Positions 1 to 64,000 of a stretch of 64,000 nucleotides of DNA are shown here, in pieces. The DNA comes from an uncultured Eubacteriales bacterium (GTDB lineage: Bacteria; Bacillota; Clostridia; Lachnospirales; Lachnospiraceae), in assembly GCA_900314565.1 (NCBI GenBank), contig OMVU01000001.1, positions 1 to 64,000 of the forward strand, given 5' to 3'. A model generated the notes under the pieces. It had not been told where the DNA came from. It made no database searches and worked only from the letters and a program-made list of their open reading frames with translations. The first letter of the stretch is position 1, and every line of letters starts with the position of its first letter. The translations under genes were made by a program, and so were the position numbers.

Positions 1-164
1 GCGTATCCGCAGGTGCCGGAGTCCGGCCGCCTAAAGCGGCCCTGAGGCGTAAGCCTCAGATAGGAAGCACGTGAATTTATTCATGTGAGCTTCACTATAC
101 TCACAGGTAGGCAGCGCAGTTAGGCCTGTACTTTAGGGACGGGGATCTTATTGATCCCGAACAC
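1..164 (+). other. hairpin-rich region, possible IS605-type right end
   Basis: No complete gene is visible. Frame 1 is open from the window edge to a stop at 43-45 and would encode a 14-residue tail ending in RLKRP. After it come stacked hairpins: GGCCGC/GCGGCC at 25-41, CTGAGGC/GCCTCAG with a GTAA loop at 42-59, an arm pair at 68-87, and GGGATC/GATCCC at 142-158. A protein tail followed by a structured 3' region resembles the end of a tnpB gene with its omega-RNA scaffold. That assignment is inference; the tail is too short to prove it. Confidence 0.3.
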
Positions 165-206
165 ATGAAGTATCTTAGCAGTAATTTCAGCAGCGGGGAG
201 AATGAC

Positions 207-1433
207 ATGGATAGATTCGATTATGAAAATTTTAATTTCGACGACGCTTTTGAGAGCGTACAGAGCGAGATAAAAAAGCCAAATATCCTGATCTGCGGCG
301 CGACAGGCGTGGGGAAAAGTACGCTGATCCGGGACTTGTTCCGGATGGGTGAGGCAGAAGGACCTGAGATCGGGAAGCAGGGGAGATCCAAGACGGCCGG
401 TATCCACGCGTACAGCCCTGAAGGCGCCGGCATCACTCTGTATGACAGCCAGGGGTATAATATCGGAGCCGACGAAAACAAATTTATGAAAGACATATTA
501 GGGGTCATCGAAAAGAAAGTCAGGGAAAACCCGGAGGATATGTCCGGCCATATTCATGAAGTCTGGTATTGTGTTTCAGCGGCGAATAACCGGTTCTTCG
601 ATGCGGACAAAAAGATGATTCTCGAAATTCAGAAGAAATATTCGATTCCCGTCATGGTCATACTGACAAAAGTGGACTGCGCAGATGAAGAAGGAATCAG
701 CTGTCTGAAAGAAGCAATTTTGGATAAGATACCGGGGATCCCGATCTTCACTTATGCGTGTGATGAAAAGACTGCCGACTGGGATGAGGAAATAAAAAAA
801 CGATACGTGCAGAAAGAAGAGATCACGGAGTGGGCACTTATGCATCTGGATGAATCTCTGAGAGCGGGATTTATTCCTTCCATCAAAAAGTCACTGCAGA
901 TGAAGCGGAAGTTCATTTCAGGAAAAGTCATACCCAAGTATGCGGCGCTCGCGGCAGGTACGGTGGTGGCAACATCCTTTATCAGTGTTCCGTTCACAGA
1001 TTCCGTTCCGCTCATGGCTATGCAGGTGAAGATGTCCTATGAAATCATAAACGGATATGGGATCCGTACTGAAAAGCAGCAGATGGTAGCGAATCTGCTG
1101 GGAACATCGGCGGTCTCCGCTCTTGGCAGAACACTCGCGACCAGTCTTGTGAAAGTGATTCCGGTCGCGGGAAATGTTATCAATGCGACTGTGAACTCGA
1201 CCGTTGCTGCCAGCATCACAGCTACTCTGGGATTTGCAATCGCGATCGTATGTGAACAGTACCTGGCAGCATGTGTAGATAATAACGGAGCGGAGAATCT
1301 TCCGTTTGCCGAATATATGGACAGCGATCGATTGAAAGAAGTCTTTAAATATGTAAATACGCACAGGAATGAATTCAATATCATGGAGATTACGAAGATC
1401 GCTGTTAAGAACAGCAGGAAACCGGAGGCGTGA
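207..1433 (+). CDS. P-loop GTPase with C-terminal hydrophobic domain
   Basis: A 408-residue GTPase. The G1 motif GATGVGKST lies at residues 31-39, a G3-like DSQG near 80 and the G4 motif TKVD near 154, so it should bind and hydrolyse GTP. The last ~170 residues contain two glycine/alanine-rich hydrophobic stretches, suggesting membrane contact like the YcjF/DUF697 class of GTPases; that link is inference. I chose ATG 207 because GGGGAG sits six bases upstream. The in-frame ATG at 165 has no ribosome-binding site. The gene overlaps the next GTPase, so the two are probably translated together and may act as a pair. The physiological role is unknown. Confidence 0.75.
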   Translation: MDRFDYENFNFDDAFESVQSEIKKPNILICGATGVGKSTLIRDLFRMGEAEGPEIGKQGRSKTAGIHAYSPEGAGITLYDSQGYNIGADENKFMKDILGVIEKKVRENPEDMSGHIHEVWYCVSAANNRFFDADKKMILEIQKKYSIPVMVILTKVDCADEEGISCLKEAILDKIPGIPIFTYACDEKTADWDEEIKKRYVQKEEITEWALMHLDESLRAGFIPSIKKSLQMKRKFISGKVIPKYAALAAGTVVATSFISVPFTDSVPLMAMQVKMSYEIINGYGIRTEKQQMVANLLGTSAVSALGRTLATSLVKVIPVAGNVINATVNSTVAASITATLGFAIAIVCEQYLAACVDNNGAENLPFAEYMDSDRLKEVFKYVNTHRNEFNIMEITKIAVKNSRKPEA

Positions 1434-2656
1434 TTTATTTGAGCGAAAGAATAAATAAAGACAGTACGAATGTATTGATCATCGGGAAGTCCGGGGTCGG
1501 TAAGAGCTCGCTTCTGAATTATATATTTGGAAGGGAGCTGCAGAAGGTCGGAGTCGGCGCACCGGTCACGAAAATGGAAATCAAAAAGTTCACATATAAA
1601 TATGACGATCACTTCGAGATGCATATATATGATACGTGGGGACTGGAGCCGAGTGTGCAGAAGGCAGAGGACTGGAAGAATACTATTTTTAAGGAGATCG
1701 GGCGTCACGATGAAGAGAAGATCAGTGAATGGTTCAACACGATCATCTTCTGCCTGAATGCCAAATCTGCGCGCGTCGAAGACTTTGAAATTGACATCAT
1801 GGAAGAACTGCTCCGCGAAAAGAATCATGTGACGATTGCGCTGACACACTGCAATTCCAAATCCGATCCGGATGGTATTGTTCTCAGAGAGTCTGTAAAA
1901 GAAGAGCTCACAAAGCGGGGGATCGAGGCGCCGGATGACAGGAACTTTGTATTTGTAAGCAATGTCAGGAAAAAACTGCTGGGCGGAACTGTCGAACAGT
2001 TCGGAAAGGAAGAGATCTTCATTTCCATCATCAGGAATGTCTGGGCTTCTTTGAAAAGCAAAGTCCCGTATCAGACCAGAAGGAAATTTGAGAATTCATT
2101 TGCATTGAAAAAAGCAGAGCTCTTAAAGAAGCCCGACAGCCTGAAATGGATCGTCCCGTTCATGAGAAAGAACCGGATAAAAGGGCTGGAACAGGAAATA
2201 AACAGAAACTGCAATGCATTTGTCAGCGAGCTGGTCTCGGAAATCAATGAGATGTACAGCGATGCGGTCGAGTATTATACCGCTCTTTCAAAGAAATATG
2301 CCATGATCGGATTTAAAATGGACGCGGATGAGTATAAGACGCAGGCTTCGATCCATTTTGACGCGATGCACACGATCAGGCAGCAGGTCAACGCCGATCT
2401 GGAACTGCTCACGAAGAGGATCCTTTTTTTTGACGATGCTTTTAATAACACCGAATTGAAGGCAAAACTGAGGGACAGCATAATTAACTTCAGGATCCTC
2501 ATGAGAGACGGGAAAAAGGTCCGGGAAGATTTGAGGAGCGAACTCTTACGGTATATGGATGCTGTATACCGTTATCTGGATGAACATCTGAAGAGGATTG
2601 AAAACAATCTGGAACTGCTGGAAATAGATGACTTATATGTGTTTCAGACAACCTGA
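1430..2656 (+). CDS. P-loop GTPase, second of a pair
   Basis: A protein of about 408 residues with G1 motif GKSGVGKSS (residues 19-27) and G3-like DTWG (68-71). The G4 position reads THCN rather than NKxD/TKxD, so guanine specificity may differ. The C-terminal half is charged and helical, without the hydrophobic segments of its upstream neighbour, so one partner may be membrane-linked and the other soluble. The longest start is GTG 1430, but GGAGG at 1424-1428 is only one base from it. TTG 1439 is better spaced (10 bases) and may be the true start. The stop codon touches a hairpin repeat (2656-2754), and a decayed copy of this gene's 3' end lies downstream. Confidence 0.72.
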   Translation: MIYLSERINKDSTNVLIIGKSGVGKSSLLNYIFGRELQKVGVGAPVTKMEIKKFTYKYDDHFEMHIYDTWGLEPSVQKAEDWKNTIFKEIGRHDEEKISEWFNTIIFCLNAKSARVEDFEIDIMEELLREKNHVTIALTHCNSKSDPDGIVLRESVKEELTKRGIEAPDDRNFVFVSNVRKKLLGGTVEQFGKEEIFISIIRNVWASLKSKVPYQTRRKFENSFALKKAELLKKPDSLKWIVPFMRKNRIKGLEQEINRNCNAFVSELVSEINEMYSDAVEYYTALSKKYAMIGFKMDADEYKTQASIHFDAMHTIRQQVNADLELLTKRILFFDDAFNNTELKAKLRDSIINFRILMRDGKKVREDLRSELLRYMDAVYRYLDEHLKRIENNLELLEIDDLYVFQTT

Positions 2657-2754
2657 TTTATCTCAGTGGGGAAGCTCCCCGCTTCTGTAAGCGGGGGATA
2701 GATCAATATCCTGCTCGTTTCAGTGGTGGGTTACAATCCCCCACTGAGATAAAT
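2656..2754. repeat. miniature hairpin element, copy 1
   Basis: The ends at 2656-2672 and 2738-2754 are inverted repeats with 16 of 17 matching bases (core TTATCTCAGTGGGG). Inside are a perfect hairpin CCCCGCTT-CTGT-AAGCGGGG (2677-2696) and a second imperfect hairpin (2721-2746). The reverse complement of 2718-2754 closely matches 57441-57474, so this is a dispersed element. It looks like a non-autonomous IS200/IS605-type or REP-like sequence; no transposase is present. It may also act as a terminator for the GTPase pair. Confidence 0.6.
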
Positions 2755-2899
2755 GCTCAGCTCCGCAATGCTCCACAGGAGCATTGTTACGCATGCATAG
2801 GCACGCGAGGATGCGCTTTAGATTCGGTTTGGAAGATGTCAGCTTACGCTGACCCGAATCCCGCGCCAATTCTCGCGAGCGAAAATTGATCGATCCGTG

Positions 2900-2975
2900 A
2901 AATTGTCCGATACGGAAATTATTCCGAAATTGCCGGAAATATATGATCTTTATGTGTCTCAGACGCTGACGTTTC
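2900..2975 (+). pseudogene. decayed fragment of a GTPase gene 3' end
   Basis: The stretch reads in one frame as PKLPEIYDLYVSQTL. It aligns with the last residues of the GTPase ending at 2656 (LELLEIDDLYVFQTT); the DNA around 2925-2962 is similar over about 40 bases. There is no start codon or full domain, so I read it as the remnant of a duplicated GTPase gene. The rest of 2755-3064 holds more hairpins (GTCAGC/GCTGAC near 2839-2854) and no gene. Confidence 0.5.
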
Positions 2976-3064
2976 CAGGGAAATTCCAGGGAGCTTGATG
3001 CCTCGAAGTTTTACTTTATTAACTCAAGTATATGTGGTATTTTAAGTATACCTGAAAGGCGGTA

Positions 3065-5329
3065 ATGATGGATCATATCTTTAATGAATTATTGGCACTG
3101 ACAAGAGCAGGGCTTATGGATGTTCCTTTAGAGACAGACATAAGCCCTGAAGATTGGTATGCAATCATAAAAATCGCGGAAGAGCAGAATCTGATCAGCA
3201 TTCTTTACCGGGCTGTCAGGATCTCAGGTCTTAAAGTTCCGGACGAAATCCTTACCCGCATAAAGGCGGGATTTTTTCAGGATATACGTCTTGACCGTCT
3301 GCAGAATTCTGAACTGGAACAGCTCTTCCTGGCCTTTGAAGATCAGGGCGTCGACTATTTTCCCATCAAGGGAGCGGTAATGAAAAAATATTATCCCGGC
3401 TCTGTTTACCGATGGATGTCAGACGCTGATATTTTTATCAGGGAGGATCAATATGGCATCATTTCCGGTATAATGAAAAATGCGGGCTATTCTTTTCTTG
3501 ATGAATCCGAGCATGAGTTCCGATGGAAGAAATCGGGATTTCTTATAGAATTTCATAAACAGGCCATGTCTTACTATTATGCAGACGTGGTGGATTATTT
3601 TGGCGATGGTTTTTCTAGAGCACATCGTATCGGGAACTCGCACAGATATCAGTTCGATGCGACCGACGAGCTGATTTTTGTAGCGGTACATTTTGTCAAG
3701 CATTACTTTACCGGGGCAGCTAAGATCCGAAATATTACAGATTTGTATTATCTTTGGGTGCGCGGCGGTGAAAATGAAAAGAAGCTTGAAGAAGTACTCG
3801 AGAGCATGAACCTGCTTTCTTTTTACAGGATTCTGAAAAAAAATGTGATGGCCTGGCTTAGAGGTGTTTCTCTTGACGAGTCGGGGGAATTGATTTTCCG
3901 AACGGTCCTTACCGGTTCCAATGAAGAGAAGAGATTACGAAAATATATTAATTGGGAGGTCCGAAGTAATCGCGGTAAAACAAGAACGACAAGCAGTGCA
4001 AAAGTCAGGACGGTGCTTAAAAGGTTATTCATTCCGGGCAAAAAGATACGTACACGGTTCAGGATATTCAGAGAGCATCCGCTTCTTCTGCCGATTTACT
4101 GGATCTGGCGGGGGTTTTATCTAATTATTTTCCGTAAAGAACGACTGAAAGAATATGTAATTGTGCAGTTCAAAGACAGCGAAGAGTATCTTAAAAAGTA
4201 TGTAGAGTATATGAAGGAAATGAGAACTCTGGGCCTGGAACAGGCTGTTGTGGGAGGAAAGTCCGGCAGCTTCAGAAAGCAGAAGAGACAAAGCTCTTTC
4301 AAACAGAACGTTTCAGGGCAGAATAATGGACGGAGGGAGGGGGTAAGACATGGAAACAATCTTCTTGCTCCGAGAGAACGTGTCCTTGTCAAAGCACTCT
4401 CGGGCGATCTGTCATTTGCAGACTCAGCACATCTTCTCACGGATAATATGGACGCCGACAGGGAGAGTTCCCTTTACCTGCTGTCCCTTGGCATCGTAGG
4501 TTTTCGACAGGGATGGACGTATTTTCCGTCCGGAATCATCCCGCGGATCAGGGGAATCCACCGGTATTATCAGGTCGCTGACAGCGCTGCCGCACCATGG
4601 CTCAGAGAAAAGCTGGCTGTCCTTGAACAGGCGGGCATTCCGTTCGTCCTCACCGGAGGAACAGCTATGAGGGCGCACTATGCGTCCGATACGCCTCGCA
4701 TGATGAACGGGTATGATATTACGGTCAGATCAAAGGATCATGAAGCTGCGTCCTCGCTTCTGCGAAGCGCCGTTCAAACTGCTGATCCGAAAAATCCTTT
4801 TGAGCGTACGATCAGCGGCCGCACCATTCTGCGGCTGCATAAGGGCGTGCCGGATGGGAGGCTGTTCTCCGAAAGAGCTTTCTGGGCGAATGCAGAGTCT
4901 TCTGTTTATCTGGATCATAAAGTGCTGATCCCATCCTCAGAGGATATGCTCCTGCATCTTCTGTGCACACCGTTTGCCCCTTATATATGTGACGAAGATC
5001 ACACTGACCGGGCCCGGCGTCTGGCGGAAAGCTGCATCGTGATCAGATCCGGAATCTCGTACGAGGTCCTCGCGAAAACCGCAGAGAGGGCCGGACTTAC
5101 CGATGTCGTGAGGTTTTATCTGGTCCTCCTTACGGATCTCGTTCCGAATATTATTGACAGGAAGGACTGGGAGCCGTTCTTCCCGGACCGCTTTTCCTAC
5201 AGACTCTTCGTCAGAGAGCTTGACTGGCTTGCACGCATACGTCCCGGGAAAAAGCCGCGCGATCCATTCCTTCGGTTCGTGCGAAGAGTCGTGCGAAAGC
5301 ATATCGTATTCAGGAGAATCAGAAAATGA
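3065..5329 (+). CDS. tandem nucleotidyltransferase-fold protein (NTP_transf_5-like, two domains)
   Basis: A 754-residue protein made of two related halves. Domain 1 (about 20-370) has the nucleotidyltransferase signature: KG at 102-103, then SDADI with two acidic residues at 120 and 122, as in the uncharacterised NTP_transf_5 family. Domain 2 (about 430-754) has TGGTAM near 529 and NGYDI near 551, where the first of the two acids is lost, so it may be inactive. The linker (about 405-435) is basic and polar. An out-of-frame ATG at 4350 follows a strong AGGGAGGGGG sequence, suggesting two ancestral genes became fused. AAGGCGG precedes the start. The gene leads a tightly overlapped set with an HPr-kinase-like gene and a PqqD-like gene. 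In paeninodin-type lasso clusters similar kinase and nucleotidyltransferase genes modify a peptide; here the substrate is unknown. Confidence 0.7.
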   Translation: MMDHIFNELLALTRAGLMDVPLETDISPEDWYAIIKIAEEQNLISILYRAVRISGLKVPDEILTRIKAGFFQDIRLDRLQNSELEQLFLAFEDQGVDYFPIKGAVMKKYYPGSVYRWMSDADIFIREDQYGIISGIMKNAGYSFLDESEHEFRWKKSGFLIEFHKQAMSYYYADVVDYFGDGFSRAHRIGNSHRYQFDATDELIFVAVHFVKHYFTGAAKIRNITDLYYLWVRGGENEKKLEEVLESMNLLSFYRILKKNVMAWLRGVSLDESGELIFRTVLTGSNEEKRLRKYINWEVRSNRGKTRTTSSAKVRTVLKRLFIPGKKIRTRFRIFREHPLLLPIYWIWRGFYLIIFRKERLKEYVIVQFKDSEEYLKKYVEYMKEMRTLGLEQAVVGGKSGSFRKQKRQSSFKQNVSGQNNGRREGVRHGNNLLAPRERVLVKALSGDLSFADSAHLLTDNMDADRESSLYLLSLGIVGFRQGWTYFPSGIIPRIRGIHRYYQVADSAAAPWLREKLAVLEQAGIPFVLTGGTAMRAHYASDTPRMMNGYDITVRSKDHEAASSLLRSAVQTADPKNPFERTISGRTILRLHKGVPDGRLFSERAFWANAESSVYLDHKVLIPSSEDMLLHLLCTPFAPYICDEDHTDRARRLAESCIVIRSGISYEVLAKTAERAGLTDVVRFYLVLLTDLVPNIIDRKDWEPFFPDRFSYRLFVRELDWLARIRPGKKPRDPFLRFVRRVVRKHIVFRRIRK

Positions 5330-6333
5330 GCAAAATGAGAGTGGCCGACTTCTTTCAGGCGGTAGACCGCAGGTTCGATAAGCTCGGACCGGAAGAAGGT
5401 GCTTCTTTTCAGACAATCGTACAGGGAAAAGTCATCGAGCAGCGATTTCTCACGAAGGAAAATGCCGACGGCGTTGCAAAATATCTGATCACGCCGATCT
5501 TAACAGAATACCGGCAGCCTGATGCGGTCTTTTATTACTGGACGGAAGACTGTTCTGTGTACAGGCCATCCGGTACAGAAGGCGCGGAAGGAGTCTGGAT
5601 CAGCAGCGACGATACCGGTTATCTGCGCGTCACAACAGATCGGGAAATGCTTGGGACGGATTTTGTTCGAAGTCGCTATTATCACTGCCGAAAGCCGATC
5701 TCCGGAACGGACTATATGATCCATGGCCATTCTATGGCTTCGATTTTCGGAAAATGGGCTGTCAGAAATGATCTGCTTCTTCTGCACAGTGCCTGCGTGG
5801 GCACAGAAGGAAAAGGAGTAATGATCGCTGCAAGAGCCGGCGGCGGAAAATCCACGCTGGCGATTTCCTGTCTTCTGGGTGATTTTGATTTTGTTTCCGA
5901 CGATTATATACTCGTCACTCAGACAGGTACGCTGAAGGCTATGCCTTTATATAAAGTGATCGGGATCAATCAGGATATGGCAGCGATCTTAAAGCCGGAT
6001 CTGCCTGTGATGAGGATCGAACCCAAACGTGAGAACAAGCTGTATCTGGATGCTTCGAAATTCACATTCAGGGAGGAGCTTCCTGTCAACGCCATTCTTT
6101 ATCCGAACGCATGCGGCGCGGAGACGCCTGTGATCAGGAAGACAGCGAAAGGTCCGGTGCTTGCGAAACTGATCGACTCCTCGGCAAAAAATATTCAGAC
6201 GTTCCGTGATCCGGAGATGTATCGGATCATGGCAGAGCGTCTCATGAACATTCCGGTCTATGAGTTCTTACTGAGCCGTGACCTGTTCCGGAACAGAGCG
6301 GTCCTGAAAGAATTCATCCAATCTCAGATCTAA
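5326..6333 (+). CDS. HPr-kinase-like P-loop ATPase
   Basis: A 335-residue protein sharing an ATGA overlap with the preceding gene. It has a P-loop RAGGGKST (about 170-177) after an LLLHSACV strand, and DFVSDDYI near 188-195, the Walker B-like acidic motif of the HprK/P fold. The first ~130 residues do not look like the N-terminal domain of true HprK, so it is more like the HprK-related kinases beside PqqD and nucleotidyltransferase genes in peptide or glycan clusters. One such homologue phosphorylates lasso-peptide serine. Its substrate here may be the PqqD-like protein or a small molecule; this is inference. Confidence 0.7.
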   Translation: MSKMRVADFFQAVDRRFDKLGPEEGASFQTIVQGKVIEQRFLTKENADGVAKYLITPILTEYRQPDAVFYYWTEDCSVYRPSGTEGAEGVWISSDDTGYLRVTTDREMLGTDFVRSRYYHCRKPISGTDYMIHGHSMASIFGKWAVRNDLLLLHSACVGTEGKGVMIAARAGGGKSTLAISCLLGDFDFVSDDYILVTQTGTLKAMPLYKVIGINQDMAAILKPDLPVMRIEPKRENKLYLDASKFTFREELPVNAILYPNACGAETPVIRKTAKGPVLAKLIDSSAKNIQTFRDPEMYRIMAERLMNIPVYEFLLSRDLFRNRAVLKEFIQSQI

Positions 6334-6371
6334 GGGTCTCTTAATCAGGCAGTAAAGGAGTTTTTATTATT

Positions 6372-6788
6372 ATGTACAAACTGAACGACGAAAAAATGTT
6401 TTTTGACATCGCTGACGGACAGGCTGTAGTTATTAATTTCACTACCGGAATGTATTACGGAACAAGCACACTGGGTTCCGCCATACTTGAAAATCTGGTG
6501 AAGGGTGCCTCCGAAAAAAGCATCGCTGACATTTTAAGATCCGCAGAAGGCTGCCCGGATAATATCGAAGATCAGCTGAAAGATTTTATCAGTGCACTCA
6601 TAGAAAAAGAGATCCTTCTTCCGGAAGCAGGAGAGGGAAGGGCTGCCGAACTGTCCCCGGAGGCTTTTTCTGAAGGCTTTGATTTTACGGTCGATGAATT
6701 CGCGGAAGTCCAGGATCTTCTTATGGCAGATCCTATCCATGAGGTGGATGTGGAGCAGGGATGGCCGATCCTGAGGGATGACGAATAA
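6372..6788 (+). CDS. PqqD-like peptide-binding protein with acidic C-terminal tail
   Basis: A 138-residue protein. Residues 1-80 match the PqqD/RRE pattern: a short beta segment (AVVINFTTGMYYGTS), then helices ending in a FISALIEKEILL-like stretch. Such domains bind leader peptides and present them to modifying enzymes. Residues 105-138 form a separate tail ending in DPIHEVDVEQGWP and acidic residues. From memory, similar DPIH-VD-GWP tails occur in other proteins of this context, which suggests a conserved function for the tail. AAAGGAG lies upstream of ATG 6372, and the stop overlaps the next start by one base. No separate precursor peptide gene was found, so the tail itself could be a substrate or docking segment. 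Confidence 0.68.
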   Translation: MYKLNDEKMFFDIADGQAVVINFTTGMYYGTSTLGSAILENLVKGASEKSIADILRSAEGCPDNIEDQLKDFISALIEKEILLPEAGEGRAAELSPEAFSEGFDFTVDEFAEVQDLLMADPIHEVDVEQGWPILRDDE

Positions 6789-7480
6789 TGCCGCGCGTAT
6801 CTGTCCTGATGCCTGTGTTCAACTGCGAGCCTTATATCGGAAAGGCAATCGAAAGTGTGCTGGATCAGACATTTCAGGATTTCGAACTCATTGTGGTGAA
6901 CGACGGGTCTTCTGATAAAAGCGGCGAAATAGCGTCTTCCTATCCGCAGGTCCGCTGTTTCGACCGCCCGCATAAAGGAATCCCCGAGACTCGTAACTTC
7001 GCCGTCTCCAAAGCGGAAGGTGAACTGATCACCTTTCTGGATGCGGACGATCTCTGGGCCCCGGAGAAGCTTGAACATCAGGTGAAATACCTTGATGAAC
7101 ATCCTGACTGTGATATCATTTTCTGTCGTTACAGAAATTTTACGGATATTCCCGAAGAGGAGATGACGGAGAAGCAGAGGAAGCTCCTCGGAAGGGAAAT
7201 CGATAAATGTCTCACCGCAGCCTGTATGAAGAAATCTCTTTTTGACCGCATCGGAGGATTCAGTCTTACCTGTCCTTACGGGGAAGATACCGAATGGTCG
7301 GCAAGGCTTGTCCTTGCAGGCATAGATATCTCAAAACGTCTTGAGGAGTTCCTGTATCTGCGCCGGATCCACAATGATAATATTACGCTGGCGCACAACG
7401 AGACGGACAATCAGGCTTTCTATGTGAGCCTTGCAGACAGTATCCGCATGAAACTTCGAAAGGGAGGCATAAGAAAATGA
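6788..7480 (+). CDS. GT2 family glycosyltransferase
   Basis: A 230-residue GT-A fold glycosyltransferase. The N-terminus has the classic VSVLMPVFN strand and VVNDGSSD nucleotide-sugar motif. LDADDLW carries the DxD metal-binding motif near residue 84, and an ED pair (GEDTEW, about 162) is the likely catalytic base region. There is no membrane segment, so it probably acts on the cytoplasmic face. It is closely similar to the next gene, including the whole LDADDLWAPEKL and RNFTDIP segments, so the pair arose by tandem duplication. Donor and acceptor are unknown. Confidence 0.85.
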   Translation: MPRVSVLMPVFNCEPYIGKAIESVLDQTFQDFELIVVNDGSSDKSGEIASSYPQVRCFDRPHKGIPETRNFAVSKAEGELITFLDADDLWAPEKLEHQVKYLDEHPDCDIIFCRYRNFTDIPEEEMTEKQRKLLGREIDKCLTAACMKKSLFDRIGGFSLTCPYGEDTEWSARLVLAGIDISKRLEEFLYLRRIHNDNITLAHNETDNQAFYVSLADSIRMKLRKGGIRK

Positions 7481-8175
7481 GCCCTCTGGTCTCCGTGCTG
7501 ATTCCCCTGTATAACAGCCGGAAATTTATCGATGAAGCCGTAAGGAGTGTTCTGGCTCAGACATACCGCAATTTTGAGATCATAGTGGTCGATGACGGGT
7601 CGACGGACGGGGGAGATCAGGCTGCAGCAGGGTATCCGGAGGTCCGCCTGTTCAGGAAGGAGCACAGCGGCATCTCAAAAACACGGAACTTTGCGCTGGC
7701 AAGGGCCGAGGGCGAGCTGATCACCTTTCTGGATGCGGACGATCTCTGGGCACCGGAGAAGCTGTCTCTTCAGGTGAAGTATATGACAGGGCATCCTGAT
7801 TGCGGCATTGTGTTCTGCAGGTTCAGGAACTTCACGGACATACCGGGTGAATTGCGGACAGACCGGCAGAAGGAACTGCTCAGAGCAGAGTTTTCCACCT
7901 ATCTTCCGGGCGCGTGCATAAGAAAAGAGCTCTTTGACAGGTTCGGTGTATTTAGCGAAAGCTGTGCCTTTGGGGAAGATACCGAATGGGAAGCGCGGCT
8001 TCGGCTTGCCAGGATCGATCTTACGCATTGTATCGATAAGGAACTGTATTTCAGGCGGGTCCACGAACAGAACATTACACTCACGCATCCTGATATGGAT
8101 GAATCTGCCAGGTATGCGATCATGGCACAAGCCATTCGGAAAAAATGGAGGAATAAGAAAAATGCCGATCAGTAG
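7477..8175 (+). CDS. GT2 family glycosyltransferase (paralogue of previous gene)
   Basis: A 232-residue GT2 enzyme starting in an ATGA overlap. It has VSVLIPLYN, VVDDGSTD, LDADDLW (DxD motif) and GEDTEWE, all at the same spacing as its upstream neighbour. Differences cluster in the C-terminal acceptor-side half, so the two may add successive sugars to related acceptors. Coupled translation and shared orientation place it in the same operon as the PqqD-like gene. Confidence 0.85.
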   Translation: MSPLVSVLIPLYNSRKFIDEAVRSVLAQTYRNFEIIVVDDGSTDGGDQAAAGYPEVRLFRKEHSGISKTRNFALARAEGELITFLDADDLWAPEKLSLQVKYMTGHPDCGIVFCRFRNFTDIPGELRTDRQKELLRAEFSTYLPGACIRKELFDRFGVFSESCAFGEDTEWEARLRLARIDLTHCIDKELYFRRVHEQNITLTHPDMDESARYAIMAQAIRKKWRNKKNADQ

Positions 8176-8842
8176 GCCCGGTATCTCTGTTATTATCCCG
8201 GCATACAATGCCGAGCGCTATCTGGAGGAGACTGTGCAGTCTGTAAGAGAGCAGCAGTGGGAAGGACCTTTGGAAATCATTGTTGTCAATGACGGGTCAG
8301 CTGACAGCACTGAGGCACTTGCGAAGTCCCTGGGATGCAGAGTGGTCTCCATCCCTCAAAGCGGACCGGCTGCCGCGCGCAATGAAGGAATTAAAAATGC
8401 TTCTAACGATCTGATCTTTTTCCTCGACGCAGATGATGTGCTCGCGGAAGGGAGTTTTGAGGTACTGTACGCTCCTATGGCGCAGGATCCTGCAGTCAGT
8501 GCAGTGTTCGGAAGGGCGAAGGATTTCATATCACCGGACGTTCCTCCTGACGAAGCGAAAAAGATCAGGTATAACGTTGACGGTTACGAAGGAAGGCTGA
8601 CCGGCTGTTCATTTCTCAAAAAAGATGTCCTTGAACAGGTCGGCCCGTTCGATGAATCGCTTAAAAGCGGCGAGACAGTAGACTGGATGGTCAGGCTGCG
8701 GGCATCCTCTGTACGGATCGCCAGGATCCCGGATATTGTACTGCTTCGCCGTATTCATCTGTCCAATATGGGGCGATTGGACCCGCGCGGAGAGATGATG
8801 AACTATGCGGCGATCCTCCGGAAAAGGATGAAGAAGAAATGA
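8162..8842 (+). CDS. GT2 family glycosyltransferase
   Basis: A 226-residue GT2 enzyme with ISVIIPAYN, VVNDGSAD and FLDADD (DxD) motifs. ATG 8162 was chosen because it begins directly at the GT2 fold, overlaps the upstream stop by 14 bases and follows a purine-rich GGAGGAATAAG stretch. A longer open frame upstream lies within the previous gene and is not real. It is more diverged than the two preceding transferases: the late motif reads SGETVDW instead of GEDTEW. Substrate unknown. Confidence 0.82.
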   Translation: MPISRPGISVIIPAYNAERYLEETVQSVREQQWEGPLEIIVVNDGSADSTEALAKSLGCRVVSIPQSGPAAARNEGIKNASNDLIFFLDADDVLAEGSFEVLYAPMAQDPAVSAVFGRAKDFISPDVPPDEAKKIRYNVDGYEGRLTGCSFLKKDVLEQVGPFDESLKSGETVDWMVRLRASSVRIARIPDIVLLRRIHLSNMGRLDPRGEMMNYAAILRKRMKKK

Positions 8843-9693
8843 ACCCTCTGGTCTCTCTGATCACACCGGTCTATAATGCAATGCCATATCTGAAAGACTA
8901 TCTGGATTCTGTGAAGGCCCAGACCTGGCGTCCTCTGGAACTGATCCTTTCTGATGACGGCTCGACGGACGATTCGCTTTCCTTTATAAAAAATCAGATA
9001 AGAGAGCTTGAAGGATCCGGAATCTCAGTAAAAGTGCTTGGTCTGCCCCATGTCTCTCAGGCAGCTGCGGTCAATGCGGCGCTAAAGGAAGTCACCGGCG
9101 AGTTTATCACCTGGTGTGATGCAGATGATGTCATGCTCCCGCAGTGTGTGGAAAAAAAGGCGGAGTTTCTGCTTCTTCATCCTGAGATCGGTATGGTCCG
9201 AAACGACGGAATTATGATCGAAGGCGGGGATATTGCCTCGGCGACAAGGGATACGCTTGAGAGCGACCGGTATACTCAGGATATTTTTCATAAGCTGTTC
9301 ACTCAGTCGACCTACTGCTATGCGGGATGCTATATGATCCGTACGGATCTTTTTGACAATTGCTATCCAGAGAGGGAAATCCCGGTCTCACCCGAAGGTC
9401 AGAACCTTCAGCTGCTGATCCCGCCTGCCAGCCGTTCACTTTGCGGATTCGTTCCGGAGATACTGCACCATTATTACCGGCGTTCGACCGGACATTCCGC
9501 ATCGAAGAAAAGCTATACACGGAGAAGGAGCAGGATCCTCAACTTTTCTCTTTTGCTGGAGGAGCTGCTTCCGTACTGTACCTGCGATAAAGAGTTTTAC
9601 CGCGCAGAGATACGCAGAATTGAAAGAGAACAGCTCGGTCTGCTGATGCGGTCCGCTGCTGACCGCGCGAGAGAGGAAATGAAAAAAAGATGA
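8839..9693 (+). CDS. GT2 family glycosyltransferase
   Basis: A 284-residue GT2 enzyme, the fourth in a row, starting with an ATGA overlap. Motifs: VSLITPVYN, LSDDGSTDD and CDADDVM, the DxD metal site. A basic tail follows after about residue 200. The C-terminal region (PVSPEGQNLQLLIP) differs from the other three, so it probably uses another acceptor. Four soluble transferases without a polymerase or flippase nearby suggest a short oligosaccharide on a carrier rather than a repeating capsule. Confidence 0.83.
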   Translation: MNPLVSLITPVYNAMPYLKDYLDSVKAQTWRPLELILSDDGSTDDSLSFIKNQIRELEGSGISVKVLGLPHVSQAAAVNAALKEVTGEFITWCDADDVMLPQCVEKKAEFLLLHPEIGMVRNDGIMIEGGDIASATRDTLESDRYTQDIFHKLFTQSTYCYAGCYMIRTDLFDNCYPEREIPVSPEGQNLQLLIPPASRSLCGFVPEILHHYYRRSTGHSASKKSYTRRRSRILNFSLLLEELLPYCTCDKEFYRAEIRRIEREQLGLLMRSAADRAREEMKKR

Positions 9694-10751
9694 AAGCCGC
9701 GATCCTCACTTTTCATCTGGCAGATAATTACGGTGCAGTTCTGCAGGCCTATGCGCTCCAGAAGACGCTCCTTAAGCTCGGTGTGGACAATGAAATTCTC
9801 ACGACAGACTTCTCAGACAATGTGAAGGACAGTGGGAAGTCTTATTCCGGAGCGGCGGCAGTTCTGAGGAACCGAATACTAAAGGAGAATGAAAAAAGGC
9901 ACGAACTCTTTGAAGAGTTTCGAAGCACTTATCTCCGCTGTTCTGTCAAATACAGCGACCCGGAGCTTGGCAGTGCGAATAGAATCTATGATTATTTTAT
10001 CACAGGCAGCGATCAGGTCTGGAACCTTCGGATCCCCGGCACATCAGGCAGATATTTCCTGCCGTTTGCGGATGCCAAAAAGCGCGTTTCCTATGCGGCA
10101 AGTTTCGGTTCCGAAGATCTGCCGGAGAAATCCCGTGACTGGTGTGCGGATCAGCTTCGTGATTTTGCACGCCTGTCGGTCCGCGAAAAATCCGGACAGG
10201 AGCTGATTTCCAAGATGACCGGCCGTGAATCTTCTGTAACGCTGGATCCTGTGCTCCTGCCTGGGAGAAGCGAATGGGATGCACTCATTTCGGCTGAAGA
10301 TGACGACCCGTACTATCTGCTCTATATGATATCTTATGACGGGGAGCTCGCTGCGAAGGCAAAACAGGCTGCGTTGCGCGACGGCGTGGAGCTTAAGACT
10401 GTGTGCGGTACATTTGCTCCGCAATGCGGGTTTGATTCGTGGAGCGGGGTGGGCGTGAATGACTGGCTTCGGCTGATCGCAGGCTCTCAGGGTGTTTTTA
10501 CAAACTCATTTCACGGGACTGCCTTCTCTCTCATATATGAACATAAGGTAATGATCTCCGGTCTGAAAGGGGCGCTCTTCGGACGGAACGGGCGCATTAG
10601 GGAACTTATCGAGACAGTGGGATTTGATCATTTTTCCGAAGACACATTTTATTTTTTGCCGCCAGGCGTGTTTGAAAAAAGAATCTTGCCTGCGAAAGAG
10701 AGGTCTCTTCAATATCTCAGAGAGGTGAAGGACTATGCGGAACATCTGTAA
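9690..10751 (+). CDS. polysaccharide pyruvyl transferase family protein
   Basis: A 353-residue protein of the CsaB-like polysaccharide pyruvyl transferase family, which moves pyruvate from phosphoenolpyruvate to sugar residues as a ketal. Recognisable features are the N-terminal LTFHLADNYGAVLQAYAL, FITGSDQVWN near 110 and the late VFTNSFHGTAFSLIY segment. The start lies in an ATGA overlap with the fourth glycosyltransferase, and the stop overlaps the FrhB-like gene. The pairing with an FrhB-like protein recurs in surface-glycan clusters. Confidence 0.85.
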   Translation: MKAAILTFHLADNYGAVLQAYALQKTLLKLGVDNEILTTDFSDNVKDSGKSYSGAAAVLRNRILKENEKRHELFEEFRSTYLRCSVKYSDPELGSANRIYDYFITGSDQVWNLRIPGTSGRYFLPFADAKKRVSYAASFGSEDLPEKSRDWCADQLRDFARLSVREKSGQELISKMTGRESSVTLDPVLLPGRSEWDALISAEDDDPYYLLYMISYDGELAAKAKQAALRDGVELKTVCGTFAPQCGFDSWSGVGVNDWLRLIAGSQGVFTNSFHGTAFSLIYEHKVMISGLKGALFGRNGRIRELIETVGFDHFSEDTFYFLPPGVFEKRILPAKERSLQYLREVKDYAEHL

Positions 10752-11817
10752 AAAGGCCGCTGACTGTTTTGGCTGCGGAGTCTGTGCATCCGTATGTACT
10801 TCCGGAGCGGTCTCTATGGAACCGGACCGGGAGGGCTTTTTATATCCGGTCATAGATGAAGCCCTTTGTACCGATTGCGGCCGATGTACTTTGGTGTGTC
10901 CTTCCGGACACAGACCTGCCGTGATGTCGGAGGTGTCTTATTATGCCTTCAGATGCAAAGATGAGACAATTCTGTCAGACAGCACTTCGGGCGGAGCCTT
11001 CTCACTGATTGCACTGAAAATTCTCGAAAAGGGCGGACTGGTATGCGGTGCTGTTTTTGATGATTCCTTTGAGGTCGTGCACGTTCTGTCTGATGAGATC
11101 TCCTCCATGCGGAAAGCAAAATACGTGCAGAGCAGGACAGCTGACTGTTTCGGAAAGATCAAAGAAGCTCTCACATCCGGCATTCCGGTGCTTTTTTCAG
11201 GAACACCATGCCAGTGTATGGCCGTAAGGTTGTTCTTTCCGGATTCGGAAAGTCTTTATACTGCGTCGCTTGTCTGCCGGGGAGTTATGTCTCCGAAGCT
11301 CTGGGACGAATACAGGTCCTTCCTTGAGAGAAAGGGGACCCTCAATGCTTTTTGTTTCAGAGATAAAAGAAAGCCTGACGACGCACATACCGTTGCGTTC
11401 AGGATAGACGATACAGAGTATGCAGGTGACTTTATAAAGAATCCGCTTTGCCGGATCTACGCCAGAGAGCTGCCTCTGCGGCCAAGCTGCTATTCCTGTC
11501 CTTTTACTTTTGCCGAAAAAGATTTCGACTTCACTCTCGGAGATTTCTGGGGAGTAGAAAATGCTTTCCCGGACCTTGCGGATGGAAAAGGCACTTCACT
11601 TGTGATCACCTGCGGCAATAAGGCTGACGGTCTTTTCACGGAACTCTCGGAAAGCGCAGACATACGAGAGACTGAAAAAGAAAGGATACTGCAGCCCGCA
11701 CTTGTCTCACCGGCCAGGGCTACGATGCTCAGGAAATTTCTGTTCAGGGATCTTTGCACAACAGGGCCGGATGGTCATTGCGATATGAAACTGATCCTTC
11801 GAAAATACGGTTCATAA
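10735..11817 (+). CDS. FrhB-like 4Fe-4S protein (coenzyme F420 hydrogenase beta-subunit family)
   Basis: A 360-residue protein. Two ferredoxin-type clusters sit at the N-terminus: Cys 11, 14, 17, 21 and Cys 45, 48, 51, 55. The FrhB N- and C-terminal domains follow, with STSGGAFS near 85 and FSGTPCQC near 155. Proteins of this family are flavin/Fe-S oxidoreductases. In glycan clusters beside pyruvyl transferases their electron donor and substrate are unknown. It overlaps the pyruvyl transferase gene by 17 bases, so the two should be made together. The 104 bases after it hold no gene. Confidence 0.82.
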   Translation: MRNICKKAADCFGCGVCASVCTSGAVSMEPDREGFLYPVIDEALCTDCGRCTLVCPSGHRPAVMSEVSYYAFRCKDETILSDSTSGGAFSLIALKILEKGGLVCGAVFDDSFEVVHVLSDEISSMRKAKYVQSRTADCFGKIKEALTSGIPVLFSGTPCQCMAVRLFFPDSESLYTASLVCRGVMSPKLWDEYRSFLERKGTLNAFCFRDKRKPDDAHTVAFRIDDTEYAGDFIKNPLCRIYARELPLRPSCYSCPFTFAEKDFDFTLGDFWGVENAFPDLADGKGTSLVITCGNKADGLFTELSESADIRETEKERILQPALVSPARATMLRKFLFRDLCTTGPDGHCDMKLILRKYGS

Positions 11818-11921
11818 AAGAGGCATCTGTATGATGCAGGGCAGAACAGTCGGCTCATGAGCAGACAGCGAAGCAGACAGCAAATTTCCGCTTCACATGG
11901 ATCCATTCGGAGAAAATATCA

Positions 11922-13631
11922 TTGAATAAACAAAAGATCAACATATCTACAATCAAATGGCTCGTCCGGATTGCAGCCACTGCGAAAAGAAGCCTTTTCT
12001 TTTTGTTTTTGATAAAGATCCTGCAGGGAATCGTGGGAATTGTATTTGCCTTTTTCCTGCGAACGGTCATCGACGCCGCTGTGAGCGGCAATGCACATGA
12101 TTTTTATCTTTATCTTGCACTGGGGAGCGGAATCATTGTTGCCGAAGTCGTTCTGTACTGGCTTGCGACCTACCACAAAGAGAAGCCTGCTGCGGTCCTG
12201 GCCAGAAATATCAGACATGCGACCTTTGAGCAGCTTCTCAAAAGGTCATATCCGGATATCTCGAAAGTGCATACCGGTGAATGGATGACAAGGATCAACT
12301 CGGATGGCGTTATTATTGCCAATGCCATCACGTCTTTGATTCCGGGCACAGCCGGTCTCATTGTTCAGATGGTATGTGCATTGGCAGCCATGTTCCTGCT
12401 TCTTCCGCGCATGGCATGGATACTGATCCCACTCGGGGCAGGAATGATCATGATTTCCCTGTTCATGCGCATAAGGCTGAAGAACTATCACAAAAATGTT
12501 CAGAGAAATGAGGGAATATCGTATTCATATCTGCAGGAATCCTTAGGGAGCATGTCGATCATACGCACATACGTGAGAGAAGAGCAGACAGGGCTGGAAG
12601 CTTATCAAAAGCTTGACGGAGTAGTAAAGGCGAAGCTGCGCAGAGCGCGTTTTATCTCCTGCTGCTCATCAGCCGTATATGCCCTGATCAGGGTCAGCTA
12701 TTTCCTCGGCGTCGCTGTCTGCAGTTTCAGGCTTTTAAAGAACGTGATGACATACGGTATGATGGCTGCTGTTCTGCAGCTGATCCGGCAGGCTGACCTG
12801 CCGCTCGCCGAAGTCACATCTGCCGTACCGAAGTTCTTTAACATGATCGCCAGTGCAGAGCGCCTTATAGAAATTGAAAAGCTGGATCTTGATTATACTG
12901 ATGAGCCTGTCGCACCGGATGAAGCAAGGCGCTTTTATGAAGAAGAGCTCTGCGAGATCGGCTTTAACAAGGTGCATTTTTCCTATAATCATGATGCCGC
13001 CTCAAGTGAAGTGCTCTCCGAAATGTCCATGGCTATTCATAAAGGTGATTATGTGGCTTTTACAGGAGAATCAGGATGTGGAAAAAGTACGACGATGAAT
13101 CTGCTTATGGGGCTCTACCGTCCTGACAGCGGAGATATTTTCTTAAGGACTGAGAACGGCTCTGAGCAGACTCTGGATGCCAGGTGGAGAACTCTGTACG
13201 CCTACGTTCCGCAGGAAAATCTTCTTATGAGCGGAAAAATCAGAGAAGTCGTCACTTTCGCAGACTCCGAAGCCGGGAACCGGGATGAGAAGATCTGGCA
13301 GGCTCTTCGGATCGCCTGTGCAGAGGAATTCGTGAAAGCTCTTCCCGACGGGCTTGATACACTGCTCGGTGAACACGGTGCCGGATTATCCGAAGGCCAG
13401 ATGCAGCGTATAGCAATAGCGCGCGCCATTTTCAGCCGCAGGCCGATCCTTTTGCTGGATGAATCAACAAGCGCACTCGACGAGCTGACAGAGAAAAAGC
13501 TTCTTGATAATCTGAAAAGTATGACAGACCGGACCGTAGTTATTATTACACACAGACCGGCAGCACTTTCTATCTGTACGAGACGTATTCACTTTGCGAA
13601 CGAATCACGGGGCGGAGACATTATAGAGTGA
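11922..13631 (+). CDS. ABC exporter, fused membrane and ATPase domains
   Basis: A 569-residue type I ABC half-transporter. Residues 1-310 contain about six membrane segments. The ATPase domain has Walker A GESGCGKST (about 382-390), Q-loop YVPQEN, signature LSEGQMQR (about 489), Walker B ILLLDE (about 511) and H-loop THR. It should act as a homodimer exporting a lipid-linked sugar, peptide or toxin. The start is TTG 11922, nine bases after GGAG at 11909-11912. A peptidase C39 domain is absent, so it does not itself cleave a leader. Placed after the glycosyltransferases, it is the natural exporter of the cluster's product. Confidence 0.85.
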   Translation: MNKQKINISTIKWLVRIAATAKRSLFFLFLIKILQGIVGIVFAFFLRTVIDAAVSGNAHDFYLYLALGSGIIVAEVVLYWLATYHKEKPAAVLARNIRHATFEQLLKRSYPDISKVHTGEWMTRINSDGVIIANAITSLIPGTAGLIVQMVCALAAMFLLLPRMAWILIPLGAGMIMISLFMRIRLKNYHKNVQRNEGISYSYLQESLGSMSIIRTYVREEQTGLEAYQKLDGVVKAKLRRARFISCCSSAVYALIRVSYFLGVAVCSFRLLKNVMTYGMMAAVLQLIRQADLPLAEVTSAVPKFFNMIASAERLIEIEKLDLDYTDEPVAPDEARRFYEEELCEIGFNKVHFSYNHDAASSEVLSEMSMAIHKGDYVAFTGESGCGKSTTMNLLMGLYRPDSGDIFLRTENGSEQTLDARWRTLYAYVPQENLLMSGKIREVVTFADSEAGNRDEKIWQALRIACAEEFVKALPDGLDTLLGEHGAGLSEGQMQRIAIARAIFSRRPILLLDESTSALDELTEKKLLDNLKSMTDRTVVIITHRPAALSICTRRIHFANESRGGDIIE

Positions 13632-13739
13632 GGGAAAGAGGGAGCCGGCTGGCACCTGTGAATGTGAAACATGAGTGGCTGCGGAATCGGCATCCGAACG
13701 GATTCAATCGGACAATAACTGTAATTAGCAGAGGAGAAG

Positions 13740-14900
13740 ATGGACTCATATATCCATATCGGAAAATCATATCTGGAACATCTGCCCGCGGATGATACAC
13801 AGGAGGCTCAGACAAGACTGTGCTCACGCATACGCATCGGAAACCATGAGACAGTTTTGTGGTTCGGTGTAGGTGCCGAACAGGAAACGGCTTTGAGCAT
13901 CGGCAGAGCTGACGCGTTCGTCATGGCCCTTCTGCCGGCAGCCATGCGCCAAAGTCTGGATATCGTCTGTGATGACCCCATGTCACTGCGGCTTCATCAT
14001 CAGCTGATGCATGATCTGGTACCTGCAATCACTTACAATGGTGATATGTTCCATATGATCCGGATCAATGCAGAGGTAAGTTCTGAAAAAATTTCATCGA
14101 CAGGCGTCACCGCGACCGGTTTTTCCGGAGGAGTGGATTCACTCTATTCAGTCTGCATGCACGGGAGTGACAGTCTGTTTCCTGTCACACATCTTGCGGT
14201 CTTTAATTCAGGTGTTTTTGAAGGGAAAAAATATCGCCTGGAATTCCTGAAAGCCTGCAAAAACTGCGGCAGGTTTGCCGATGAAAATGGTCTTGAGACC
14301 ATATACGTCGATTCGAACCTTTATGAGCTGCTCGATGAGAATTATATTCAGGTAGCCACATACCGGTTACTGGCCTGCGCACTGTCCGTGCAGGGGATGG
14401 TGTCCGTGTATCTGCTTTCATCCGCCTTTTATATAACAGATTTTGCTCTCACTCAGGATCACGCCGCCTGTTATGATCCGCTGACAGTTAGCAGTGCCTG
14501 TACGGAAACGCTGCAGTTCTACCTGTCCGGCGTCCATGTAAACAGGATTGAGAAATTAAAAGCGCTGACGCATTGGCCGCCGGCTCACAGATGGCTGCAT
14601 CCCTGTGCCTACGGAGAGAGCGGCGCGGTCAACTGCGGAAGATGTAAAAAATGCATGTGGGATCTGGCGGCACTTTATGCTTTCGGAGAGCTCGACCAGT
14701 TTCGAGCTGTCTTTAATATTGACGATTATCTGAAAAATTTGCCGCAGCGGCTGGGCTTTGTTCTTTCGTATGATCAGGATCCGTTCTGCAGAGATGTAGT
14801 GAGGCTTCTCAGAGATAAGGGAACGGAAATACCACCGGCAGCTTATAAATGTGCCGAGATGTTCCGAAAAGCCAGACATTTGCAGGAAAGCAAGTCGTAA
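13740..14900 (+). CDS. PP-loop ATP pyrophosphatase family protein
   Basis: A 386-residue protein with the PP-loop SGGVDS at about 129-134, the ATP pyrophosphatase motif of QueC, tRNA sulfurtransferases and related adenylating enzymes. Near the C-terminus (about 298-305) is NCGRCKKC, a cysteine knuckle that could hold zinc or an Fe-S cluster; this layout resembles QueC-like proteins. Family chemistry is adenylation of a carbonyl followed by attack of N or S. The N-terminal ~115 residues are not recognisable. GAGGAG precedes ATG 13740. A paralogue follows 26 bases later. The 108 bases upstream hold no gene. Confidence 0.7.
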   Translation: MDSYIHIGKSYLEHLPADDTQEAQTRLCSRIRIGNHETVLWFGVGAEQETALSIGRADAFVMALLPAAMRQSLDIVCDDPMSLRLHHQLMHDLVPAITYNGDMFHMIRINAEVSSEKISSTGVTATGFSGGVDSLYSVCMHGSDSLFPVTHLAVFNSGVFEGKKYRLEFLKACKNCGRFADENGLETIYVDSNLYELLDENYIQVATYRLLACALSVQGMVSVYLLSSAFYITDFALTQDHAACYDPLTVSSACTETLQFYLSGVHVNRIEKLKALTHWPPAHRWLHPCAYGESGAVNCGRCKKCMWDLAALYAFGELDQFRAVFNIDDYLKNLPQRLGFVLSYDQDPFCRDVVRLLRDKGTEIPPAAYKCAEMFRKARHLQESKS

Positions 14901-14926
14901 ACAGCGTGAAACAGGAGAGTGATCGT

Positions 14927-16150
14927 ATGACCGCAGCTGACAACAGAAAGAAGGTATTGCAGATAAAGGCCCCCCGCACAGTGAATACTGAAAACGGAGT
15001 CAGTCTCTGTGCGGATATAGTCATCGGCGGCCGAACCGAGACAGTCTGGTTCGAGGTAAATTGTAAATACGCTCCGTTCCTGACCGATGACAGACTGGAT
15101 GCGTTTGTCGCTGCCTGCCTGTACAGAGCTATGATGATGGGAGCAGATATTGAGTGTGAAGCTCCCGTGTCCCGGCGTCTCTTGTACCAGCTGAATAATT
15201 ATCTGCTTCCGGTGCTGGCGGATAATATTCCGGAATTTCACCGTATTCATGTCGTCGCGGACCCAGCGGATCTTGTTTTTTCAGAACGGAACGCTGTCGC
15301 AACGGGATGGACCGGCGGTGCAGACAGTATGTATACGTTCATGCAGATGTCAGGGGACGGGGCTTCCGACATAAAACTGACGCACCTGCTGATCGCCAAC
15401 AACGGTGCGTTGGAGAGTGATAACAACGAAGAGCTTCTGCGCAGCATGGTGGCCAATACAGAGAACGGCATAGCCCGTGAGACAGGTCTCAGTGTGATCG
15501 GCGTCAATTCCAATCTGGACAGGGTCTTTTCTGATGAAACATATCTTGCAGTTGCGGGTTTCCGTCTTCCTGCGGCAGTCCTTGCACTTCAAAAAATGTT
15601 CTCTGTTTTCTTTAACTCTGCGGGATACGAGTTCTCCCGTTTTTCCTTTGTGCCAAATAACAGTGCATATTACGAAATGTTCATCATGCCGAATCTTTCC
15701 ACCGAGAATACCGTATTTTATTCTTCCGGCGGTGCGGCATCCCGTATCCGGAAGCTCAAGGAGCTTTCCGAATATCCTCCGGCGCACAGATATCTTCATC
15801 CTTGTATTTATACATCAGAGACGAACTGTGGAATGTGCGGCAAATGTGTTCGAACAGAAGCTGCATTATATGCTCTCGGAACACTTGACCGGTTCGGTGA
15901 GGTGTTCGACCTGAATGCATTTGAAAAAAATAAAGACCGCATCCTTGCAGAGATCATTTCAAAAAGGAAGAGCCAGCATTACGGGGAAGCTTATACATTG
16001 CTAAGGAAGGAAGGGCTGCTTACAGGGCGGGCTGAACAGATAGCCGCATCCATGAATGCCGCCAAAACGGTCGTAAGCAGGAACAGAGAGAGGATTGAAG
16101 AGTTGCTTTCTTCTGTTCGTGAATCTGATAGTTTGACGAGGAAATTATGA
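14927..16150 (+). CDS. PP-loop ATP pyrophosphatase family protein (paralogue)
   Basis: A 407-residue paralogue of the preceding gene with the same domain spacing. The PP-loop is TGGADS at about 128-133, where the usual first serine is threonine, and NCGMCGKC lies near residue 300. Both proteins share YPPAHRYLHPC or a close variant ahead of the cysteine knuckle. The start at 14927 follows AGGAG (14913-14917); a longer frame to 14849 lies inside the upstream gene. Two divergent copies side by side suggest a heterodimer or two consecutive activation steps. The gene overlaps the membrane ferredoxin by ATGA, which ties its function to electron or sulfur supply. Confidence 0.7.
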   Translation: MTAADNRKKVLQIKAPRTVNTENGVSLCADIVIGGRTETVWFEVNCKYAPFLTDDRLDAFVAACLYRAMMMGADIECEAPVSRRLLYQLNNYLLPVLADNIPEFHRIHVVADPADLVFSERNAVATGWTGGADSMYTFMQMSGDGASDIKLTHLLIANNGALESDNNEELLRSMVANTENGIARETGLSVIGVNSNLDRVFSDETYLAVAGFRLPAAVLALQKMFSVFFNSAGYEFSRFSFVPNNSAYYEMFIMPNLSTENTVFYSSGGAASRIRKLKELSEYPPAHRYLHPCIYTSETNCGMCGKCVRTEAALYALGTLDRFGEVFDLNAFEKNKDRILAEIISKRKSQHYGEAYTLLRKEGLLTGRAEQIAASMNAAKTVVSRNRERIEELLSSVRESDSLTRKL

Positions 16151-16977
16151 AACAGAGCTGCAATAAATATATAAGTCCGCTTATCATACTTATCGTTTTC
16201 GAGTCTGTCGCCGTGACCCTGTGGCTGACGAAAAAGAATCTTTTTTATCTGTTCAATTTCAGCTATATCGGACTGTCTGTATCTCTTGGGATTCTTCTGT
16301 TTATAAAGAAATACAAACATGCCAGACGTGTTGTACAGCTGCTTGTGGGTTTATACATGCTTGTCTATCTCGGATTGATCTGCAATGAAAACATGCAGAT
16401 CGAGGGATTCTGGTACTATCTCTTTACCGGAGTATTTGAGGCGGCGACGATTCATTATGCGGTCGCAAAAATCTTCGGACCTTTGATCTTCGGGCGCGGA
16501 TGGTGCGGATATGCGTGCTGGACGGCAATGGTGCTTGACTTTCTTCCGTATAAGGTCCCGCTGCAGCCGAGGAAGAAGATCGGATGGATCAGATACATCA
16601 CATTTGCCGCGTCGCTTGTCTTTGTATCGGCGCTGTTCCTTGCAAAAGTCGGGAATATAGAGCGGATCATGTTCTGGGCGTTCATTGTCGGGAACATTGC
16701 TTATTACGGAATCGGAATAGCGCTTGCATTTCTCTTCAAAGATAACCGTGCATTCTGCAAGTATGTGTGCCCGATCACAGTGTTTTTAAAACCCATGAGC
16801 TATTTTTCGCTGATGCGTGTGAAATGTAAAAAGGATCTGTGTGTCAACTGCGGAAAGTGTAAACGCGTATGTCCCATGGATGTGGATGTGACCGACAACT
16901 CAAGGAAAAGGAAAAACGGCACAGAGTGTATCCTCTGCATGGAGTGTGTGAAGAATTGTCCAAAAAACGCACTCTGA
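16147..16977 (+). CDS. membrane-bound 4Fe-4S ferredoxin, NapH-like
   Basis: A 276-residue polytopic membrane protein with about five hydrophobic segments. GRGWCGYAC (about 118) and CKYVCP (about 206) are the cysteine pairs typical of the NapH/NosR/CcoG group. Two classical ferredoxin motifs close the protein: CVNCGKCKRVCP and CILCMECVKNCP, with the second at 261-272. It should pass electrons between the membrane and a soluble partner. No nitrate reductase or nos gene is present, so the partner is probably the overlapping PP-loop gene pair or the FrhB-like protein. Confidence 0.78.
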   Translation: MKQSCNKYISPLIILIVFESVAVTLWLTKKNLFYLFNFSYIGLSVSLGILLFIKKYKHARRVVQLLVGLYMLVYLGLICNENMQIEGFWYYLFTGVFEAATIHYAVAKIFGPLIFGRGWCGYACWTAMVLDFLPYKVPLQPRKKIGWIRYITFAASLVFVSALFLAKVGNIERIMFWAFIVGNIAYYGIGIALAFLFKDNRAFCKYVCPITVFLKPMSYFSLMRVKCKKDLCVNCGKCKRVCPMDVDVTDNSRKRKNGTECILCMECVKNCPKNAL

Positions 16978-17058
16978 CACTGAACGATTTTCATTTGACC
17001 CGAATTTTTGACCTGTTATCAGGAATCACAGATGGCTGAAAGCCATGAGGAGGTCTGT

Positions 17059-17559
17059 ATGTTTGAACTGAAGTACTGCCCCCAGTGCGGGACACTCCTT
17101 ACAGAAAAGTATCTTGAAAATGAAGGGAATATTCCCTACTGCGAGAAATGCGGGGATTACCGGTTCCCGATTTTTTCCACAGCAGTCAGCATGATCTGCA
17201 TGAACGAGGAGAGGGATAAGGTCCTTCTGATCCGCCAGTACGGGAGACCGTCCTACATTCTTGTCGCCGGATATGTGACAAAGGGAGAGGATGCGGAGGA
17301 TACCTGCCAAAGAGAGCTGATGGAAGAACTGTCCCTCACGGCAGAAGAAATTCATTTTAACAGGAGCCATTATTTCGCGCCGTCCAACACCCTCATGCTG
17401 AACTTCACTGTCATCGTGAAGGAGAGTGAGCCGAAGCCGAACAGCGAGATCGATGAGTACCATTGGTTCACGGTCGGGGAAGCCAGGAAGAATATCAGGC
17501 CGAATTCACTGGCACAAAAGTTCCTTGAAGGGTACTTTACGAAAAAATATGACTTCTGA
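17059..17559 (+). CDS. Nudix hydrolase with N-terminal zinc ribbon
   Basis: A 166-residue protein. An N-terminal zinc ribbon (CPQCG and CEKCG, residues ~8-34) precedes a Nudix box running from GYVTKGED to RELMEELSL near 74-96, with the required RE..EE core. This resembles the end of NudC-type NADH pyrophosphatases, but the N-terminal half of NudC is missing. It should hydrolyse a nucleoside diphosphate-linked substrate. GAGGAGG at 17047-17053 fixes ATG 17059; an in-frame ATG at 17008 has no such site. A TTGACC box near 16997 could belong to its own weak promoter. Confidence 0.8.
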   Translation: MFELKYCPQCGTLLTEKYLENEGNIPYCEKCGDYRFPIFSTAVSMICMNEERDKVLLIRQYGRPSYILVAGYVTKGEDAEDTCQRELMEELSLTAEEIHFNRSHYFAPSNTLMLNFTVIVKESEPKPNSEIDEYHWFTVGEARKNIRPNSLAQKFLEGYFTKKYDF

Positions 17560-17630
17560 CAGCGTGATGCGAAAGCGGAAAGCGAACAGCACCGTCGGAT
17601 AAACATGCACTAATAAAGGAGAAACGGGTC

Positions 17631-18746
17631 ATGACATCTGACTGGAACAGGAATATAGAGGAATCTCTGGATGCATTCTATGCCGCGCATGAAGTCCTGA
17701 AGAAGGAGATAAAGGAGGGTCCGGCTTTTGTCAGGGAAATCTATGAAACTCTTCAGAGAATGGGTTATCTCCGGCTCGAAGCACGTGCGCTGATGCTCGA
17801 CGTGCGGAACGAGATACTGGATCAGAACAGCGGAGTGCTGGATCCGGAGGAATATGAGAGAGAGCTTCACCTTCTCACCAAAAAGCCCTATGATCTGTAT
17901 GACGTGCCGCTCGTCTGCGATGCGGAACTGGAGCAGCTCGGTGACAGGATCAGAGATTTTTACGAGAAAACAGAGGAAGAGGAAGCGGGAGCGGACGAAC
18001 TTGCTCTGGAAATCCTTCCGGAGCTTGAGGCCTGTGTGCGGAACAGCTTCTATCGTCTGACAGGATCGGGGATCGAAAAGCCTGATTTTTCACGCGTGGC
18101 TGAGGCTTCGGACAGTGAGATTTCTGCGGAGGAGTTCATTCTGGAAGCGGGTTCTCTACTCATGGAATGCATGCGTTTTGAGGAGTGTCTTGACTTTGAC
18201 CGCCGGATCCTTGAGCTTTTTGCCTGCGACAATGAAAATGCGTATCTTATCATGGGCGATGTCGGAGAGTGCCTTGAAAACCTTGACAGGACGGAAGAGT
18301 GCGACAGATGGTTTGAGGAGCTGAACGAGCGATACCCGGACGACCCGAACCTGGCGGCCGCGTATGGAATGATCCTCACAAGGAGAGACGATCTTGAGAA
18401 GGCGAGGAAAGTGATCGAAAGCGCGCTGCCGGAATCTTCCCCTCTGCTCATGGATTATTATCTTCTCTATGACCGGGCTGCTTTCCTTTACGAGCAGATG
18501 AACGATTTGGAGAAAGCTTCGTTTTATGCAGATCTCCTCGAAGAAATTGACGGCAATTTCGAGGAGGAGGGGGATCTTTCGGAGGAAGATCTCCTGGCAG
18601 AAGAGGAACCGAATCCGTTCCCGGAAGAGACGAATTCGAAGGAGGACGCTCCCGAAGATTTCTCGAATGAGATCGATTATGATGAAGAGGAGTTCTCGGA
18701 GTTCCTGTCTGATTTATATGATGAGGATGATGAATCGGAGGACTGA
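17631..18746 (+). CDS. TPR-like helical protein with acidic C-terminus
   Basis: A 371-residue, strongly acidic, soluble protein. Residues ~165-310 form helical pairs resembling tetratricopeptide repeats (ALLMECMRFEECLDF-type and LEKARKVIESALP). The last 55 residues are almost all Glu, Asp and Ser (EDLLAEEEPNPF to DEDDESED). No enzyme motif is visible, so a scaffolding or chaperone-like role is likely. AAAGGAG at 17615-17621 supports the start. About 375 bases follow before the next gene. Confidence 0.65.
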   Translation: MTSDWNRNIEESLDAFYAAHEVLKKEIKEGPAFVREIYETLQRMGYLRLEARALMLDVRNEILDQNSGVLDPEEYERELHLLTKKPYDLYDVPLVCDAELEQLGDRIRDFYEKTEEEEAGADELALEILPELEACVRNSFYRLTGSGIEKPDFSRVAEASDSEISAEEFILEAGSLLMECMRFEECLDFDRRILELFACDNENAYLIMGDVGECLENLDRTEECDRWFEELNERYPDDPNLAAAYGMILTRRDDLEKARKVIESALPESSPLLMDYYLLYDRAAFLYEQMNDLEKASFYADLLEEIDGNFEEEGDLSEEDLLAEEEPNPFPEETNSKEDAPEDFSNEIDYDEEEFSEFLSDLYDEDDESED

Positions 18747-18923
18747 ATAACACGAGACATACCTGTGATTCCGAAATCCGGACCGCACAGGCACCGCACA
18801 CGTCGCGGAAAGAACGCCGAGGTATTCCTGATTGACAGATTCGTGCGTTTTTTCTGATATGGCTGCACAAAAATGTTAATAATAGATGCCAATTGTTGCC
18901 TGCCTTCATATGAAATTGTTGAT

Positions 18924-18965
18924 TATCACAATAAAAATACTACCAATAGGTATTTGTTTGTGATA
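18924..18965. promoter_or_regulatory. candidate operator upstream of ldh
   Basis: A long inverted repeat: outer arms TATCACAA (18924-18931) and TTGTGATA (18958-18965), inner arms AAATAC (18935-18940) and GTATTT (18950-18955). It lies 157 bases before the HPr-LDH start in an otherwise gene-free stretch (18747-19121). The TTGTGA half-sites resemble Rex or CRP/FNR-type sites; Rex control of lactate dehydrogenase is common in Firmicutes. The regulator is inferred only. Confidence 0.45.
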
Positions 18966-19121
18966 AAATCTCTAATAGCGAAATGTGTTTTAAGATGTGC
19001 CCGGAGAGTATGATTGATTCATTTCAAAGGGCGCCAGTTTGGTCCGGCTGAAGGAGCGGCAGAACGGATCCTCAACAAGGTGCGTTGCGACCTATTTATC
19101 GCGCTCCAGAAGGAGAAAAAG

Positions 19122-20423
19122 TTGAAAACATTTAATTATGAAGTGACGAATGCTCTTGGTATCCATGCACGCCCGGCAGCTCTTCTTGCACAGTGCTGTG
19201 TAGGCCTCAATTCTCAGGTTACGATCAAGTGCGGTGATAAGACAGCAAACGGCAACAATGTTCTTCAGATTCTTGGTCTCCACGCTACCAAAGGCGCAGT
19301 TCTCGAGATTTCCGTTGAGGGCGGCGATGAAGATGCAGCCGTTGCGGCTATTTCCAAAGTCCTTGAGGATGAATTCAAGGAGAAGAAGAAAGTGGAAGTC
19401 TTAAAGATCGCTTTCTTCGGAACAAAGGATTATGACCGTATCTTCTTCAGCGAACTTGCTAAAGATAAGGGCGAAGGAACTTATAACTGCGATATCAAGT
19501 ATTTCTCTACCCGCCTTACACCTGAAACAGCAAATCTCGCAAAGGGATATGACGCTGTCTGCATCTTCGTAAATGACGAAGCTCCGAGAGCTGCTATTGA
19601 GACCCTCAAAGAATGCGGCGTTAAACTGATCCTTCTGCGCTGCGCAGGCTTCAACAACGTCGATCTTCAGGCTGCAAAAGAGTGCGGCATCACTGTCATC
19701 CGTGTTCCGGCTTATTCTCCGTATGCGGTCGCTGAGCATGCTATGTCGATCATCACAACAGCTAACAGAAGACTGCACAAGGCATATAATAAAGTTAAAG
19801 ACAACAACTTCGCGCTCAGCGGACTGCTCGGTGTCGACCTTCATAATAAGGTCGCCGGCATCGTCGGCACAGGCAAGATCGGTCAGTGCATGGCAAGGAT
19901 CTGCAAGGGCTACGGAATGACAGTCATCGCATGGGATGCTTTCCCGAATCAGGGTCTGGTCGATGAAGGCCTCCTCACATATGTTGAGAAGGATGAACTC
20001 TTTGAGAAGTCTGACCTGATTTCCCTGCATGCTCCGCTGATCATGGGCGAGGGCGGAACCTATCATCTGATCGACGCGAAGGCGATCGCAAAGATGAAAG
20101 ATACTGCGATGCTCGTCAACACAGCCCGCGGCGGACTGATCGATACAGAGGCTCTGATCGAAGCGCTGAAGCGCGGAAAGTTCCACGCAGTCGCACTCGA
20201 CGTTTATGAAGGCGAAGACGAGAACGTTTACACAGACCATTCGGATGACTATCTGCAGCATTCCATCACAGGAAGACTGCTGATGTTCCCGAACCTTGTT
20301 CTGACATCTCATCAGGCATTCTTCACACGTGAGGCTCTGCAGGCAATCGCGGCTGTCACACTTGAAAATGCACGCAACTTCAACGAGGGCAACCCGCTCG
20401 GCATGGGTGAGTGCAAAGCCTGA
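19122..20423 (+). CDS. HPr domain fused to D-lactate dehydrogenase
   Basis: A 433-residue two-domain protein. Residues 1-88 are an HPr fold with LGIHARPAALL placing the phosphorylatable histidine exactly at residue 15. The regulatory Ser46 of Gram-positive HPr is Asn here (NGNNVLQ). Residues ~94-433 form a full D-2-hydroxyacid/D-lactate dehydrogenase: NAD motif GIVGTGKIG (~246), catalytic Arg in NTARGG (~334), Glu in YEGED (~365) and His in TSHQAFF (~395). It should reduce pyruvate to D-lactate with NADH. The start is TTG 19122, six bases after AAGGAG (19110-19115); the frame extends upstream to 19014 without a good site. The fusion suggests that phosphotransferase-system state is sensed by the fermentative enzyme. 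A strong terminator follows. Confidence 0.85.
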   Translation: MKTFNYEVTNALGIHARPAALLAQCCVGLNSQVTIKCGDKTANGNNVLQILGLHATKGAVLEISVEGGDEDAAVAAISKVLEDEFKEKKKVEVLKIAFFGTKDYDRIFFSELAKDKGEGTYNCDIKYFSTRLTPETANLAKGYDAVCIFVNDEAPRAAIETLKECGVKLILLRCAGFNNVDLQAAKECGITVIRVPAYSPYAVAEHAMSIITTANRRLHKAYNKVKDNNFALSGLLGVDLHNKVAGIVGTGKIGQCMARICKGYGMTVIAWDAFPNQGLVDEGLLTYVEKDELFEKSDLISLHAPLIMGEGGTYHLIDAKAIAKMKDTAMLVNTARGGLIDTEALIEALKRGKFHAVALDVYEGEDENVYTDHSDDYLQHSITGRLLMFPNLVLTSHQAFFTREALQAIAAVTLENARNFNEGNPLGMGECKA

Positions 20424-20488
20424 TCATTTGATCCGGACGGCATAACGCACAGAGTAAATGCGGATATAAATTCGCTGGGATGAAAGAC

Positions 20489-20524
20489 AGACCGCTGATT
20501 CTTCCGGAATCAGCGGTCTTTTTC
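20489..20524 (+). terminator. intrinsic terminator after ldh
   Basis: Stem AGACCGCTGATTC paired with GAATCAGCGGTCT around a short loop, followed by TTTTT. It is placed 66 bases after the HPr-LDH stop. Confidence 0.9.
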
Positions 20525-20572
20525 TGTCCGGATGATCAGGAGCGGCTCGACGTTCCTGCCGTGCCGTAAATG

Positions 20573-20630
20573 AGCAGTAAGGGAGTGCCTCTGCGTTCTG
20601 CCTCGCCGGAAACAAGCGGTAAGGGAGTGC
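20573..20630. repeat. two short direct repeats
   Basis: AGCAGTAAGGGAGTGC (20573-20588) recurs as AGCGGTAAGGGAGTGC (20615-20630), a period of 42 bases. They lie in the roughly 220-base gap between the ldh terminator and the esterase start, which otherwise holds no gene. Function unknown. Confidence 0.5.
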
Positions 20631-20746
20631 GTGCTCCATTGCGGGGCGTGCGTTTTTGTGTTACCCTTTTTACAGCGTCGATCAAGATGGAACGGGTACC
20701 GCGGCGTATAAAAAGGCAGACCCCTGACAGTATGAGGAGGACAGTA

Positions 20747-21799
20747 ATGATCTGTGAAAGAATAGAGCTCTACAGAGAAAATGAATATGATTATCCGATG
20801 GCCTTCGGTTTCAGGCCGTTTTTCATGGCATACCTTCACGAGGATCGTGAGATCCATCCGGCGGTCCTGATCATTCCCGGGGGAGGGTATGAGTTCGTCT
20901 CCTCCAGAGAAGGGGAAATCGTTGCAAAGCGATTCTTCTCCAAAGGCTACAATACCTTTGTCCTGGTCTACACGATCGACCTTTTGGATCTCGCTCCGCT
21001 GAAAATGCAGGCGCTCGGTGATGCCGGCCGCGCCATAAGACTGCTCCGTGCCGGTGCAGAAAGATTTGGGATCGAACCTGAAAAAATAGCAGTCCTCGGT
21101 TTCTCAGCTGGCGGTCATCTTGCTGCATCCCTTGCAGTCCACCATAAAGACGCGCCGGAAAAAGATCAGGATCTGGCCGTGCTCTCCGCAAGACCGGACG
21201 TTTCTGTTCTCTGCTATCCGGTGATCTCGACGACGGATACACATAACGGGACGATCAAAGCCCTTCTGGGGATCAACAGAGAGGAAGCACTTCTGGAAGG
21301 GAAAATGGAAGAGGCACCCGCCGGTCCCTATCCTATGCCCGGATGCGTCACCATATCGGATGAGCTTCATTATGCCTCTCTGGAGACGCAGGTCACAGAG
21401 GATGTACCGCCGACTTTTCTCTGGCACACGGCGACGGATGCCAGCGTTCCGGTGAGCAACAGCTATCGCTACGCGGAGGCACTTAAGAAACATGGCATAA
21501 GACACTCCCTGCACATTTTCTCCAGAGGGAAGCATGGACTTTCGCTTGCAAATGAAGAATGGGCGGATTACAGGAACAGTCCTGATTATACGTATGAGCA
21601 GTGCCGGGAGATTACACAGGCAGCGGTGCGCGGAGATCTGGGAGTCGATGAGGAGACGGTTCGTCTTCTTCAGGAAAATGACCATTTTGGGAGCGGAATA
21701 AGAACACGGGATGACGTTCCTGTCTTTGAAGTCACGGTGTGGCCGGAGATGGTGCACGCATTTATCGCCGATGTTCTCGGATTCGCGGAACGTATTTGA
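20747..21799 (+). CDS. alpha/beta-hydrolase esterase
   Basis: A 350-residue alpha/beta hydrolase of the acetyl-esterase or xylan-esterase kind. It has the oxyanion loop IIPGGGY near residue 46, nucleophile elbow GFSAGG near 118, acid in TDASVP and histidine in KHGLSL. It lacks a signal peptide, so it acts inside the cell, probably on acetylated sugars or short esters. ATG 20747 follows GAGGAGGACAGTA; longer frames run back into the intergenic repeats without ribosome sites. The late region (~275-320, around VTVWPEMVHAF) includes an extra insertion. Confidence 0.78.
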   Translation: MICERIELYRENEYDYPMAFGFRPFFMAYLHEDREIHPAVLIIPGGGYEFVSSREGEIVAKRFFSKGYNTFVLVYTIDLLDLAPLKMQALGDAGRAIRLLRAGAERFGIEPEKIAVLGFSAGGHLAASLAVHHKDAPEKDQDLAVLSARPDVSVLCYPVISTTDTHNGTIKALLGINREEALLEGKMEEAPAGPYPMPGCVTISDELHYASLETQVTEDVPPTFLWHTATDASVPVSNSYRYAEALKKHGIRHSLHIFSRGKHGLSLANEEWADYRNSPDYTYEQCREITQAAVRGDLGVDEETVRLLQENDHFGSGIRTRDDVPVFEVTVWPEMVHAFIADVLGFAERI

Positions 21800-21828
21800 A
21801 ATGCCCTTGAAGTACAAAAGATGGGGTT

Positions 21829-21848
21829 CACCCGGTTATACCCGGGTG
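21829..21848. other. short perfect hairpin between genes
   Basis: CACCCGG and CCGGGTG flank a TTATAC loop, 30 bases after the esterase stop. No T-tract follows, so it is a weak terminator at best; it could stabilise an mRNA end. Confidence 0.4.
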
Positions 21849-21924
21849 ATTAGAATTCTGCGTCACAGGCAGACTTTGTCAGAGAACAAAGCGTTACAGG
21901 ATTACATTATGGAGGGAAAACGGT

Positions 21925-23736
21925 ATGCACGTATCGGATGACAGAATAGCAAGGCTCAGAAAATTCATGGCGGATAATGGGATAGACTGTTTTCTTATTC
22001 CGTCAACGGACTTCCATTCCTCGGAATATGTCGGTGATTTTTTCAAGGTAACGGAATATTTCTCAGGCTGTACGAGCGATAATGTTGATCTGGTCATCGG
22101 GATGGAGACAGCAGAGCTCTGGACGGACGGAAGATATTTTATTTCGGCGGCTGCGGAACTTTCCGGAAGCGCCATTCATCTCATGAGATCCGGGACACCG
22201 GGCGTTCCCACCGTGGAGGCATATCTTGCGGAATCTCTCTGTTCCGGGATGGTCCTTGCGTTTGACGGGCGATGCATGAATCTGACGAAGGGCAGGAGAT
22301 ATGAACGGCTTGCGGAGAGAGTCGGAGCATCCGTACGCATCGATCTTGACCCGGCTCGGGCGGTCTGGACGGACAGACCTGCTCTTCCTTCACATCCGGT
22401 CTACACGATCTCAGAAGACCTGGCAGGAAAGACAGCGGAGGAAAAAATCCGGGAGATCCGCAGTGCATTTTCGAAGAAAGGATGTGACTGGCTCTTTCTC
22501 TCGAAGCTTGACGACATCTGCTGGACGCTCAATATGCGCGGGGATGATATCCAATGTAACCCTGTCGCGCTCTGCCATGCGCTGATCGGGAAGGAAAGCT
22601 TTCATCTCTTTATTCAGAGCTCTGAGACAGACGCCGGATTCCGCTCCTATGCGGAAAAGATCGGAGTCACTCTCTGCGAATACAGTGAGGTATTCGGCTT
22701 TCTTGAAAAGGCATCCGTCAAGGGAAAAATCCTGGTCGACCCGAAGCATATCAGCGTGCGCGTCGCGGATATTCTGAAGGAGAAGGCGGAGCTCGTCTGC
22801 GCCGCAAATCCGACAGAGCTCATGAAGGCGGTGAAGAACCCGGTCGAGATGCAGAATATCTATCAAACCTATCTCCTTGATTCGGTGGAGCTTTGCAGAT
22901 TTCTCTTCCGATTCAGTGAGAAGATCGGAAAGGAAACGATGACGGAAATGACAGCCGCCGGGGAGCTCGATGCGCTTCGTGCACAGATCCCCGGTTTCAT
23001 AGGCCTTTCATTTCCTACGATTTCCGCATACGGCTCTAACGCGGCGATGGCGCACTACTCGGCGACAGAGGACAACTGTGCGGAGATCAGACCGGAGGGC
23101 TTTTACCTTGTGGATTCCGGCGGACAGTATCTCGGCGGGACGACGGATGTGACCCGGACGATCGTATGCGGACCGCTGACTGACAGACAGAAGAGGGATT
23201 TCACGCTGGTCGTGATCGCAAACCTGAATCTTCTGAACGCAAGGTTCCTTCACGGAACGACAGGGATCCTGCTGGATGCCTGCGCAAGAATGCCGCTCTG
23301 GGAGCATGCGGTCAATTATGATCACGGAACCGGACACGGGATCGGCTACATCCTGAATGTCCACGAGGGACCGCAGAGCATCCGCTGGAAATCTGTACCG
23401 GGACAGGCTGACGCGGTCTTTGAGGCAGGCATGATCGTATCGGATGAGCCGGGGATCTATATAGAGAATGAATACGGAATCCGAACGGAGACGATCCTCA
23501 TGACCGTACCGTACACAGAGAATGAATACGGGCGTTTTCTGCGCTTTGAGCCGCTTACCTGGGTGCCGATCGATCTTCGGGGTATCGATCCGTCCGTCAT
23601 GCAGCCAAGAGATATCGAGCGGCTGGATGCGTATCATGCCGGTGTCTACGAGAAGATATCGCCCTTTTTCTCCGGAGCAGAGCTTGCATGGCTGCGGAAG
23701 GTGACTCTGCCTTATCGGGAGTACTGTTCATGCTGA
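21925..23736 (+). CDS. Xaa-Pro aminopeptidase (aminopeptidase P, M24B)
   Basis: A 603-residue enzyme with the three-domain layout of long aminopeptidase P: two N-terminal creatinase-like domains (begins RLRKFMADNGIDCFLIPSTD) and a C-terminal pita-bread metallopeptidase domain. Metal ligands are visible in DSGGQYLGGTTDVTRT (Asp pair), HGTGHGIG/VHEGP (His), EPGIYIE and GIRTET (Glu). It removes N-terminal residues preceding proline and needs two divalent metals. GGAGGG upstream supports ATG 21925. No signal peptide is present. The gene is monocistronic; a repeat and a strong promoter for the next gene follow. Confidence 0.92.
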   Translation: MHVSDDRIARLRKFMADNGIDCFLIPSTDFHSSEYVGDFFKVTEYFSGCTSDNVDLVIGMETAELWTDGRYFISAAAELSGSAIHLMRSGTPGVPTVEAYLAESLCSGMVLAFDGRCMNLTKGRRYERLAERVGASVRIDLDPARAVWTDRPALPSHPVYTISEDLAGKTAEEKIREIRSAFSKKGCDWLFLSKLDDICWTLNMRGDDIQCNPVALCHALIGKESFHLFIQSSETDAGFRSYAEKIGVTLCEYSEVFGFLEKASVKGKILVDPKHISVRVADILKEKAELVCAANPTELMKAVKNPVEMQNIYQTYLLDSVELCRFLFRFSEKIGKETMTEMTAAGELDALRAQIPGFIGLSFPTISAYGSNAAMAHYSATEDNCAEIRPEGFYLVDSGGQYLGGTTDVTRTIVCGPLTDRQKRDFTLVVIANLNLLNARFLHGTTGILLDACARMPLWEHAVNYDHGTGHGIGYILNVHEGPQSIRWKSVPGQADAVFEAGMIVSDEPGIYIENEYGIRTETILMTVPYTENEYGRFLRFEPLTWVPIDLRGIDPSVMQPRDIERLDAYHAGVYEKISPFFSGAELAWLRKVTLPYREYCSC

Positions 23737-23773
23737 TCCGCATTTTCGCGCTTTCGGTATGCGGGAGGAGCTT

Positions 23774-23848
23774 GAAGAACGACTTCTCAGACGGGTGAAA
23801 TATGAAGAACGACTTCTCTTACGAGCGGAGCCTGAAGAACCATCTCTC
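23774..23848. repeat. three 30-base tandem repeats
   Basis: GAAGAACGACTTCTC begins at 23774 and 23804, and a variant GAAGAACCATCTCTC at 23834, giving an exact 30-base spacing. The last unit ends just before a strong promoter, so they could be regulator sites. Each core contains GAAG/CTTC dyad symmetry. Confidence 0.6.
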
Positions 23849-23851
23849 TTC

Positions 23852-23880
23852 TTGACATTCCCTTGGAAAAGACCTATACT
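23852..23880 (+). promoter_or_regulatory. strong sigma-A promoter for the acyl-CoA ligase
   Basis: TTGACA at 23852-23857, a 17-base spacer and TATACT at 23875-23880. The start codon lies 53 bases downstream of the -10 box. Confidence 0.85.
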
Positions 23881-23932
23881 TCAATAGGTAAAAGCGTTAA
23901 ATCGCGAAAATAACACATAAGGAAGTAGAAAA

Positions 23933-25579
23933 ATGCCCATAACACAATTGCTAGAACAGAACTGCAAGCTGTATCCGGAAGACATCGCTCTCGTAGAGCT
24001 TAATCCTGCGAAAAATGAAGACAGAAGGATGACCTGGAGAGAGTTTGAACTGGTACACTCCACGCAGGATGCCCCTTACAGAAGAGAAATTACATGGCGC
24101 GTTTTCAACGAGAAGGCCAACCGTTTCGCGAATCTCCTTCTCGAGCGGGGAATCAAGAAGGATGACAAGGTCGGGATCCTGCTCATGAACTGTCTCGAGT
24201 GGCTTCCGATTTATTTTGGCGTCTTAAAGACCGGCGCTCTGGCCGTACCGCTGAATTTCCGCTATACGTCGGAGGAGATAGAATACTGTGTGAAACTTGC
24301 CGAGTGTGATGTGCTGCTCTTCGGCCAGGAGTTCATCGGCCGTGTGGAAGAGATCGCGGACCGCATTTCCAGGAACAGACTGCTGTTCTTCTATGGAGAT
24401 GCCTGCCCTTCTTTCGCAGAGGACTATACAAAACTTACGGCGAACTGCTCAAGCCGCGATCCGAGGATCCTGATTACGGATGAGGACTATGCAGCGATTT
24501 ATTTCTCATCCGGAACGACAGGATTCCCGAAGGCGATCCTTCACAAGCATGAGTCTCTGATGCACAGTGCGAAGGTAGAGCAGAAGCATCACGGGCAGAC
24601 AAAGGACGATGTGTTCCTCTGCATCCCGCCGCTGTATCACACGGGCGCGAAGATGCACTGGTTCGGAAGCCTGATCTCAGGCGGGAAAGCGGTCCTTCTC
24701 AAGGGGACAAAGCCGAAGGACGTTCTGGAGGCAGTCTCAAGGGAGCGCTGCAGTATCGTCTGGCTGCTGGTCCCGTGGGCGCAGGATATTCTGGACGCGC
24801 TTGATTCCGGTGCCCTTAAACTTGAGGATTACAATCTGAAGAAATGGCGTCTCATGCATATCGGGGCCCAGCCGGTTCCGCCGAGCATGATCAGACATTG
24901 GAAGGAGTACTTCCCGAAGCATCAGTATGACACGAACTATGGTCTGTCCGAGTCGATCGGTCCTGGCTGTGTGCACCTTGGCGTGGAGAATATCCACAAG
25001 GTCGGCGCGATCGGCGTTCCGGGATTCGGATGGCAGGTAAAAATCGTCGATGAAAATCGAAATGAGATCACAGAGCCCGAGAAAGTGGGAGAGCTCGCTG
25101 TGTTCGGCCCCGGCGTCATGACATGCTATTACAATGACCCGAAGGCGACCGAAGAGGTCAAGGACGAAGAGGGCTGGCTCTACACCGGCGATATGGCGAT
25201 GCGGGATAAGGATGGCTTCTATTTCCTGGTCGACCGCAAGAAAGATGTCATTATCTCAGGCGGTGAGAATATTTATCCGGTCCAGATAGAGGACTTCCTG
25301 CACGGCTATGAGCCGGTGAAGGATGTCGCGGTCATCGGACTTGCGGATAAGAGACTCGGAGAGAAGACTGCCGCGATCATTGAGATCAAAGAGGGTTATA
25401 CCTGCACGAAGGATGATATCGAAGAATTCTGCATGAAGCTTCCGAAGTACAAGAGACCGAGGGAGATCATCTTCGCGCATGTTCCGAGAAATGCCACCGG
25501 AAAGATCGAAAAGCCGCGTCTCCGCAGAGAGTATGGGGCGGAGGACCTGGTCGCGGCTGAGAATCAGATCAAACTGTGA
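23933..25579 (+). CDS. AMP-dependent acyl-CoA synthetase/ligase
   Basis: A 548-residue member of the ANL adenylating family. Motifs: AMP-binding YFSSGTTGFPK (~188), adenine motif YGLSE (~338), GWLYTGD (~410) and C-terminal catalytic lysine region NATGKIEK (~525). It should activate a carboxylic acid with ATP and load it onto CoA. The substrate cannot be read from the sequence; medium- or long-chain acids or aromatic acids are options. AAGGAAG precedes ATG 23933. It has its own strong promoter with tandem repeats just upstream. Full family length, no signal peptide. Confidence 0.88.
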   Translation: MPITQLLEQNCKLYPEDIALVELNPAKNEDRRMTWREFELVHSTQDAPYRREITWRVFNEKANRFANLLLERGIKKDDKVGILLMNCLEWLPIYFGVLKTGALAVPLNFRYTSEEIEYCVKLAECDVLLFGQEFIGRVEEIADRISRNRLLFFYGDACPSFAEDYTKLTANCSSRDPRILITDEDYAAIYFSSGTTGFPKAILHKHESLMHSAKVEQKHHGQTKDDVFLCIPPLYHTGAKMHWFGSLISGGKAVLLKGTKPKDVLEAVSRERCSIVWLLVPWAQDILDALDSGALKLEDYNLKKWRLMHIGAQPVPPSMIRHWKEYFPKHQYDTNYGLSESIGPGCVHLGVENIHKVGAIGVPGFGWQVKIVDENRNEITEPEKVGELAVFGPGVMTCYYNDPKATEEVKDEEGWLYTGDMAMRDKDGFYFLVDRKKDVIISGGENIYPVQIEDFLHGYEPVKDVAVIGLADKRLGEKTAAIIEIKEGYTCTKDDIEEFCMKLPKYKRPREIIFAHVPRNATGKIEKPRLRREYGAEDLVAAENQIKL

Positions 25580-25586
25580 GAAGCGC

Positions 25587-25710
25587 ATTCTTCTTCATCG
25601 CGTTATACGCGTGATCTGAGTCGTGACATACGCGCGCAAAGTGATACTCTTTTTCATCGCGCAATACTCGTGACCTGGCGACAGCGGAATGCGAATGGCA
25701 CCGCTTCAAA
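25587..25710. repeat. dispersed intergenic repeat, copy A
   Basis: Shares TTCTTCATCGCG, ATACGCGCGCAAAGTGA and GAATGCGAATGGCACCGC with other intergenic copies at 31931, 45388 and 63031. Contains short dyads such as CGCG-TTATA-CGCG. It fills the gap between the ligase and azlC; no gene is present. Confidence 0.6.
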
Positions 25711-25719
25711 ATTATCGAT

Positions 25720-26430
25720 ATGGACAGAAAAAATATTTTTACAGAAGGTTTCAGAGACGGAATACCCATAGGGATCGGCTACTTTGCCGTATCCTTCGCA
25801 TTTGGAATTCAGGCGGCAGATATCAATCTGTCGCCTTTTCAGGCTGGTCTTATATCCCTCATGAATGTGACGAGCGCAGGTCAGTTCGCGGGACTGGCAG
25901 TCATTGCACAGGCAGGCACGTACATTGAGATGGCTGTTCTGCAGTTCATCGTCAATCTGCGCTATCTCCTCATGTCGGCGGCTCTCTCACAGAAGCTCTC
26001 TCCCGACACGAAAACGATCCACAGGCTGGGAATCGCCTATGGCGTGACGGATGAGATCTTTGGTATCAGTATTGCGAGAAAAGGTCTTCTCGACCCACGC
26101 TACAGCTACGGTGCGATCCTTGCAGCGGTCTCCGGGTGGGTCGGAGGCACGGTGCTCGGCGCTTCTGCCGGTGCGATCCTGCCGGAAAAGGTGGTCAGCG
26201 CTCTTGGAGTCGCGCTCTACGGTATGTTCCTGGCTATCATCATTCCACCGGCAAGGGAGGAGAGACCGGTATTCATCGCGGTGGCTTCCGGAATGGCACT
26301 TGCGACAGTCTTCTGGTACATGCCGGGGCTTCGCTCTCTTTCCCAGGGCATGAGGATCATTCTGGTGACGGTGATCGTCGCCGGGATCTGCGCAGCCCTG
26401 TGGCCGGTCGATGATGAGAAGACGGGGTGA
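25720..26430 (+). CDS. azlC: AzlC-family branched-chain amino acid exporter subunit
   Basis: A 236-residue membrane protein with about seven hydrophobic segments. It opens with the family pattern GFRDGIPIGIGYFAVSFAFG and includes NLRYLLMSAALSQ, both typical of AzlC. AzlC pairs with the small AzlD to export branched-chain amino acids, and AzlD follows 49 bases downstream. The ribosome-binding site before ATG 25720 is weak. Confidence 0.9.
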   Translation: MDRKNIFTEGFRDGIPIGIGYFAVSFAFGIQAADINLSPFQAGLISLMNVTSAGQFAGLAVIAQAGTYIEMAVLQFIVNLRYLLMSAALSQKLSPDTKTIHRLGIAYGVTDEIFGISIARKGLLDPRYSYGAILAAVSGWVGGTVLGASAGAILPEKVVSALGVALYGMFLAIIIPPAREERPVFIAVASGMALATVFWYMPGLRSLSQGMRIILVTVIVAGICAALWPVDDEKTG

Positions 26431-26479
26431 GACGGACTTCCTGTCTGCAGCACAACAGTAAGAGATGGAGATGACGTTC

Positions 26480-26794
26480 ATGAGAGGCTCTGTATATATC
26501 TATATTCTGGTAATGGCGCTCGTTACATACCTGATCCGCGCCCTGCCGCTCACATTGATCCGGAACAAAATAGAGAATCGATTCATTCGATCCTTTTTAT
26601 ATTATGTACCGTATGCGACGCTCGCTGCCATGACTTTTCCGGCGATCCTCTTTTCGACAGGGGAGATGGCCGCATCCGTCGCAGGATTTGCGGCAGCACT
26701 CATTCTGGCTTTTCAGAGAAAAAGCCTGATCGCAGTGGCAAGTATTGCTTCCCTGGCTGCGCTTCTTGCCGAACTTTTGATCGGATTCCTGTGA
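26480..26794 (+). CDS. azlD: AzlD-family branched-chain amino acid transport subunit
   Basis: A 104-residue membrane protein with about four hydrophobic segments. The N-terminal YILVMALVTYLIRALPLTL pattern and YVPYATLAAMTFPAIL are characteristic of AzlD. ATG 26480 lies nine bases after GGAG; in-frame ATGs at 26465 and 26471 overlap or precede that site and would add at most five residues. It is the partner subunit of AzlC, and both should be cotranscribed. Confidence 0.88.
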   Translation: MRGSVYIYILVMALVTYLIRALPLTLIRNKIENRFIRSFLYYVPYATLAAMTFPAILFSTGEMAASVAGFAAALILAFQRKSLIAVASIASLAALLAELLIGFL

Positions 26795-26881
26795 GGCGCG
26801 GGAATCTGCCCGCAATCCGGATATTTTACGAAAAAATATGGAAATAATCCGAATGTAATTCCGAGATAAAGGATAGAAAAG

Positions 26882-26923
26882 TATAACGAAAACGGGGATT
26901 TTTATAACGAAAACGGCGAATTT
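26882..26923. promoter_or_regulatory. two direct repeats, candidate AraC-family operator
   Basis: TATAACGAAAACGGGGATTT (starting 26882) is repeated as TATAACGAAAACGGCGAATT (starting 26903), exactly 21 bases or two helical turns apart. This phasing is typical of AraC-family binding sites. The repeats lie 70-110 bases before an AraC-type gene, suggesting autoregulation. Confidence 0.55.
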
Positions 26924-26992
26924 CCTTCGTATTCTTGGAAATATTTTTCACTTTTGATATATTAACGCTGTCTTAGTTATCGGGGGTGAAAA

Positions 26993-27598
26993 TTGAGTAA
27001 GTATAACATTCTTGTGATCACGGATGATGACGATTTCTGCAGGGAAATCAGCAGCGGCTTCGAGGGGAGATCAAAGGACGCAAGAATTATCAAAGTGGAT
27101 TCGTTTTCTGAAGCGCTGTCCAATTATGGTGACACCGGCCGGAATATACTGGTTGCAGATACCGGAACATTGCTTTCCGGAATACCGGAAGGCAGACCTG
27201 TATTTGAACACCGCAGGGGGAATGCGAAATACGAAGTCCTGAGGCTCAAACAATATATTCGATGCCATTATTCTGAAAACCTTTCCATGGAAACGCTCTC
27301 CGGAGTAGCGCATCTGTCGGCGAACTATCTTGGAAGCCTGTTCAAGCAGGAGGAAGGAATCTCTGTCAGCAGATTTATTGAGAAAGTCCGTGTTGACGCT
27401 GCTGCGGTCCTTCTCCTTTCATCGAACAGGAAAGCAGGAGATATTGCGAAAGCCTGCGGATTCAGAAATACGTCATATTTCGGAAAGTGCTTTCGAGGCA
27501 TTTACGGGATGTCCCCCACGGTGTTCAGAGAAAACTATCAATCTTCTGGCATAAAAAGAATACTGGGGGAAAATGGCGATGTCGATGATGGAAATTGA
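26993..27598 (+). CDS. AraC-family regulator with degenerate receiver-like N-terminus
   Basis: A 201-residue protein. The N-terminus (ILVITDDDDFCREISSGF) looks like the first strand and acidic cluster of a response-regulator receiver, but the domain is cut to about 70 residues and lacks the lysine region. Residues ~85-185 form a full AraC-type double helix-turn-helix (LSMETLSGVAHLSANYLGSLF, then AGDIAKACGFRNTSYFGKCF). It starts at TTG 26993, six bases after GGGGG. The tail overlaps the next AraC-type gene by 26 bases. Confidence 0.78.
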   Translation: MSKYNILVITDDDDFCREISSGFEGRSKDARIIKVDSFSEALSNYGDTGRNILVADTGTLLSGIPEGRPVFEHRRGNAKYEVLRLKQYIRCHYSENLSMETLSGVAHLSANYLGSLFKQEEGISVSRFIEKVRVDAAAVLLLSSNRKAGDIAKACGFRNTSYFGKCFRGIYGMSPTVFRENYQSSGIKRILGENGDVDDGN

Positions 27599-27929
27599 AA
27601 TGGTGTACAGGTTTATCAGAAAGCATGCAAGGGAGGAGCTCACCTGGGAAAAAATATCAGAGTATGTGAGTCTGTCGCCCGATTATCTCAGAAAAGGATT
27701 CAGTGAGTGTTACGGAATGACACTGTCGCGCTGTGTTCGGGAGTTCCGTATGGAAGAGGCGGCAAAGATGCTTACTACGACCAGTGAGAGGATCGGAATG
27801 ATTGCAGATACGGTCGGCATAAGGAATCAGGCCTACTTTTCGAAGTGTTTCCGGGAGTGGAGCGGAATGTCTCCCCGTGCGTTTCGTGAGAAATACTACT
27901 GTCTTGATGACGAAGAACTGATTATCTGA
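27573..27929 (+). CDS. AraC-type DNA-binding domain protein, no sensor domain
   Basis: A 118-residue protein consisting only of the AraC helix-turn-helix pair: LTWEKISEYVSLSPDYLRKGF and IGMIADTVGIRNQAYFSKCF. It resembles the DNA-binding half of its upstream neighbour, suggesting duplication. Several ATGs (27573, 27579, 27585, 27588) follow GGGGG; 27579 has the best spacing. The gene overlaps the upstream one in another frame, so coupled expression and heterodimerisation are plausible. Confidence 0.75.
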   Translation: MAMSMMEIEMVYRFIRKHAREELTWEKISEYVSLSPDYLRKGFSECYGMTLSRCVREFRMEEAAKMLTTTSERIGMIADTVGIRNQAYFSKCFREWSGMSPRAFREKYYCLDDEELII

Positions 27930-27949
27930 GGGGACGGTCCTGGCAGACA

Positions 27950-27978
27950 GTGACAGATTCCTGTTTTTATGGTATTAT
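27950..27978 (+). promoter_or_regulatory. sigma-A promoter for the metallophosphoesterase
   Basis: GTGACA at 27950-27955, 17-base spacer, TATTAT at 27973-27978. The start codon is 33 bases downstream of the -10 box. Confidence 0.6.
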
Positions 27979-28010
27979 TATTCACGGAAAGAAAAGGAGC
28001 TGCTTAAGAT

Positions 28011-28796
28011 ATGAGTACATATGTAATGTCGGACTTTCACGGAAGGCATGACTTGTTCCTCAGGATGCTCGAGAAGATTTCTTTTTGTGAAGAAGACACG
28101 CTTTATATCCTGGGAGACGTCGCTGACCGCGGACCTGACGGAATCAAGACGTTTTTATATATTATGGATAAGCGGAACATTATCTACCTGATCGGGAATC
28201 ACGATATGTTCCTGCTTGACTGTGCGCGGAAGGCGCTTGTAAAGGGAGACGGCAGACGGCTCTATAATACCCAGGAATTTCTGCTCTGGATGTATAACGG
28301 CGGAGAGCCCACCTGGAATCAGTACTGCGAGCTGGGCCGGATAGATCAGCGGAAGATCCTTACTTATCTGGCGAACAGCTATGTCATCATCCCGAATCTG
28401 AAGGTTGGAGACAGAAACTTTTATCTCTGCCATGCCACCCATGCGGATTTTCCATATCAGGAGCCGATAAAGTTCAAGGATGCTGATCCGGATATGAGAA
28501 ATCATGTGGTATGGGACCGTGTTTATCCGCGATATACACGCATGTCGATGGAGTTCGATCATATATCCTATGCCGAACTCTACAATAAATATCCGAGGAA
28601 TACCAAGATGATCTTCGGTCATACACCGACGCTCCTCTTCAGAGGACCGGAACGTGACGGGCGCGGAAGGATCTGGCACGGGGGACATGGGCACCTCATC
28701 GATATAGACTGCGGATGTGCGGCGCGGAATAAAGAGAATGTGATGCTGGGCTGCCTGAGGCTGGATGATCTGGCTGAGTTCTATACGCACTATTGA
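28011..28796 (+). CDS. metallophosphoesterase, Ser/Thr phosphatase or ApaH-like
   Basis: A 261-residue calcineurin-like phosphoesterase. Metal-binding motifs appear in order: SDFHGRHD (residues 7-14), GDVADRGPDG (about 34-43), GNHDMF (about 63), later CHATH and GHTP. This is the layout of PPP-type phosphatases and diadenosine tetraphosphatases. The substrate could be phosphoproteins or a dinucleotide. AAAGGAG precedes the start. It is flanked by its own promoter and a bidirectional terminator, so it is a single-gene unit. Confidence 0.85.
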   Translation: MSTYVMSDFHGRHDLFLRMLEKISFCEEDTLYILGDVADRGPDGIKTFLYIMDKRNIIYLIGNHDMFLLDCARKALVKGDGRRLYNTQEFLLWMYNGGEPTWNQYCELGRIDQRKILTYLANSYVIIPNLKVGDRNFYLCHATHADFPYQEPIKFKDADPDMRNHVVWDRVYPRYTRMSMEFDHISYAELYNKYPRNTKMIFGHTPTLLFRGPERDGRGRIWHGGHGHLIDIDCGCAARNKENVMLGCLRLDDLAEFYTHY

Positions 28797-28832
28797 TGAT
28801 GGGGTCCATTTTGAGATAAACAGAAGGCACAT

Positions 28833-28870
28833 AAAAAGCCGTCGGGTCAGATTTGATCCGACGGCTTTTT
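28833..28870. terminator. bidirectional intrinsic terminator
   Basis: AAAAAGCCGTCGG and CCGACGGCTTTTT form a long stem with A- and T-tracts on either side. It lies between two convergent genes and can serve both. Confidence 0.9.
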
Positions 28871-28985
28871 GCGCCTGTAATAATGCTTAAAATTACGTAT
28901 AAGTACGCACCGGATCTTTACGCAGAGCGTGAGCCGGAAAGAATATCGTGCTTTTGCACTGAAGGAATGCCCGTAAAGGCCTGAA

Positions 28986-29516
28986 TCACTTCGGTGCAGA
29001 GAAGGCAACGTATAAAAATCCTTCAGGTTCATACTTCTCCACCATCTCGGCGAGATAATCCGCGATCGTTCTGTAGAAATTGATCAGGATATACATATGC
29101 TCATATAATCCCCGGAGGATCACGTCGTCAGACTGTCCTTCATACTTTTCGCTGTAGATTTTTGCAGGGATCAGAAGCTTCAGATCGAATTCATCCCGAA
29201 CAATGTCAAGCCTGGGGTCATCAAGCTTTCCTTCCTTCAAAAGTCTGATACATGCCCGGAGCTCTTTTTCCAGCATGCGGACGTTTTTCATGGGGATCAT
29301 ATTGAGTTCATTTTTCCAGCGGATCTTGCCGGGGTAATACTGTCTGAAGAACGGATCGACGAGCCTGTGCATACACTTGTTGTCGCAGGAGAGTTCATCC
29401 TCCTCGATGAGATCAGCATCTCCGTCCAGGATTTCCTGGCTCAGAGGATCAAGCCAGTAGCAGAGCTTGTCACTGTGACCGCGCCTGATTTTAATTTTGT
29501 ATCTTTTTTCTTCCAT
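28986..29516 (-). CDS. hypothetical protein
   Basis: A 176-residue soluble, charged protein I do not recognise. The first 40 residues (MEEKRYKIKIRRGHSDKLCYW) look like beta strands and the rest is helical, ending in LYEHMYILINFYRTIADYLAEMVEKYEP. The start at 29516 is supported by GGGAG eight bases upstream; a longer frame to 29582 runs into the promoter. It is convergent with the phosphoesterase and shares its terminator. No catalytic motif is visible. Confidence 0.65.
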   Translation of the reverse strand: MEEKRYKIKIRRGHSDKLCYWLDPLSQEILDGDADLIEEDELSCDNKCMHRLVDPFFRQYYPGKIRWKNELNMIPMKNVRMLEKELRACIRLLKEGKLDDPRLDIVRDEFDLKLLIPAKIYSEKYEGQSDDVILRGLYEHMYILINFYRTIADYLAEMVEKYEPEGFLYVAFSAPK

Positions 29517-29553
29517 AACAAAGCTCCCAGAATACACTTTTACATTTCTATAC

Positions 29554-29582
29554 ATCTTATCAACTGTCAACGTTTTTATCAA
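29554..29582 (-). promoter_or_regulatory. promoter for the minus-strand hypothetical gene
   Basis: On the minus strand TTGATA (29582-29577), 17-base spacer, TAAGAT (29559-29554). The start codon is 38 bases further. It excludes the longer reading frame as the natural start. Confidence 0.5.
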
Positions 29583-29685
29583 GTGCGGGGATTGACTTTT
29601 CTCGGGGGATATGTTTTAGTTAGTTACCAAATGTACCAAAAATGTTGTATTCAGGCACTTGCGAAACTCTGTGCAAAATGGAATT

Positions 29686-29864
29686 GTATGAACAATTCAA
29701 ACAATCTGCACAAGCCTTAGAACTTCTTCATGAACGAAGGATGTGGAATGAGCAAAAACCGTTCTGTCTGAGCGCAGCGAGTTAACGATTTTTGCGAATG
29801 CTTTTCCACATCTTGAGTGAATGTTAGAAGTTCTTGGCGCGGAAGCCGTTTGAATGTTCATGCC
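29686..29864. repeat. long imperfect palindrome in the leader of the helicase gene
   Basis: Left-arm blocks TATGAACA-ATTCAAAC, AGAACTTCT, GATGTGGAA and GCAAAAA-CGTT reappear in inverted order and complement on the right as AACGATTTTTGC, TTCCACATC, AGAAGTTCT and GTTTGAATGTTCAT. The whole folds as one ~180-base imperfect hairpin. It covers most of the 400-base gap between divergent genes. It could be a MITE-like insertion or a regulatory leader RNA for the cold-shock-type helicase. Confidence 0.55.
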
Positions 29865-29916
29865 GCGGGAGGAAGACCCGGGCGTTCCGAATCAGATTGC
29901 ATAAGGAGGAAATCAC

Positions 29917-31746
29917 TTGGAATCAAGCGATATGAAGGAAGAAAAAACAGCGATAAATGAAAATCCGGGACAGACTGCTGCCCCTGAAAACACCTCAGAC
30001 GAAACGGCTGTCAGTGCAGCGGAGCCTTTTGCAGAGGAGATACCGGTATTTGAGCGGCTCGGTCTCGGAAAAAAGCTCCTTCGAGCCATCTCCGACATGG
30101 GGTTCGACGCGCCTTCGCCGATTCAGGAGAAGTCGATTCCGATCCAGCTTGCCGGCAGGGACCTGATCGGGCAGGCACAGACCGGGACGGGAAAGACAGC
30201 TGCTTTCGGGCTTCCGCTCCTTATGAAAGTTGATCCGAAGATCAAAAAGCTGCAGGCTGTCATCCTCTGTCCGACAAGGGAGCTTGCGATCCAGGTCTCG
30301 GATGAACTTCACCGTTACGCAAAGTATCTGCATAATGTAAAGATCCTCCCGGTCTATGGGGGTCAGGACATCGTAAAACAGATCCGAGGTCTCAAGGATG
30401 GGACCCAGATCATGGTCGGCACACCGGGACGGGTGATGGATCACATGCGGCGCGGGACAGTGAAAATGGATCATGTGCACACAGTTATACTCGACGAGGC
30501 GGACGAGATGATGGACATGGGCTTCATCGACGATATGCGGACGATCCTCAGTGAACTTCCCGAAGAACGCCAGACCGTCATGTTCTCTGCTACGATGCCT
30601 CGGGAGATCGTTGAACTTGCCCGGGAATTCCTTACGGATCCGGAAAGGGTGACGATCGCAAAAAAAGAATTAACAGTTCCCGAGATCACACAGTATTATT
30701 ATGATGTGCGTCCGAATAAAAAAACGGAGGTCCTCACAAGGCTCATTGATCTCTATGAACCGAAGCTTTCCGTCGTCTTCTGCAATACGAAAAAGAAGGT
30801 CGACGAGCTCGTGGACGAGCTCAAAGGCAGAGGATATTACGCTGAGGGTCTGCACGGGGATATGTCACAGGCGCAGAGGGACCGCGTCATGAAGGGATTC
30901 CGCAGGGGGCTTACGGATATTCTGGTCGCGACCGACGTCATGGCCCGGGGAATCGACGTGGAGGATATCGAGGCTGTCTTTAATTATGACATTCCGCAGG
31001 ACGATGAGTATTATGTACACAGGATCGGACGGACCGGGCGTGCCGGCCGAAAGGGTACTGCCTATTCGCTGGTCGTCGGACGGGAAGCATATAAGATGAG
31101 GGACATTCAGCGATACTGCAAGACGAAGATCATTCCCCAGGCGATTCCCTCGCTCGGAGATATCAATGATATCAGGGCAGAAAAGATCCTCGACTCTGCG
31201 GTGGATTACCTCGACAAAAATGAAGGGCAGATGAACAAACTCTTTGATATCCTGGATAAGCGGATCTTCGAGGATGAGGTCTCCTCGATGGATCTTGCGG
31301 CAGCTCTCCTCGCGCTCCTTATGGGTGAGGGGGCAGCCCGGGAGGATGATCTCTCTGATAAGAAAGTGCCGTGCGCTCTGGACGACCTGGAAGGAAGACG
31401 CGGAGAGAGACGGGATCACGGAGAGAGAGTTTCCGGAAGAGGCCGTTTCGACGGGAAAAAGCTGAAGGTCAGAAAAAGGGGCGGAAAGGAACATCCGGAT
31501 GATGATATGGTCCGTCTTTTCATCAATATCGGGAAAAAGCAGCATGTAAAGCCGGGGGATATTCTTGGAGCGATTGCGGGCGAGGCCGGCATTTCCGGAA
31601 GACTTGTCGGAGCGATCGACCTGGGCGAGAGCTTTTCATTTGTGGATGTCGACAGGAAAAACGCAGACAAGGTCATGCGGGCGATGAAAAATGTAAAGAT
31701 CCGCGGCCTGAATGTCCACATGGAGAAGGCGAACGGGGAGAAGTGA
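29917..31746 (+). CDS. DEAD-box RNA helicase with DbpA-type RNA-binding domain
   Basis: A 609-residue helicase. Motifs in order: AQTGTGKTAAF (I), PTRELAIQ (Ia), GTPGRV (Ib), DEADEMMDMG (II), FSATMP (III), then ATDVMARGID and HRIGRTGRAG (V/VI). The C-terminus (about 525-605) matches the DbpA RNA-binding domain, after a basic Arg/Gly-rich linker (~480-520). It should unwind RNA in ribosome assembly or cold-shock mRNA handling, like DeaD/CshA. The ~35-residue N-terminal extension is acidic. Start TTG 29917 follows AAGGAGGA. A long hairpin lies in the leader. Confidence 0.93.
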   Translation: MESSDMKEEKTAINENPGQTAAPENTSDETAVSAAEPFAEEIPVFERLGLGKKLLRAISDMGFDAPSPIQEKSIPIQLAGRDLIGQAQTGTGKTAAFGLPLLMKVDPKIKKLQAVILCPTRELAIQVSDELHRYAKYLHNVKILPVYGGQDIVKQIRGLKDGTQIMVGTPGRVMDHMRRGTVKMDHVHTVILDEADEMMDMGFIDDMRTILSELPEERQTVMFSATMPREIVELAREFLTDPERVTIAKKELTVPEITQYYYDVRPNKKTEVLTRLIDLYEPKLSVVFCNTKKKVDELVDELKGRGYYAEGLHGDMSQAQRDRVMKGFRRGLTDILVATDVMARGIDVEDIEAVFNYDIPQDDEYYVHRIGRTGRAGRKGTAYSLVVGREAYKMRDIQRYCKTKIIPQAIPSLGDINDIRAEKILDSAVDYLDKNEGQMNKLFDILDKRIFEDEVSSMDLAAALLALLMGEGAAREDDLSDKKVPCALDDLEGRRGERRDHGERVSGRGRFDGKKLKVRKRGGKEHPDDDMVRLFINIGKKQHVKPGDILGAIAGEAGISGRLVGAIDLGESFSFVDVDRKNADKVMRAMKNVKIRGLNVHMEKANGEK

Positions 31747-31846
31747 CGGAAAACGGAATCCCCGGGAAGTTTCCGTGTACATCGGATCAAATTGTGCTAT
31801 ACTTTATGGAAGCGTCTGCGCGTAACTACGAGCAGCACCGCCAGTT

Positions 31847-31911
31847 CAAGAACGCCTTGGCGTTCTTGCCGCGACGTGCGCGGCGCGTAAGCGCCTTCCA
31901 CTGCGCACGTC
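31847..31911. other. perfect hairpin plus nested dyad
   Basis: CAAGAACGCC-TT-GGCGTTCTTG (31847-31868) is followed by GACGTGCGC/GCGCACGTC (31873-31911) enclosing GGCGC-GTAA-GCGCC. There is no T-tract, so it is not a standard terminator. The 283-base gap between helicase and aminotransferase otherwise holds a repeat copy and no gene. Confidence 0.55.
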
Positions 31912-31930
31912 TGCGATCCGCCGGAGGCTT

Positions 31931-31999
31931 TTATTCTTCATCGCGAGATTGTACTCACGATGAAGCCAGATTTCACTTTGCGCGCGTATCTCATGATTA
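31931..31999. repeat. dispersed intergenic repeat, copy B (inverted)
   Basis: Contains TTCTTCATCGCG and, in reverse complement, ATACGCGCGCAAAGTGA as in copy A at 25587. CTTCATCG and CGATGAAG form a hairpin. Confidence 0.6.
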
Positions 32000-32029
32000 A
32001 ATAAACTTGCTATTATAGAGGGGGAGAGT

Positions 32030-33247
32030 ATGCGAGAATTTACCAAATCTTCCAAGCTTGACAATGTTCTCTATGATGTCCGCGGACCCGTCGTTGAGGA
32101 AGCGGACCGCATGATCTCGAAAGGACTTGAAGTCCTGAAACTGAATATCGGAAATCCTGCCCCGTTCGGATTCAGGGCTCCTGAGGAGGTCATCAGTGAT
32201 ATGTCCATGAATCTGCGCGAGAGCGAGGGCTATTCCAATTCGAAGGGGATCTGGGCAGCCAGAAAAGCCATTATGCAGTATGCGCAGAACCTTCATATCC
32301 CGAACCTCTCCATGGACGATATCTATACGGGAAACGGTGCGTCGGAGCTGATCAACCTCTGTATGTCAGCACTTCTCGATGACGGCGATGAGATCCTGAT
32401 CCCGGCACCGGATTATCCTCTCTGGACTGCCTGCGCAACGCTTGCCGGCGGAAAAGTAGTTCACTATATCTGCGACGAGCAGAGTGAGTGGTATCCTGAT
32501 CTTCTTGACATGGAGAGCAAGATCACGGACAAGACGAAGGCAATCGTCATCATCAACCCGAATAATCCGACCGGCGCAGTCTACCCGCGCGAGATCCTTG
32601 AAGGGATCGTTAAGATTGCCAGAGAGCATCAGCTCATCCTGTTTTCCGATGAGATTTATGACAGGCTCCTGATGGATGGGTATACGCACACGTCGATCGC
32701 TTCCCTTGCACCGGATCTTTTCTGTGTGACCTTCTCAGGGCTCTCGAAATCCCACATGATTGCGGGCTTCCGGATTGGCTGGATGATCCTCTCCGGCAAT
32801 AAGGAGATTGCGAAGGATTATATTGAAGGGATCAAGATGCTTTCCTCGATGCGGCTCTGTTCCAATGTTCCTGCACAGTCTATTGTCCAGACAGCGCTCG
32901 GCGGGACGCAGTCTGTCAAGGGGTATGTCAACGAGACAGGACGCGTGACAAAGCAGAGAGACTTTATTTATGAGCGGGTCAACTCGATCCCGGGCCTTTC
33001 GGTCGTCAAGCCGAAGGCAGCCTTTTACTGCTTCCCGAAGCTGGATGTCGAAAGATTCAACATCCATGACGATATGCAGTTCGCGTATGATCTGTTAAAG
33101 AGGGAGAGGGTCCTTCTTGTACAGGGGACGGGCTTTAACTGGACTGCCCCTGACCATTTCAGGATCGTTTACCTGCCGAGAATTCCGGTCCTTGTGGAGG
33201 CGATGGATAAGATCGAGCACTTCCTTTCGACCTACAGGCAGGCGTGA
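32030..33247 (+). CDS. class I/II aminotransferase, AlaA/AlaT-like
   Basis: A 405-residue PLP enzyme. Key features: NIGNPAPFGF near 40, NPNNPTG near 182, DEIYDR near 208, and the PLP lysine in SGLSKSHMIAGFR near 243. The N-terminus (EFTKSSKLDNVLYDVRGPV) is characteristic of glutamate-pyruvate transaminases of the AlaA group, so it probably makes alanine from pyruvate and glutamate. GAGGGGGAGAGT precedes ATG 32030. It is not overlapped by neighbours. Confidence 0.87.
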   Translation: MREFTKSSKLDNVLYDVRGPVVEEADRMISKGLEVLKLNIGNPAPFGFRAPEEVISDMSMNLRESEGYSNSKGIWAARKAIMQYAQNLHIPNLSMDDIYTGNGASELINLCMSALLDDGDEILIPAPDYPLWTACATLAGGKVVHYICDEQSEWYPDLLDMESKITDKTKAIVIINPNNPTGAVYPREILEGIVKIAREHQLILFSDEIYDRLLMDGYTHTSIASLAPDLFCVTFSGLSKSHMIAGFRIGWMILSGNKEIAKDYIEGIKMLSSMRLCSNVPAQSIVQTALGGTQSVKGYVNETGRVTKQRDFIYERVNSIPGLSVVKPKAAFYCFPKLDVERFNIHDDMQFAYDLLKRERVLLVQGTGFNWTAPDHFRIVYLPRIPVLVEAMDKIEHFLSTYRQA

Positions 33248-33291
33248 GGCATGTGCTTTTGCCCGCGAAAGCGTGCATGTGCAGCTGCAGA

Positions 33292-33360
33292 CTGATCTCT
33301 GACGCAGAATTCCCGTGACTTGAGACCGTTTGATGAATGCAGTGCGTAAAATGAAACCTG
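33292..33360. repeat. dispersed intergenic repeat, copy C
   Basis: GATCTCTGACGCAGAAT is identical to a stretch in the copy at 63061; CGTGACTTG and GATGAATGC also match the copy at 45388. Located 45 bases after the aminotransferase stop. Confidence 0.55.
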
Positions 33361-33400
33361 AGGCGTTCCTGACAGTCCGAAGCAAATGGAGATACAACCC

Positions 33401-33853
33401 ATGCGTAAGCTTAAGTTCTTCGTTCCCTATATGACGATCCTTATCATTTTCTGTGCCGCTCTGTCCGGCTGCGGAAGGAAAGTCACATCGATCGAGTACA
33501 GAAAAATCGTCGGAATGGCCCTTCCGGGTTCAGATGACGACTCTGCCGTAACACAGATGGCCAGGATCCTTGAGACGAAGATCTCCAAGGATGATGTCTG
33601 GGTGGATTTTGAACTTGCCGGGGAGGTCAGTGAGGCGCAGATCTTTCAGCTTCGGAATATGATCGCCAACAATACCGATATCATCGTCATATCTTACGTT
33701 GACGGCGTGCAGGAGGATGATGTGACCGTCTCACTTCGCGCGGCAAATATTCCCGTTGTGCTGATCGATGTGGCTGCTGCGGAGAAGGATCCGGAGCAGG
33801 AGGCGGAGAGACTTGCACAGGAAGTCAGCAGACTTCTTCTGGAGATGAAGTAA
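33401..33853 (+). CDS. lipoprotein with half of a periplasmic-binding-protein fold
   Basis: A 150-residue protein. It has a signal peptide with lipobox LSGC (Cys near 25), so it should be anchored to the outer face of the membrane. The mature part resembles only the N-terminal lobe of type 1 sugar-binding proteins: VGMALPGSDDDSAVTQMAR, then DIIVISYVDG and NIPVVLIDVA. The C-terminal lobe is missing, so it is either a truncated binding protein or a small dedicated sensor. ATG 33401 follows GGAG by nine bases. A terminator comes 11 bases after the stop. Confidence 0.7.
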   Translation: MRKLKFFVPYMTILIIFCAALSGCGRKVTSIEYRKIVGMALPGSDDDSAVTQMARILETKISKDDVWVDFELAGEVSEAQIFQLRNMIANNTDIIVISYVDGVQEDDVTVSLRAANIPVVLIDVAAAEKDPEQEAERLAQEVSRLLLEMK

Positions 33854-33863
33854 AAAGAATAAG

Positions 33864-33912
33864 ACCTGCCGCATTATGACGAATGAAAGTTCGCGGATGC
33901 GGCAGGTTTTCT
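33864..33912 (+). terminator. intrinsic terminator after lipoprotein gene
   Basis: ACCTGCCGCAT and ATGCGGCAGGT pair across a 22-base loop, followed by TTTTCTTAT. The next 200 bases show GGTGTCTGA-type short repeats and no gene. Confidence 0.85.
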
Positions 33913-34113
33913 TATCCGGTCAGGTCAATCCTGAAACGCCTGGGAGAAACGTCCTGTGAGTGATGTCCGAAGGTGTCTGATGATGTATGAGGGTGTCTGA
34001 GGGTGGAACGCCTGAAAAAAAGATTTAAAAAATTAAAGGAAAAACGATCTGAATACGGAAAACTATTTATGTACGGCTAATTTACCTGCATCGGTTAAGG
34101 TTCGGAGGTCCGC

Positions 34114-35124
34114 ATGCTCATACGCCAGGAACTTGAGGAGAGAGAGGACAGGATGCTCAGCCCGTTCGCTGCGCGCTCGGCGAAAAGCCGCGGCCGCGAA
34201 CGCGCAGAGGAGGAGTGCGATATCCGCACGGCCTATATGAGAGACCGGGACCGCATTGTCCACTGCAAAGCCTTCAGGAGACTCAAGGATAAGACCCAGG
34301 TTTTTCTGTCTCCTCAGGGGGATCATTACAGGACCCGGATGATGCACACGCTGGAGGTATCCCAGACCGCGAGGACTGTAGCCAGATGTCTTCGGCTCAA
34401 CGAGGATCTGGTCGAGGCAATTGCGCTCGGACATGATCTCGGACACACCCCTTTCGGTCATGCCGGGGAGCGTGCCCTGAATGAGATCTGTCCTTCCGGC
34501 TTCAAGCATAACAGGCAGAGTCTTCGGATCGTGTCCCGTCTTGAGAAAAACGGACAGGGCCTGAATCTCACATGGGAAGTCCGCGACGGGATCCTGAATC
34601 ACGGTACCCGGGATATGCCGTCGACCCTCGAAGGACAGATCGTCCGGCTCTGTGATAAGATCTCCTACATTCATCATGACATGGATGACGGTGAACGGGC
34701 GGGACTTCTCCGGGAGGAGGACATCCCGGAACATCTGAGAGCGCTTCTCGGAAATTCGACCAGGGAACGTCTCAATACGTTTATCCATGATATCGTACAG
34801 AATTCCGAGGGCAGGGATTCTATCTGCATGTCGGATGAAATCGGCGGAGCCATGTTCGAGCTGCGGGACTTTATGTTCAAGAATCTCTATACCAATGAGA
34901 TCGCGAAGAGCGAAGAGTCAAAGGCAAGACTCATGATCCTGCAGCTTTACCGGTACTACGCGGAGAATATTGAGCGTCTGCCGGAAGATTATTACCGGAT
35001 GATTTCCGAGGACGGAGAGGCTCCGGAAATCGTAGTCTGCGATTATATTGCAGGGATGACGGACCAGTACTCGCGTCATATATTCAGTGACCTGTACATC
35101 CCGGCATCCTGGAGCAAACTTTAA
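34114..35124 (+). CDS. dgt: deoxyguanosinetriphosphate triphosphohydrolase-like HD protein
   Basis: A 336-residue HD-domain phosphohydrolase. It carries HYRTRMMHTLEVSQ and HDLGHTPFGHAGE, where His and Asp bind the metal. The start KAFRRLKDKTQVF pattern is typical of the Gram-positive dGTPase-like branch. It should hydrolyse dNTPs to deoxynucleoside and triphosphate. GGAGG six bases ahead fixes ATG 34114. dnaG follows by nine bases and then rpoD, an arrangement seen in Clostridia, linking dNTP control with replication start. Confidence 0.9.
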   Translation: MLIRQELEEREDRMLSPFAARSAKSRGRERAEEECDIRTAYMRDRDRIVHCKAFRRLKDKTQVFLSPQGDHYRTRMMHTLEVSQTARTVARCLRLNEDLVEAIALGHDLGHTPFGHAGERALNEICPSGFKHNRQSLRIVSRLEKNGQGLNLTWEVRDGILNHGTRDMPSTLEGQIVRLCDKISYIHHDMDDGERAGLLREEDIPEHLRALLGNSTRERLNTFIHDIVQNSEGRDSICMSDEIGGAMFELRDFMFKNLYTNEIAKSEESKARLMILQLYRYYAENIERLPEDYYRMISEDGEAPEIVVCDYIAGMTDQYSRHIFSDLYIPASWSKL

Positions 35125-35133
35125 GGAAATGAA

Positions 35134-36924
35134 ATGCGCTATTCGGATGAACTGATTGAAGAGGTGCGCTCTCGTAATGATATCGTCGAAGTGATCGGAG
35201 GATATGTGCGGCTCAAGCGCGCCGGGAGCAATTATACCGGCCTGTGTCCGTTCCACAACGAGAAGACACCGTCCTTCTCGGTGAGCAGGCCGAAGCAGAT
35301 GTTCTATTGCTTCGGATGTCATGAGGGAGGGAATGTCCTGACCTTCATGATGAAGTACAACAACATGTCCTTCGTTGAGGCCATGCAGGCCCTTGCGGAC
35401 CGCGCCGGCATCAGTCTGCCTCAGCCCGAGTACAGCGGGGAGGCAAGGGAGCAGGCGGACCGCAAAGCGATGCTTCTTGAGATCAATAAAAAGGCTGCGT
35501 CCTATTATTATTACATATTGCGGTCCGATGCAGGCAAAACCGGACTCGACTATCTGAGGGCGAGAGGTCTGTCCGATGAGACGATAAAGAAATTCGGCCT
35601 CGGTTTTACCGGAAGGAGCGGCGGTCTTTACGGGTATCTCAAAGAGAAAGGATATTCCGATGAGATCCTCAGAGATTCGGGCCTTTTCACGTTTGATGAG
35701 AAGCGTGGAGCTTCCGATAAGTTCTGGAACCGGGTCATGTTTCCGATCATGGATGCGCGTGGCCGCGTCATCGGGTTTGGAGGCCGGGTGATGGGGGATG
35801 CGAAACCGAAATATCTGAACTCTCCCGAGACACCTGTTTTTAATAAGCGCAGGAACCTCTTCGGGCTCAATAATGCCCGGGCTTCAAGGCGGAAGTATAT
35901 GATCCTCTGTGAGGGATATATGGACGTCATATCGATGCATCAGGCAGGATTTGATTCTGCGGTGGCGTCTCTGGGGACGGCGCTCACGCCCGAACAGGCA
36001 TCTCTTCTGCATCGCTATACAGAGCAGGTCCTTCTTCTTTATGACTCGGACGGAGCCGGAAGAATGGCTGCTGTGCGGGCGATCCCGATCCTGAAGGACG
36101 CGGGGATCGAATCCAGGGTCGTTGACCTGACGCCGTATAAGGATCCCGATGAGTTCATCATGGCGCTGGGGGCGGACGAGATGGAGAGAAGACTTTCCGG
36201 TGCAAAGGATGCCTTCGTTTTCCGGGTGAGAGATATGGCAAAAGAGTACCGTATGGATGATCCGCAGCAGCGGACGGCCTTCCTGCACGCGCTCGGGAAG
36301 ATGTTCCTCGAGTTCCCGGAGGAGCTTGAGCGCAATACGTATATTGATGCCCTTGCGAGAGAATATCATTTCAGCGCAGACTCCATGCGCAGGCTTGTCA
36401 GCCAGTATGCGCTCCGCGGAGTCGCTCCTGACAGAGAGCGGACGGCGCCCTACGTGGAGAAGAAGAGCGCACCGAAAAAAGCAGACGGGCAGGTACAGTC
36501 TGAGAAGCTCATGCTGACTTATCTGGCAAATTACCCGGAAGCCTATGATCAGACGAGAAAGTTCATCGGGCCGGATGACTTTAAGGATCCTCTGTGCCAT
36601 GAGATCGCGACGAGGCTGTACCGTCAGCTCGCGGAGGGCAGTGTCAGTGAGGCGGTGCTTGTCAATACGTTCACGGACGCGGACGCTCAGAGCGAGGTCG
36701 CGGAGCTCTTTAACACCGTGATCCGGGTAGAGGATGGGCAGGGACTGGACCGGGCCTTTTCGGACACGGTCGTCAGACTCCTGTCAGGCAGTCTTGCCTC
36801 CGTGAAAAGTGATTATTCCACAGATCCGAATGCCGTTATGGAGTATATCCGTAGAAAGAAGCAGCTCGAGGAGTTCAGGAACGGGACAAGAAAGCTGCAC
36901 CTGACGTATACGGAGCAGACGTGA
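35134..36924 (+). CDS. dnaG: DNA primase
   Basis: A 596-residue primase that makes RNA primers for replication. The N-terminal CHC2 zinc finger has Cys38, His41, Cys59 and Cys62. The Toprim domain has CEGYMDVISMHQAG and LYDSDGAG acids for metal binding. The C-terminal helicase-binding region is present but diverged. It lies between dgt and rpoD in the macromolecular-synthesis order. The ribosome site (AAGGAAATGAA) is modest, and coupling from dgt is likely. Confidence 0.96.
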   Translation: MRYSDELIEEVRSRNDIVEVIGGYVRLKRAGSNYTGLCPFHNEKTPSFSVSRPKQMFYCFGCHEGGNVLTFMMKYNNMSFVEAMQALADRAGISLPQPEYSGEAREQADRKAMLLEINKKAASYYYYILRSDAGKTGLDYLRARGLSDETIKKFGLGFTGRSGGLYGYLKEKGYSDEILRDSGLFTFDEKRGASDKFWNRVMFPIMDARGRVIGFGGRVMGDAKPKYLNSPETPVFNKRRNLFGLNNARASRRKYMILCEGYMDVISMHQAGFDSAVASLGTALTPEQASLLHRYTEQVLLLYDSDGAGRMAAVRAIPILKDAGIESRVVDLTPYKDPDEFIMALGADEMERRLSGAKDAFVFRVRDMAKEYRMDDPQQRTAFLHALGKMFLEFPEELERNTYIDALAREYHFSADSMRRLVSQYALRGVAPDRERTAPYVEKKSAPKKADGQVQSEKLMLTYLANYPEAYDQTRKFIGPDDFKDPLCHEIATRLYRQLAEGSVSEAVLVNTFTDADAQSEVAELFNTVIRVEDGQGLDRAFSDTVVRLLSGSLASVKSDYSTDPNAVMEYIRRKKQLEEFRNGTRKLHLTYTEQT

Positions 36925-36977
36925 ATATGAGAACCGCTTTGCGGATCTTATATATACGGGCTTGCCCTGCAGGCCCT

Positions 36978-37008
36978 TTACCGAAAGCCGGTTCAGAACT
37001 TTCGGTAA
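36978..37008 (+). other. hairpin between dnaG and rpoD
   Basis: TTACCGAAAG and CTTTCGGTAA form a perfect 10-base stem. No T-run follows, so it is probably a processing or stability site rather than a terminator within the operon. Confidence 0.5.
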
Positions 37009-37067
37009 GAAATATGATGGGGATCCACCTCATTATAGAGAGCAGTGTTTAAGAAGAGGAGATTAAG

Positions 37068-38213
37068 ATGACAGAGAATGAAGTGCGTTTTGCCGAAAAA
37101 CTTACAGAACTTCTGCTGAAAGCAAAGGAAAAGAAGAATGTTCTGAACTATAAGGAGATCGGGGATGCTTTTCAGGGAATGCCTTACACGGCAGAAGATG
37201 CGGAAAAGACGCTCGACTTCCTTGAGGCCAACGGAGTGGATATCCTTCGAATGGAAGAGAACCCGCACGATGACGAAGTCCTCATGATGAGTGACGACGA
37301 CGAAGTGGGTGTTGAGGAAGAGGACGATGCTGACATCGATGTGGAGAACATCGACCTTTCGATTCCGGAGGGAGTGTCCATCGAGGATCCGGTTCGTATG
37401 TATCTGAAAGAGATCGGTAAGGTCCCGCTTCTGACCGCGGAGGATGAGATCGAGCTGTCCAAACAGATGGAGATGGGCGGTGAGATCGGTAAGAAAGCAC
37501 AGCAGAGACTTGCTGAGGCGAATCTCAGACTCGTCGTCTCGATCGCCAAGAGATATGTGGGGCGCGGAATGCTGTTCCTTGATCTGATCCAGGAAGGCAA
37601 TCTCGGACTGATCAAGGCTGTAGAGAAGTATGATTACCGCAAGGGATTCAAATTTTCGACCTATGCGACATGGTGGATCCGCCAGGCGATCACGAGAGCA
37701 ATCGCGGATCAGGCGAGGACGATCCGTATTCCGGTCCATATGGTCGAGACGATCAACAAACTGATCCGTGTGTCCAGACAGCTCCTTCAGGAACTCGGCC
37801 GCGAGCCAACCCCGGAGGAAATCGCGAAAGAGATGAATATGTCCGTAGAGCGTGTCCGTGAGATCCTGAAGATCTCGCAGGAGCCGGTCTCCCTCGAGAC
37901 GCCGATCGGTGAGGAGGAGGACAGCCATCTCGGAGACTTTATTCAGGATGACAACGTTCCGGTCCCGGCGGATGCCGCAGCCTTCACACTTCTGAAGGAG
38001 CAGCTCGTCGAGGTGCTGGGAACGCTGACGGAGAGAGAGCAGAAGGTCCTCCGCCTGCGGTTCGGTCTGGATGACGGCCGTGCACGCACACTTGAGGAAG
38101 TCGGCAAGGAATTCAATGTCACGCGTGAGCGTATCCGCCAGATCGAGGCGAAGGCGCTCAGGAAGCTCCGTCATCCTTCAAGGAGCAGGAAACTCAAGGA
38201 TTATCTTGACTGA
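37068..38213 (+). CDS. rpoD: primary sigma factor RpoD (SigA)
   Basis: A 381-residue housekeeping sigma factor. Region 1.1 occupies ~1-75, followed by an acidic stretch ([19 protein letters not shown]). Region 1.2 starts at [11 protein letters not shown]. Region 2 includes [17 protein letters not shown], which recognises the -10 box. Region 4 has [17 protein letters not shown] for the -35 box. AGGAG precedes ATG 37068. It matches the TTGACA/TATAAT-type promoters seen elsewhere in the window. Confidence 0.97.
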
Positions 38214-38322
38214 TGATCTGTCCTGTTCGGATGGTGCGATAATCGAAGAGGAAGGGCACGCGCGCAGATGCTGTCATCAGACGCGGTACCTTCCTTTTCA
38301 GGACATTTTTTACGGAGAGAGT

Positions 38323-39114
38323 ATGATCAGACTTTCTAAAAGACTTGAGTGCGTGATCGACCTGGTCCCTGCCGGACGCCCTGTCCTCGATGTGGGATGT
38401 GATCACGCGTTTACGTCGATCGCGCTTGTCGAGAGAGGAATATGTCCGTACTGCGTGGCCTCGGATGTTCGTCCGGGGCCCCTTTTGGCTGCGGAGAAAA
38501 ACATTCGGCAGGCATTCCTTGCTGAGAGAATAAGAACGGTGCTCGCAGATGGCATTCCGAAAAATATCGGCGGAATCTTCCATGAGCTTATGAGCGGTAA
38601 GAACGGATCATCTGATGGAACAGGCGGGACCGGCTCTGCGGGCTGCCTGAAAGATGAGTCGGAAGAAAATCAGGCTCCGGGTGCATCTGCTGTCATCACA
38701 GGCATGGGAGGCAGCCTGATCGTCAGAATTCTTGAGGATGCCGGCCCGTGTCTTGAATATTTTGATGCCCTGGTCCTGTCCCCTCAGTCCGAACCTGATA
38801 AGGTGCGGAGGTGTCTTCCGGCACTTCATTTTACAATTACCGATGAGCGGATGGTGAAGGAGGACGGTAAGTATTACACAATGATCCTGTGTGAAAGAGG
38901 AGAGGGGAAAACGCTGTCAAAGAAGGAGGCGTTTTACGGACCGATCCTTACAGGGAACCGGGATCCCGTCCTTCACGAATATCTATTAAAACAGAGAGAA
39001 GTTCTTTCCGGAATAAGGGAGGAACTCGGGAAGCATGGCAAGGACGGCAGTCCGAGATATGCCGAAGTCAGTGAACTTCTGGAGGAGACAGATGAAGCTT
39101 TGCAGGATTATTGA
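38323..39114 (+). CDS. trmK: tRNA (adenine22-N1)-methyltransferase TrmK
   Basis: A 263-residue SAM-dependent methyltransferase. It begins with RLSKRLECVIDLV and has the SAM motif VLDVGCDHAFTSI, then ASDVRPGPL and ITGMGGSLIVRIL. This matches TrmK, which methylates A22 of certain tRNAs. A ~25-residue low-complexity insertion near 95-120 (MSGKNGSSDGTGG onward) is unusual. ATG 38323 follows GGAG; a longer frame overlaps rpoD and is not used. It overlaps nif3 by 23 bases. Confidence 0.9.
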   Translation: MIRLSKRLECVIDLVPAGRPVLDVGCDHAFTSIALVERGICPYCVASDVRPGPLLAAEKNIRQAFLAERIRTVLADGIPKNIGGIFHELMSGKNGSSDGTGGTGSAGCLKDESEENQAPGASAVITGMGGSLIVRILEDAGPCLEYFDALVLSPQSEPDKVRRCLPALHFTITDERMVKEDGKYYTMILCERGEGKTLSKKEAFYGPILTGNRDPVLHEYLLKQREVLSGIREELGKHGKDGSPRYAEVSELLEETDEALQDY

Positions 39115-39877
39115 AAAACTGGATACGGATTTTCCGCGCGAACTTGCCTGCGACTGGGATAACTGCGGACTTCTGGTCGGCGATACGGATGCGGAGATCG
39201 ATACGGTCCTCGTAAGCCTTGACGTGACGGATGCCTGCATAGAGCGGGCGGTGAGGGAGCAGGCGCAGCTGATCCTGACGCATCATCCCCTGATCTTCCG
39301 GCCGCTCGGACAGATCTGCGAGCAGGATTTTATCGCGCGCAGGGTCAGGAAAATGATAAAAAATGATATCAACTATTTTGCGATGCATACGAATTTCGAT
39401 ATAGCAAAGATGGCGGATCTGAACGCGGAAGATCTTGAACTGAAATCCGCGGAGCTGCTCTGGCCAGAGGGGACGGATGAAAACGGAAGGCCCTGCGGCT
39501 TCGGCCGGATCGGCCGGGTCGAGGGAGCACTGACTCTCGCAGAGTTCGCCGGGAAGGTGAAGAAGGCAATGAGGCTCCCTTATGTGCGGATCTACGGGGA
39601 TCACGACAGAGTGATCAGCGTCGGGGCGGTCTCCTCAGGAGCCGGAAAGGGCGCGGTCGCCGATGCGCTGAAGAAAGGTGCGGACGTTCTTGTGACAGGT
39701 GACCTTGATTATCACACCGCGATCGATGCAGTTGCGCAGGGACTCACTCTCATCGATGCAGGCCATTACGGGACAGAATTCACCTATATCCGGTACATGG
39801 AGAAGTACATGAGGGAGAATTTTAAGGAGCTTACCTGCCACGCGATGGAAATCCGTCAGCCCTATGAGGTAGTATGA
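39092..39877 (+). CDS. Nif3-like dinuclear metal protein (YqfO family)
   Basis: A 261-residue NIF3 protein. Metal ligands appear as CDWDNCGLLVG, LTHHPLIF and, near the end, DAGHYGTEF. The central PII-like insertion of longer YqfO proteins is absent, so it is the short form. Members bind two metals; the reaction is uncertain, though some are annotated as GTP cyclohydrolase I type 2. ATG 39092 follows GGAGGAG and lies inside the end of trmK, the usual Firmicute pairing. Confidence 0.88.
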   Translation: MKLCRIIEKLDTDFPRELACDWDNCGLLVGDTDAEIDTVLVSLDVTDACIERAVREQAQLILTHHPLIFRPLGQICEQDFIARRVRKMIKNDINYFAMHTNFDIAKMADLNAEDLELKSAELLWPEGTDENGRPCGFGRIGRVEGALTLAEFAGKVKKAMRLPYVRIYGDHDRVISVGAVSSGAGKGAVADALKKGADVLVTGDLDYHTAIDAVAQGLTLIDAGHYGTEFTYIRYMEKYMRENFKELTCHAMEIRQPYEVV

Positions 39878-39926
39878 GCTGACAGAAAAGTGAGCTGCCG
39901 GGAGAGCAGCCGAAAGGATGATTTTT

Positions 39927-41576
39927 ATGAAGATCACTGTCAATGAAAGTACATACACGGTCCCGGAAGAGACCACGCTCTTTGAACTGGCAGAGACTGT
40001 TCAGGAGGAGTACGCGTATCCGATCGTACTTGCCGAGGTGGACGGACGGCTTCGCGAGCTCACGAATACACCGTGTGATGAAAGTCAGGTCCGGTTCTTC
40101 ACGACGGGCGATCCGCTCGGTATACAGATCCTCAGAAGAAGCTGCTCGATGCTGTTCTTCAGGGCGGTCTACGGGCTTCTCGGCGACGAACTTCGCCGGG
40201 CGGTCCTTCATTTTTCCGTGGGAAAAGGATATTATTACACACTGGATACGGACATTCCGGTCGATGAGGATCTGATCGCCTCCATCGAAAATGAAATGCA
40301 CCGTCTCACGGATCTCGCCATTCCATTCAGGAAAAGGACCGTACGGACGGCTGAGGCCTGTGAGATCTTCCGTAAAGCCGGAATGCTCGACAAGGAAAAA
40401 CTCTTTCGAACGAGGCTTGTGTCAAGGACCAACATCTACGACCTGGATGGCTATACGGACTATAATTACGGCTTTATGGTTCCCGATACGGGGTATATAA
40501 AAGATTACAGGCTGCTCCCCTATGAAGGCGGGATCGTCCTCATGATGCCGGATGTCTCCGAACCTTCAACGGTTCCGGAGTTTGCGACCTCCAATAAACT
40601 GTTCAATACCCAGGTGATGGGAGAGGCGTGGGCAGAGAAGATCGGAATCGGCTGTGTCGGCGACCTCAATGATCTCGTGATCAACGGCGACACGCGCCAG
40701 ATGATCCTTATATCCGAAGCCCTTCAGGAAGCAAGGATCTCCCGGATCGCGCAGAACATTTTCAACAGGCAGGGCGTCAAGTTCGTCATGATCGCAGGGC
40801 CTTCGTCTTCAGGAAAGACGACCTTTTCGCAGAGACTCTGCACCCAGCTGAGCGCGCTGGGACTTGTCCCGCATTACATCGGTGTGGATAACTATTTTAT
40901 CCCGCGTGCGGATTGCCCGCTCGATGAGTTCGGAAACAAGGATTTCGAATCGTTGCGGGCGATCGACCTTCCGCTCTTTAACAGGGACATGTCATCTCTT
41001 CTCGAAGGAGAGGAGATCGAGCTGCCGACCTATGACTTTATCACCGGCTGCCGTGTCTATAATGGGGAAAGACTCAGGCTTTCGGAAGGCGATATTCTCG
41101 TGATCGAGGGGATCCACTGCCTGAATGAGGAGCTTTCGGCAAGTCTTCCCTCAGAGAGCAAGTTCCGGATCTATATCAGCGCGCTGACGCAGCTCAATAT
41201 CGATGAGCATAACAGGATCTCGTCGACAGACGGAAGACTGCTCCGGAGGATCGTCCGGGATTATCGGACACGCGGATATTCAGCCGAGAATACCCTTGCG
41301 ATGTGGGATTCGGTCAAGCGCGGGGAGGAATCCTATATCTTCCCCTTCCAGGAATATGCGGATGAATTTTTCAATTCTGCTCTCCCTTATGAGACAGCCG
41401 TCATGAAACAGTATCTGATGCCCCTTCTGTTCAGGGTCCCGGAGGGAAGCCCTCAGTTCCATGAGGCGAGGAGACTGCTGAAATTCCTCGATTATTTTAT
41501 CGGGATCCCGCTCGATGACGTGCCTCAGAATTCAATTCTCAGGGAGTTCCTGGGAGGAGGCTGCTTCAGGCTTTGA
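39927..41576 (+). CDS. nucleoside (uridine) kinase with TGS-like N-terminal domain
   Basis: A 549-residue protein. The start (KITVNESTYTVPEETTLFELA) is a TGS/ubiquitin-like domain, followed by a threonyl-tRNA-synthetase-like middle region (~65-250). The C-terminal half is a uridine kinase fold with P-loop IAGPSSSGKTTFSQRL (~295) and VIEGIHCLNEEL (~395). It probably phosphorylates uridine or another nucleoside. ATG 39927 sits nine bases after GAAAGG; ATG 39918 abuts that site and is less likely. rnpB follows with its own promoter. Confidence 0.85.
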   Translation: MKITVNESTYTVPEETTLFELAETVQEEYAYPIVLAEVDGRLRELTNTPCDESQVRFFTTGDPLGIQILRRSCSMLFFRAVYGLLGDELRRAVLHFSVGKGYYYTLDTDIPVDEDLIASIENEMHRLTDLAIPFRKRTVRTAEACEIFRKAGMLDKEKLFRTRLVSRTNIYDLDGYTDYNYGFMVPDTGYIKDYRLLPYEGGIVLMMPDVSEPSTVPEFATSNKLFNTQVMGEAWAEKIGIGCVGDLNDLVINGDTRQMILISEALQEARISRIAQNIFNRQGVKFVMIAGPSSSGKTTFSQRLCTQLSALGLVPHYIGVDNYFIPRADCPLDEFGNKDFESLRAIDLPLFNRDMSSLLEGEEIELPTYDFITGCRVYNGERLRLSEGDILVIEGIHCLNEELSASLPSESKFRIYISALTQLNIDEHNRISSTDGRLLRRIVRDYRTRGYSAENTLAMWDSVKRGEESYIFPFQEYADEFFNSALPYETAVMKQYLMPLLFRVPEGSPQFHEARRLLKFLDYFIGIPLDDVPQNSILREFLGGGCFRL

Positions 41577-41590
41577 CGTACGGAAAGGCA

Positions 41591-41619
41591 TTGCCGAAAT
41601 GAAAAAAAGCTGATATGAT
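41591..41619 (+). promoter_or_regulatory. rnpB promoter
   Basis: TTGCCG (41591-41596), 17-base spacer, TATGAT (41614-41619), ending four bases before the RNA start. Confidence 0.75.
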
Positions 41620-41622
41620 TGA

Positions 41623-41962
41623 AGTTCGGCAGGACATGTGATCGCGGCTGGCTTTACGCCAGGTGAGGAAAGTCCGGGCTCCGCAGGGCAGGATGCCGGA
41701 TAACGTCCGGCAGGGGTAACCCTCGGGAAAGCGCAACAGAAAAGAACCGCCGCGCATGCGGTAAGGGTGAAAAGGCAGTGTAAGAGACTACCGCCTGGCT
41801 GGTAACAGGCAGGGCATATGCAAGCCCCATCCGGAGCAAGACCAAACAGAAGCAATACGGCTGCCCGTCGTGCTTCAGGCCGGTCGCTTGAGCCGTTCGG
41901 TAACGGACGGCCTGGATAGATGATCACACACGACAGAACCCGGCTTATCGTTCTGCCGAATA
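41623..41962 (+). ncRNA. rnpB: RNase P RNA, bacterial type A-like
   Basis: The catalytic RNA that trims tRNA 5' ends. Helix P1 is formed by TTCGGCAG near 41625 and CTGCCGAA near 41953. Conserved blocks are GAGGAAAGTCCGGGCTCC (~41667), AAGGGTGAAAAGGCAGTG (~41763), AGACTACCG and, near the 3' end, ACAGAACCCGGCTTA. Its length of about 340 bases is normal. End points are approximate by a few bases. Confidence 0.95.
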
Positions 41963-42006
41963 AACAATTCCATTTCACACAGAGTTTCGCAAGAGCCTGC
42001 TATAAG

Positions 42007-42107
42007 AAAGCTGCCGCATCAGGAGCGGAAGACCGTTGTACAGGACAGGCATTCTTTTCATGCCGGCCATGTAAGGCCTTCGCTGCCTGATGCGGCAGCT
42101 TTTTTTG
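42007..42107. terminator. long branched bidirectional terminator
   Basis: A closing stem AAAGCTGCCGCATCAGG with CCTGATGCGGCAGCTTT is followed by TTTTTTT. Its 60-base interior holds further hairpins (GGCAT/ATGCC near 42048-42064 and GGCC/GGCC near 42065-42078). It lies between rnpB and the convergent pyrI and can end both. A stem this long with internal branches is unusual. Confidence 0.75.
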
Positions 42108-42176
42108 CGTCTGACAGCCTGATCCGACCGTGCGAATCTTTTGCTGTCGTTTTTCAATCGTTTTTTCGAGGAATAT

Positions 42177-42635
42177 TTATCGGTCGCGTCTTCCGGAGAA
42201 CTTAGTTTCGCAGTACATGCAGCGGTAAAGCTCTGTCTTCTCGTCCGCAAGGACAAAGACGTGATCGAGCTCCTGCTCGATCGAGGTGATGCAGCGAGGG
42301 TTCTTGCATTTGATAATGTTGACGATCTTTGCCGGAAGATGTAGAGTGCGCTTCTCGTGGATGATCCCGTCCTTGATCACATTTACGGTGATATTGTGGT
42401 CTATGAAGCCGAGTACGTCGAGATCAAGATAATCAATCGGGCAGGCCACCTTAATGATATCCTTTTTCCCCATCTTGCTGGAGGATGCATTCTTGATGAT
42501 CGCGACGGTACAGTCAAGCTTTCCGAGCTTCAGATCGTCATAGATCGTCATGGCTTTTCCGGCCTTGATGTGATCGAGAACGAACCCTTCTTTCAGAGCG
42601 CCGATGCTGAGCGTATCTTCGTTTGTATTTTTCAT
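42177..42635 (-). CDS. pyrI: aspartate carbamoyltransferase regulatory subunit PyrI
   Basis: A 152-residue regulatory chain. The allosteric domain (~1-100) starts with [20 protein letters not shown]. The zinc domain has CKNPRC and CMYC, four cysteines that contact the catalytic chain. It gives the enzyme nucleotide feedback control. It overlaps pyrB by four bases on the minus strand and is last in the operon. Confidence 0.95.
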
Positions 42636-43561
42636 TGCGGCACCTCCAGTCCGAGCAGAGTGAGAATAAGGGCTTCCCGAATATAAACACCGTATTGGGC
42701 CTGTTCGAAATATTTTGCTCTTTTATCGTTGTCAACTTCCACCGAGATCTCGTTCACGCGGGGAAGCGGATGGAGGACATACATTTCGGGCGGCGCCAGT
42801 TTCATTTTCTCCTTGTCGAGAATATAGAAATCCTTCATGCGCAGGTAGTCTTCCTCGTTGAAGAAGCGCTCGCGCTGTACGCGGGTCATATAGAGGATAT
42901 CGAGATTCTTCATGGAATCCGCATCAAGCCCGATGACTTCGCGGTACGGGATGTTCTTTGCGTCGAGCGCGTCCCGCACATAGCTCGGTACGCGAAGCTC
43001 TTCGGGGGAAATGAGGACGAATTTGATCCCTTCATATCTCGAAAGGGCGTTGATCAGGGAATGGACGGTACGTCCGAATTTGAGGTCACCGCAGAGACCG
43101 AACGTCAGATGATCGAAATGTCCTTTCAGAGACCGGATCGTCAGAAGGTCGGTCAGGGTCTGCGTCGGATGCTGGTGTCCGCCGTCTCCCGCATTGATGA
43201 CGGGAATCAGAGATTTCATGGAAGCGACGAGCGGAGCGCCCTCCTTGGGATGCCGCATGGCAGCGATATCCGCGTAACAGGAAACAATGCGCATAGTATC
43301 GGAAACGCTCTCACCTTTGGCGGCTGAAGAGGAATCCTGGCTCGAAAAGCCGAGAACTTTCCCTCCGAGATTCATCATGGCTGCTTCAAAGGAGAGACGG
43401 GTGCGTGTGCTGGGCTCGTAAAACAGAGTGGCGATCCGTTTGCCTTCACAGACATGCGCGTACTTTGCAGGGCTGCGTTCAATGTCATTTGCAAGATCAA
43501 GAAGCTTGTCAAGCTCCTCTGTTGAAAAATCCAGGGGACTCATCAGATGTCTTGGTGCCAT
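42632..43561 (-). CDS. pyrB: aspartate carbamoyltransferase catalytic subunit PyrB
   Basis: A 309-residue enzyme of pyrimidine synthesis joining carbamoyl phosphate and aspartate. Substrate motifs are [13 protein letters not shown] (~45), KGESVSDT (~80) and HPTQTLTDL (~130). GAGGAGG just upstream fixes the start at 43561; the frame extends to 43636 but without a better site. It is cotranscribed with pyrI. I saw no PyrR-type attenuator in the ~75-base leader. Confidence 0.96.
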
Positions 43562-43634
43562 TGTACCTCCTCTTAAACATGTGTACAGAAAGCGGCGAAG
43601 GTCCATCATTCGCCTGCTTAGATTATCGCATAAC

Positions 43635-43663
43635 ATAATAATGCATCACCCTGTGGAAATCAA
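43635..43663 (-). promoter_or_regulatory. pyrBI promoter
   Basis: On the minus strand TTGATT (43663-43658), 17-base spacer, TATTAT (43640-43635). A plus-strand -10-like TATAAT at 43720-43725 is probably part of the divergent ppx promoter. Confidence 0.65.
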
Positions 43664-43851
43664 GGAAAAATCTGTCCCGTCTTTCGGGAATATTGTATAA
43701 AAAAGAGCGCAAAGCATGCTATAATATTTTGATGATCATACCCTGTTCTGCCGGAGAAGAAAGGTGGAAAATATGTTTCATGACTTCACGGCGCGGCAGG
43801 AACGCTGAAGGGTCCCTGAGCATCCGGGATAATATTTTTAAGGAGTGGATT

Positions 43852-45387
43852 ATGGCAGTCACATCATTTGCGGCAATCGACATCGGTTCCTACAACGTGA
43901 CGATGGAGATTTTTGAGATTACAAAGAAGAACGGACTCAAGTCACTGACGACCGTCAGACAGCGTCTTGAGCTTGGCCGCGACACGTATAATGACGGGAT
44001 GGTATCCCCTGAGATCCTGAGGGAGCTGACGCGTATCCTGAAGGATTACAGCAGGATCATGAAGGAGTACGATACCAGGTCATATCGCGCGTGCGCAAAG
44101 ACGGCACTTCGCGAGGCGAGGAATTTCCTTCTTGTTCGGGAACACGTAAGGAATAAGACCGGAATCAATATTGAGATCCTTTCCAATTCCGAGCAGAGAT
44201 TCATGGCCTACAAATCAATCGCTTCGCGCGGAGAGGAATTCCAGAAATTCATAGGGAAGGGCACTGCCATCATTGACGTGAGCGGCGGCAGCATCCAGAT
44301 TTCCCTCTTTGACAAGGAAACTCTTGTGACAGCGCAGAATCTAAAGCTCGGACTTCTCCGCATAAGCAGCAGGCTGTCAAAGATCCTGAATGAGACGACG
44401 CATCCTGACGCGCTGATCGATGAATTCATTCGCAAGGATATCATGAATTTCAAGCGGATGCATTTAAAGGACCGCAACATCGATACGATCATTCTGGTCG
44501 GAGATTATTATACCAATATTATTTTCCAGAATAAGACGGACATGAATAAGATCGAGACCCGCGAGGAATTCATGATCTGGTATGACCATATTATCCGCAA
44601 GACACCGGGTGAGGTCGCCTCGGAGCTGGGCGTCGGCACGGAGGTCGCGGATGCGGTCATTCCGATGGCAGTCCTGTACCGCCGGCTGATCGAAGTGTTC
44701 GGGGCGAACACGATTTGGCTTCCGGGTATCCAGCTGACAGACGGACTGGCCTATGATTTCGCCACCAAAGCGAAGCTGATCCGGACGCAGCATGATTTTG
44801 ACAAGGATATCGTCATGGCGGCGAAGCACATGGCGAAACGATACGGCGGCAACAAGGCGCATACCGAGAAGCTGGTCGAGATCGCGGATGCGATCTTCAA
44901 GGCTGTCAGAAAGGAATCGGTCCTCGGACCGCGGGACCGCCTTCTCCTGAAGGTCGCCTGCTATCTCAATGACTGTGGGAAATACATCAGTCTCGTAAAT
45001 GTAGCGGAATGCTCCTACAGCATCATCAACTCCACGGAGATCATCGGACTCTCCGACACGGAGCGCATCATTATCGCCGATGTCGTCAAGTATCACACAC
45101 TGCCCTTCGAATTTTACGGGGAGAACAATGCAGGCCTGACTGAGTTCGATTTCCTTCGCGTTGCGCAGCTGACTGCGATCCTGCGGACGGCGAACAGCCT
45201 GGATCAGAGTTATCTTCAGAAGGTCCAGGAGATGAGAGTCACGGCGAAAGACGGCGTGCTGAAGATCGATGTGACTGTTAAGCAGGATTTCACCCTGGAG
45301 AAAGGCCTGTTTGCAAGCACCGTGGATTTCTTCGAGGACATGTTCGATATGAAACCCGTCCTCAAGATCCGAAGGAGTATCGCCTGA
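43852..45387 (+). CDS. Ppx/GppA family phosphatase (exopolyphosphatase-like)
   Basis: A 511-residue protein with an actin-like ASKHA fold. Residues 1-300 carry FAAIDIGSYNVTMEIFEI, a phosphate loop region and IIDVSGGSIQIS. A C-terminal HD-like helical domain (~320-510) contains KVACYLNDCGKY and VVKYHTLPF. It should hydrolyse polyphosphate or pppGpp. ATG 43852 follows AAGGAG (43840-43845). The polyphosphate kinase gene is next, so synthesis and breakdown are encoded side by side. Confidence 0.88.
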   Translation: MAVTSFAAIDIGSYNVTMEIFEITKKNGLKSLTTVRQRLELGRDTYNDGMVSPEILRELTRILKDYSRIMKEYDTRSYRACAKTALREARNFLLVREHVRNKTGINIEILSNSEQRFMAYKSIASRGEEFQKFIGKGTAIIDVSGGSIQISLFDKETLVTAQNLKLGLLRISSRLSKILNETTHPDALIDEFIRKDIMNFKRMHLKDRNIDTIILVGDYYTNIIFQNKTDMNKIETREEFMIWYDHIIRKTPGEVASELGVGTEVADAVIPMAVLYRRLIEVFGANTIWLPGIQLTDGLAYDFATKAKLIRTQHDFDKDIVMAAKHMAKRYGGNKAHTEKLVEIADAIFKAVRKESVLGPRDRLLLKVACYLNDCGKYISLVNVAECSYSIINSTEIIGLSDTERIIIADVVKYHTLPFEFYGENNAGLTEFDFLRVAQLTAILRTANSLDQSYLQKVQEMRVTAKDGVLKIDVTVKQDFTLEKGLFASTVDFFEDMFDMKPVLKIRRSIA

Positions 45388-45540
45388 TCCCTGACGCATA
45401 ATTCTCGTGACTTGTGTCGTGAGATGAATGCGCAAAATGGAACTTCTCTCTGACGTGGGGTACAGACCTGTGTCAATGATCAAGCATTCGGCGCAGCGTG
45501 ACATGAGGATGGAGCGGAAGCAGAATGCGAATGGCACCGC
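45388..45540. repeat. dispersed intergenic repeat, copy D
   Basis: CTGACGCATAATTCTCGTGACTTG (two blocks) and GATGAATGCGCAAAATGG match copies at 33292 and 63031. AGAATGCGAATGGCACCGC (45522-45540) matches copy A at 25686. It fills the ppx-ppk gap, which otherwise contains no gene. Confidence 0.6.
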
Positions 45541-45576
45541 CAGAAAAAATGCATTAAGAACGAGGATGGTATAAAT

Positions 45577-48267
45577 ATGGAACTCAGAAATGATGAGAAT
45601 AAGACAGAGAACCAGATTCCGGACACGGCGCAGGAAGCGGCGGACGGGGGAGCTCTTGTGAATGCTGTGGAGGAAAAGCCTGTTCCCGACGGGAACTCCG
45701 CTGCGGACGATAAAAAGGCTGCGGCAGAAGAGAGCGGAAATACGGATCTTTCTGCGGAAACGGATGCATCCGTGAAAGCGGAAGCAGAAGCAGTTCCTGC
45801 AAAGAAGACGGAGAAAGTCTCGAAAAAGAAGGAGACTGTGAAGGTATCCGCAAGATCAGGTGCAAAGTCCGCAAAATCAGGCGCTAAATCCGAGAAAGCG
45901 GGAAAAGCCGGAAAGAGTACGGCCAAGGCAGGTGCGAAAACTTCGGCAAAATCTGCCGGAAAGAGCAATGCAAAGGCCACTGGAGAATCTGCCGGTACAG
46001 TGAAGACTGAGAGAAAAGCCGCGGCCAAAGCACAGGCAAAGGTGCCGGGAAAGGAAGCTGCCCAGAAGAAGACCGATAAGGCACAGGATACCTCTGCAGT
46101 ACAGAATGCGGTCGACTTCAGAAATCCGGAATTTTACAGGAACAGGGAGCTCTCCTGGCTGCAGTTCGACGGCCGCTGCCTGTCTGAGGCGAGAGACCGC
46201 AATATCGTTCCGCTCTTTGAGCGGATCAAGTTCCTGAGTATCACGGCGTCGAACCTCGATGAATTCAATATGGTCCGTGTGGCGTCGCTCAAGGATCAGG
46301 TGCACGCAGGTTATAAGAAGAAAGATATCGCCGGCCTCACCGCCGGGGATCAGCTTGCACTCATCTCCGCAAAGATGCAGGAGTTCGTCAAGGACCAGTA
46401 TTCCGTTTATAACAGGTCTCTTGTCCCGTCTCTTCTCAAAGCCGGCCTCGAGATCATCGAAGATCATACGGAACTGACGGAGGCACAGTGCGCTTTCCTG
46501 GACAGATATTTTGAAGCGGAGATCTATCCGATCCTCACTCCGATGGCCATGGATTCCTCCAGACCGTTCCCGCTGGTCAGGAACAAGACCCTCAATATCG
46601 GAGCTCTGATCGCCCCGAAAGAGTCGAAGAAGAAGAAAGAGACGGCGGAGTTCGCCACTGTCCAGGTCCCGGCGGTACTTCCGCGGATCATCCGTCTGCC
46701 GGATGCGGAGGACGGACACATGATCGTCATTTTGCTTGAAGAAGTCATCCGCAAGTATATCGGAGTGCTCTTCCAGCATTACAATGTTCTCTGCGCTTAT
46801 CCGTACAGGATCATGCGGAACGCGGAGCTTGACGTCGACGAGGAGGAGGCGGAGGACCTGCTGAAGGAGATCCAGAAACAGCTGAAAAAACGCCAGTGGG
46901 GAGAGGTCATCCGCCTTGAGATCGAAGAAGGCGTGGATAAGCGTCTCCTTAAAGTGCTGACGAAAGAATTCAATGTCTCGGGCAACGACATTTTCTTCAT
47001 TCCGGGGCCGATCGATCTCACCTTCCTCATGAAGATGTACGGACTTCCGGGATTTGACGCCTATAAAACGAACAGGTATAATCCGGCACCCGTCCCTGCA
47101 TTTATGGGGGAAGAGGATATCTTCAGTGTTATCAGAAACGGGGATGTCCTCGTACATCATCCGTATATGTCTTTCGACCCGGTCGTCAGATTCGTACAGA
47201 AAGCTTCCGTGGATCCCGATGTCCTGGCAATCAAACAGACGCTGTACCGCGTGAGCGGGGACTCTCCGATCGTAGCTGCTCTTGCCAGGGCAGCCGATAA
47301 CGGGAAGCAGGTCACGGTCCTCGTCGAGCTCAAGGCGAGATTTGACGAGGAGCATAATATTGCCTGGGCAAAAATGCTTGAAAAGGCAGGCTGCCATGTC
47401 ATCTACGGACTTCTCGGACTGAAGGTCCACAGCAAGATCACCATGGTGGTCCGCAGGGAGGAGGACGGCATACGCCGCTATGTCCATCTCGGGACCGGAA
47501 ACTACAACGATTCGACCGCAAAGCTCTATACGGATATGGGAATTTTCACCTGTGACGCGCAGATCGGAGCGGATGCGACCGCTGTCTTTAACATGCTCTC
47601 AGGTTACTCGGAGCCGGAGAAATGGTACAAGCTTCTCGTGGCGCCGATCTGGATGAAGAAGTCATTCCTCCGTTTGATCGAACGGGAAAAGAATAACGCT
47701 CTGGCCGGCAAGGAGGCCTTTATCAGGGCGAAGATGAACTCCCTGTGCGACCCGGATATCATCGAAGCGCTGTATGCGGCATCTGCGGCTGGCGTTCAGA
47801 TCTCCCTGCTCGTCAGAGGAATCTGCTGCCTGAAGACCGGCATCCCCGGCGTGTCGGAGAATATCCATGTCCGCTCTATCGTCGGAAATTTCCTTGAGCA
47901 TGCCAGAATTTTCCATTTCTGCAATGACGGAAGTGATGAGGTCTTCATGGGCTCCGCGGACTGGATGCCGAGAAATCTGGATAAGCGTGTCGAGATCGTC
48001 TTCCCCGTCGAAGATGAAAAGCTCATGCAGGAAGTCATGCATATTCTGGATGTGGAGTTCGAGGATAATGTCAAGGCACATATTCTCATGCCTGACGGTG
48101 AATATGTGAAGATCGACAAGCGCGGAAAGAAGCTCGTGAATTCCCAGGAGCAGTTCTGCGAGGAGGCCTGGAACCAGGTCCCGAAGTCTCCCGATCCGAT
48201 CGAATCCAGGCGCTTCATTCCCGCCGAGCCGCCGATCGTGTTCGACGAGGAGCCGGAGGAAGCATAA
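45577..48267 (+). CDS. ppk1: polyphosphate kinase PPK1 with lysine-rich N-terminal extension
   Basis: An 896-residue enzyme that reversibly builds polyphosphate from ATP. The catalytic part starts near residue 183 (NPEFYRNRELSWLQFDGRCL) and is about 714 residues, normal for PPK1. HHPYMSFDPV, the histidine of LKVHSKITMVV (phospho-His) and FLEHARIFHF are visible. Ahead of it lies an extra ~180 residues: first acidic, then (76-169) Lys/Ala/Ser-rich like histone H1, with many KSAK/KAGK units. The tail could bind polyphosphate or DNA, or be polyphosphorylated on lysine. It lies 190 bases after the Ppx/GppA gene. Confidence 0.93.
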   Translation: MELRNDENKTENQIPDTAQEAADGGALVNAVEEKPVPDGNSAADDKKAAAEESGNTDLSAETDASVKAEAEAVPAKKTEKVSKKKETVKVSARSGAKSAKSGAKSEKAGKAGKSTAKAGAKTSAKSAGKSNAKATGESAGTVKTERKAAAKAQAKVPGKEAAQKKTDKAQDTSAVQNAVDFRNPEFYRNRELSWLQFDGRCLSEARDRNIVPLFERIKFLSITASNLDEFNMVRVASLKDQVHAGYKKKDIAGLTAGDQLALISAKMQEFVKDQYSVYNRSLVPSLLKAGLEIIEDHTELTEAQCAFLDRYFEAEIYPILTPMAMDSSRPFPLVRNKTLNIGALIAPKESKKKKETAEFATVQVPAVLPRIIRLPDAEDGHMIVILLEEVIRKYIGVLFQHYNVLCAYPYRIMRNAELDVDEEEAEDLLKEIQKQLKKRQWGEVIRLEIEEGVDKRLLKVLTKEFNVSGNDIFFIPGPIDLTFLMKMYGLPGFDAYKTNRYNPAPVPAFMGEEDIFSVIRNGDVLVHHPYMSFDPVVRFVQKASVDPDVLAIKQTLYRVSGDSPIVAALARAADNGKQVTVLVELKARFDEEHNIAWAKMLEKAGCHVIYGLLGLKVHSKITMVVRREEDGIRRYVHLGTGNYNDSTAKLYTDMGIFTCDAQIGADATAVFNMLSGYSEPEKWYKLLVAPIWMKKSFLRLIEREKNNALAGKEAFIRAKMNSLCDPDIIEALYAASAAGVQISLLVRGICCLKTGIPGVSENIHVRSIVGNFLEHARIFHFCNDGSDEVFMGSADWMPRNLDKRVEIVFPVEDEKLMQEVMHILDVEFEDNVKAHILMPDGEYVKIDKRGKKLVNSQEQFCEEAWNQVPKSPDPIESRRFIPAEPPIVFDEEPEEA

Positions 48268-48359
48268 CGCCGCGAAGCGGCCGGATCACGAGTCGGGTAT
48301 CCGGGCCGGTGGGAACGCCGGGTGTTCCGGATGCCCGGACCTATAGCAGGAGGCATTTC

Positions 48360-49463
48360 ATGAAGTATGACTATCTTGTCGTCGGCGCAGGCCTTTACGG
48401 AGCTGTCTTTGCCCACGAAGCGGTAAAGCACGGGAAAAAGTGCCTGGTCATCGACAAACGGAATCACATTGCCGGCAATATCTACTGCGCGGAGGAGGAG
48501 GGGATCCTCATACACCGTTACGGCGCGCATATTTTCCATACATCTGACGAGGAGGTGTGGAAGTATGCAAAGCAGTTCGTCACATTTAATAATTTCATCA
48601 ACAGTCCGATCGCAAGATATAAGGATGAACTTTACAATCTGCCCTTCAACATGAACACCTTCTCAAAAATGTGGGGGATCAGGACTCCGGATGAAGCGAA
48701 GGCTGTCATAGCCGGTCAGATCGAAGAGCTCGGCATCGGAGAGCCGAAGAATCTCGAGGAACAGGCTCTTCGCCTCGTTGGGAGGGATGTTTACGAGAAG
48801 CTCGTGAAGGGCTATACGGAGAAGCAGTGGGGAAGGCCGTGTACAGCGCTTCCGGCCTTTATTATCCGGAGACTTCCTCTGCGCTTCACCTATGACAACA
48901 ATTATTTCAGCGACCCGCATCAGGGAATTCCGAAGGAGGGCTACAATGTCCTCGTCGAAAAGATGCTTGAGGGATCCGATGTACTGCTCAGCACGGAGTA
49001 CAGAGAATTTTCCAGGTCAAACCCGGATGTGGCTTACAAGACTGTCTTTACGGGACCGATCGATGAATTCTTTGATTTCTGCTTCGGCAATCTTGAGTAT
49101 CGGAGCGTGAGATTCGAAGACGAGCATCCCGATACGGACAACTATCAGGGATGTGCGGTCGTCAACTATACAGAGGCAGAGATCCCCTATACAAGGATCA
49201 TAGAACACAAGCACTTTGCCTTCGGAAAGCAGCCGACGACGATCATCTCCAAAGAGTATCCCAGCGAGTGGAAGCCGGGAGTGGAGCCGTATTATCCGAT
49301 CAACGATGAACGGAACACAAAGCTCTATGAAAAGTACAGGGCAAAAGCCCATAAGATGAAAAATGTCCTCTTCGGAGGCCGTCTCGGCACCTACCGGTAC
49401 TATGATATGGATAAGGTCATCGCCGCTGCACTTAAAGATGCGCGGGCTGAATTCGGAGAATAA
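48360..49463 (+). CDS. glf: UDP-galactopyranose mutase
   Basis: A 367-residue flavoenzyme that converts UDP-galactopyranose to UDP-galactofuranose. The FAD motif VVGAGLYGAVFA opens the protein. GGRLGTYRYYDMDKV near the C-terminus contacts FAD, and YTEKQWGRP with NYFSDPHQGIPKEGY form the substrate region. AGGAGG six bases upstream fixes ATG 48360. The 92-base gap before it is GC-rich with nested CCGGG/CCCGG dyads. Galactofuranose in surface glycans is implied. Confidence 0.94.
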   Translation: MKYDYLVVGAGLYGAVFAHEAVKHGKKCLVIDKRNHIAGNIYCAEEEGILIHRYGAHIFHTSDEEVWKYAKQFVTFNNFINSPIARYKDELYNLPFNMNTFSKMWGIRTPDEAKAVIAGQIEELGIGEPKNLEEQALRLVGRDVYEKLVKGYTEKQWGRPCTALPAFIIRRLPLRFTYDNNYFSDPHQGIPKEGYNVLVEKMLEGSDVLLSTEYREFSRSNPDVAYKTVFTGPIDEFFDFCFGNLEYRSVRFEDEHPDTDNYQGCAVVNYTEAEIPYTRIIEHKHFAFGKQPTTIISKEYPSEWKPGVEPYYPINDERNTKLYEKYRAKAHKMKNVLFGGRLGTYRYYDMDKVIAAALKDARAEFGE

Positions 49464-49524
49464 AGTGCTGCCGTCAGATGTTTGAATAAGCAAAAAGACG
49501 TATATATCAAAAATGAGGGAAATT

Positions 49525-50979
49525 ATGGCGGATGCTGTAAAAAGGAAAAAGAGAAAAAAGAAGCACGGGACTGCACCATGGAGACAGACGAAGCGGGCGC
49601 TTCTCATCCTGTTCTTTCTCACGTTCGTTGCGATAGTGACGCCGGTCTGGCATGTTGTGCGGGCACAGGGGAAGACGTCTGAAAGTCCGAAGAACACCGT
49701 GACGGATCCGGTTCCAAGGAAAGATACCGCTGAAAGCGTCACTCCTCAGCCCGGTACGGCTGATAAAAGAGCGGAATCGGGTCCTCTTTTGACGGATAAT
49801 GCTGCGGACCAGACGCAGAGCACGCAGGCTTCTTCGACCCCGGTCCAGTATACTGAGCCTGTCCCGCTCACAACACTTCCGTCAGCGGAGGAGAATCCGG
49901 CTGCATGGTACGAGTACGGAGCAGGCGCGCAGGATACGAACAGCATCACGATCCTCGGCTGCGGTGACAACCTTATGCACAGCCAGCTCTATGAAAATGC
50001 GTTCAACGGGGAGACGTATGATTTTTCTCCATATTATGAGAATGTAAAAGCGTTTGTCGGGTCTGCGGATATCGCTACGATCAATCAGGAGACGCCGATG
50101 GCAACAGATCTTTACGAGCCGTCTACCTATCCGTCCTTCAACACACCGAAGCAGATCGGCGACGCGATCCTTGACACGGGCTTCGATGTCATTAATCTCG
50201 GAAACAACCACATTTATGACAAGGGGACAGCAGGCGCGCTTGCTACGCTCGAATATTTTGCGGAGAGAAATATCCCGACCGTGGGCATCTACACATCCAT
50301 GGAGGATGCCGGAGACATTCGTGTTGTTGAGAAGAACGGAATTAAAGTCGCTTTCGTCAGCTTTGTCGAGTTCACCAATTCGGACGCGGACGAGGAGGGG
50401 ACGGATATTATCTGGCTTGAGGATACGGAGGGCATGAAGGATCAGATCCGTGCGGCAAGGCAGGCTGCGGATATTGTCGTCGCTCACGTACACTGGGGGA
50501 TCGAGGGCACGACAGAGCTTACGGAGCTGCAGACCTCCATGGCGCAGTTCATGGTGGATGAAGGCGTCGATATCGTCTTCGGCAATCATCCGCACTGGCT
50601 GCAGGAGCTTACCGTTCTCACCCGGGAGAGCGATGGGACGAGGTGTCCGGTCATTTACTCAATGGGCAATTTCCTGAGCGGAATGGACAGGCGGGAGGAA
50701 CTGATCACAGGTTTCCTGACTGTCGAGGTCTCCAGGGATGCGAACGGAAAGGTGATCCCCGTTAAAATGGGATTTCTGCCTTTGGTCATTCATTTTTCAA
50801 ATCTGGAAAAGACAGACCTCCGGATCTATCCGCTGTGCCGTTATTCGGAGGAGATGGCTGCGGCGAACGCCGTCAATGTAATCCGGGACGATGACACGTT
50901 TGACCTGGACTTGATCCAAAATGTTGTGGATACAAGTATTCCTAAAGAATATCAGAATCAGATGGTTAGTATCTATTGA
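49525..50979 (+). CDS. CapA-family metallophosphatase-like surface protein
   Basis: A 484-residue protein. A basic N-terminus (KRKKRKKK) precedes one membrane segment (RALLILFFLTFVAIVTPVW) and a ~100-residue Thr/Pro/Ser linker; the catalytic domain is outside the cell. GCGDNLMH, NQETPM, NLGNNHIYD, AHVHWG and FGNHPHW are the metal-site motifs of CapA/PGA_cap proteins. It may act in capsule or poly-gamma-glutamate anchoring or as a phosphatase. ATG 49525 follows GAGGGA; ATG 49513 has none. Lies between glf and the pseudokinase. Confidence 0.85.
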   Translation: MADAVKRKKRKKKHGTAPWRQTKRALLILFFLTFVAIVTPVWHVVRAQGKTSESPKNTVTDPVPRKDTAESVTPQPGTADKRAESGPLLTDNAADQTQSTQASSTPVQYTEPVPLTTLPSAEENPAAWYEYGAGAQDTNSITILGCGDNLMHSQLYENAFNGETYDFSPYYENVKAFVGSADIATINQETPMATDLYEPSTYPSFNTPKQIGDAILDTGFDVINLGNNHIYDKGTAGALATLEYFAERNIPTVGIYTSMEDAGDIRVVEKNGIKVAFVSFVEFTNSDADEEGTDIIWLEDTEGMKDQIRAARQAADIVVAHVHWGIEGTTELTELQTSMAQFMVDEGVDIVFGNHPHWLQELTVLTRESDGTRCPVIYSMGNFLSGMDRREELITGFLTVEVSRDANGKVIPVKMGFLPLVIHFSNLEKTDLRIYPLCRYSEEMAAANAVNVIRDDDTFDLDLIQNVVDTSIPKEYQNQMVSIY

Positions 50980-50993
50980 CAAAGTCACGCAGG

Positions 50994-51030
50994 AAGGAGG
51001 GGTCGGCTTAAGGCCGATCGAGCATGTATG
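50994..51030 (+). promoter_or_regulatory. ribosome site separated from the start by a hairpin
   Basis: AAGGAGGGG (50995-51003) is about 24 bases from ATG 51028. TCGGC-TTAAG-GCCGA (51003-51017) between them forms a 5-base hairpin that would bring the two into normal spacing. It may tune translation of the large pseudokinase. Confidence 0.45.
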
Positions 51031-54000
51031 GAGACGATTAAAATCTGGCCGGGCTGGGAAATTAAGGAACAGGTTGGAGAAGGTGACCTCGGTAAAGTTT
51101 TTCGTATTGAGCGTACGGATGCCGGAATTACCAGAGAAGCGGCGCTCAAAGTCATTGAGATCTCCGGGGATCCGGGCGAGATCAAAATGTACAGGAAGAT
51201 GGGGATGGACGAGGATTCGATCACCGAGATCTATGAGGAGAGAAAGAACCAGCTATTTACAGCTGTCGTCCGGCTTTCCTGCCTGAGAACTGCATACGGT
51301 ATCGTTTCCGTGGAAGACTTTGATTCATTCTGGAATGAAGAGGATTCTTCCTGGACGATTCTGATCCGCAGTGAATTTCTGGAAAGTCTGGATGCATACG
51401 GAAAGAAAAAAGACGGGGATCTTCTTCCTTATGAGATCGCTGAGATGGGCCGCGATATAGCAGGTGCGCTCATGACACTGGAAAAAGAAGGGATCACGAC
51501 CCTTTCCGTAAAGCCGTCGAATATCCTGAGGAACACTGAAGGCGCTTACAAGCTTTCCGATGCCGGAATCAATGAAGGGACCGGAAGACTCGCCGCCTCC
51601 AAGGTGGGAACACTCTTTTCATGGGACGCACCGGAACTCGTACGATCCGGAAAGTATGATCAGACATCCGATATTTATTCCCTCGGCATGGTCATGTATG
51701 TACTCCTGAACGGGGGAAAGCGGCCATTTATGGAAGAAGGAGGCGTGCTGAAACGCTGGATGAAATTCAGGATCGCCAATGAGAGAAGGGTATCCGGTGA
51801 GCCGCTGCCAAATCCTGTGAGCGGTGATGAAGAGCTTCAGAAAATCGTTCTAAGGGCCTGCGCTCCGGATCCGGAAGACCGTTATCAGAATGCTGAGGAG
51901 CTTAAAGAAGCTCTTGAGATCTGGCTGTTCGGGCAAAAATACGGGAAGAGAGTCATAGGAGCTGATGAAGTGTCTCCGGATCGTGCGGCAGACGAAGCTT
52001 CTGAGACAGCGGAAGCATCGGAGCCGTCTTTTGCTCCTGCGGAGTCGGAACCTTCTTCCAAGCCTGAAAATGTGGAAACGGAGCCTTCTTTCGAGCCTGC
52101 GAAAGCAGAGACTCCCTCTGTGTCATTGGAGTCAGAAGCAGAGGCTGTTCCTGAGTCTGCAGCAGGACCGGAACCTGTTGCCGAGGCTGCAGCGGAACCG
52201 GAAGCGGAACCTGTTCCCGAGGCTGCAGCAGAACCGGAAGCGGAAATTGTTCCCGAGGCTGCAGCAGGACCGGAAGCAGCGGATGTTCCCGAGTCTGCAG
52301 CAGGACCGGAAGCGGAAATTGTTCCCGAGGCTGCAGCAGAACCGGAAGCGGAAATTGTTCCCGAGGTTTCAGCAGAACCGGAAGCAGAGGATTTTTCCGA
52401 CGCTTCAGGGGAGCCGGCAGCGGAAGAAGAACCGGAACAATTTGTCGCTCTGCCGGCGGGCGCTTTAGAAAAAGCACCGGTATTTCTGGCAAAGACTGAT
52501 TCGTTTGCGTCGGATCAAAATGAGCAGGACGAAGAGGATAAAGAAATTCTACGCGTGAAAGCCGAAGAAGAGGATCCTTTCCGGGATGCAGCGCAGACCG
52601 ATCAGCCTGAAAGAATATCACTTTTCAAGAAGACGGAGGAAGAGCCTCCTGTCGAAACAGATATCAGAGCGGAGATTCCATCCGTTTCTGTTCGGGATGA
52701 AGGAGTTCATGAGAAGGAGCTGAATCCGTTCGAGAAGGATTTCTTCAGTTCACCGGAGCCTTTTGAACTTCCGGAGGAAGCAGCCGCGGAGCCTGTGCAG
52801 AGTTCCGAAGAGTTTTTCCATTCGCCTGACCTTTTCGATTCTTCGGAAGAAAAGTCAGCTGACCGGAATGATATTACCGGAATGCCTCCGTACGTCGGAT
52901 TCGGGGAAGACGAGGAGGTTACGGCTCTTATAGAGGATTCGGACCGCCGGATCTTTGAGAATCCTGCGCCGGTCCTTCGCAAGGATGAGCCGCAGTCTGA
53001 TGAAGAGGAATCGCTCGATGATTCTGTTGCCGGTTTCTTCAGAACGGGAGCTGACCTTGACGATGAGGGACCGGGAAATGAAGAATTCTCTGCGGCGGAA
53101 AGCAGTCAGCCGGAACCTGTGATGCCGGCATTTGCAGCAGGTGCTTTCTTTGGCGGGGAGGCACAGGATACGCCATCAGATGATGATCCTTATGCAGCGA
53201 CTATGGTCGAGGAACCGTCTTTTGAGGCTGCTTCCGAACCGGAGAAAAAGGAAATTCCTCCGACAGCGGATGTATTCATCTACATTTTCCAGAGAGACGA
53301 CAGATTATTCGGTATTCACAGCGTAGTCTCTGAAAATGCAGGCGGAGCAAGGCTTAAGATGAAATCGGAAATCCTCGAGACAGGACTTTTCGAGATGATT
53401 CTTGATAATCTCAGAAAGCGTACAGTACTTCCCATAGAAAATGCTTTTGTGACGATCGGCAGCGGTGCCTCGCAGAGGGAGTATGAAGAGCGCAAAGAGA
53501 TGGTCCTTGCCGCCGGCCTGAAGTCCGTCACGGTCCTTGATGATGCGGCCGTCAACGCGCTCGGAGTTTTTGCGGAAGATCTTGTCGGACAGGAAGGGGA
53601 ACATTATGTGCTTTCTGTCATCCATGACTACAGTGGCTTCCACAGCAGCCTGCTTAAGTTCGATACACTTGGAGGCAGCGGGATCAGGGTGCTTAAATCC
53701 GCACCGACTATGAAGGTGATCAATCCGAATGATAATCCGGCATTTATCATGGATCGGATGCTGCAGGATAACTGCCGGGTCGATGGGGTCGATTATTCTG
53801 ACCGCGTGGAACGGGTATTGGTCGATAACAGGAATCGTCCGCTTATGGGATCTGTCGGACAGGGTTCTTTTGACCCCTATTATAATGAAGTCTATGGCAG
53901 CATTTTCCAGAGGGCGAATCTTTATGAAGGAATCGAAGCGCTGAGAGGCCTGGCCTATTATGACAGCTGTGAAAAGGGTGAGAAAAACGGTGTAAGAATT

Positions 54001-54981
54001 TCTCTCTCCGTTTTTGAAGAGCCTGTAAAAAGAGAACAGGAGGAATATTCTGCTTCCACACAGGAAAAGGGTGTTTCAGAGCAGGCCGGCTGGATGGGAT
54101 TCGGAATGGGATCTCAGGATAGTGCTACGGACTTCCGGAATGATAGGGGAAGCGATATGGCTGCCCCGGATTTTTCGACTATGGAATCGACGATGATGGG
54201 GGCGGATCCGTTCGCAGCGGGAAAAGAGAACTTCAGCGGAAGTCAGGATCCGTTCGGAGCGGGCGGAGAGACTTTCGGCAGCAGTCAGGATCCGTTCGGA
54301 GCGGGCGGTGAGACTTTCGGCAGCAGTCCGGATCCGTTCGGAGCAGGCGGAGAGGCTTTCGGCGGCAGCCCGGATCCGTTCGGAGCAGGCGGAGATACTT
54401 TCAGTGGCAGCCGGGATCCGTTCGGAGCAGGTGGAGATACGTTCAATGCGACGGTCGCAGGGGATGCGTTTTCCGGCCAGACGAACGGCAGTACTGCTCT
54501 CGGCAAAAATCCATTCGGGGATGAATTGACAGCGGACGGATTCGGAGGGAGCCTGGAAGATACTTCCGCAGGAAATCCTCCTATGGATGGATTTGGGGGA
54601 ATGCCGGAGAACAAAGCAGGGTATCCCGGGATTTCGTACAGCGACAGAGGCCGTATCTATATGCTGAATGAGAAAAAGCCGATCAACGATGTGACCATGG
54701 AAGTGAATGAAGGAGGAATAGATCTCTTCAGGAAGGACATGAAGATCGCGCTGGCGTTCGGTATGATCGGGTCTGCTATCGAAGGAAAGGGAAAGAAATT
54801 CGCGCATATTGATTTCGCCCAGATCAGAGGCTTCGGTTATGAAACACCGAATCCGAAAACAGGTCCGAAGCCGGCTCTTTATACTGCAGATGGAAAAGTG
54901 TATATTTTTGATTTTGCAAATGCAGCAAATACCGAAAATATACTGCGGCAGATCGCAGGCCCGGCCGACGGATCTTTCTGA
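51028..54981 (+). CDS. giant pseudokinase-scaffold protein
   Basis: A 1317-residue soluble multidomain protein. Residues 1-300 have a Ser/Thr kinase fold: GEGDLGKVF glycine loop and ALKV lysine. The catalytic HRD-Asp is replaced (TLSVKPSN) and DFG reads DAG, so phosphotransfer is doubtful. Residues ~370-475 are 12-residue VPEAAAEPEAEI-type repeats. Residues ~745-1010 resemble an Hsp70/actin-like ATPase half (FVTIGSGAS, GLKSVTVLDDAAVNALG). Six 14-residue DPFGAGGETFGSS-type repeats cover ~1060-1143. A PH-like domain (RIYMLNEKKPINDV onward) ends it. No membrane segment. Neighbours are envelope genes, so it may organise cell-wall or polysaccharide assembly. Confidence 0.7.
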   Translation: METIKIWPGWEIKEQVGEGDLGKVFRIERTDAGITREAALKVIEISGDPGEIKMYRKMGMDEDSITEIYEERKNQLFTAVVRLSCLRTAYGIVSVEDFDSFWNEEDSSWTILIRSEFLESLDAYGKKKDGDLLPYEIAEMGRDIAGALMTLEKEGITTLSVKPSNILRNTEGAYKLSDAGINEGTGRLAASKVGTLFSWDAPELVRSGKYDQTSDIYSLGMVMYVLLNGGKRPFMEEGGVLKRWMKFRIANERRVSGEPLPNPVSGDEELQKIVLRACAPDPEDRYQNAEELKEALEIWLFGQKYGKRVIGADEVSPDRAADEASETAEASEPSFAPAESEPSSKPENVETEPSFEPAKAETPSVSLESEAEAVPESAAGPEPVAEAAAEPEAEPVPEAAAEPEAEIVPEAAAGPEAADVPESAAGPEAEIVPEAAAEPEAEIVPEVSAEPEAEDFSDASGEPAAEEEPEQFVALPAGALEKAPVFLAKTDSFASDQNEQDEEDKEILRVKAEEEDPFRDAAQTDQPERISLFKKTEEEPPVETDIRAEIPSVSVRDEGVHEKELNPFEKDFFSSPEPFELPEEAAAEPVQSSEEFFHSPDLFDSSEEKSADRNDITGMPPYVGFGEDEEVTALIEDSDRRIFENPAPVLRKDEPQSDEEESLDDSVAGFFRTGADLDDEGPGNEEFSAAESSQPEPVMPAFAAGAFFGGEAQDTPSDDDPYAATMVEEPSFEAASEPEKKEIPPTADVFIYIFQRDDRLFGIHSVVSENAGGARLKMKSEILETGLFEMILDNLRKRTVLPIENAFVTIGSGASQREYEERKEMVLAAGLKSVTVLDDAAVNALGVFAEDLVGQEGEHYVLSVIHDYSGFHSSLLKFDTLGGSGIRVLKSAPTMKVINPNDNPAFIMDRMLQDNCRVDGVDYSDRVERVLVDNRNRPLMGSVGQGSFDPYYNEVYGSIFQRANLYEGIEALRGLAYYDSCEKGEKNGVRISLSVFEEPVKREQEEYSASTQEKGVSEQAGWMGFGMGSQDSATDFRNDRGSDMAAPDFSTMESTMMGADPFAAGKENFSGSQDPFGAGGETFGSSQDPFGAGGETFGSSPDPFGAGGEAFGGSPDPFGAGGDTFSGSRDPFGAGGDTFNATVAGDAFSGQTNGSTALGKNPFGDELTADGFGGSLEDTSAGNPPMDGFGGMPENKAGYPGISYSDRGRIYMLNEKKPINDVTMEVNEGGIDLFRKDMKIALAFGMIGSAIEGKGKKFAHIDFAQIRGFGYETPNPKTGPKPALYTADGKVYIFDFANAANTENILRQIAGPADGSF
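52140..52400 (+). repeat. 36-base coding repeats (VPEAAAEPEAEI)
   Basis: About six near-identical units of 12 codons inside the pseudokinase gene, rich in Glu, Ala and Pro. Repeat number is expected to vary in-frame between strains. Confidence 0.8.
54205..54456 (+). repeat. 42-base coding repeats (DPFGAGGETFGSSQ)
   Basis: Six 14-codon units, the first the most diverged and the last ending DTFNATV. The DPFGAGG core is conserved in five of the six. Likely a flexible interaction repeat inside the pseudokinase. Confidence 0.85.
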
Positions 54982-55058
54982 AACGATCAGCTGTCCGCAT
55001 AGACGGCAGGAATGAAAAAACGGGCATGGGCCCGGATTCAAGTAAGCAATTTGTGTCC

Positions 55059-55086
55059 TTGCTCTTTTTTGAAAAAGTATTATAAT
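55059..55086 (+). promoter_or_regulatory. possible promoter ahead of the LTA-synthase-like gene
   Basis: TTGCTC (55059-55064), 16-base spacer, TATAAT (55081-55086). Transcription would start inside the hairpin at 55089, so the hairpin could act as an attenuator. Confidence 0.4.
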
Positions 55087-55088
55087 AA

Positions 55089-55125
55089 GTGAGATTCGGC
55101 GGTGCCGAATCTCACAATTAATTTT
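55089..55125 (+). terminator. hairpin terminator or attenuator
   Basis: GTGAGATTCGGC and GCCGAATCTCAC form a perfect 12-base stem with a GGT loop, followed by AATTAATTTTT. It sits 107 bases after the pseudokinase stop. The remaining ~130 bases before the next gene hold nothing obvious. Confidence 0.7.
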
Positions 55126-55254
55126 TCGGAATATTTTTGCGAACCGTATGATCATACTATGACTTGCTCTGCAACGCCGGGACGTTCTGCACAGAAAGAT
55201 GGGCATAAATCAAAGTAAATGATTTCGATTCAGAGGGGTATATTTTAAAATTAT

Positions 55255-57435
55255 ATGCAGCATCATACAAACGAACATCATACAAACGAACATCACACAA
55301 ACGAACATTACACAAACGAGCATCATACAAACGAACATCATTCTCATAAAAGGAGAATTGCAAATTCATACCGCATTTTTTTAGTGTTTCCGCTTGCGCT
55401 GTTCTACTATGAAGTATTTTTAAGGATATTCGGCGGAACAAATGTGTTCAAGCACTTCTTTTCCCTGCTGTTCCTTACGGCCGGGGCGGCCGTGTTCCTG
55501 ACGGGTATTACGTCCTTTATTCCCAAAAAGCCCAGAAGGATATCGGTCATAGTCCTTCTCATCTTGTTAGGCCTTCTTTTTGCGGCTGAGAGTGTGATCA
55601 GAAGTGTCTTTAAGACTTATATGACTCCTGCGAATCTTCTTTCCGGAGCGGGCAATGTCGCCGGGAAGTACGGAGGAGAGCTCTCAAGAAGCATCATTTT
55701 CGGCATTCCGAAGATCGTGATCTTTCAGGTGCCTGCCGCACTGTACTGGAAGCTTTCCGCATCGAGAATGCGGAAAAAGCCGTACCCGGTCACTTTTTCG
55801 GCTTTTTTTGCCGTACTCGGACTGCTTGTCTATCTTATAACGTGTCTCTTTATCTCTCACGGTAAGTTTTCGGCTCTGTACGGTGCTCAGTTCACCTATA
55901 ACAGAGCGACGGAGAACTTTGGGCTTGTCACCAGTACCCGTCTGAGTATCCGCTATTCCCTGTTCGGAAACAAGAATACGAGTTTTCATGAGGGTACGCA
56001 CAACATGGTCGTGACGCCGACTCCGTCAGCAGCAGATAATGAATCAGATGGAGGAGCGGATGGGGAAGAGAACGCGCGTCCGGCCCAGAGCGGACAGAAT
56101 GTCATGGACATTTCGTTTCCGACTGACAGCGGGAACGAAGCAGTTGATTCTCTGAGCGCATATCTTGAGACGCTGATCCCGACAGACAAAAATGCCTATA
56201 CAGGACTTTTTGAAGGCAAAAATCTGATCATGATCGCGGCAGAATCCTACTGCAGCGCATTTATTACGCCGGAGCTCACGCCTGTACTCTATCGACTGAC
56301 GCACAACGGTTTTTATTTTTCGGACTTTTATCAGCCCGAATGGGGCGGAAGCACAACGACCGGAGAGACCGGGATCATGACGGGACTGGCTCCTCAGTGG
56401 GGAGATGATTCCATGATCCTCACTTCCGGGAACAATAATTATTTTACAATGGGAAATCAGCTCCAGAGACTGGGATACAGCAGCTGTGCTTTTCACAACG
56501 GATCCTATGATTACTATTCCAGGCAGAATACGCACGAAAATCTAGGGTACGATCAGTGGGTCGCGAATGAGACCGGAATGGGAGAACTGACCGGTGCACA
56601 TTATTCGTCGGATACGATGATGATGAGCGCGACGATCGATCTGTATATCGATAAGCAGCCGTTCAATATTTATTATATGACGCTGAGCGGCCATGCGCCT
56701 TATAAGGAGAGCAGCCCGTTCGTGAGCCTGTATTATGATCAGGTCAACGCGATCCTGGGTGACCAGTATGAGGAAACGACGAAATACTATATCTGCTATC
56801 AGATGGAGCTGGAGAATGCCATGGCTATCCTTGTGAACAGACTGGAGGAAGCGGGTATAGCGGATGACACAGTCATTATGCTGATCGGCGACCATTATCC
56901 GTATGGTCTCGGATCAGGAGAGGCCTGGGGAAATGACAAGGATTATATCGATGATCTTCTGAAAGCGGATCATCACGATGTATGGAACCGGGACAGGAAC
57001 AGTCTGATCCTTTGGTCAGGCTGTCTTGAGAATGAATACAAGGACATGGCGGTCGAGATCTCGTCTCCGACTTACAGTCTTGACATCCTTCCAACACTTT
57101 CGAATCTGTTCGGTCTTGAATTCGATTCGAGACTGATGGTAGGAAGGGATGTGTTCTCCAATGCAGTTCCCCTCGTCCTTTGGAATTCCATGGAGTGGAA
57201 GACGGAAAAAGGGATCTATGATTCCCGTGAAGGCGTTTTTATTCCGAATGAAGGAGAGACGGTCGATGAGGATTACGTCGATATGATGAACAGGGTCGTT
57301 CAGAATAAACTGCTGATGTCACGCACGATCATAGAAAACAATTATTACTGGCTCCTGTTCGGCGATGACGATGTGACATCCGCCGGTCAGGTGATCTATG
57401 AGGGCGGATCTGAGCTGGACGGAGAGAACGGCTGA
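55255..57435 (+). CDS. LTA-synthase-family sulfatase-like transferase with histidine repeat
   Basis: A 726-residue membrane enzyme. Residues 3-33 are (HHTNE)n ending HHSHKRR, then five membrane segments to ~210, a linker, and the extracellular sulfatase-fold domain (~300-650). Metal and catalytic motifs are MIAAESYCSAF, WGGSTTTGETG (nucleophile Thr) and IGDHYPYG. It should transfer glycerol phosphate or another phospho-alcohol onto an envelope polymer. The His-rich N-terminus is cytoplasmic and could bind zinc or nickel. AGAGGGG lies 16 bases ahead of ATG 55255, which is long, and no better in-frame start exists. Confidence 0.83.
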   Translation: MQHHTNEHHTNEHHTNEHYTNEHHTNEHHSHKRRIANSYRIFLVFPLALFYYEVFLRIFGGTNVFKHFFSLLFLTAGAAVFLTGITSFIPKKPRRISVIVLLILLGLLFAAESVIRSVFKTYMTPANLLSGAGNVAGKYGGELSRSIIFGIPKIVIFQVPAALYWKLSASRMRKKPYPVTFSAFFAVLGLLVYLITCLFISHGKFSALYGAQFTYNRATENFGLVTSTRLSIRYSLFGNKNTSFHEGTHNMVVTPTPSAADNESDGGADGEENARPAQSGQNVMDISFPTDSGNEAVDSLSAYLETLIPTDKNAYTGLFEGKNLIMIAAESYCSAFITPELTPVLYRLTHNGFYFSDFYQPEWGGSTTTGETGIMTGLAPQWGDDSMILTSGNNNYFTMGNQLQRLGYSSCAFHNGSYDYYSRQNTHENLGYDQWVANETGMGELTGAHYSSDTMMMSATIDLYIDKQPFNIYYMTLSGHAPYKESSPFVSLYYDQVNAILGDQYEETTKYYICYQMELENAMAILVNRLEEAGIADDTVIMLIGDHYPYGLGSGEAWGNDKDYIDDLLKADHHDVWNRDRNSLILWSGCLENEYKDMAVEISSPTYSLDILPTLSNLFGLEFDSRLMVGRDVFSNAVPLVLWNSMEWKTEKGIYDSREGVFIPNEGETVDEDYVDMMNRVVQNKLLMSRTIIENNYYWLLFGDDDVTSAGQVIYEGGSELDGENG
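55261..55335 (+). repeat. 15-base tandem repeat encoding HHTNE
   Basis: Five units of CATCATACAAACGAA or one-base variants, all in-frame. Being a multiple of three, slippage changes the length of the histidine tail without breaking the gene. Confidence 0.9.
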
Positions 57436-57440
57436 GAGGG

Positions 57441-57521
57441 TATCTCAGTGGGGGATTGACAACCGCCACTGAGACTGATTTGTTGCACAGCTTTAGAGGC
57501 AGGGCATCTCACACTGAGATA
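57441..57521. repeat. miniature hairpin element, copy 2
   Basis: Starts TATCTCAGTGGGGGATTG and ends CACTGAGATA, an inverted terminal pair. The first 34 bases match the reverse complement of 2718-2754. It begins six bases after the LTA-synthase stop. The middle is unrelated to copy 1. Confidence 0.6.
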
Positions 57522-57545
57522 TAATATGGCAGGAAAGGGGAACGG

Positions 57546-58190
57546 ATGTATTATATAGGATATATTCTCGGTATAGTTCTCATTTTATGGCTTATCATCA
57601 CACTCGTTAAGGCACTTTCCGGTAAGAAGGATAAGGGCTCTGACGCAGGACCATCTTCTGCCGACTATCCGTCAGCAGGAGGCTCTGCAGGAAGTGAGGG
57701 CAGCGGAATCAGGACGGCTGTCCCCGGAAAAGGATCTGAAGGCGGAAGCATGCCTTCGGGAGAAATGCCGTCCGGACCGATGCCGTCCGCAGGTCCTGCA
57801 GGCTACCGCCCGAAAGAGGATGCGTGGCGGGAAACAGAAAGATCTGAGACAGAACCGGCCGGGCTCTCTGAGGAAATCTATATGAAAGCTCCTTCTGACA
57901 TCGATCTTCCGAAGACGGCGATCTATGAGAAGGAGAGGGGTGCCTCTTTGGAGAGATCATCGCGAGTCAGGGAGGAATCGTCGGGAACGCATTCTTCCGG
58001 AAAAGAGAAGACGTCCGGACCTGTTGTACGTGCAGGCAGGGACGAACCTGATGAAGACAACGAGAAGAAGACTGTTATCCTTTATCGGGAGGATACCGGT
58101 AAATACAGAAAGAGATGTCCGTTCTGCAATACATACCTTACGTCCGGAAATACGTTCTGTGAGGTGTGCGGGAGCAAAGTTTCCGCATAA
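57546..58190 (+). CDS. membrane-anchored protein with C-terminal zinc ribbon
   Basis: A 214-residue protein. Residues 1-27 are a membrane segment (YYIGYILGIVLILWLIITLV). A long disordered Gly/Ser/Pro/Glu linker (~28-190) contains PSGEMPSGPMPSAGPAG. The end is a zinc ribbon with CPFCNTYL and CEVCG. The charge pattern suggests the ribbon is cytoplasmic. No enzyme motif is visible; it may be a membrane tether or sensor. GGAAAGGGG precedes the start. Confidence 0.65.
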   Translation: MYYIGYILGIVLILWLIITLVKALSGKKDKGSDAGPSSADYPSAGGSAGSEGSGIRTAVPGKGSEGGSMPSGEMPSGPMPSAGPAGYRPKEDAWRETERSETEPAGLSEEIYMKAPSDIDLPKTAIYEKERGASLERSSRVREESSGTHSSGKEKTSGPVVRAGRDEPDEDNEKKTVILYREDTGKYRKRCPFCNTYLTSGNTFCEVCGSKVSA

Positions 58191-58291
58191 GAACATACTT
58201 TCCTGCGAAAAAGCCGGGGGGCCTATGGCAGTTTTCAGCTGATAATTAAAAACGTCCGTGCAGTCTTTGGTAACATGTGGAGGCTTTCAAG

Positions 58292-59242
58292 ATGGATGAA
58301 AAAAAAGAAAAAAGAAGAGCAGTCTGGCGAATGGTCTTCATTGTAGCGTTGATCGGGGCGCTTGCGCTCCTTGGATTTGTTGCCTGGAGGCTGTATTCTG
58401 ACTGGAAGGCCGAGCAGGACTATAAGCACGCTGCAGCGTCGGTTGCTGTCACCCCCGAGGAAACGCCTGAACCGGAACCCACAGAGACCGCCGAGGAGAT
58501 CGAGGCAGCGGAATTCACCGGGGAACGGGACGGAGAAGCGGCGAAGCTGCCGGAAGGGATTTTTTCAGGTCTGGGAAATCCGATCGACTTTGCTGAACTC
58601 AGATCCATAAATGATGAACTGTATGCCTGGATCCGTATTCCGAACACGAATATTGATTATCCGATCGCTCAGAGTGCAACAGATGATTTGTTTTATCTGA
58701 ACCATGATATGTATAAGGGCGACAGATTTGCAGGCTGTATTTACACAGAAAGCGGAAATTCCAAAAATTTTACAGATCCGAATACTGTTGTATACGGACA
58801 TAATATGCGGAATGGAAGCATGTTCCAGAATCTTCATTATTATGAGGATCCGGAATTCTTTGAGCAGAATCCGTTCGTGTACATATACACCGAGGACAAG
58901 ATCCGGATCTATGAGGTCTTTGCTTCATATATTTACGATGACAGACACATCCTGAATTCGTTCAATTTTAATGATCCGAAAGTCTTTGCACAATATCTTG
59001 AAGACATCATTCACGTACATTCGATGGATAAAAATATCCGAACGGAGCTCGCGGAGAAAATTGACAATACCTGCCGGATCCTTACCCTGACGACATGCAT
59101 CGGGAGTATGACGGAAAACAGGTATCTTGTGCAGGGAGTACTTGTCTGGGAGGGGACGGAAGAAGAGCTGGATCAGGCGATCACGGATTCCAATGCCGAA
59201 CCGGAAACAGCTTCGACGGTCATCCCGGAAGCGACGCAGTGA
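58292..59242 (+). CDS. srtB: class B sortase
   Basis: A 316-residue transpeptidase. One N-terminal membrane segment (~18-38) leads into the sortase barrel. The catalytic triad is His in VVYGHNM (~168), Cys in LTLTTC (~268) and Arg in NRYLVQG (~276). The TLTTC form with the long helix before it is class B. It anchors surface or pilus proteins to the cell wall. No LPxTG-type substrate is in the window. ATG 58292 follows GTGGAGG; GTG 58277 overlaps that site. Confidence 0.9.
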   Translation: MDEKKEKRRAVWRMVFIVALIGALALLGFVAWRLYSDWKAEQDYKHAAASVAVTPEETPEPEPTETAEEIEAAEFTGERDGEAAKLPEGIFSGLGNPIDFAELRSINDELYAWIRIPNTNIDYPIAQSATDDLFYLNHDMYKGDRFAGCIYTESGNSKNFTDPNTVVYGHNMRNGSMFQNLHYYEDPEFFEQNPFVYIYTEDKIRIYEVFASYIYDDRHILNSFNFNDPKVFAQYLEDIIHVHSMDKNIRTELAEKIDNTCRILTLTTCIGSMTENRYLVQGVLVWEGTEEELDQAITDSNAEPETASTVIPEATQ

Positions 59243-59330
59243 TAACGCCTGTCTGCTTTGCATGTACGGAACAGTGTACGAAAATTTTTGCATTTTTGCG
59301 TTAATCAGGTCCTTATTGAAGAATGTGATA

Positions 59331-59359
59331 TTGAAATAATATGTAAAATCTGCTAAACT
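59331..59359 (+). promoter_or_regulatory. promoter for the small HTH gene
   Basis: TTGAAA (59331-59336), 17-base spacer, TAAACT (59354-59359). A palindrome sits just downstream. Confidence 0.6.
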
Positions 59360-59368
59360 ACTATTTGT

Positions 59369-59385
59369 TATAGTTCCAGACTATA
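59369..59385. promoter_or_regulatory. candidate operator of the HTH regulator
   Basis: TATAGT-TCCAG-ACTATA, perfect 6-base arms at the expected transcription start. Consistent with autoregulation by the encoded Xre-type protein. Confidence 0.55.
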
Positions 59386-59438
59386 GGACAACTGAAAATT
59401 GAGGCACGGTGTTTCTTGAAGATTTCGAAGGAGGGGCA

Positions 59439-59654
59439 ATGGAAAAATTCAAGATATCGCTTAAAGCTGCGCGCGTTAATGCGAACATGACTCAGGAACA
59501 GGTCGCAAAAGCTGTGCACAGAAACAAGCAGACTATCGTCAACTGGGAGACAGGCATTACTGATATTACATTCGGGGATGTCCTGAAATTGTGTGAACTG
59601 TATGAAGTTCCTGTTGAACTCATTCGGGGACCGGAAAAAGTGAACAACGAGTAA
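59439..59654 (+). CDS. small Xre-family HTH regulator
   Basis: A 71-residue DNA-binding protein. The whole chain is one helix-turn-helix domain: LKAARVNANMTQEQVAKAV, KQTIVNWETGI and LCELYEVPVELI. AAGGAGGGG fixes ATG 59439; an ATG at 59409 lacks one. The gene has its own promoter, operator and terminator. It may be a stand-alone autorepressor or a phage-type relic, and no partner gene is adjacent. Confidence 0.88.
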   Translation: MEKFKISLKAARVNANMTQEQVAKAVHRNKQTIVNWETGITDITFGDVLKLCELYEVPVELIRGPEKVNNE

Positions 59655-59662
59655 ACAGTATT

Positions 59663-59697
59663 GATCGCCGACGTAAGTCGGCGATCTCTTTTTTTGC
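59663..59697 (+). terminator. intrinsic terminator after the HTH gene
   Basis: GATCGCCGAC-GTAA-GTCGGCGATC followed by CTCTTTTTTT. Confidence 0.9.
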
Positions 59698-59763
59698 TTT
59701 TTTTATTTAAGAATCTTAAAAATCCCAAAAAAACTGCAGTTTCAGTGTCTTTTCTGTGTCCTT

Positions 59764-59792
59764 TTATATGTTATAAATAAAATAACATATAA
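59764..59792. promoter_or_regulatory. AT-rich palindrome upstream of the response regulator
   Basis: TTATATGTTAT and ATAACATATAA are perfect 11-base arms around AAATAAA, in an AT-rich leader 117 bases ahead of the start codon. It is a likely regulator-binding site, possibly for the response regulator itself. Confidence 0.5.
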
Positions 59793-59908
59793 ATATGTCG
59801 AAATTTGCAGGTACTTACATAATTAAAAGATAAAGATAAATGTTGCAGCCGTCCATAAGGCACGCAGATTGTTGCGTGGATTTTCTATATTAACGGAGGA
59901 ATCTGGCC

Positions 59909-60622
59909 ATGCAGGAAGATAATATTAAAATTTTGATAGTGGAAAACAACAGAGAAGTTTCAAGCCTTCTTCGTATGTACCTTGTGGGCAGTCATTTCGA
60001 TGTGTACGAAAGCAATGAATCCGGTGCGGCGGAGCGCGCTGCTGAGGAAAACCCGGACTGCCTTATCCTCGGACTTAAATCGGATATCAGGGAGAATATG
60101 AATACGATCCGCTGCATACGGAAGCAGACGTTTGCGCCGATCGTCATCATTTCCGGGCATGAGGATGATGAGGAGCAGATCCTTGTGCTGAACAATGGGG
60201 CGGACGATTATATTAAGAAACCTTTTAATCCGCTGATTGCTGTCTCACGTGTCAATGCGGCTGTGAGAAGGTACAGAAAATGGAATGCGACAGACACGGC
60301 GGAAAAAGAGCATAATGAGCTCCGGGTCGGTGATCTCGTTCTCGATAACGAATCTCTGATCCTCCTCAAGAACGGGGAAACCATCCACCTTACGATCAAC
60401 GAATTTAAGATCCTCAGACTTCTGATGAGGCATCCCGGGGAAATCTTAACGAAGTCGGATTTATGCAGAGCGGTCAACGGGACGCTTTATGAAAACTATG
60501 AGAATGCGATCATGGTGCATATTTCACATCTTCGTGACAAGATCGAGGATGATTCAAGAGAACCGAAATATATCCGAAATGTAAGGGGGCTCGGATACAA
60601 AATCAGCGCATTAAGTTCATAA
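59909..60622 (+). CDS. atypical OmpR/PhoB-family response regulator
   Basis: A 237-residue regulator. The receiver domain (~1-120) lacks the phosphorylation Asp: the strand ILG55L has Gly at that place, and the acidic pair reads ENN at 12-14. The Lys of the KKPF motif is kept. The C-terminal winged helix (~140-235) is complete, with LTINEFKILRLLMRHPGEILTK and VRGLGYKI. No histidine kinase is adjacent. It probably works without phosphorylation, by expression level or ligand. GGAGG precedes the start. Confidence 0.82.
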   Translation: MQEDNIKILIVENNREVSSLLRMYLVGSHFDVYESNESGAAERAAEENPDCLILGLKSDIRENMNTIRCIRKQTFAPIVIISGHEDDEEQILVLNNGADDYIKKPFNPLIAVSRVNAAVRRYRKWNATDTAEKEHNELRVGDLVLDNESLILLKNGETIHLTINEFKILRLLMRHPGEILTKSDLCRAVNGTLYENYENAIMVHISHLRDKIEDDSREPKYIRNVRGLGYKISALSS

Positions 60623-60633
60623 GGTAATCAGAA

Positions 60634-60672
60634 AGAATCAGGAACGTCCCGGCATTCCTGATTCTTTTTTTT
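60634..60672 (+). terminator. intrinsic terminator after the response regulator
   Basis: AGAATCAGGAA and TTCCTGATTCT pair around a 10-base loop, followed by TTTTTTT. Confidence 0.9.
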
Positions 60673-60756
60673 GCCGTACAGGGTTCGATGTACATTCCTC
60701 TTTGCGCGGATCCGGCAGAGCGGGATTCATTTTAAAGCCATTTCCGGCCATAATAC

Positions 60757-60785
60757 TTGAAAAAACAATATTCTTCTAGTAGAAT
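60757..60785 (+). promoter_or_regulatory. promoter for the EF-G-like gene
   Basis: TTGAAA (60757-60762), 17-base spacer, TAGAAT (60780-60785), 28 bases before the start codon. Confidence 0.65.
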
Positions 60786-60813
60786 AGTCGAAGAATGTTT
60801 TTTGGAGGTTACT

Positions 60814-62907
60814 ATGAAGGTATATACAACTGACAGAATCCGAAACGTTGTGCTTCTTGGCCATGGCGGATCGGGTAAGACGACACTTACAGAAGCGATG
60901 GCTTACCTTGGTGGGATTACAAGCCGTATGGGTACCGTGACAGACGGAAATACCATCAGCGACTACGATAAGGAAGAAATCAAAAGAAAATTCTCGATCG
61001 GCGCGAGTGTTGTCCCGGTAGAGTGGAATAAAGTCAAGATCAATGTTCTCGATACACCCGGATATTTCGACTTTGTCGGCGAAGTAGAGCAGGCTGCAGG
61101 TGTTGCAGATGCCGCTATCATCGTTATCTCCGGTAAGGACGGCATCACAGTCGGTACCGAGAAGGCATGGGAACTCTGTGAGGAGAGAAATCTTCCGCGC
61201 ATGTTCTTTATCACCAATATGGACAATAACGATGCTTCCTACCGCACGATCGTGGAGAATCTTCAGGAGATGTACGGCAAGAAAGTCGCTCCGATCCATA
61301 TGCCGATCCGTGAGAATGAGAAGTTTGTCGGATACGTCAGCATTGTCAAGCAGACAGGACGCCGCTTCGTCAATAAGCAGGAGAAGGTTCCGTGCGATGT
61401 TCCGGAGCATCTTCAGGAGTATCTTGAATCCTACAGAGAGTCCCTGATGGAGTCTGTAGCGGAGACGAGCGAAGAATTCATGGATCGCTACTTCAGCGGC
61501 GAAGAGTTCTCAGAGAAGGAAATCGCCATGGCACTCGCGACCAATATGCGTGACTGTGCGATCGTTCCGGTCAGCATGGGCTCTCCGATCAATCTGCAGG
61601 GCGTGGCAAATCTCATGGATGACATTGTTGAGATGTTCCCGGATCCGACGCAGCGTGCATGCAACGGCATCCTTCAGAAGACAAACGAGATTTTCGAGGC
61701 GAATTTTGATTTCCAGAAGCCGAAGTCCGCGTATGTCTTCAAGACGATCGCTGACCCGTTCATCGGTAAGTACAGCTTCATCAAGGTCTGCTCCGGTGTT
61801 CTGAAATCTGACGATACGCTCTACGATGTTCAGAAGGAATCCGAGATGCGTCTCGGCAAGCTCTATATCATGACCGGCAATAAGGCCCAGGAAGTTCCCG
61901 AGCTCTTCGCCGGAGATATCGGTGCACTTGCAAAGCTTGGCGATGTGAATACGGGTGACACTCTGTCCAACAAGGCAAATCCGGTAACGTTTGCGAGGAC
62001 AACGCTTTCGACTCCGTACACGGTCAAGAGATATAAGGCAGTCAAGAAGGGAGATGAAGATAAGATTGCTTCCTCGCTTTCCAAGCTTGCTGCGGAAGAC
62101 AATACATTTAAGGTCGTCAATGACTCCGCGAACCGCCAGACCCTGATCTACGGTATCGGTGAGCAGCAGCTCGAGATCATCAAGAGCAAGCTGAAAGAGC
62201 GCTATAAGGTCGATATCGAGCTCGATACGCCGAAGGTCGCTTTCCGAGAGACGATCAGAAAGAATTCTGATGTAGAAGGAAAGTACAAGAAGCAGACCGG
62301 CGGTCACGGACAGTACGGACATGTCAAGATGCGTTTCGAGCCGAGCGGCGATCAGTCAAAGCCGTACGAGTTCGCTATTGAAGTCGTAGGCGGCGCTGTT
62401 CCGAAGAACTATTATCCGGCAGTTGAGAAGGGACTGAATGAGAGTGTAGCCAAGGGCCCGCTTGCGGCTTATCCGGTCGTCGGCGTAAAGGCTGTTCTCT
62501 ATGATGGATCCTATCACCCGGTAGACTCTTCTGAGCAGGCTTTCAAGACAGCAACGCATATGGCATTTAAGGATGGCTTCCTGAAGGCAAGCCCGGTCCT
62601 CCTTGAGCCGATCATCAGCCTCAAGGTCAAGGTGCGCGATAAATTCACAGGTGATGTCATGGGCGATCTGAATAAGCGCCGTGGCCGCGTCATGGGAATG
62701 AATCCGGATCACAAGGGCAATACAATCATTGAAGCGGAAGTTCCGCAGAAGGAAATGGACGGGTACGGTACGATCCTTCGCTCCATGACCGGCGGACAGG
62801 GAGAGTTCTCCTACGAGTTCGCAAGATATGAGCAGGCTCCGGCGGATGTCCAGGAGAAGGAGATCAAGGCCCGTCAGGAAGAACTGCAGGAAGGCAGCGA
62901 CGACTGA
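60814..62907 (+). CDS. elongation factor G paralogue (EF-G2-like)
   Basis: A 697-residue translational GTPase with all five EF-G domains. The P-loop is GHGGSGKTTLTEA, whereas canonical EF-G has AHIDAGKTTTTE, so this is the paralogous branch. DTPGYFDFVGEV is the G3 region; the guanine motif reads NMDN instead of NKMD. Domain IV (RKNSDVEGKYKKQTGGHGQYG) and V are present. It may assist translocation or recycling under some condition. GGAGG fixes ATG 60814. It has its own promoter and double terminator; canonical fusA is not in the window. Confidence 0.88.
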   Translation: MKVYTTDRIRNVVLLGHGGSGKTTLTEAMAYLGGITSRMGTVTDGNTISDYDKEEIKRKFSIGASVVPVEWNKVKINVLDTPGYFDFVGEVEQAAGVADAAIIVISGKDGITVGTEKAWELCEERNLPRMFFITNMDNNDASYRTIVENLQEMYGKKVAPIHMPIRENEKFVGYVSIVKQTGRRFVNKQEKVPCDVPEHLQEYLESYRESLMESVAETSEEFMDRYFSGEEFSEKEIAMALATNMRDCAIVPVSMGSPINLQGVANLMDDIVEMFPDPTQRACNGILQKTNEIFEANFDFQKPKSAYVFKTIADPFIGKYSFIKVCSGVLKSDDTLYDVQKESEMRLGKLYIMTGNKAQEVPELFAGDIGALAKLGDVNTGDTLSNKANPVTFARTTLSTPYTVKRYKAVKKGDEDKIASSLSKLAAEDNTFKVVNDSANRQTLIYGIGEQQLEIIKSKLKERYKVDIELDTPKVAFRETIRKNSDVEGKYKKQTGGHGQYGHVKMRFEPSGDQSKPYEFAIEVVGGAVPKNYYPAVEKGLNESVAKGPLAAYPVVGVKAVLYDGSYHPVDSSEQAFKTATHMAFKDGFLKASPVLLEPIISLKVKVRDKFTGDVMGDLNKRRGRVMGMNPDHKGNTIIEAEVPQKEMDGYGTILRSMTGGQGEFSYEFARYEQAPADVQEKEIKARQEELQEGSDD

Positions 62908-62941
62908 TCAGGACGTCTTCTACAATGATTCACAAAAGAGA

Positions 62942-62976
62942 AAGGTCTCCGCGCATATGCGCGGAGACCTTTTTTG
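62942..62976 (+). terminator. first of two terminators after EF-G-like gene
   Basis: AAGGTCTCCGCGC-AT-GCGCGGAGACCTTTTTT; perfect stem and T-run. Confidence 0.92.
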
Positions 62977-62984
62977 CGCAAAAA

Positions 62985-63024
62985 GACCCGCACCGATTGT
63001 TCTCGGCACGGGTCCTTGTTTTTG
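62985..63024 (+). terminator. second terminator, tandem
   Basis: GACCCG(CACCGA) pairs with (TCGGCA)CGGGTC, followed by CTTGTTTTT. It backs up the first and separates the EF-G-like gene from convergent prs. Confidence 0.75.
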
Positions 63025-63030
63025 CAGTAT

Positions 63031-63120
63031 TATTCTTCATCGCGTAATGGTCGTGATCCTGATCTCTGACGCAGAATGCTCGTGATTCCAATCATGAGAT
63101 GAATACGCGAAGTGAAATCC
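63031..63120. repeat. dispersed intergenic repeat, copy E
   Basis: Holds TTCTTCATCGCG (as copies A and B), GATCTCTGACGCAGAAT (as copy C) and GATGAATACGCG-AAGTGAAA (as copies C and D), linking the copies into one family. Lies between convergent genes. Confidence 0.6.
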
Positions 63121-63166
63121 GGCTTCGTCGTTCTTCAGATATTCTCTGCGATCCGAAGATGCCCGG

Positions 63167-64000
63167 TCACACTTCGTCAGTGATGATCCTCCGTGAACTG
63201 ACCGCATCGTGGATCCGATTCGTCTTCTCGAGGATCTTGGTGATCTTATGCGTAGTGCTCTTTACGCGCTCCATGGAAAGATCGTGGTTCAGCGTATCGA
63301 TGATGTTGGCCAGATACTTATACATATTGGCGGTCACATAATAGTCCCGTTTCATGAGTTCGGGCGGGCGGTATGTGAGATTCGTCGTGATCAGTTTGGT
63401 GAACATACCTTTTTCATAGAATTCATCGAATTTTTCGAGTCCTTCCGTGAACAGTCCGAAAGTCGTGCAGATAAAGACCCGGTTCGCGCCGCGGGCTTTG
63501 ATCTGTCTGCAGACATCCAGCATGGATCCGCCGGAGGCGATCATATCGTCAATGATGACACAGTCCTTGCCCTTGACCGTGTCGCCCAGGAACTCATGGG
63601 CTACGATCGGATTTTTTCCGTTCACGATCTTTGAATAGTCGCGTCTCTTGTAGAACATGCCCATGTCCGCCCCGAGGATATTTGAGAAGTAGACTGCGCG
63701 GTCGGTAGCACCCTCGTCGGGACTGATGACCATAAAGTGCTCTTTATCAAATCTGAGATTCGGTACGGATTTGAGCAGCGCGCGCAGGAACTGGTAGGTG
63801 GGCATGAAATTGTCAAAGGAGAGAAGAGGAATGGCATCCATGACCCGCGGATCATGCGCGTCAAATGTAATAATATTGGATACACCGTAATCAGCGAGCT
63901 CTTTCAGCGCAAGTGCACAGTCCAGAGACTCTCTGCCGGTACGTCTGTGCTGCCGGCTTTCGTAGAGGAACGGGAGTACAACATTGATCCTGTGCGCCTT
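63167..64000 (-). CDS. prs: ribose-phosphate pyrophosphokinase (partial, cut by window edge)
   Basis: The N-terminal part is beyond the window; 277 residues remain. The reading frame stays open to base 64000 (KAHRINVVLPFLYESRQHRR), so an internal ATG at 63841 is not the start. Motifs: YESRQHRRTGRES, FDAHDPRV, the PRPP loop CVIIDDMIASGGSM and the Mg/ATP region around VISPDEGATDRAV. The enzyme makes PRPP from ribose 5-phosphate and ATP for nucleotide, His and Trp synthesis. The C-terminal tail is longer and diverged from classical Prs, so this is probably the clostridial variant. Confidence 0.9.
   Translation of the reverse strand, partial: KAHRINVVLPFLYESRQHRRTGRESLDCALALKELADYGVSNIITFDAHDPRVMDAIPLLSFDNFMPTYQFLRALLKSVPNLRFDKEHFMVISPDEGATDRAVYFSNILGADMGMFYKRRDYSKIVNGKNPIVAHEFLGDTVKGKDCVIIDDMIASGGSMLDVCRQIKARGANRVFICTTFGLFTEGLEKFDEFYEKGMFTKLITTNLTYRPPELMKRDYYVTANMYKYLANIIDTLNHDLSMERVKSTTHKITKILEKTNRIHDAVSSRRIITDEV

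Follow-up and report, generated by a model that had tools for sequence, protein, structure and literature searches.

Lasso-peptide clusters that include both a kinase and a nucleotidyltransferase are described, in the portions of the reports available to us, for paeninodin (PadeK), pseudomycoidin (PsmK/PsmN) and bsf (PMC9266682, PMC10368454). In these accounts, PadeK and PsmN carry out the phosphorylation and glycosylation of lasso peptides, HprK-type peptide kinases share a His-Lys-Asp-Asp motif (both PMC9266682), and phosphorylation by BsfK depends on the RRE protein BsfB1 (PMC10368454). The accessible part of a 2025 survey states that 21% of PF05402 proteins exceed the size of a discrete RRE without carrying another Pfam domain (PMC12710340), and RRE-glycosyltransferase fusions are mentioned in the corresponding parts of both RRE surveys (PMC7470986, PMC12710340). 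The known role of RREs is to recruit precursors that are separate peptides, whereas in the system presented here a leader-like segment and an invariant core-like segment are carried on the RRE itself.

The window, by which we mean the entire 64,000-nt stretch of DNA that was analyzed, holds 13 genes on the + strand between positions 3065 and 16977 (Table 1). Coordinates and strand agree with an earlier note on this DNA, which had counted 14 genes. Genes overlap at 9 of the 12 junctions (at 8 with 14927 as the start of PP-loop protein 2); 10 junctions are at 38 bp or less, and the two remaining intergenic gaps are 104 and 108 bp. The second half of the nucleotidyltransferase matches NTP_transf_5 by itself (Pfam, 1.4e-8), and no peptidase domain is found among the Pfam matches of the ABC exporter. 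The two PP-loop proteins owe their name to an SGGVDS motif, a PP-loop signature. Neither matches an NCBIfam model, the one Pfam match is at chance level and concerns protein 1, and a predicted model retrieves nothing significant from the PDB (best E 0.08, RNase H; the PP-loop enzyme MnmA, 0.16).

Table 1. Genes of the cluster and segments of the PqqD-like protein, in window coordinates.
Feature	Positions	Strand	Basis or remark
Double nucleotidyltransferase, NTP_transf_5 in both halves	3065..5329	+	Pfam 1.9e-44, two stretches
HprK-type kinase	5326..6333	+	Hpr_kinase_C PF07475 2e-4, below cut-off
PqqD-like protein of 138 aa, RRE plus C-terminal tail	6372..6788	+	Pfam PqqD 3.7e-4, below cut-off
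RRE domain, residues 1-82	6372..6617	+	Family profile, Foldseek
Variable linker, residues 83-101	6618..6674	+	Mean column entropy 3.29 bits
Leader-like segment, residues 102-117, GFDFTVDEFAEVQDLL, divergent in window	6675..6722	+	Mean entropy 1.73 bits
Core-like segment, residues 118-132, MADPIHEVDVEQGWP	6723..6767	+	Mean entropy 0.70 bits
GT2 glycosyltransferase a	6788..7480	+	PF00535 1.6e-35
GT2 glycosyltransferase b	7477..8175	+	PF00535 2e-33
GT2 glycosyltransferase c	8162..8842	+	PF00535 1.1e-33; 8162 is a chosen start, ORF opens at 7934
GT2 glycosyltransferase d	8839..9693	+	PF00535 5e-27
Polysaccharide pyruvyl transferase family protein, accessory	9690..10751	+	PS_pyruv_trans 1.3e-26
4Fe-4S / FrhB_FdhB protein, accessory	10735..11817	+	FrhB_FdhB_C 7.8e-15 plus Fer4
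ABC exporter	11922..13631	+	ABC_membrane and ABC_tran (Pfam)
PP-loop ATPase-like protein 1	13740..14900	+	No family match; SGGVDS motif
PP-loop ATPase-like protein 2	14927..16150	+	14927 is a chosen start, ORF opens at 14849; 38% identity to protein 1
NapH-like membrane ferredoxin, last gene	16147..16977	+	NCBIfam 1.6e-15, below cut-off

Profile similarity and predicted fold identify the PqqD-like protein as an RRE of the lasso-B1 type. Its PF05402 score does not reach the cut-off (21.2 versus 23.4 bits), and a profile of its family matches TbiB1 at 1.8e-17 and TfuB1 at 3.1e-9. A Foldseek search with the predicted fold retrieves 5v1u (E 3.2e-4, TMt 0.82). The lasso-like character that had been ascribed to the trio of RRE, HprK-type kinase and nucleotidyltransferase is upheld. 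A single-sequence PqqD search across the order (392 genomes) matched its own genome alone; nine pattern matches in viral contigs gave no confirmed relative, and phages likewise yielded nothing. In genome contigs, 272 stretches matched, and the best 80 of 148 confirmed relatives were taken. The counts below refer to 82 tailed loci, with L008 and L032 excluded beforehand (they share contigs with L033 and L104) and with near-duplicates remaining (the tails of L051 and L052 are identical). More than 5 kb of sequence is available on both sides in 54 of the 82.

The C-terminal tail of this family has a consensus of approximately FxxPxLxKYxDMQDLLLLDPIHEVDxxGWP. All 82 loci, which come from about 12 phyla as judged by the titles of records (many of them metagenome bins), retain residues D120, P121, H123, G130 and W131. 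One of the two patterns used to find the loci was itself a tail pattern and is carried by 71 of the 82 proteins, and therefore the conservation of DPIHEVD is biased. Fair evidence comes from residues outside the pattern and from the 11 proteins that lack it, all of which contain DP[IV]H[DE]V...GW, although even these were accepted as relatives on the strength of their similarity to the window's protein. The core motif occurs at most once per locus. Such an invariant core is atypical, unlike most RiPP products. The tail is missing from the earlier note.

The first half of the tail resembles lasso-type leaders as a family-wide sequence pattern, the window's own segment excepted. A pattern looser than YxxPxL, [FYWLIV]xxPx[LVIMC]xx[YFH]xx[MVIL], is present in 50 of the 82 tails. 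When a profile of 58 tails is run over 1200 small ORFs, the top four are likely precursors of L124 and L125, two of eight control kinase loci (L124-L131, from one phylum) that were found without using the tail; their status as precursors is our own reading. Another likely leader (L125:10244) ranks 13th, and those of L126 and L131 lie outside the 14 profile matches listed. Against the tail profile, the score of the TbiA-beta leader, in the Thr(-5)Glu form crystallized with TbiB1, is reached by none of 20,000 shuffles. Among the same number of shuffles, 28 reach the score of the TbiA-alpha leader and 435 that of a Bacteroidales tail. The window segment lacks the Pro, and its score is not significant (reached by 1584 of 20,000). 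AF2 predicts a strand at residues 107-110 and assigns low confidence to the core region (block means 63, 52 and 50). The tail segments match no NCBIfam model or PDB sequence.

The window kinase contains a His-Lys-Asp-Asp catalytic set, the residue correspondence being our reading of the alignment. H154 and D192 are invariant in 25 aligned rows, and K175 and D193 are kept in at least 90%. Between DPIH and the C-terminus, 31 of the 82 proteins, including that of the window, have no Ser or Thr, and thus lasso-type C-terminal Ser phosphorylation is inapplicable to these proteins. It is ruled out for the window tail, which is without Ser or Thr.

We tentatively favor a reading in which RRE, leader and core-like segment are united in one chain, which would be either the acceptor or the scaffold while phosphorylation, sugar transfer and export proceed. 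In the PqqD-like protein, a flexible linker would join an RRE of the lasso-B1 type to a 'precursor' of its own, wherein the leader-like segment is followed by the invariant core-like segment DPIHEVDxxGWP. Whether in cis or in trans, docking of the leader on its RRE would present the core to the enzymes of the locus (HprK-type kinase, NTP_transf_5 protein and GT2s), and these would add phosphate and sugars to the tail or to something docked to it. The ABC exporter would then carry the product out. The carrier-bound glycosylated product put forward earlier is a plausible, if putative, outcome. As had been reported, no separate precursor gene is evident; intergenic room for one is small, though unrelated small precursors may occur, and the peptide is perhaps not absent but fused as the tail of the PqqD-like protein.

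The tail could also be a docking motif and not a substrate, in which case the RRE scaffold would recruit the kinase, nucleotidyltransferase and GT2s to act on another molecule, such as a sugar, a lipid or an unlinked peptide. This has a real but lesser chance of being correct. Docking suits the shortness and invariance of the motif and the variability of the linker before it, as well as the absence of any conserved Ser or Thr in the tail among the 82 loci and the varying number of GT2s and choice of sugar enzymes between loci. However, docking by itself leaves the likeness of the pre-motif segment to RRE-bound leaders unexplained, and no alternative acceptor gene was seen to recur on unsystematic inspection of the locus maps.

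The genes around the tailed PqqD recur together, with an HprK-type kinase in 68, NTP_transf_5 in 65, GT2 in 75 and an ABC exporter in 31 of the 82 loci, and L033 preserves a ten-gene core in the same order as the window. A failure of the genes to co-occur, named in the earlier note as grounds for refutation, is thus not what is observed. At distances up to 4 kb from PqqD there are 1.08 kinases per 10 kb, versus 0.04 beyond 6 kb, distance from PqqD being the control for kinase, nucleotidyltransferase, GT2 and ABC profiles that were built from the same loci. The kinase profile is a stricter iteration, the first HprK iteration having drifted to other proteins (241 genes). No kinase is present in the available stretch of 14 of the 82 loci, some of which are at contig ends. 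Neighbor counts were taken from unpruned ORFs because the pruned gene maps had lost PqqD in 13 of 82 loci (69 maps keep it). Similar gene sets across many phyla may build a sugar-decorated product.

The earlier note had listed a pyruvyltransferase, two PP-loop ATPases and Fe-S proteins among the parts of a possible pathway. The pyruvyltransferase, FrhB and PP-loop genes occur in 9, 9 and 7 of the 82 loci, respectively, all in one Firmicutes subclade of which they are accessories, and the NapH gene is found in the window alone (pruned gene set). Because of this restricted distribution, none of the four is pathway-defining, and PP-loop and NapH were rejected in that role. In the favored reading, the product of this subclade may receive further decoration from the pyruvyltransferase, the FrhB-type protein and the PP-loop enzymes. 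The earlier statement that a radical SAM enzyme is absent holds in the Pfam scan of all 13 proteins of the cluster, and the NCBIfam matches listed on that side are just sub-cut-off ferredoxin-type matches to activase models. A radical SAM/SPASM gene lies near one other tailed locus, L087.

A conventional locus for an exopolysaccharide or a surface glycan, with PqqD, HprK and nucleotidyltransferase genes that are incidental or regulatory, would account for the GT2, pyruvyltransferase, FrhB, epimerase, MBOAT and IspD-type neighbors, and relatives of the PP-loop proteins exist in two other genomes (L003 and L004), adjoining a GT2-type gene in one. It is nevertheless improbable, given that the kinase, nucleotidyltransferase and GT2 recur at the above frequencies with tailed PqqD over many phyla, and that Pfam places none of the 13 cluster proteins in a flippase, polymerase or priming-transferase family.

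The first 20 kb of the window contain no match to the profiles for the lasso cyclase and the B2 peptidase, in keeping with the reported absence of McjB/McjC-type proteins, and PF13471 (B2-type) has no match in the genome. Seeds of both profiles were Pfam-confirmed, those for the cyclase being four Asn_synthase proteins. In the available stretches of the tailed loci, the Asn_synthase-type macrolactam cyclase is found in 0 of 82 and the B2 leader peptidase in 1 of 82, at the edge of L058; the window was accordingly rejected as a lasso cluster. In the control loci, PqqD was found in 6 of 8 (85-103 aa), PF13471 in 7 of 8, Asn_synthase in 4 of 8, and the tail in none. A degenerate or split lasso cluster, with precursor, B2 and cyclase elsewhere or lost, is very improbable: the RRE, kinase and nucleotidyltransferase profiles of the tailed loci do match these control loci, which carry Asn_synthase and PF13471, but the available stretches of the tailed loci show no cyclase and, save one, no B2, the genome has no PF13471 match, none of the eight control loci has the tail, and decay would not yield an arrangement that recurs in many phyla.

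A fused RRE, leader and core would link lasso-type tailoring to glycan assembly, would provide a concrete peptide for probing what the HprK-type kinases of such loci act on, and would account for a share of the long PqqD-only proteins flagged in the available part of the 2025 survey (PMC12710340). A bolder and unlikely extension is an unrecognized cross-phylum class of ribosomal products, in which RRE, leader and invariant core form a universal peptide primer for a species-specific phospho-linked glycan before export, as the protein-primed equivalent of glycan assembly on lipid carriers. Searches of open-licence papers, preprints aside, returned none that names the tail motif and, judging by titles and abstract starts, none that describes this system or architecture.

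The kinase and PqqD-type families of the HPr-rel-A and SynChlorMet systems form cassettes. The likeness of the corresponding NCBIfam models (TIGR04352/04353 and TIGR04248/04249) to the present system lies in these kinase and PqqD-type families. The window kinase scores 36 bits where 200 are required, and neither TIGR04352 nor TIGR04353 is matched above its cut-off; TIGR04353 is matched by 1 of 39 members and TIGR04248 by 18 of 39, at E up to 0.01. Among solved RREs, both the profile and the fold search place TbiB1 with TbiA leaders (PDB 5v1u, 5v1v) nearest to the present one. The TbiA beta leader fits the tail profile and the alpha leader fits less well, and the TbiA leader is a separate chain, whereas the leader-like segment here is fused. 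The available parts of the RRE surveys describe no leader or core fused to an RRE (PMC7470986, PMC12710340), and, unlike in the RRE-glycosyltransferase fusions mentioned there, the GT2s are separate genes or are fused to the kinase. With the paeninodin, pseudomycoidin and bsf clusters, as far as the available text presents them, the system shares a B1-type RRE, a segment that in many members resembles a YxxPxL-type leader, an HprK-type kinase with the His-Lys-Asp-Asp set, a nucleotidyltransferase and an ABC exporter. It differs from them in having no evident separate precursor, cyclase or B2, and in combining an RRE that bears leader-like and core-like segments on its own chain with an invariant core and several GT2s.

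The PqqD-like RRE protein of the window belongs to a family in which the RRE is followed by a variable linker, a leader-like segment and a core-like segment (DPIHEVDxxGWP). Column entropy is 3.29 bits in the linker, 1.73 in the leader-like segment and 0.70 in the core-like segment, with an RRE mean of 2.22, and D120, P121, H123, G130 and W131 are invariant (82/82). Because one of the two search patterns sits inside the tail, the fair test of conservation comes from the 11 proteins that lack it, and every one of these carries DP[IV]H[DE]V...GW; outside the search pattern, the entropy of the core-like segment is 1.28 bits per column. The string DPIHEVD does not occur in the open-licence literature searched, where titles and abstract openings also reveal no description of the tailed RRE cluster architecture. 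Excerpts of a 2025 RRE survey describe long PF05402 proteins without further domains and mention RRE-glycosyltransferase fusions (PMC12710340), the latter also appearing in an excerpt of an earlier survey (PMC7470986).

The window cluster comprises 13 genes on the + strand, one fewer than the earlier note had counted, and the gene families are those named there. The family matches of the two PP-loop proteins are no better than chance; their relatives keep an SGGVDS-type motif and C-terminal cysteines, and this PP-loop-like family, shared with comparison loci L003 and L004, has no entry in Pfam or NCBIfam. The palindromic element upstream has 43 matches within its own genome and is thus a dispersed MITE-like repeat.

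Coordinates of features in the window and in comparison loci
Feature	Location	Remarks
Gene cluster	window 3065-16977	closely packed
Palindromic element	window 2656-2754	~100 bp; directly upstream of cluster; perfect 16-bp inverted ends
PP-loop-like family	window 13740-16150	conserved C-terminal cysteines; also in other genomes of the bacterial family
Epimerase and IspD-type cytidylyltransferase	L033 17475-18521 and L008 74-790	stand where the window has its PP-loop genes
Kinase and GT2 as a single protein	L065, L087, L090, L092, L101, L103	~600 aa; near tailed PqqD
Control kinase locus region	L124 7327-13631	three small precursor-like ORFs
Control kinase locus region	L125 5896-10420	two small precursor-like ORFs

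Within the genus, the PqqD-like protein is found in 2 of 42 genomes, the window's own included. The second genome (L008, equivalent to L033) retains the first ten cluster genes in the same order; at the position of the window's PP-loop and NapH genes it has epimerase and IspD-type genes, after which the contig ends. Profile searching across 398 genomes from the phylum recovered a relative from another family (L012/L032, contig identical to L104), and a plasmid search recovered one on a cyanobacterial plasmid of Crinalium epipsammum (L031). Both L012/L032 and L031 have kinase, nucleotidyltransferase and GT2 neighbours. Used as a query against plasmids, a cyanobacterial member matched seven records: the Crinalium protein over its full length and six others, some annotated as lasso chaperones, over the RRE part only. 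Scanning genome contigs gave 148 confirmed relatives, of which the best 80 were retained; by their sequence-record names, these fall in Firmicutes, Bacteroidetes, Cyanobacteria, Chloroflexi, Nitrospirae, Proteobacteria, Actinobacteria, Planctomycetes, Lentisphaerae, Puniceicoccaceae (Verrucomicrobia), Acidobacteria, Aminicenantes, Bipolaricaulota and Ignavibacteria, some carrying lower-rank names that we take to belong to these phyla.

The neighbourhood of the tailed protein was assessed in 82 loci (the window, L031 and L033-L112), 54 of which have more than 5 kb on both flanks. The loci encode the window-type kinase (68/82), the NTP_transf_5-like nucleotidyltransferase (65/82) and GT2 (75/82); pyruvyltransferase and FrhB (9/82 each) and the PP-loop proteins (7/82) are confined to the window and L033-L040. 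Close to PqqD (within 4 kb) the kinase has a density of 1.08 per 10 kb, versus 0.04 at distances beyond 6 kb; the corresponding densities are 0.94 versus 0.25 for the nucleotidyltransferase and 2.66 versus 0.39 for GT2; the ABC exporter (31/82 loci), at 0.19 versus 0.29, is therefore not concentrated beside PqqD. Of 69 maps, 25 have the kinase immediately after PqqD and 12 have it before PqqD; six kinases are fused to GT2.

A kinase profile matched 10 of the 398 genomes, and with the genomes of the window and L104 set aside, eight kinase loci served as controls. Six encode a PqqD protein of 85 to 103 aa, and the tail motif is absent from all eight. Pfam matches identify an Asn_synthase-type cyclase in four, a PF13471 protein in seven, a B12-binding radical SAM protein in L124 and L125, and a radical SAM protein in L131. 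None of the 82 tailed loci matches the cyclase profile, and the B2 peptidase profile has a single match in them, Pfam-confirmed, at the edge of L058. The tabulated regions of L124 and L125, which combine RRE, PF13471 peptidase-type, HprK, nucleotidyltransferase and B12-binding radical SAM proteins and lack an Asn_synthase-type match, apparently represent another RiPP type.

A leader profile was built from the 18 residues preceding DPIH in 58 tails, leaving out the window and L033-L055. Of 1200 small ORFs in the control loci, the four that score highest are likely precursors from L124 and L125, and their scores are reached by 1, 2, 2 and 39 of 24,000 shuffled ORFs; a fifth (L125:10244) ranks 13, and the list of the 14 best matches includes none of the likely precursors from L126 and L131. 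The family's top PDB match is TbiB1 (1.8e-17), a lasso-type RRE protein. With a 15-residue profile, the score of the TbiA-beta leader crystallised with TbiB1 is reached by 0 of 20,000 shuffles, that of TbiA-alpha by 28, that of a Bacteroidales tail by 435 and that of the window tail by 1584, so the leader reading for the window is based on homology rather than on its own motif. An AF2 model of the window protein (mean pLDDT 81) predicts a strand at residues 107-110, while confidence in the modelled core is low.

His, Asp, Glu and Trp are the conserved tail side chains to which a group could be attached; from DPIH onward, Ser and Thr are absent from 31 of 82 tails, including that of the window. 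The cluster's kinase retains the His-Lys-Asp-Asp set. Excerpts of published work describe HprK-type lasso kinases that place phosphate on a C-terminal Ser, to which PsmN adds hexoses (PMC9266682), and phosphorylation that depends on the RRE protein (PMC10368454). By analogy with these lasso kinase systems, the fused tail may either be modified itself or serve as a dock that recruits the enzymes to another molecule, and we infer that the acceptor role is slightly the more probable of the two.
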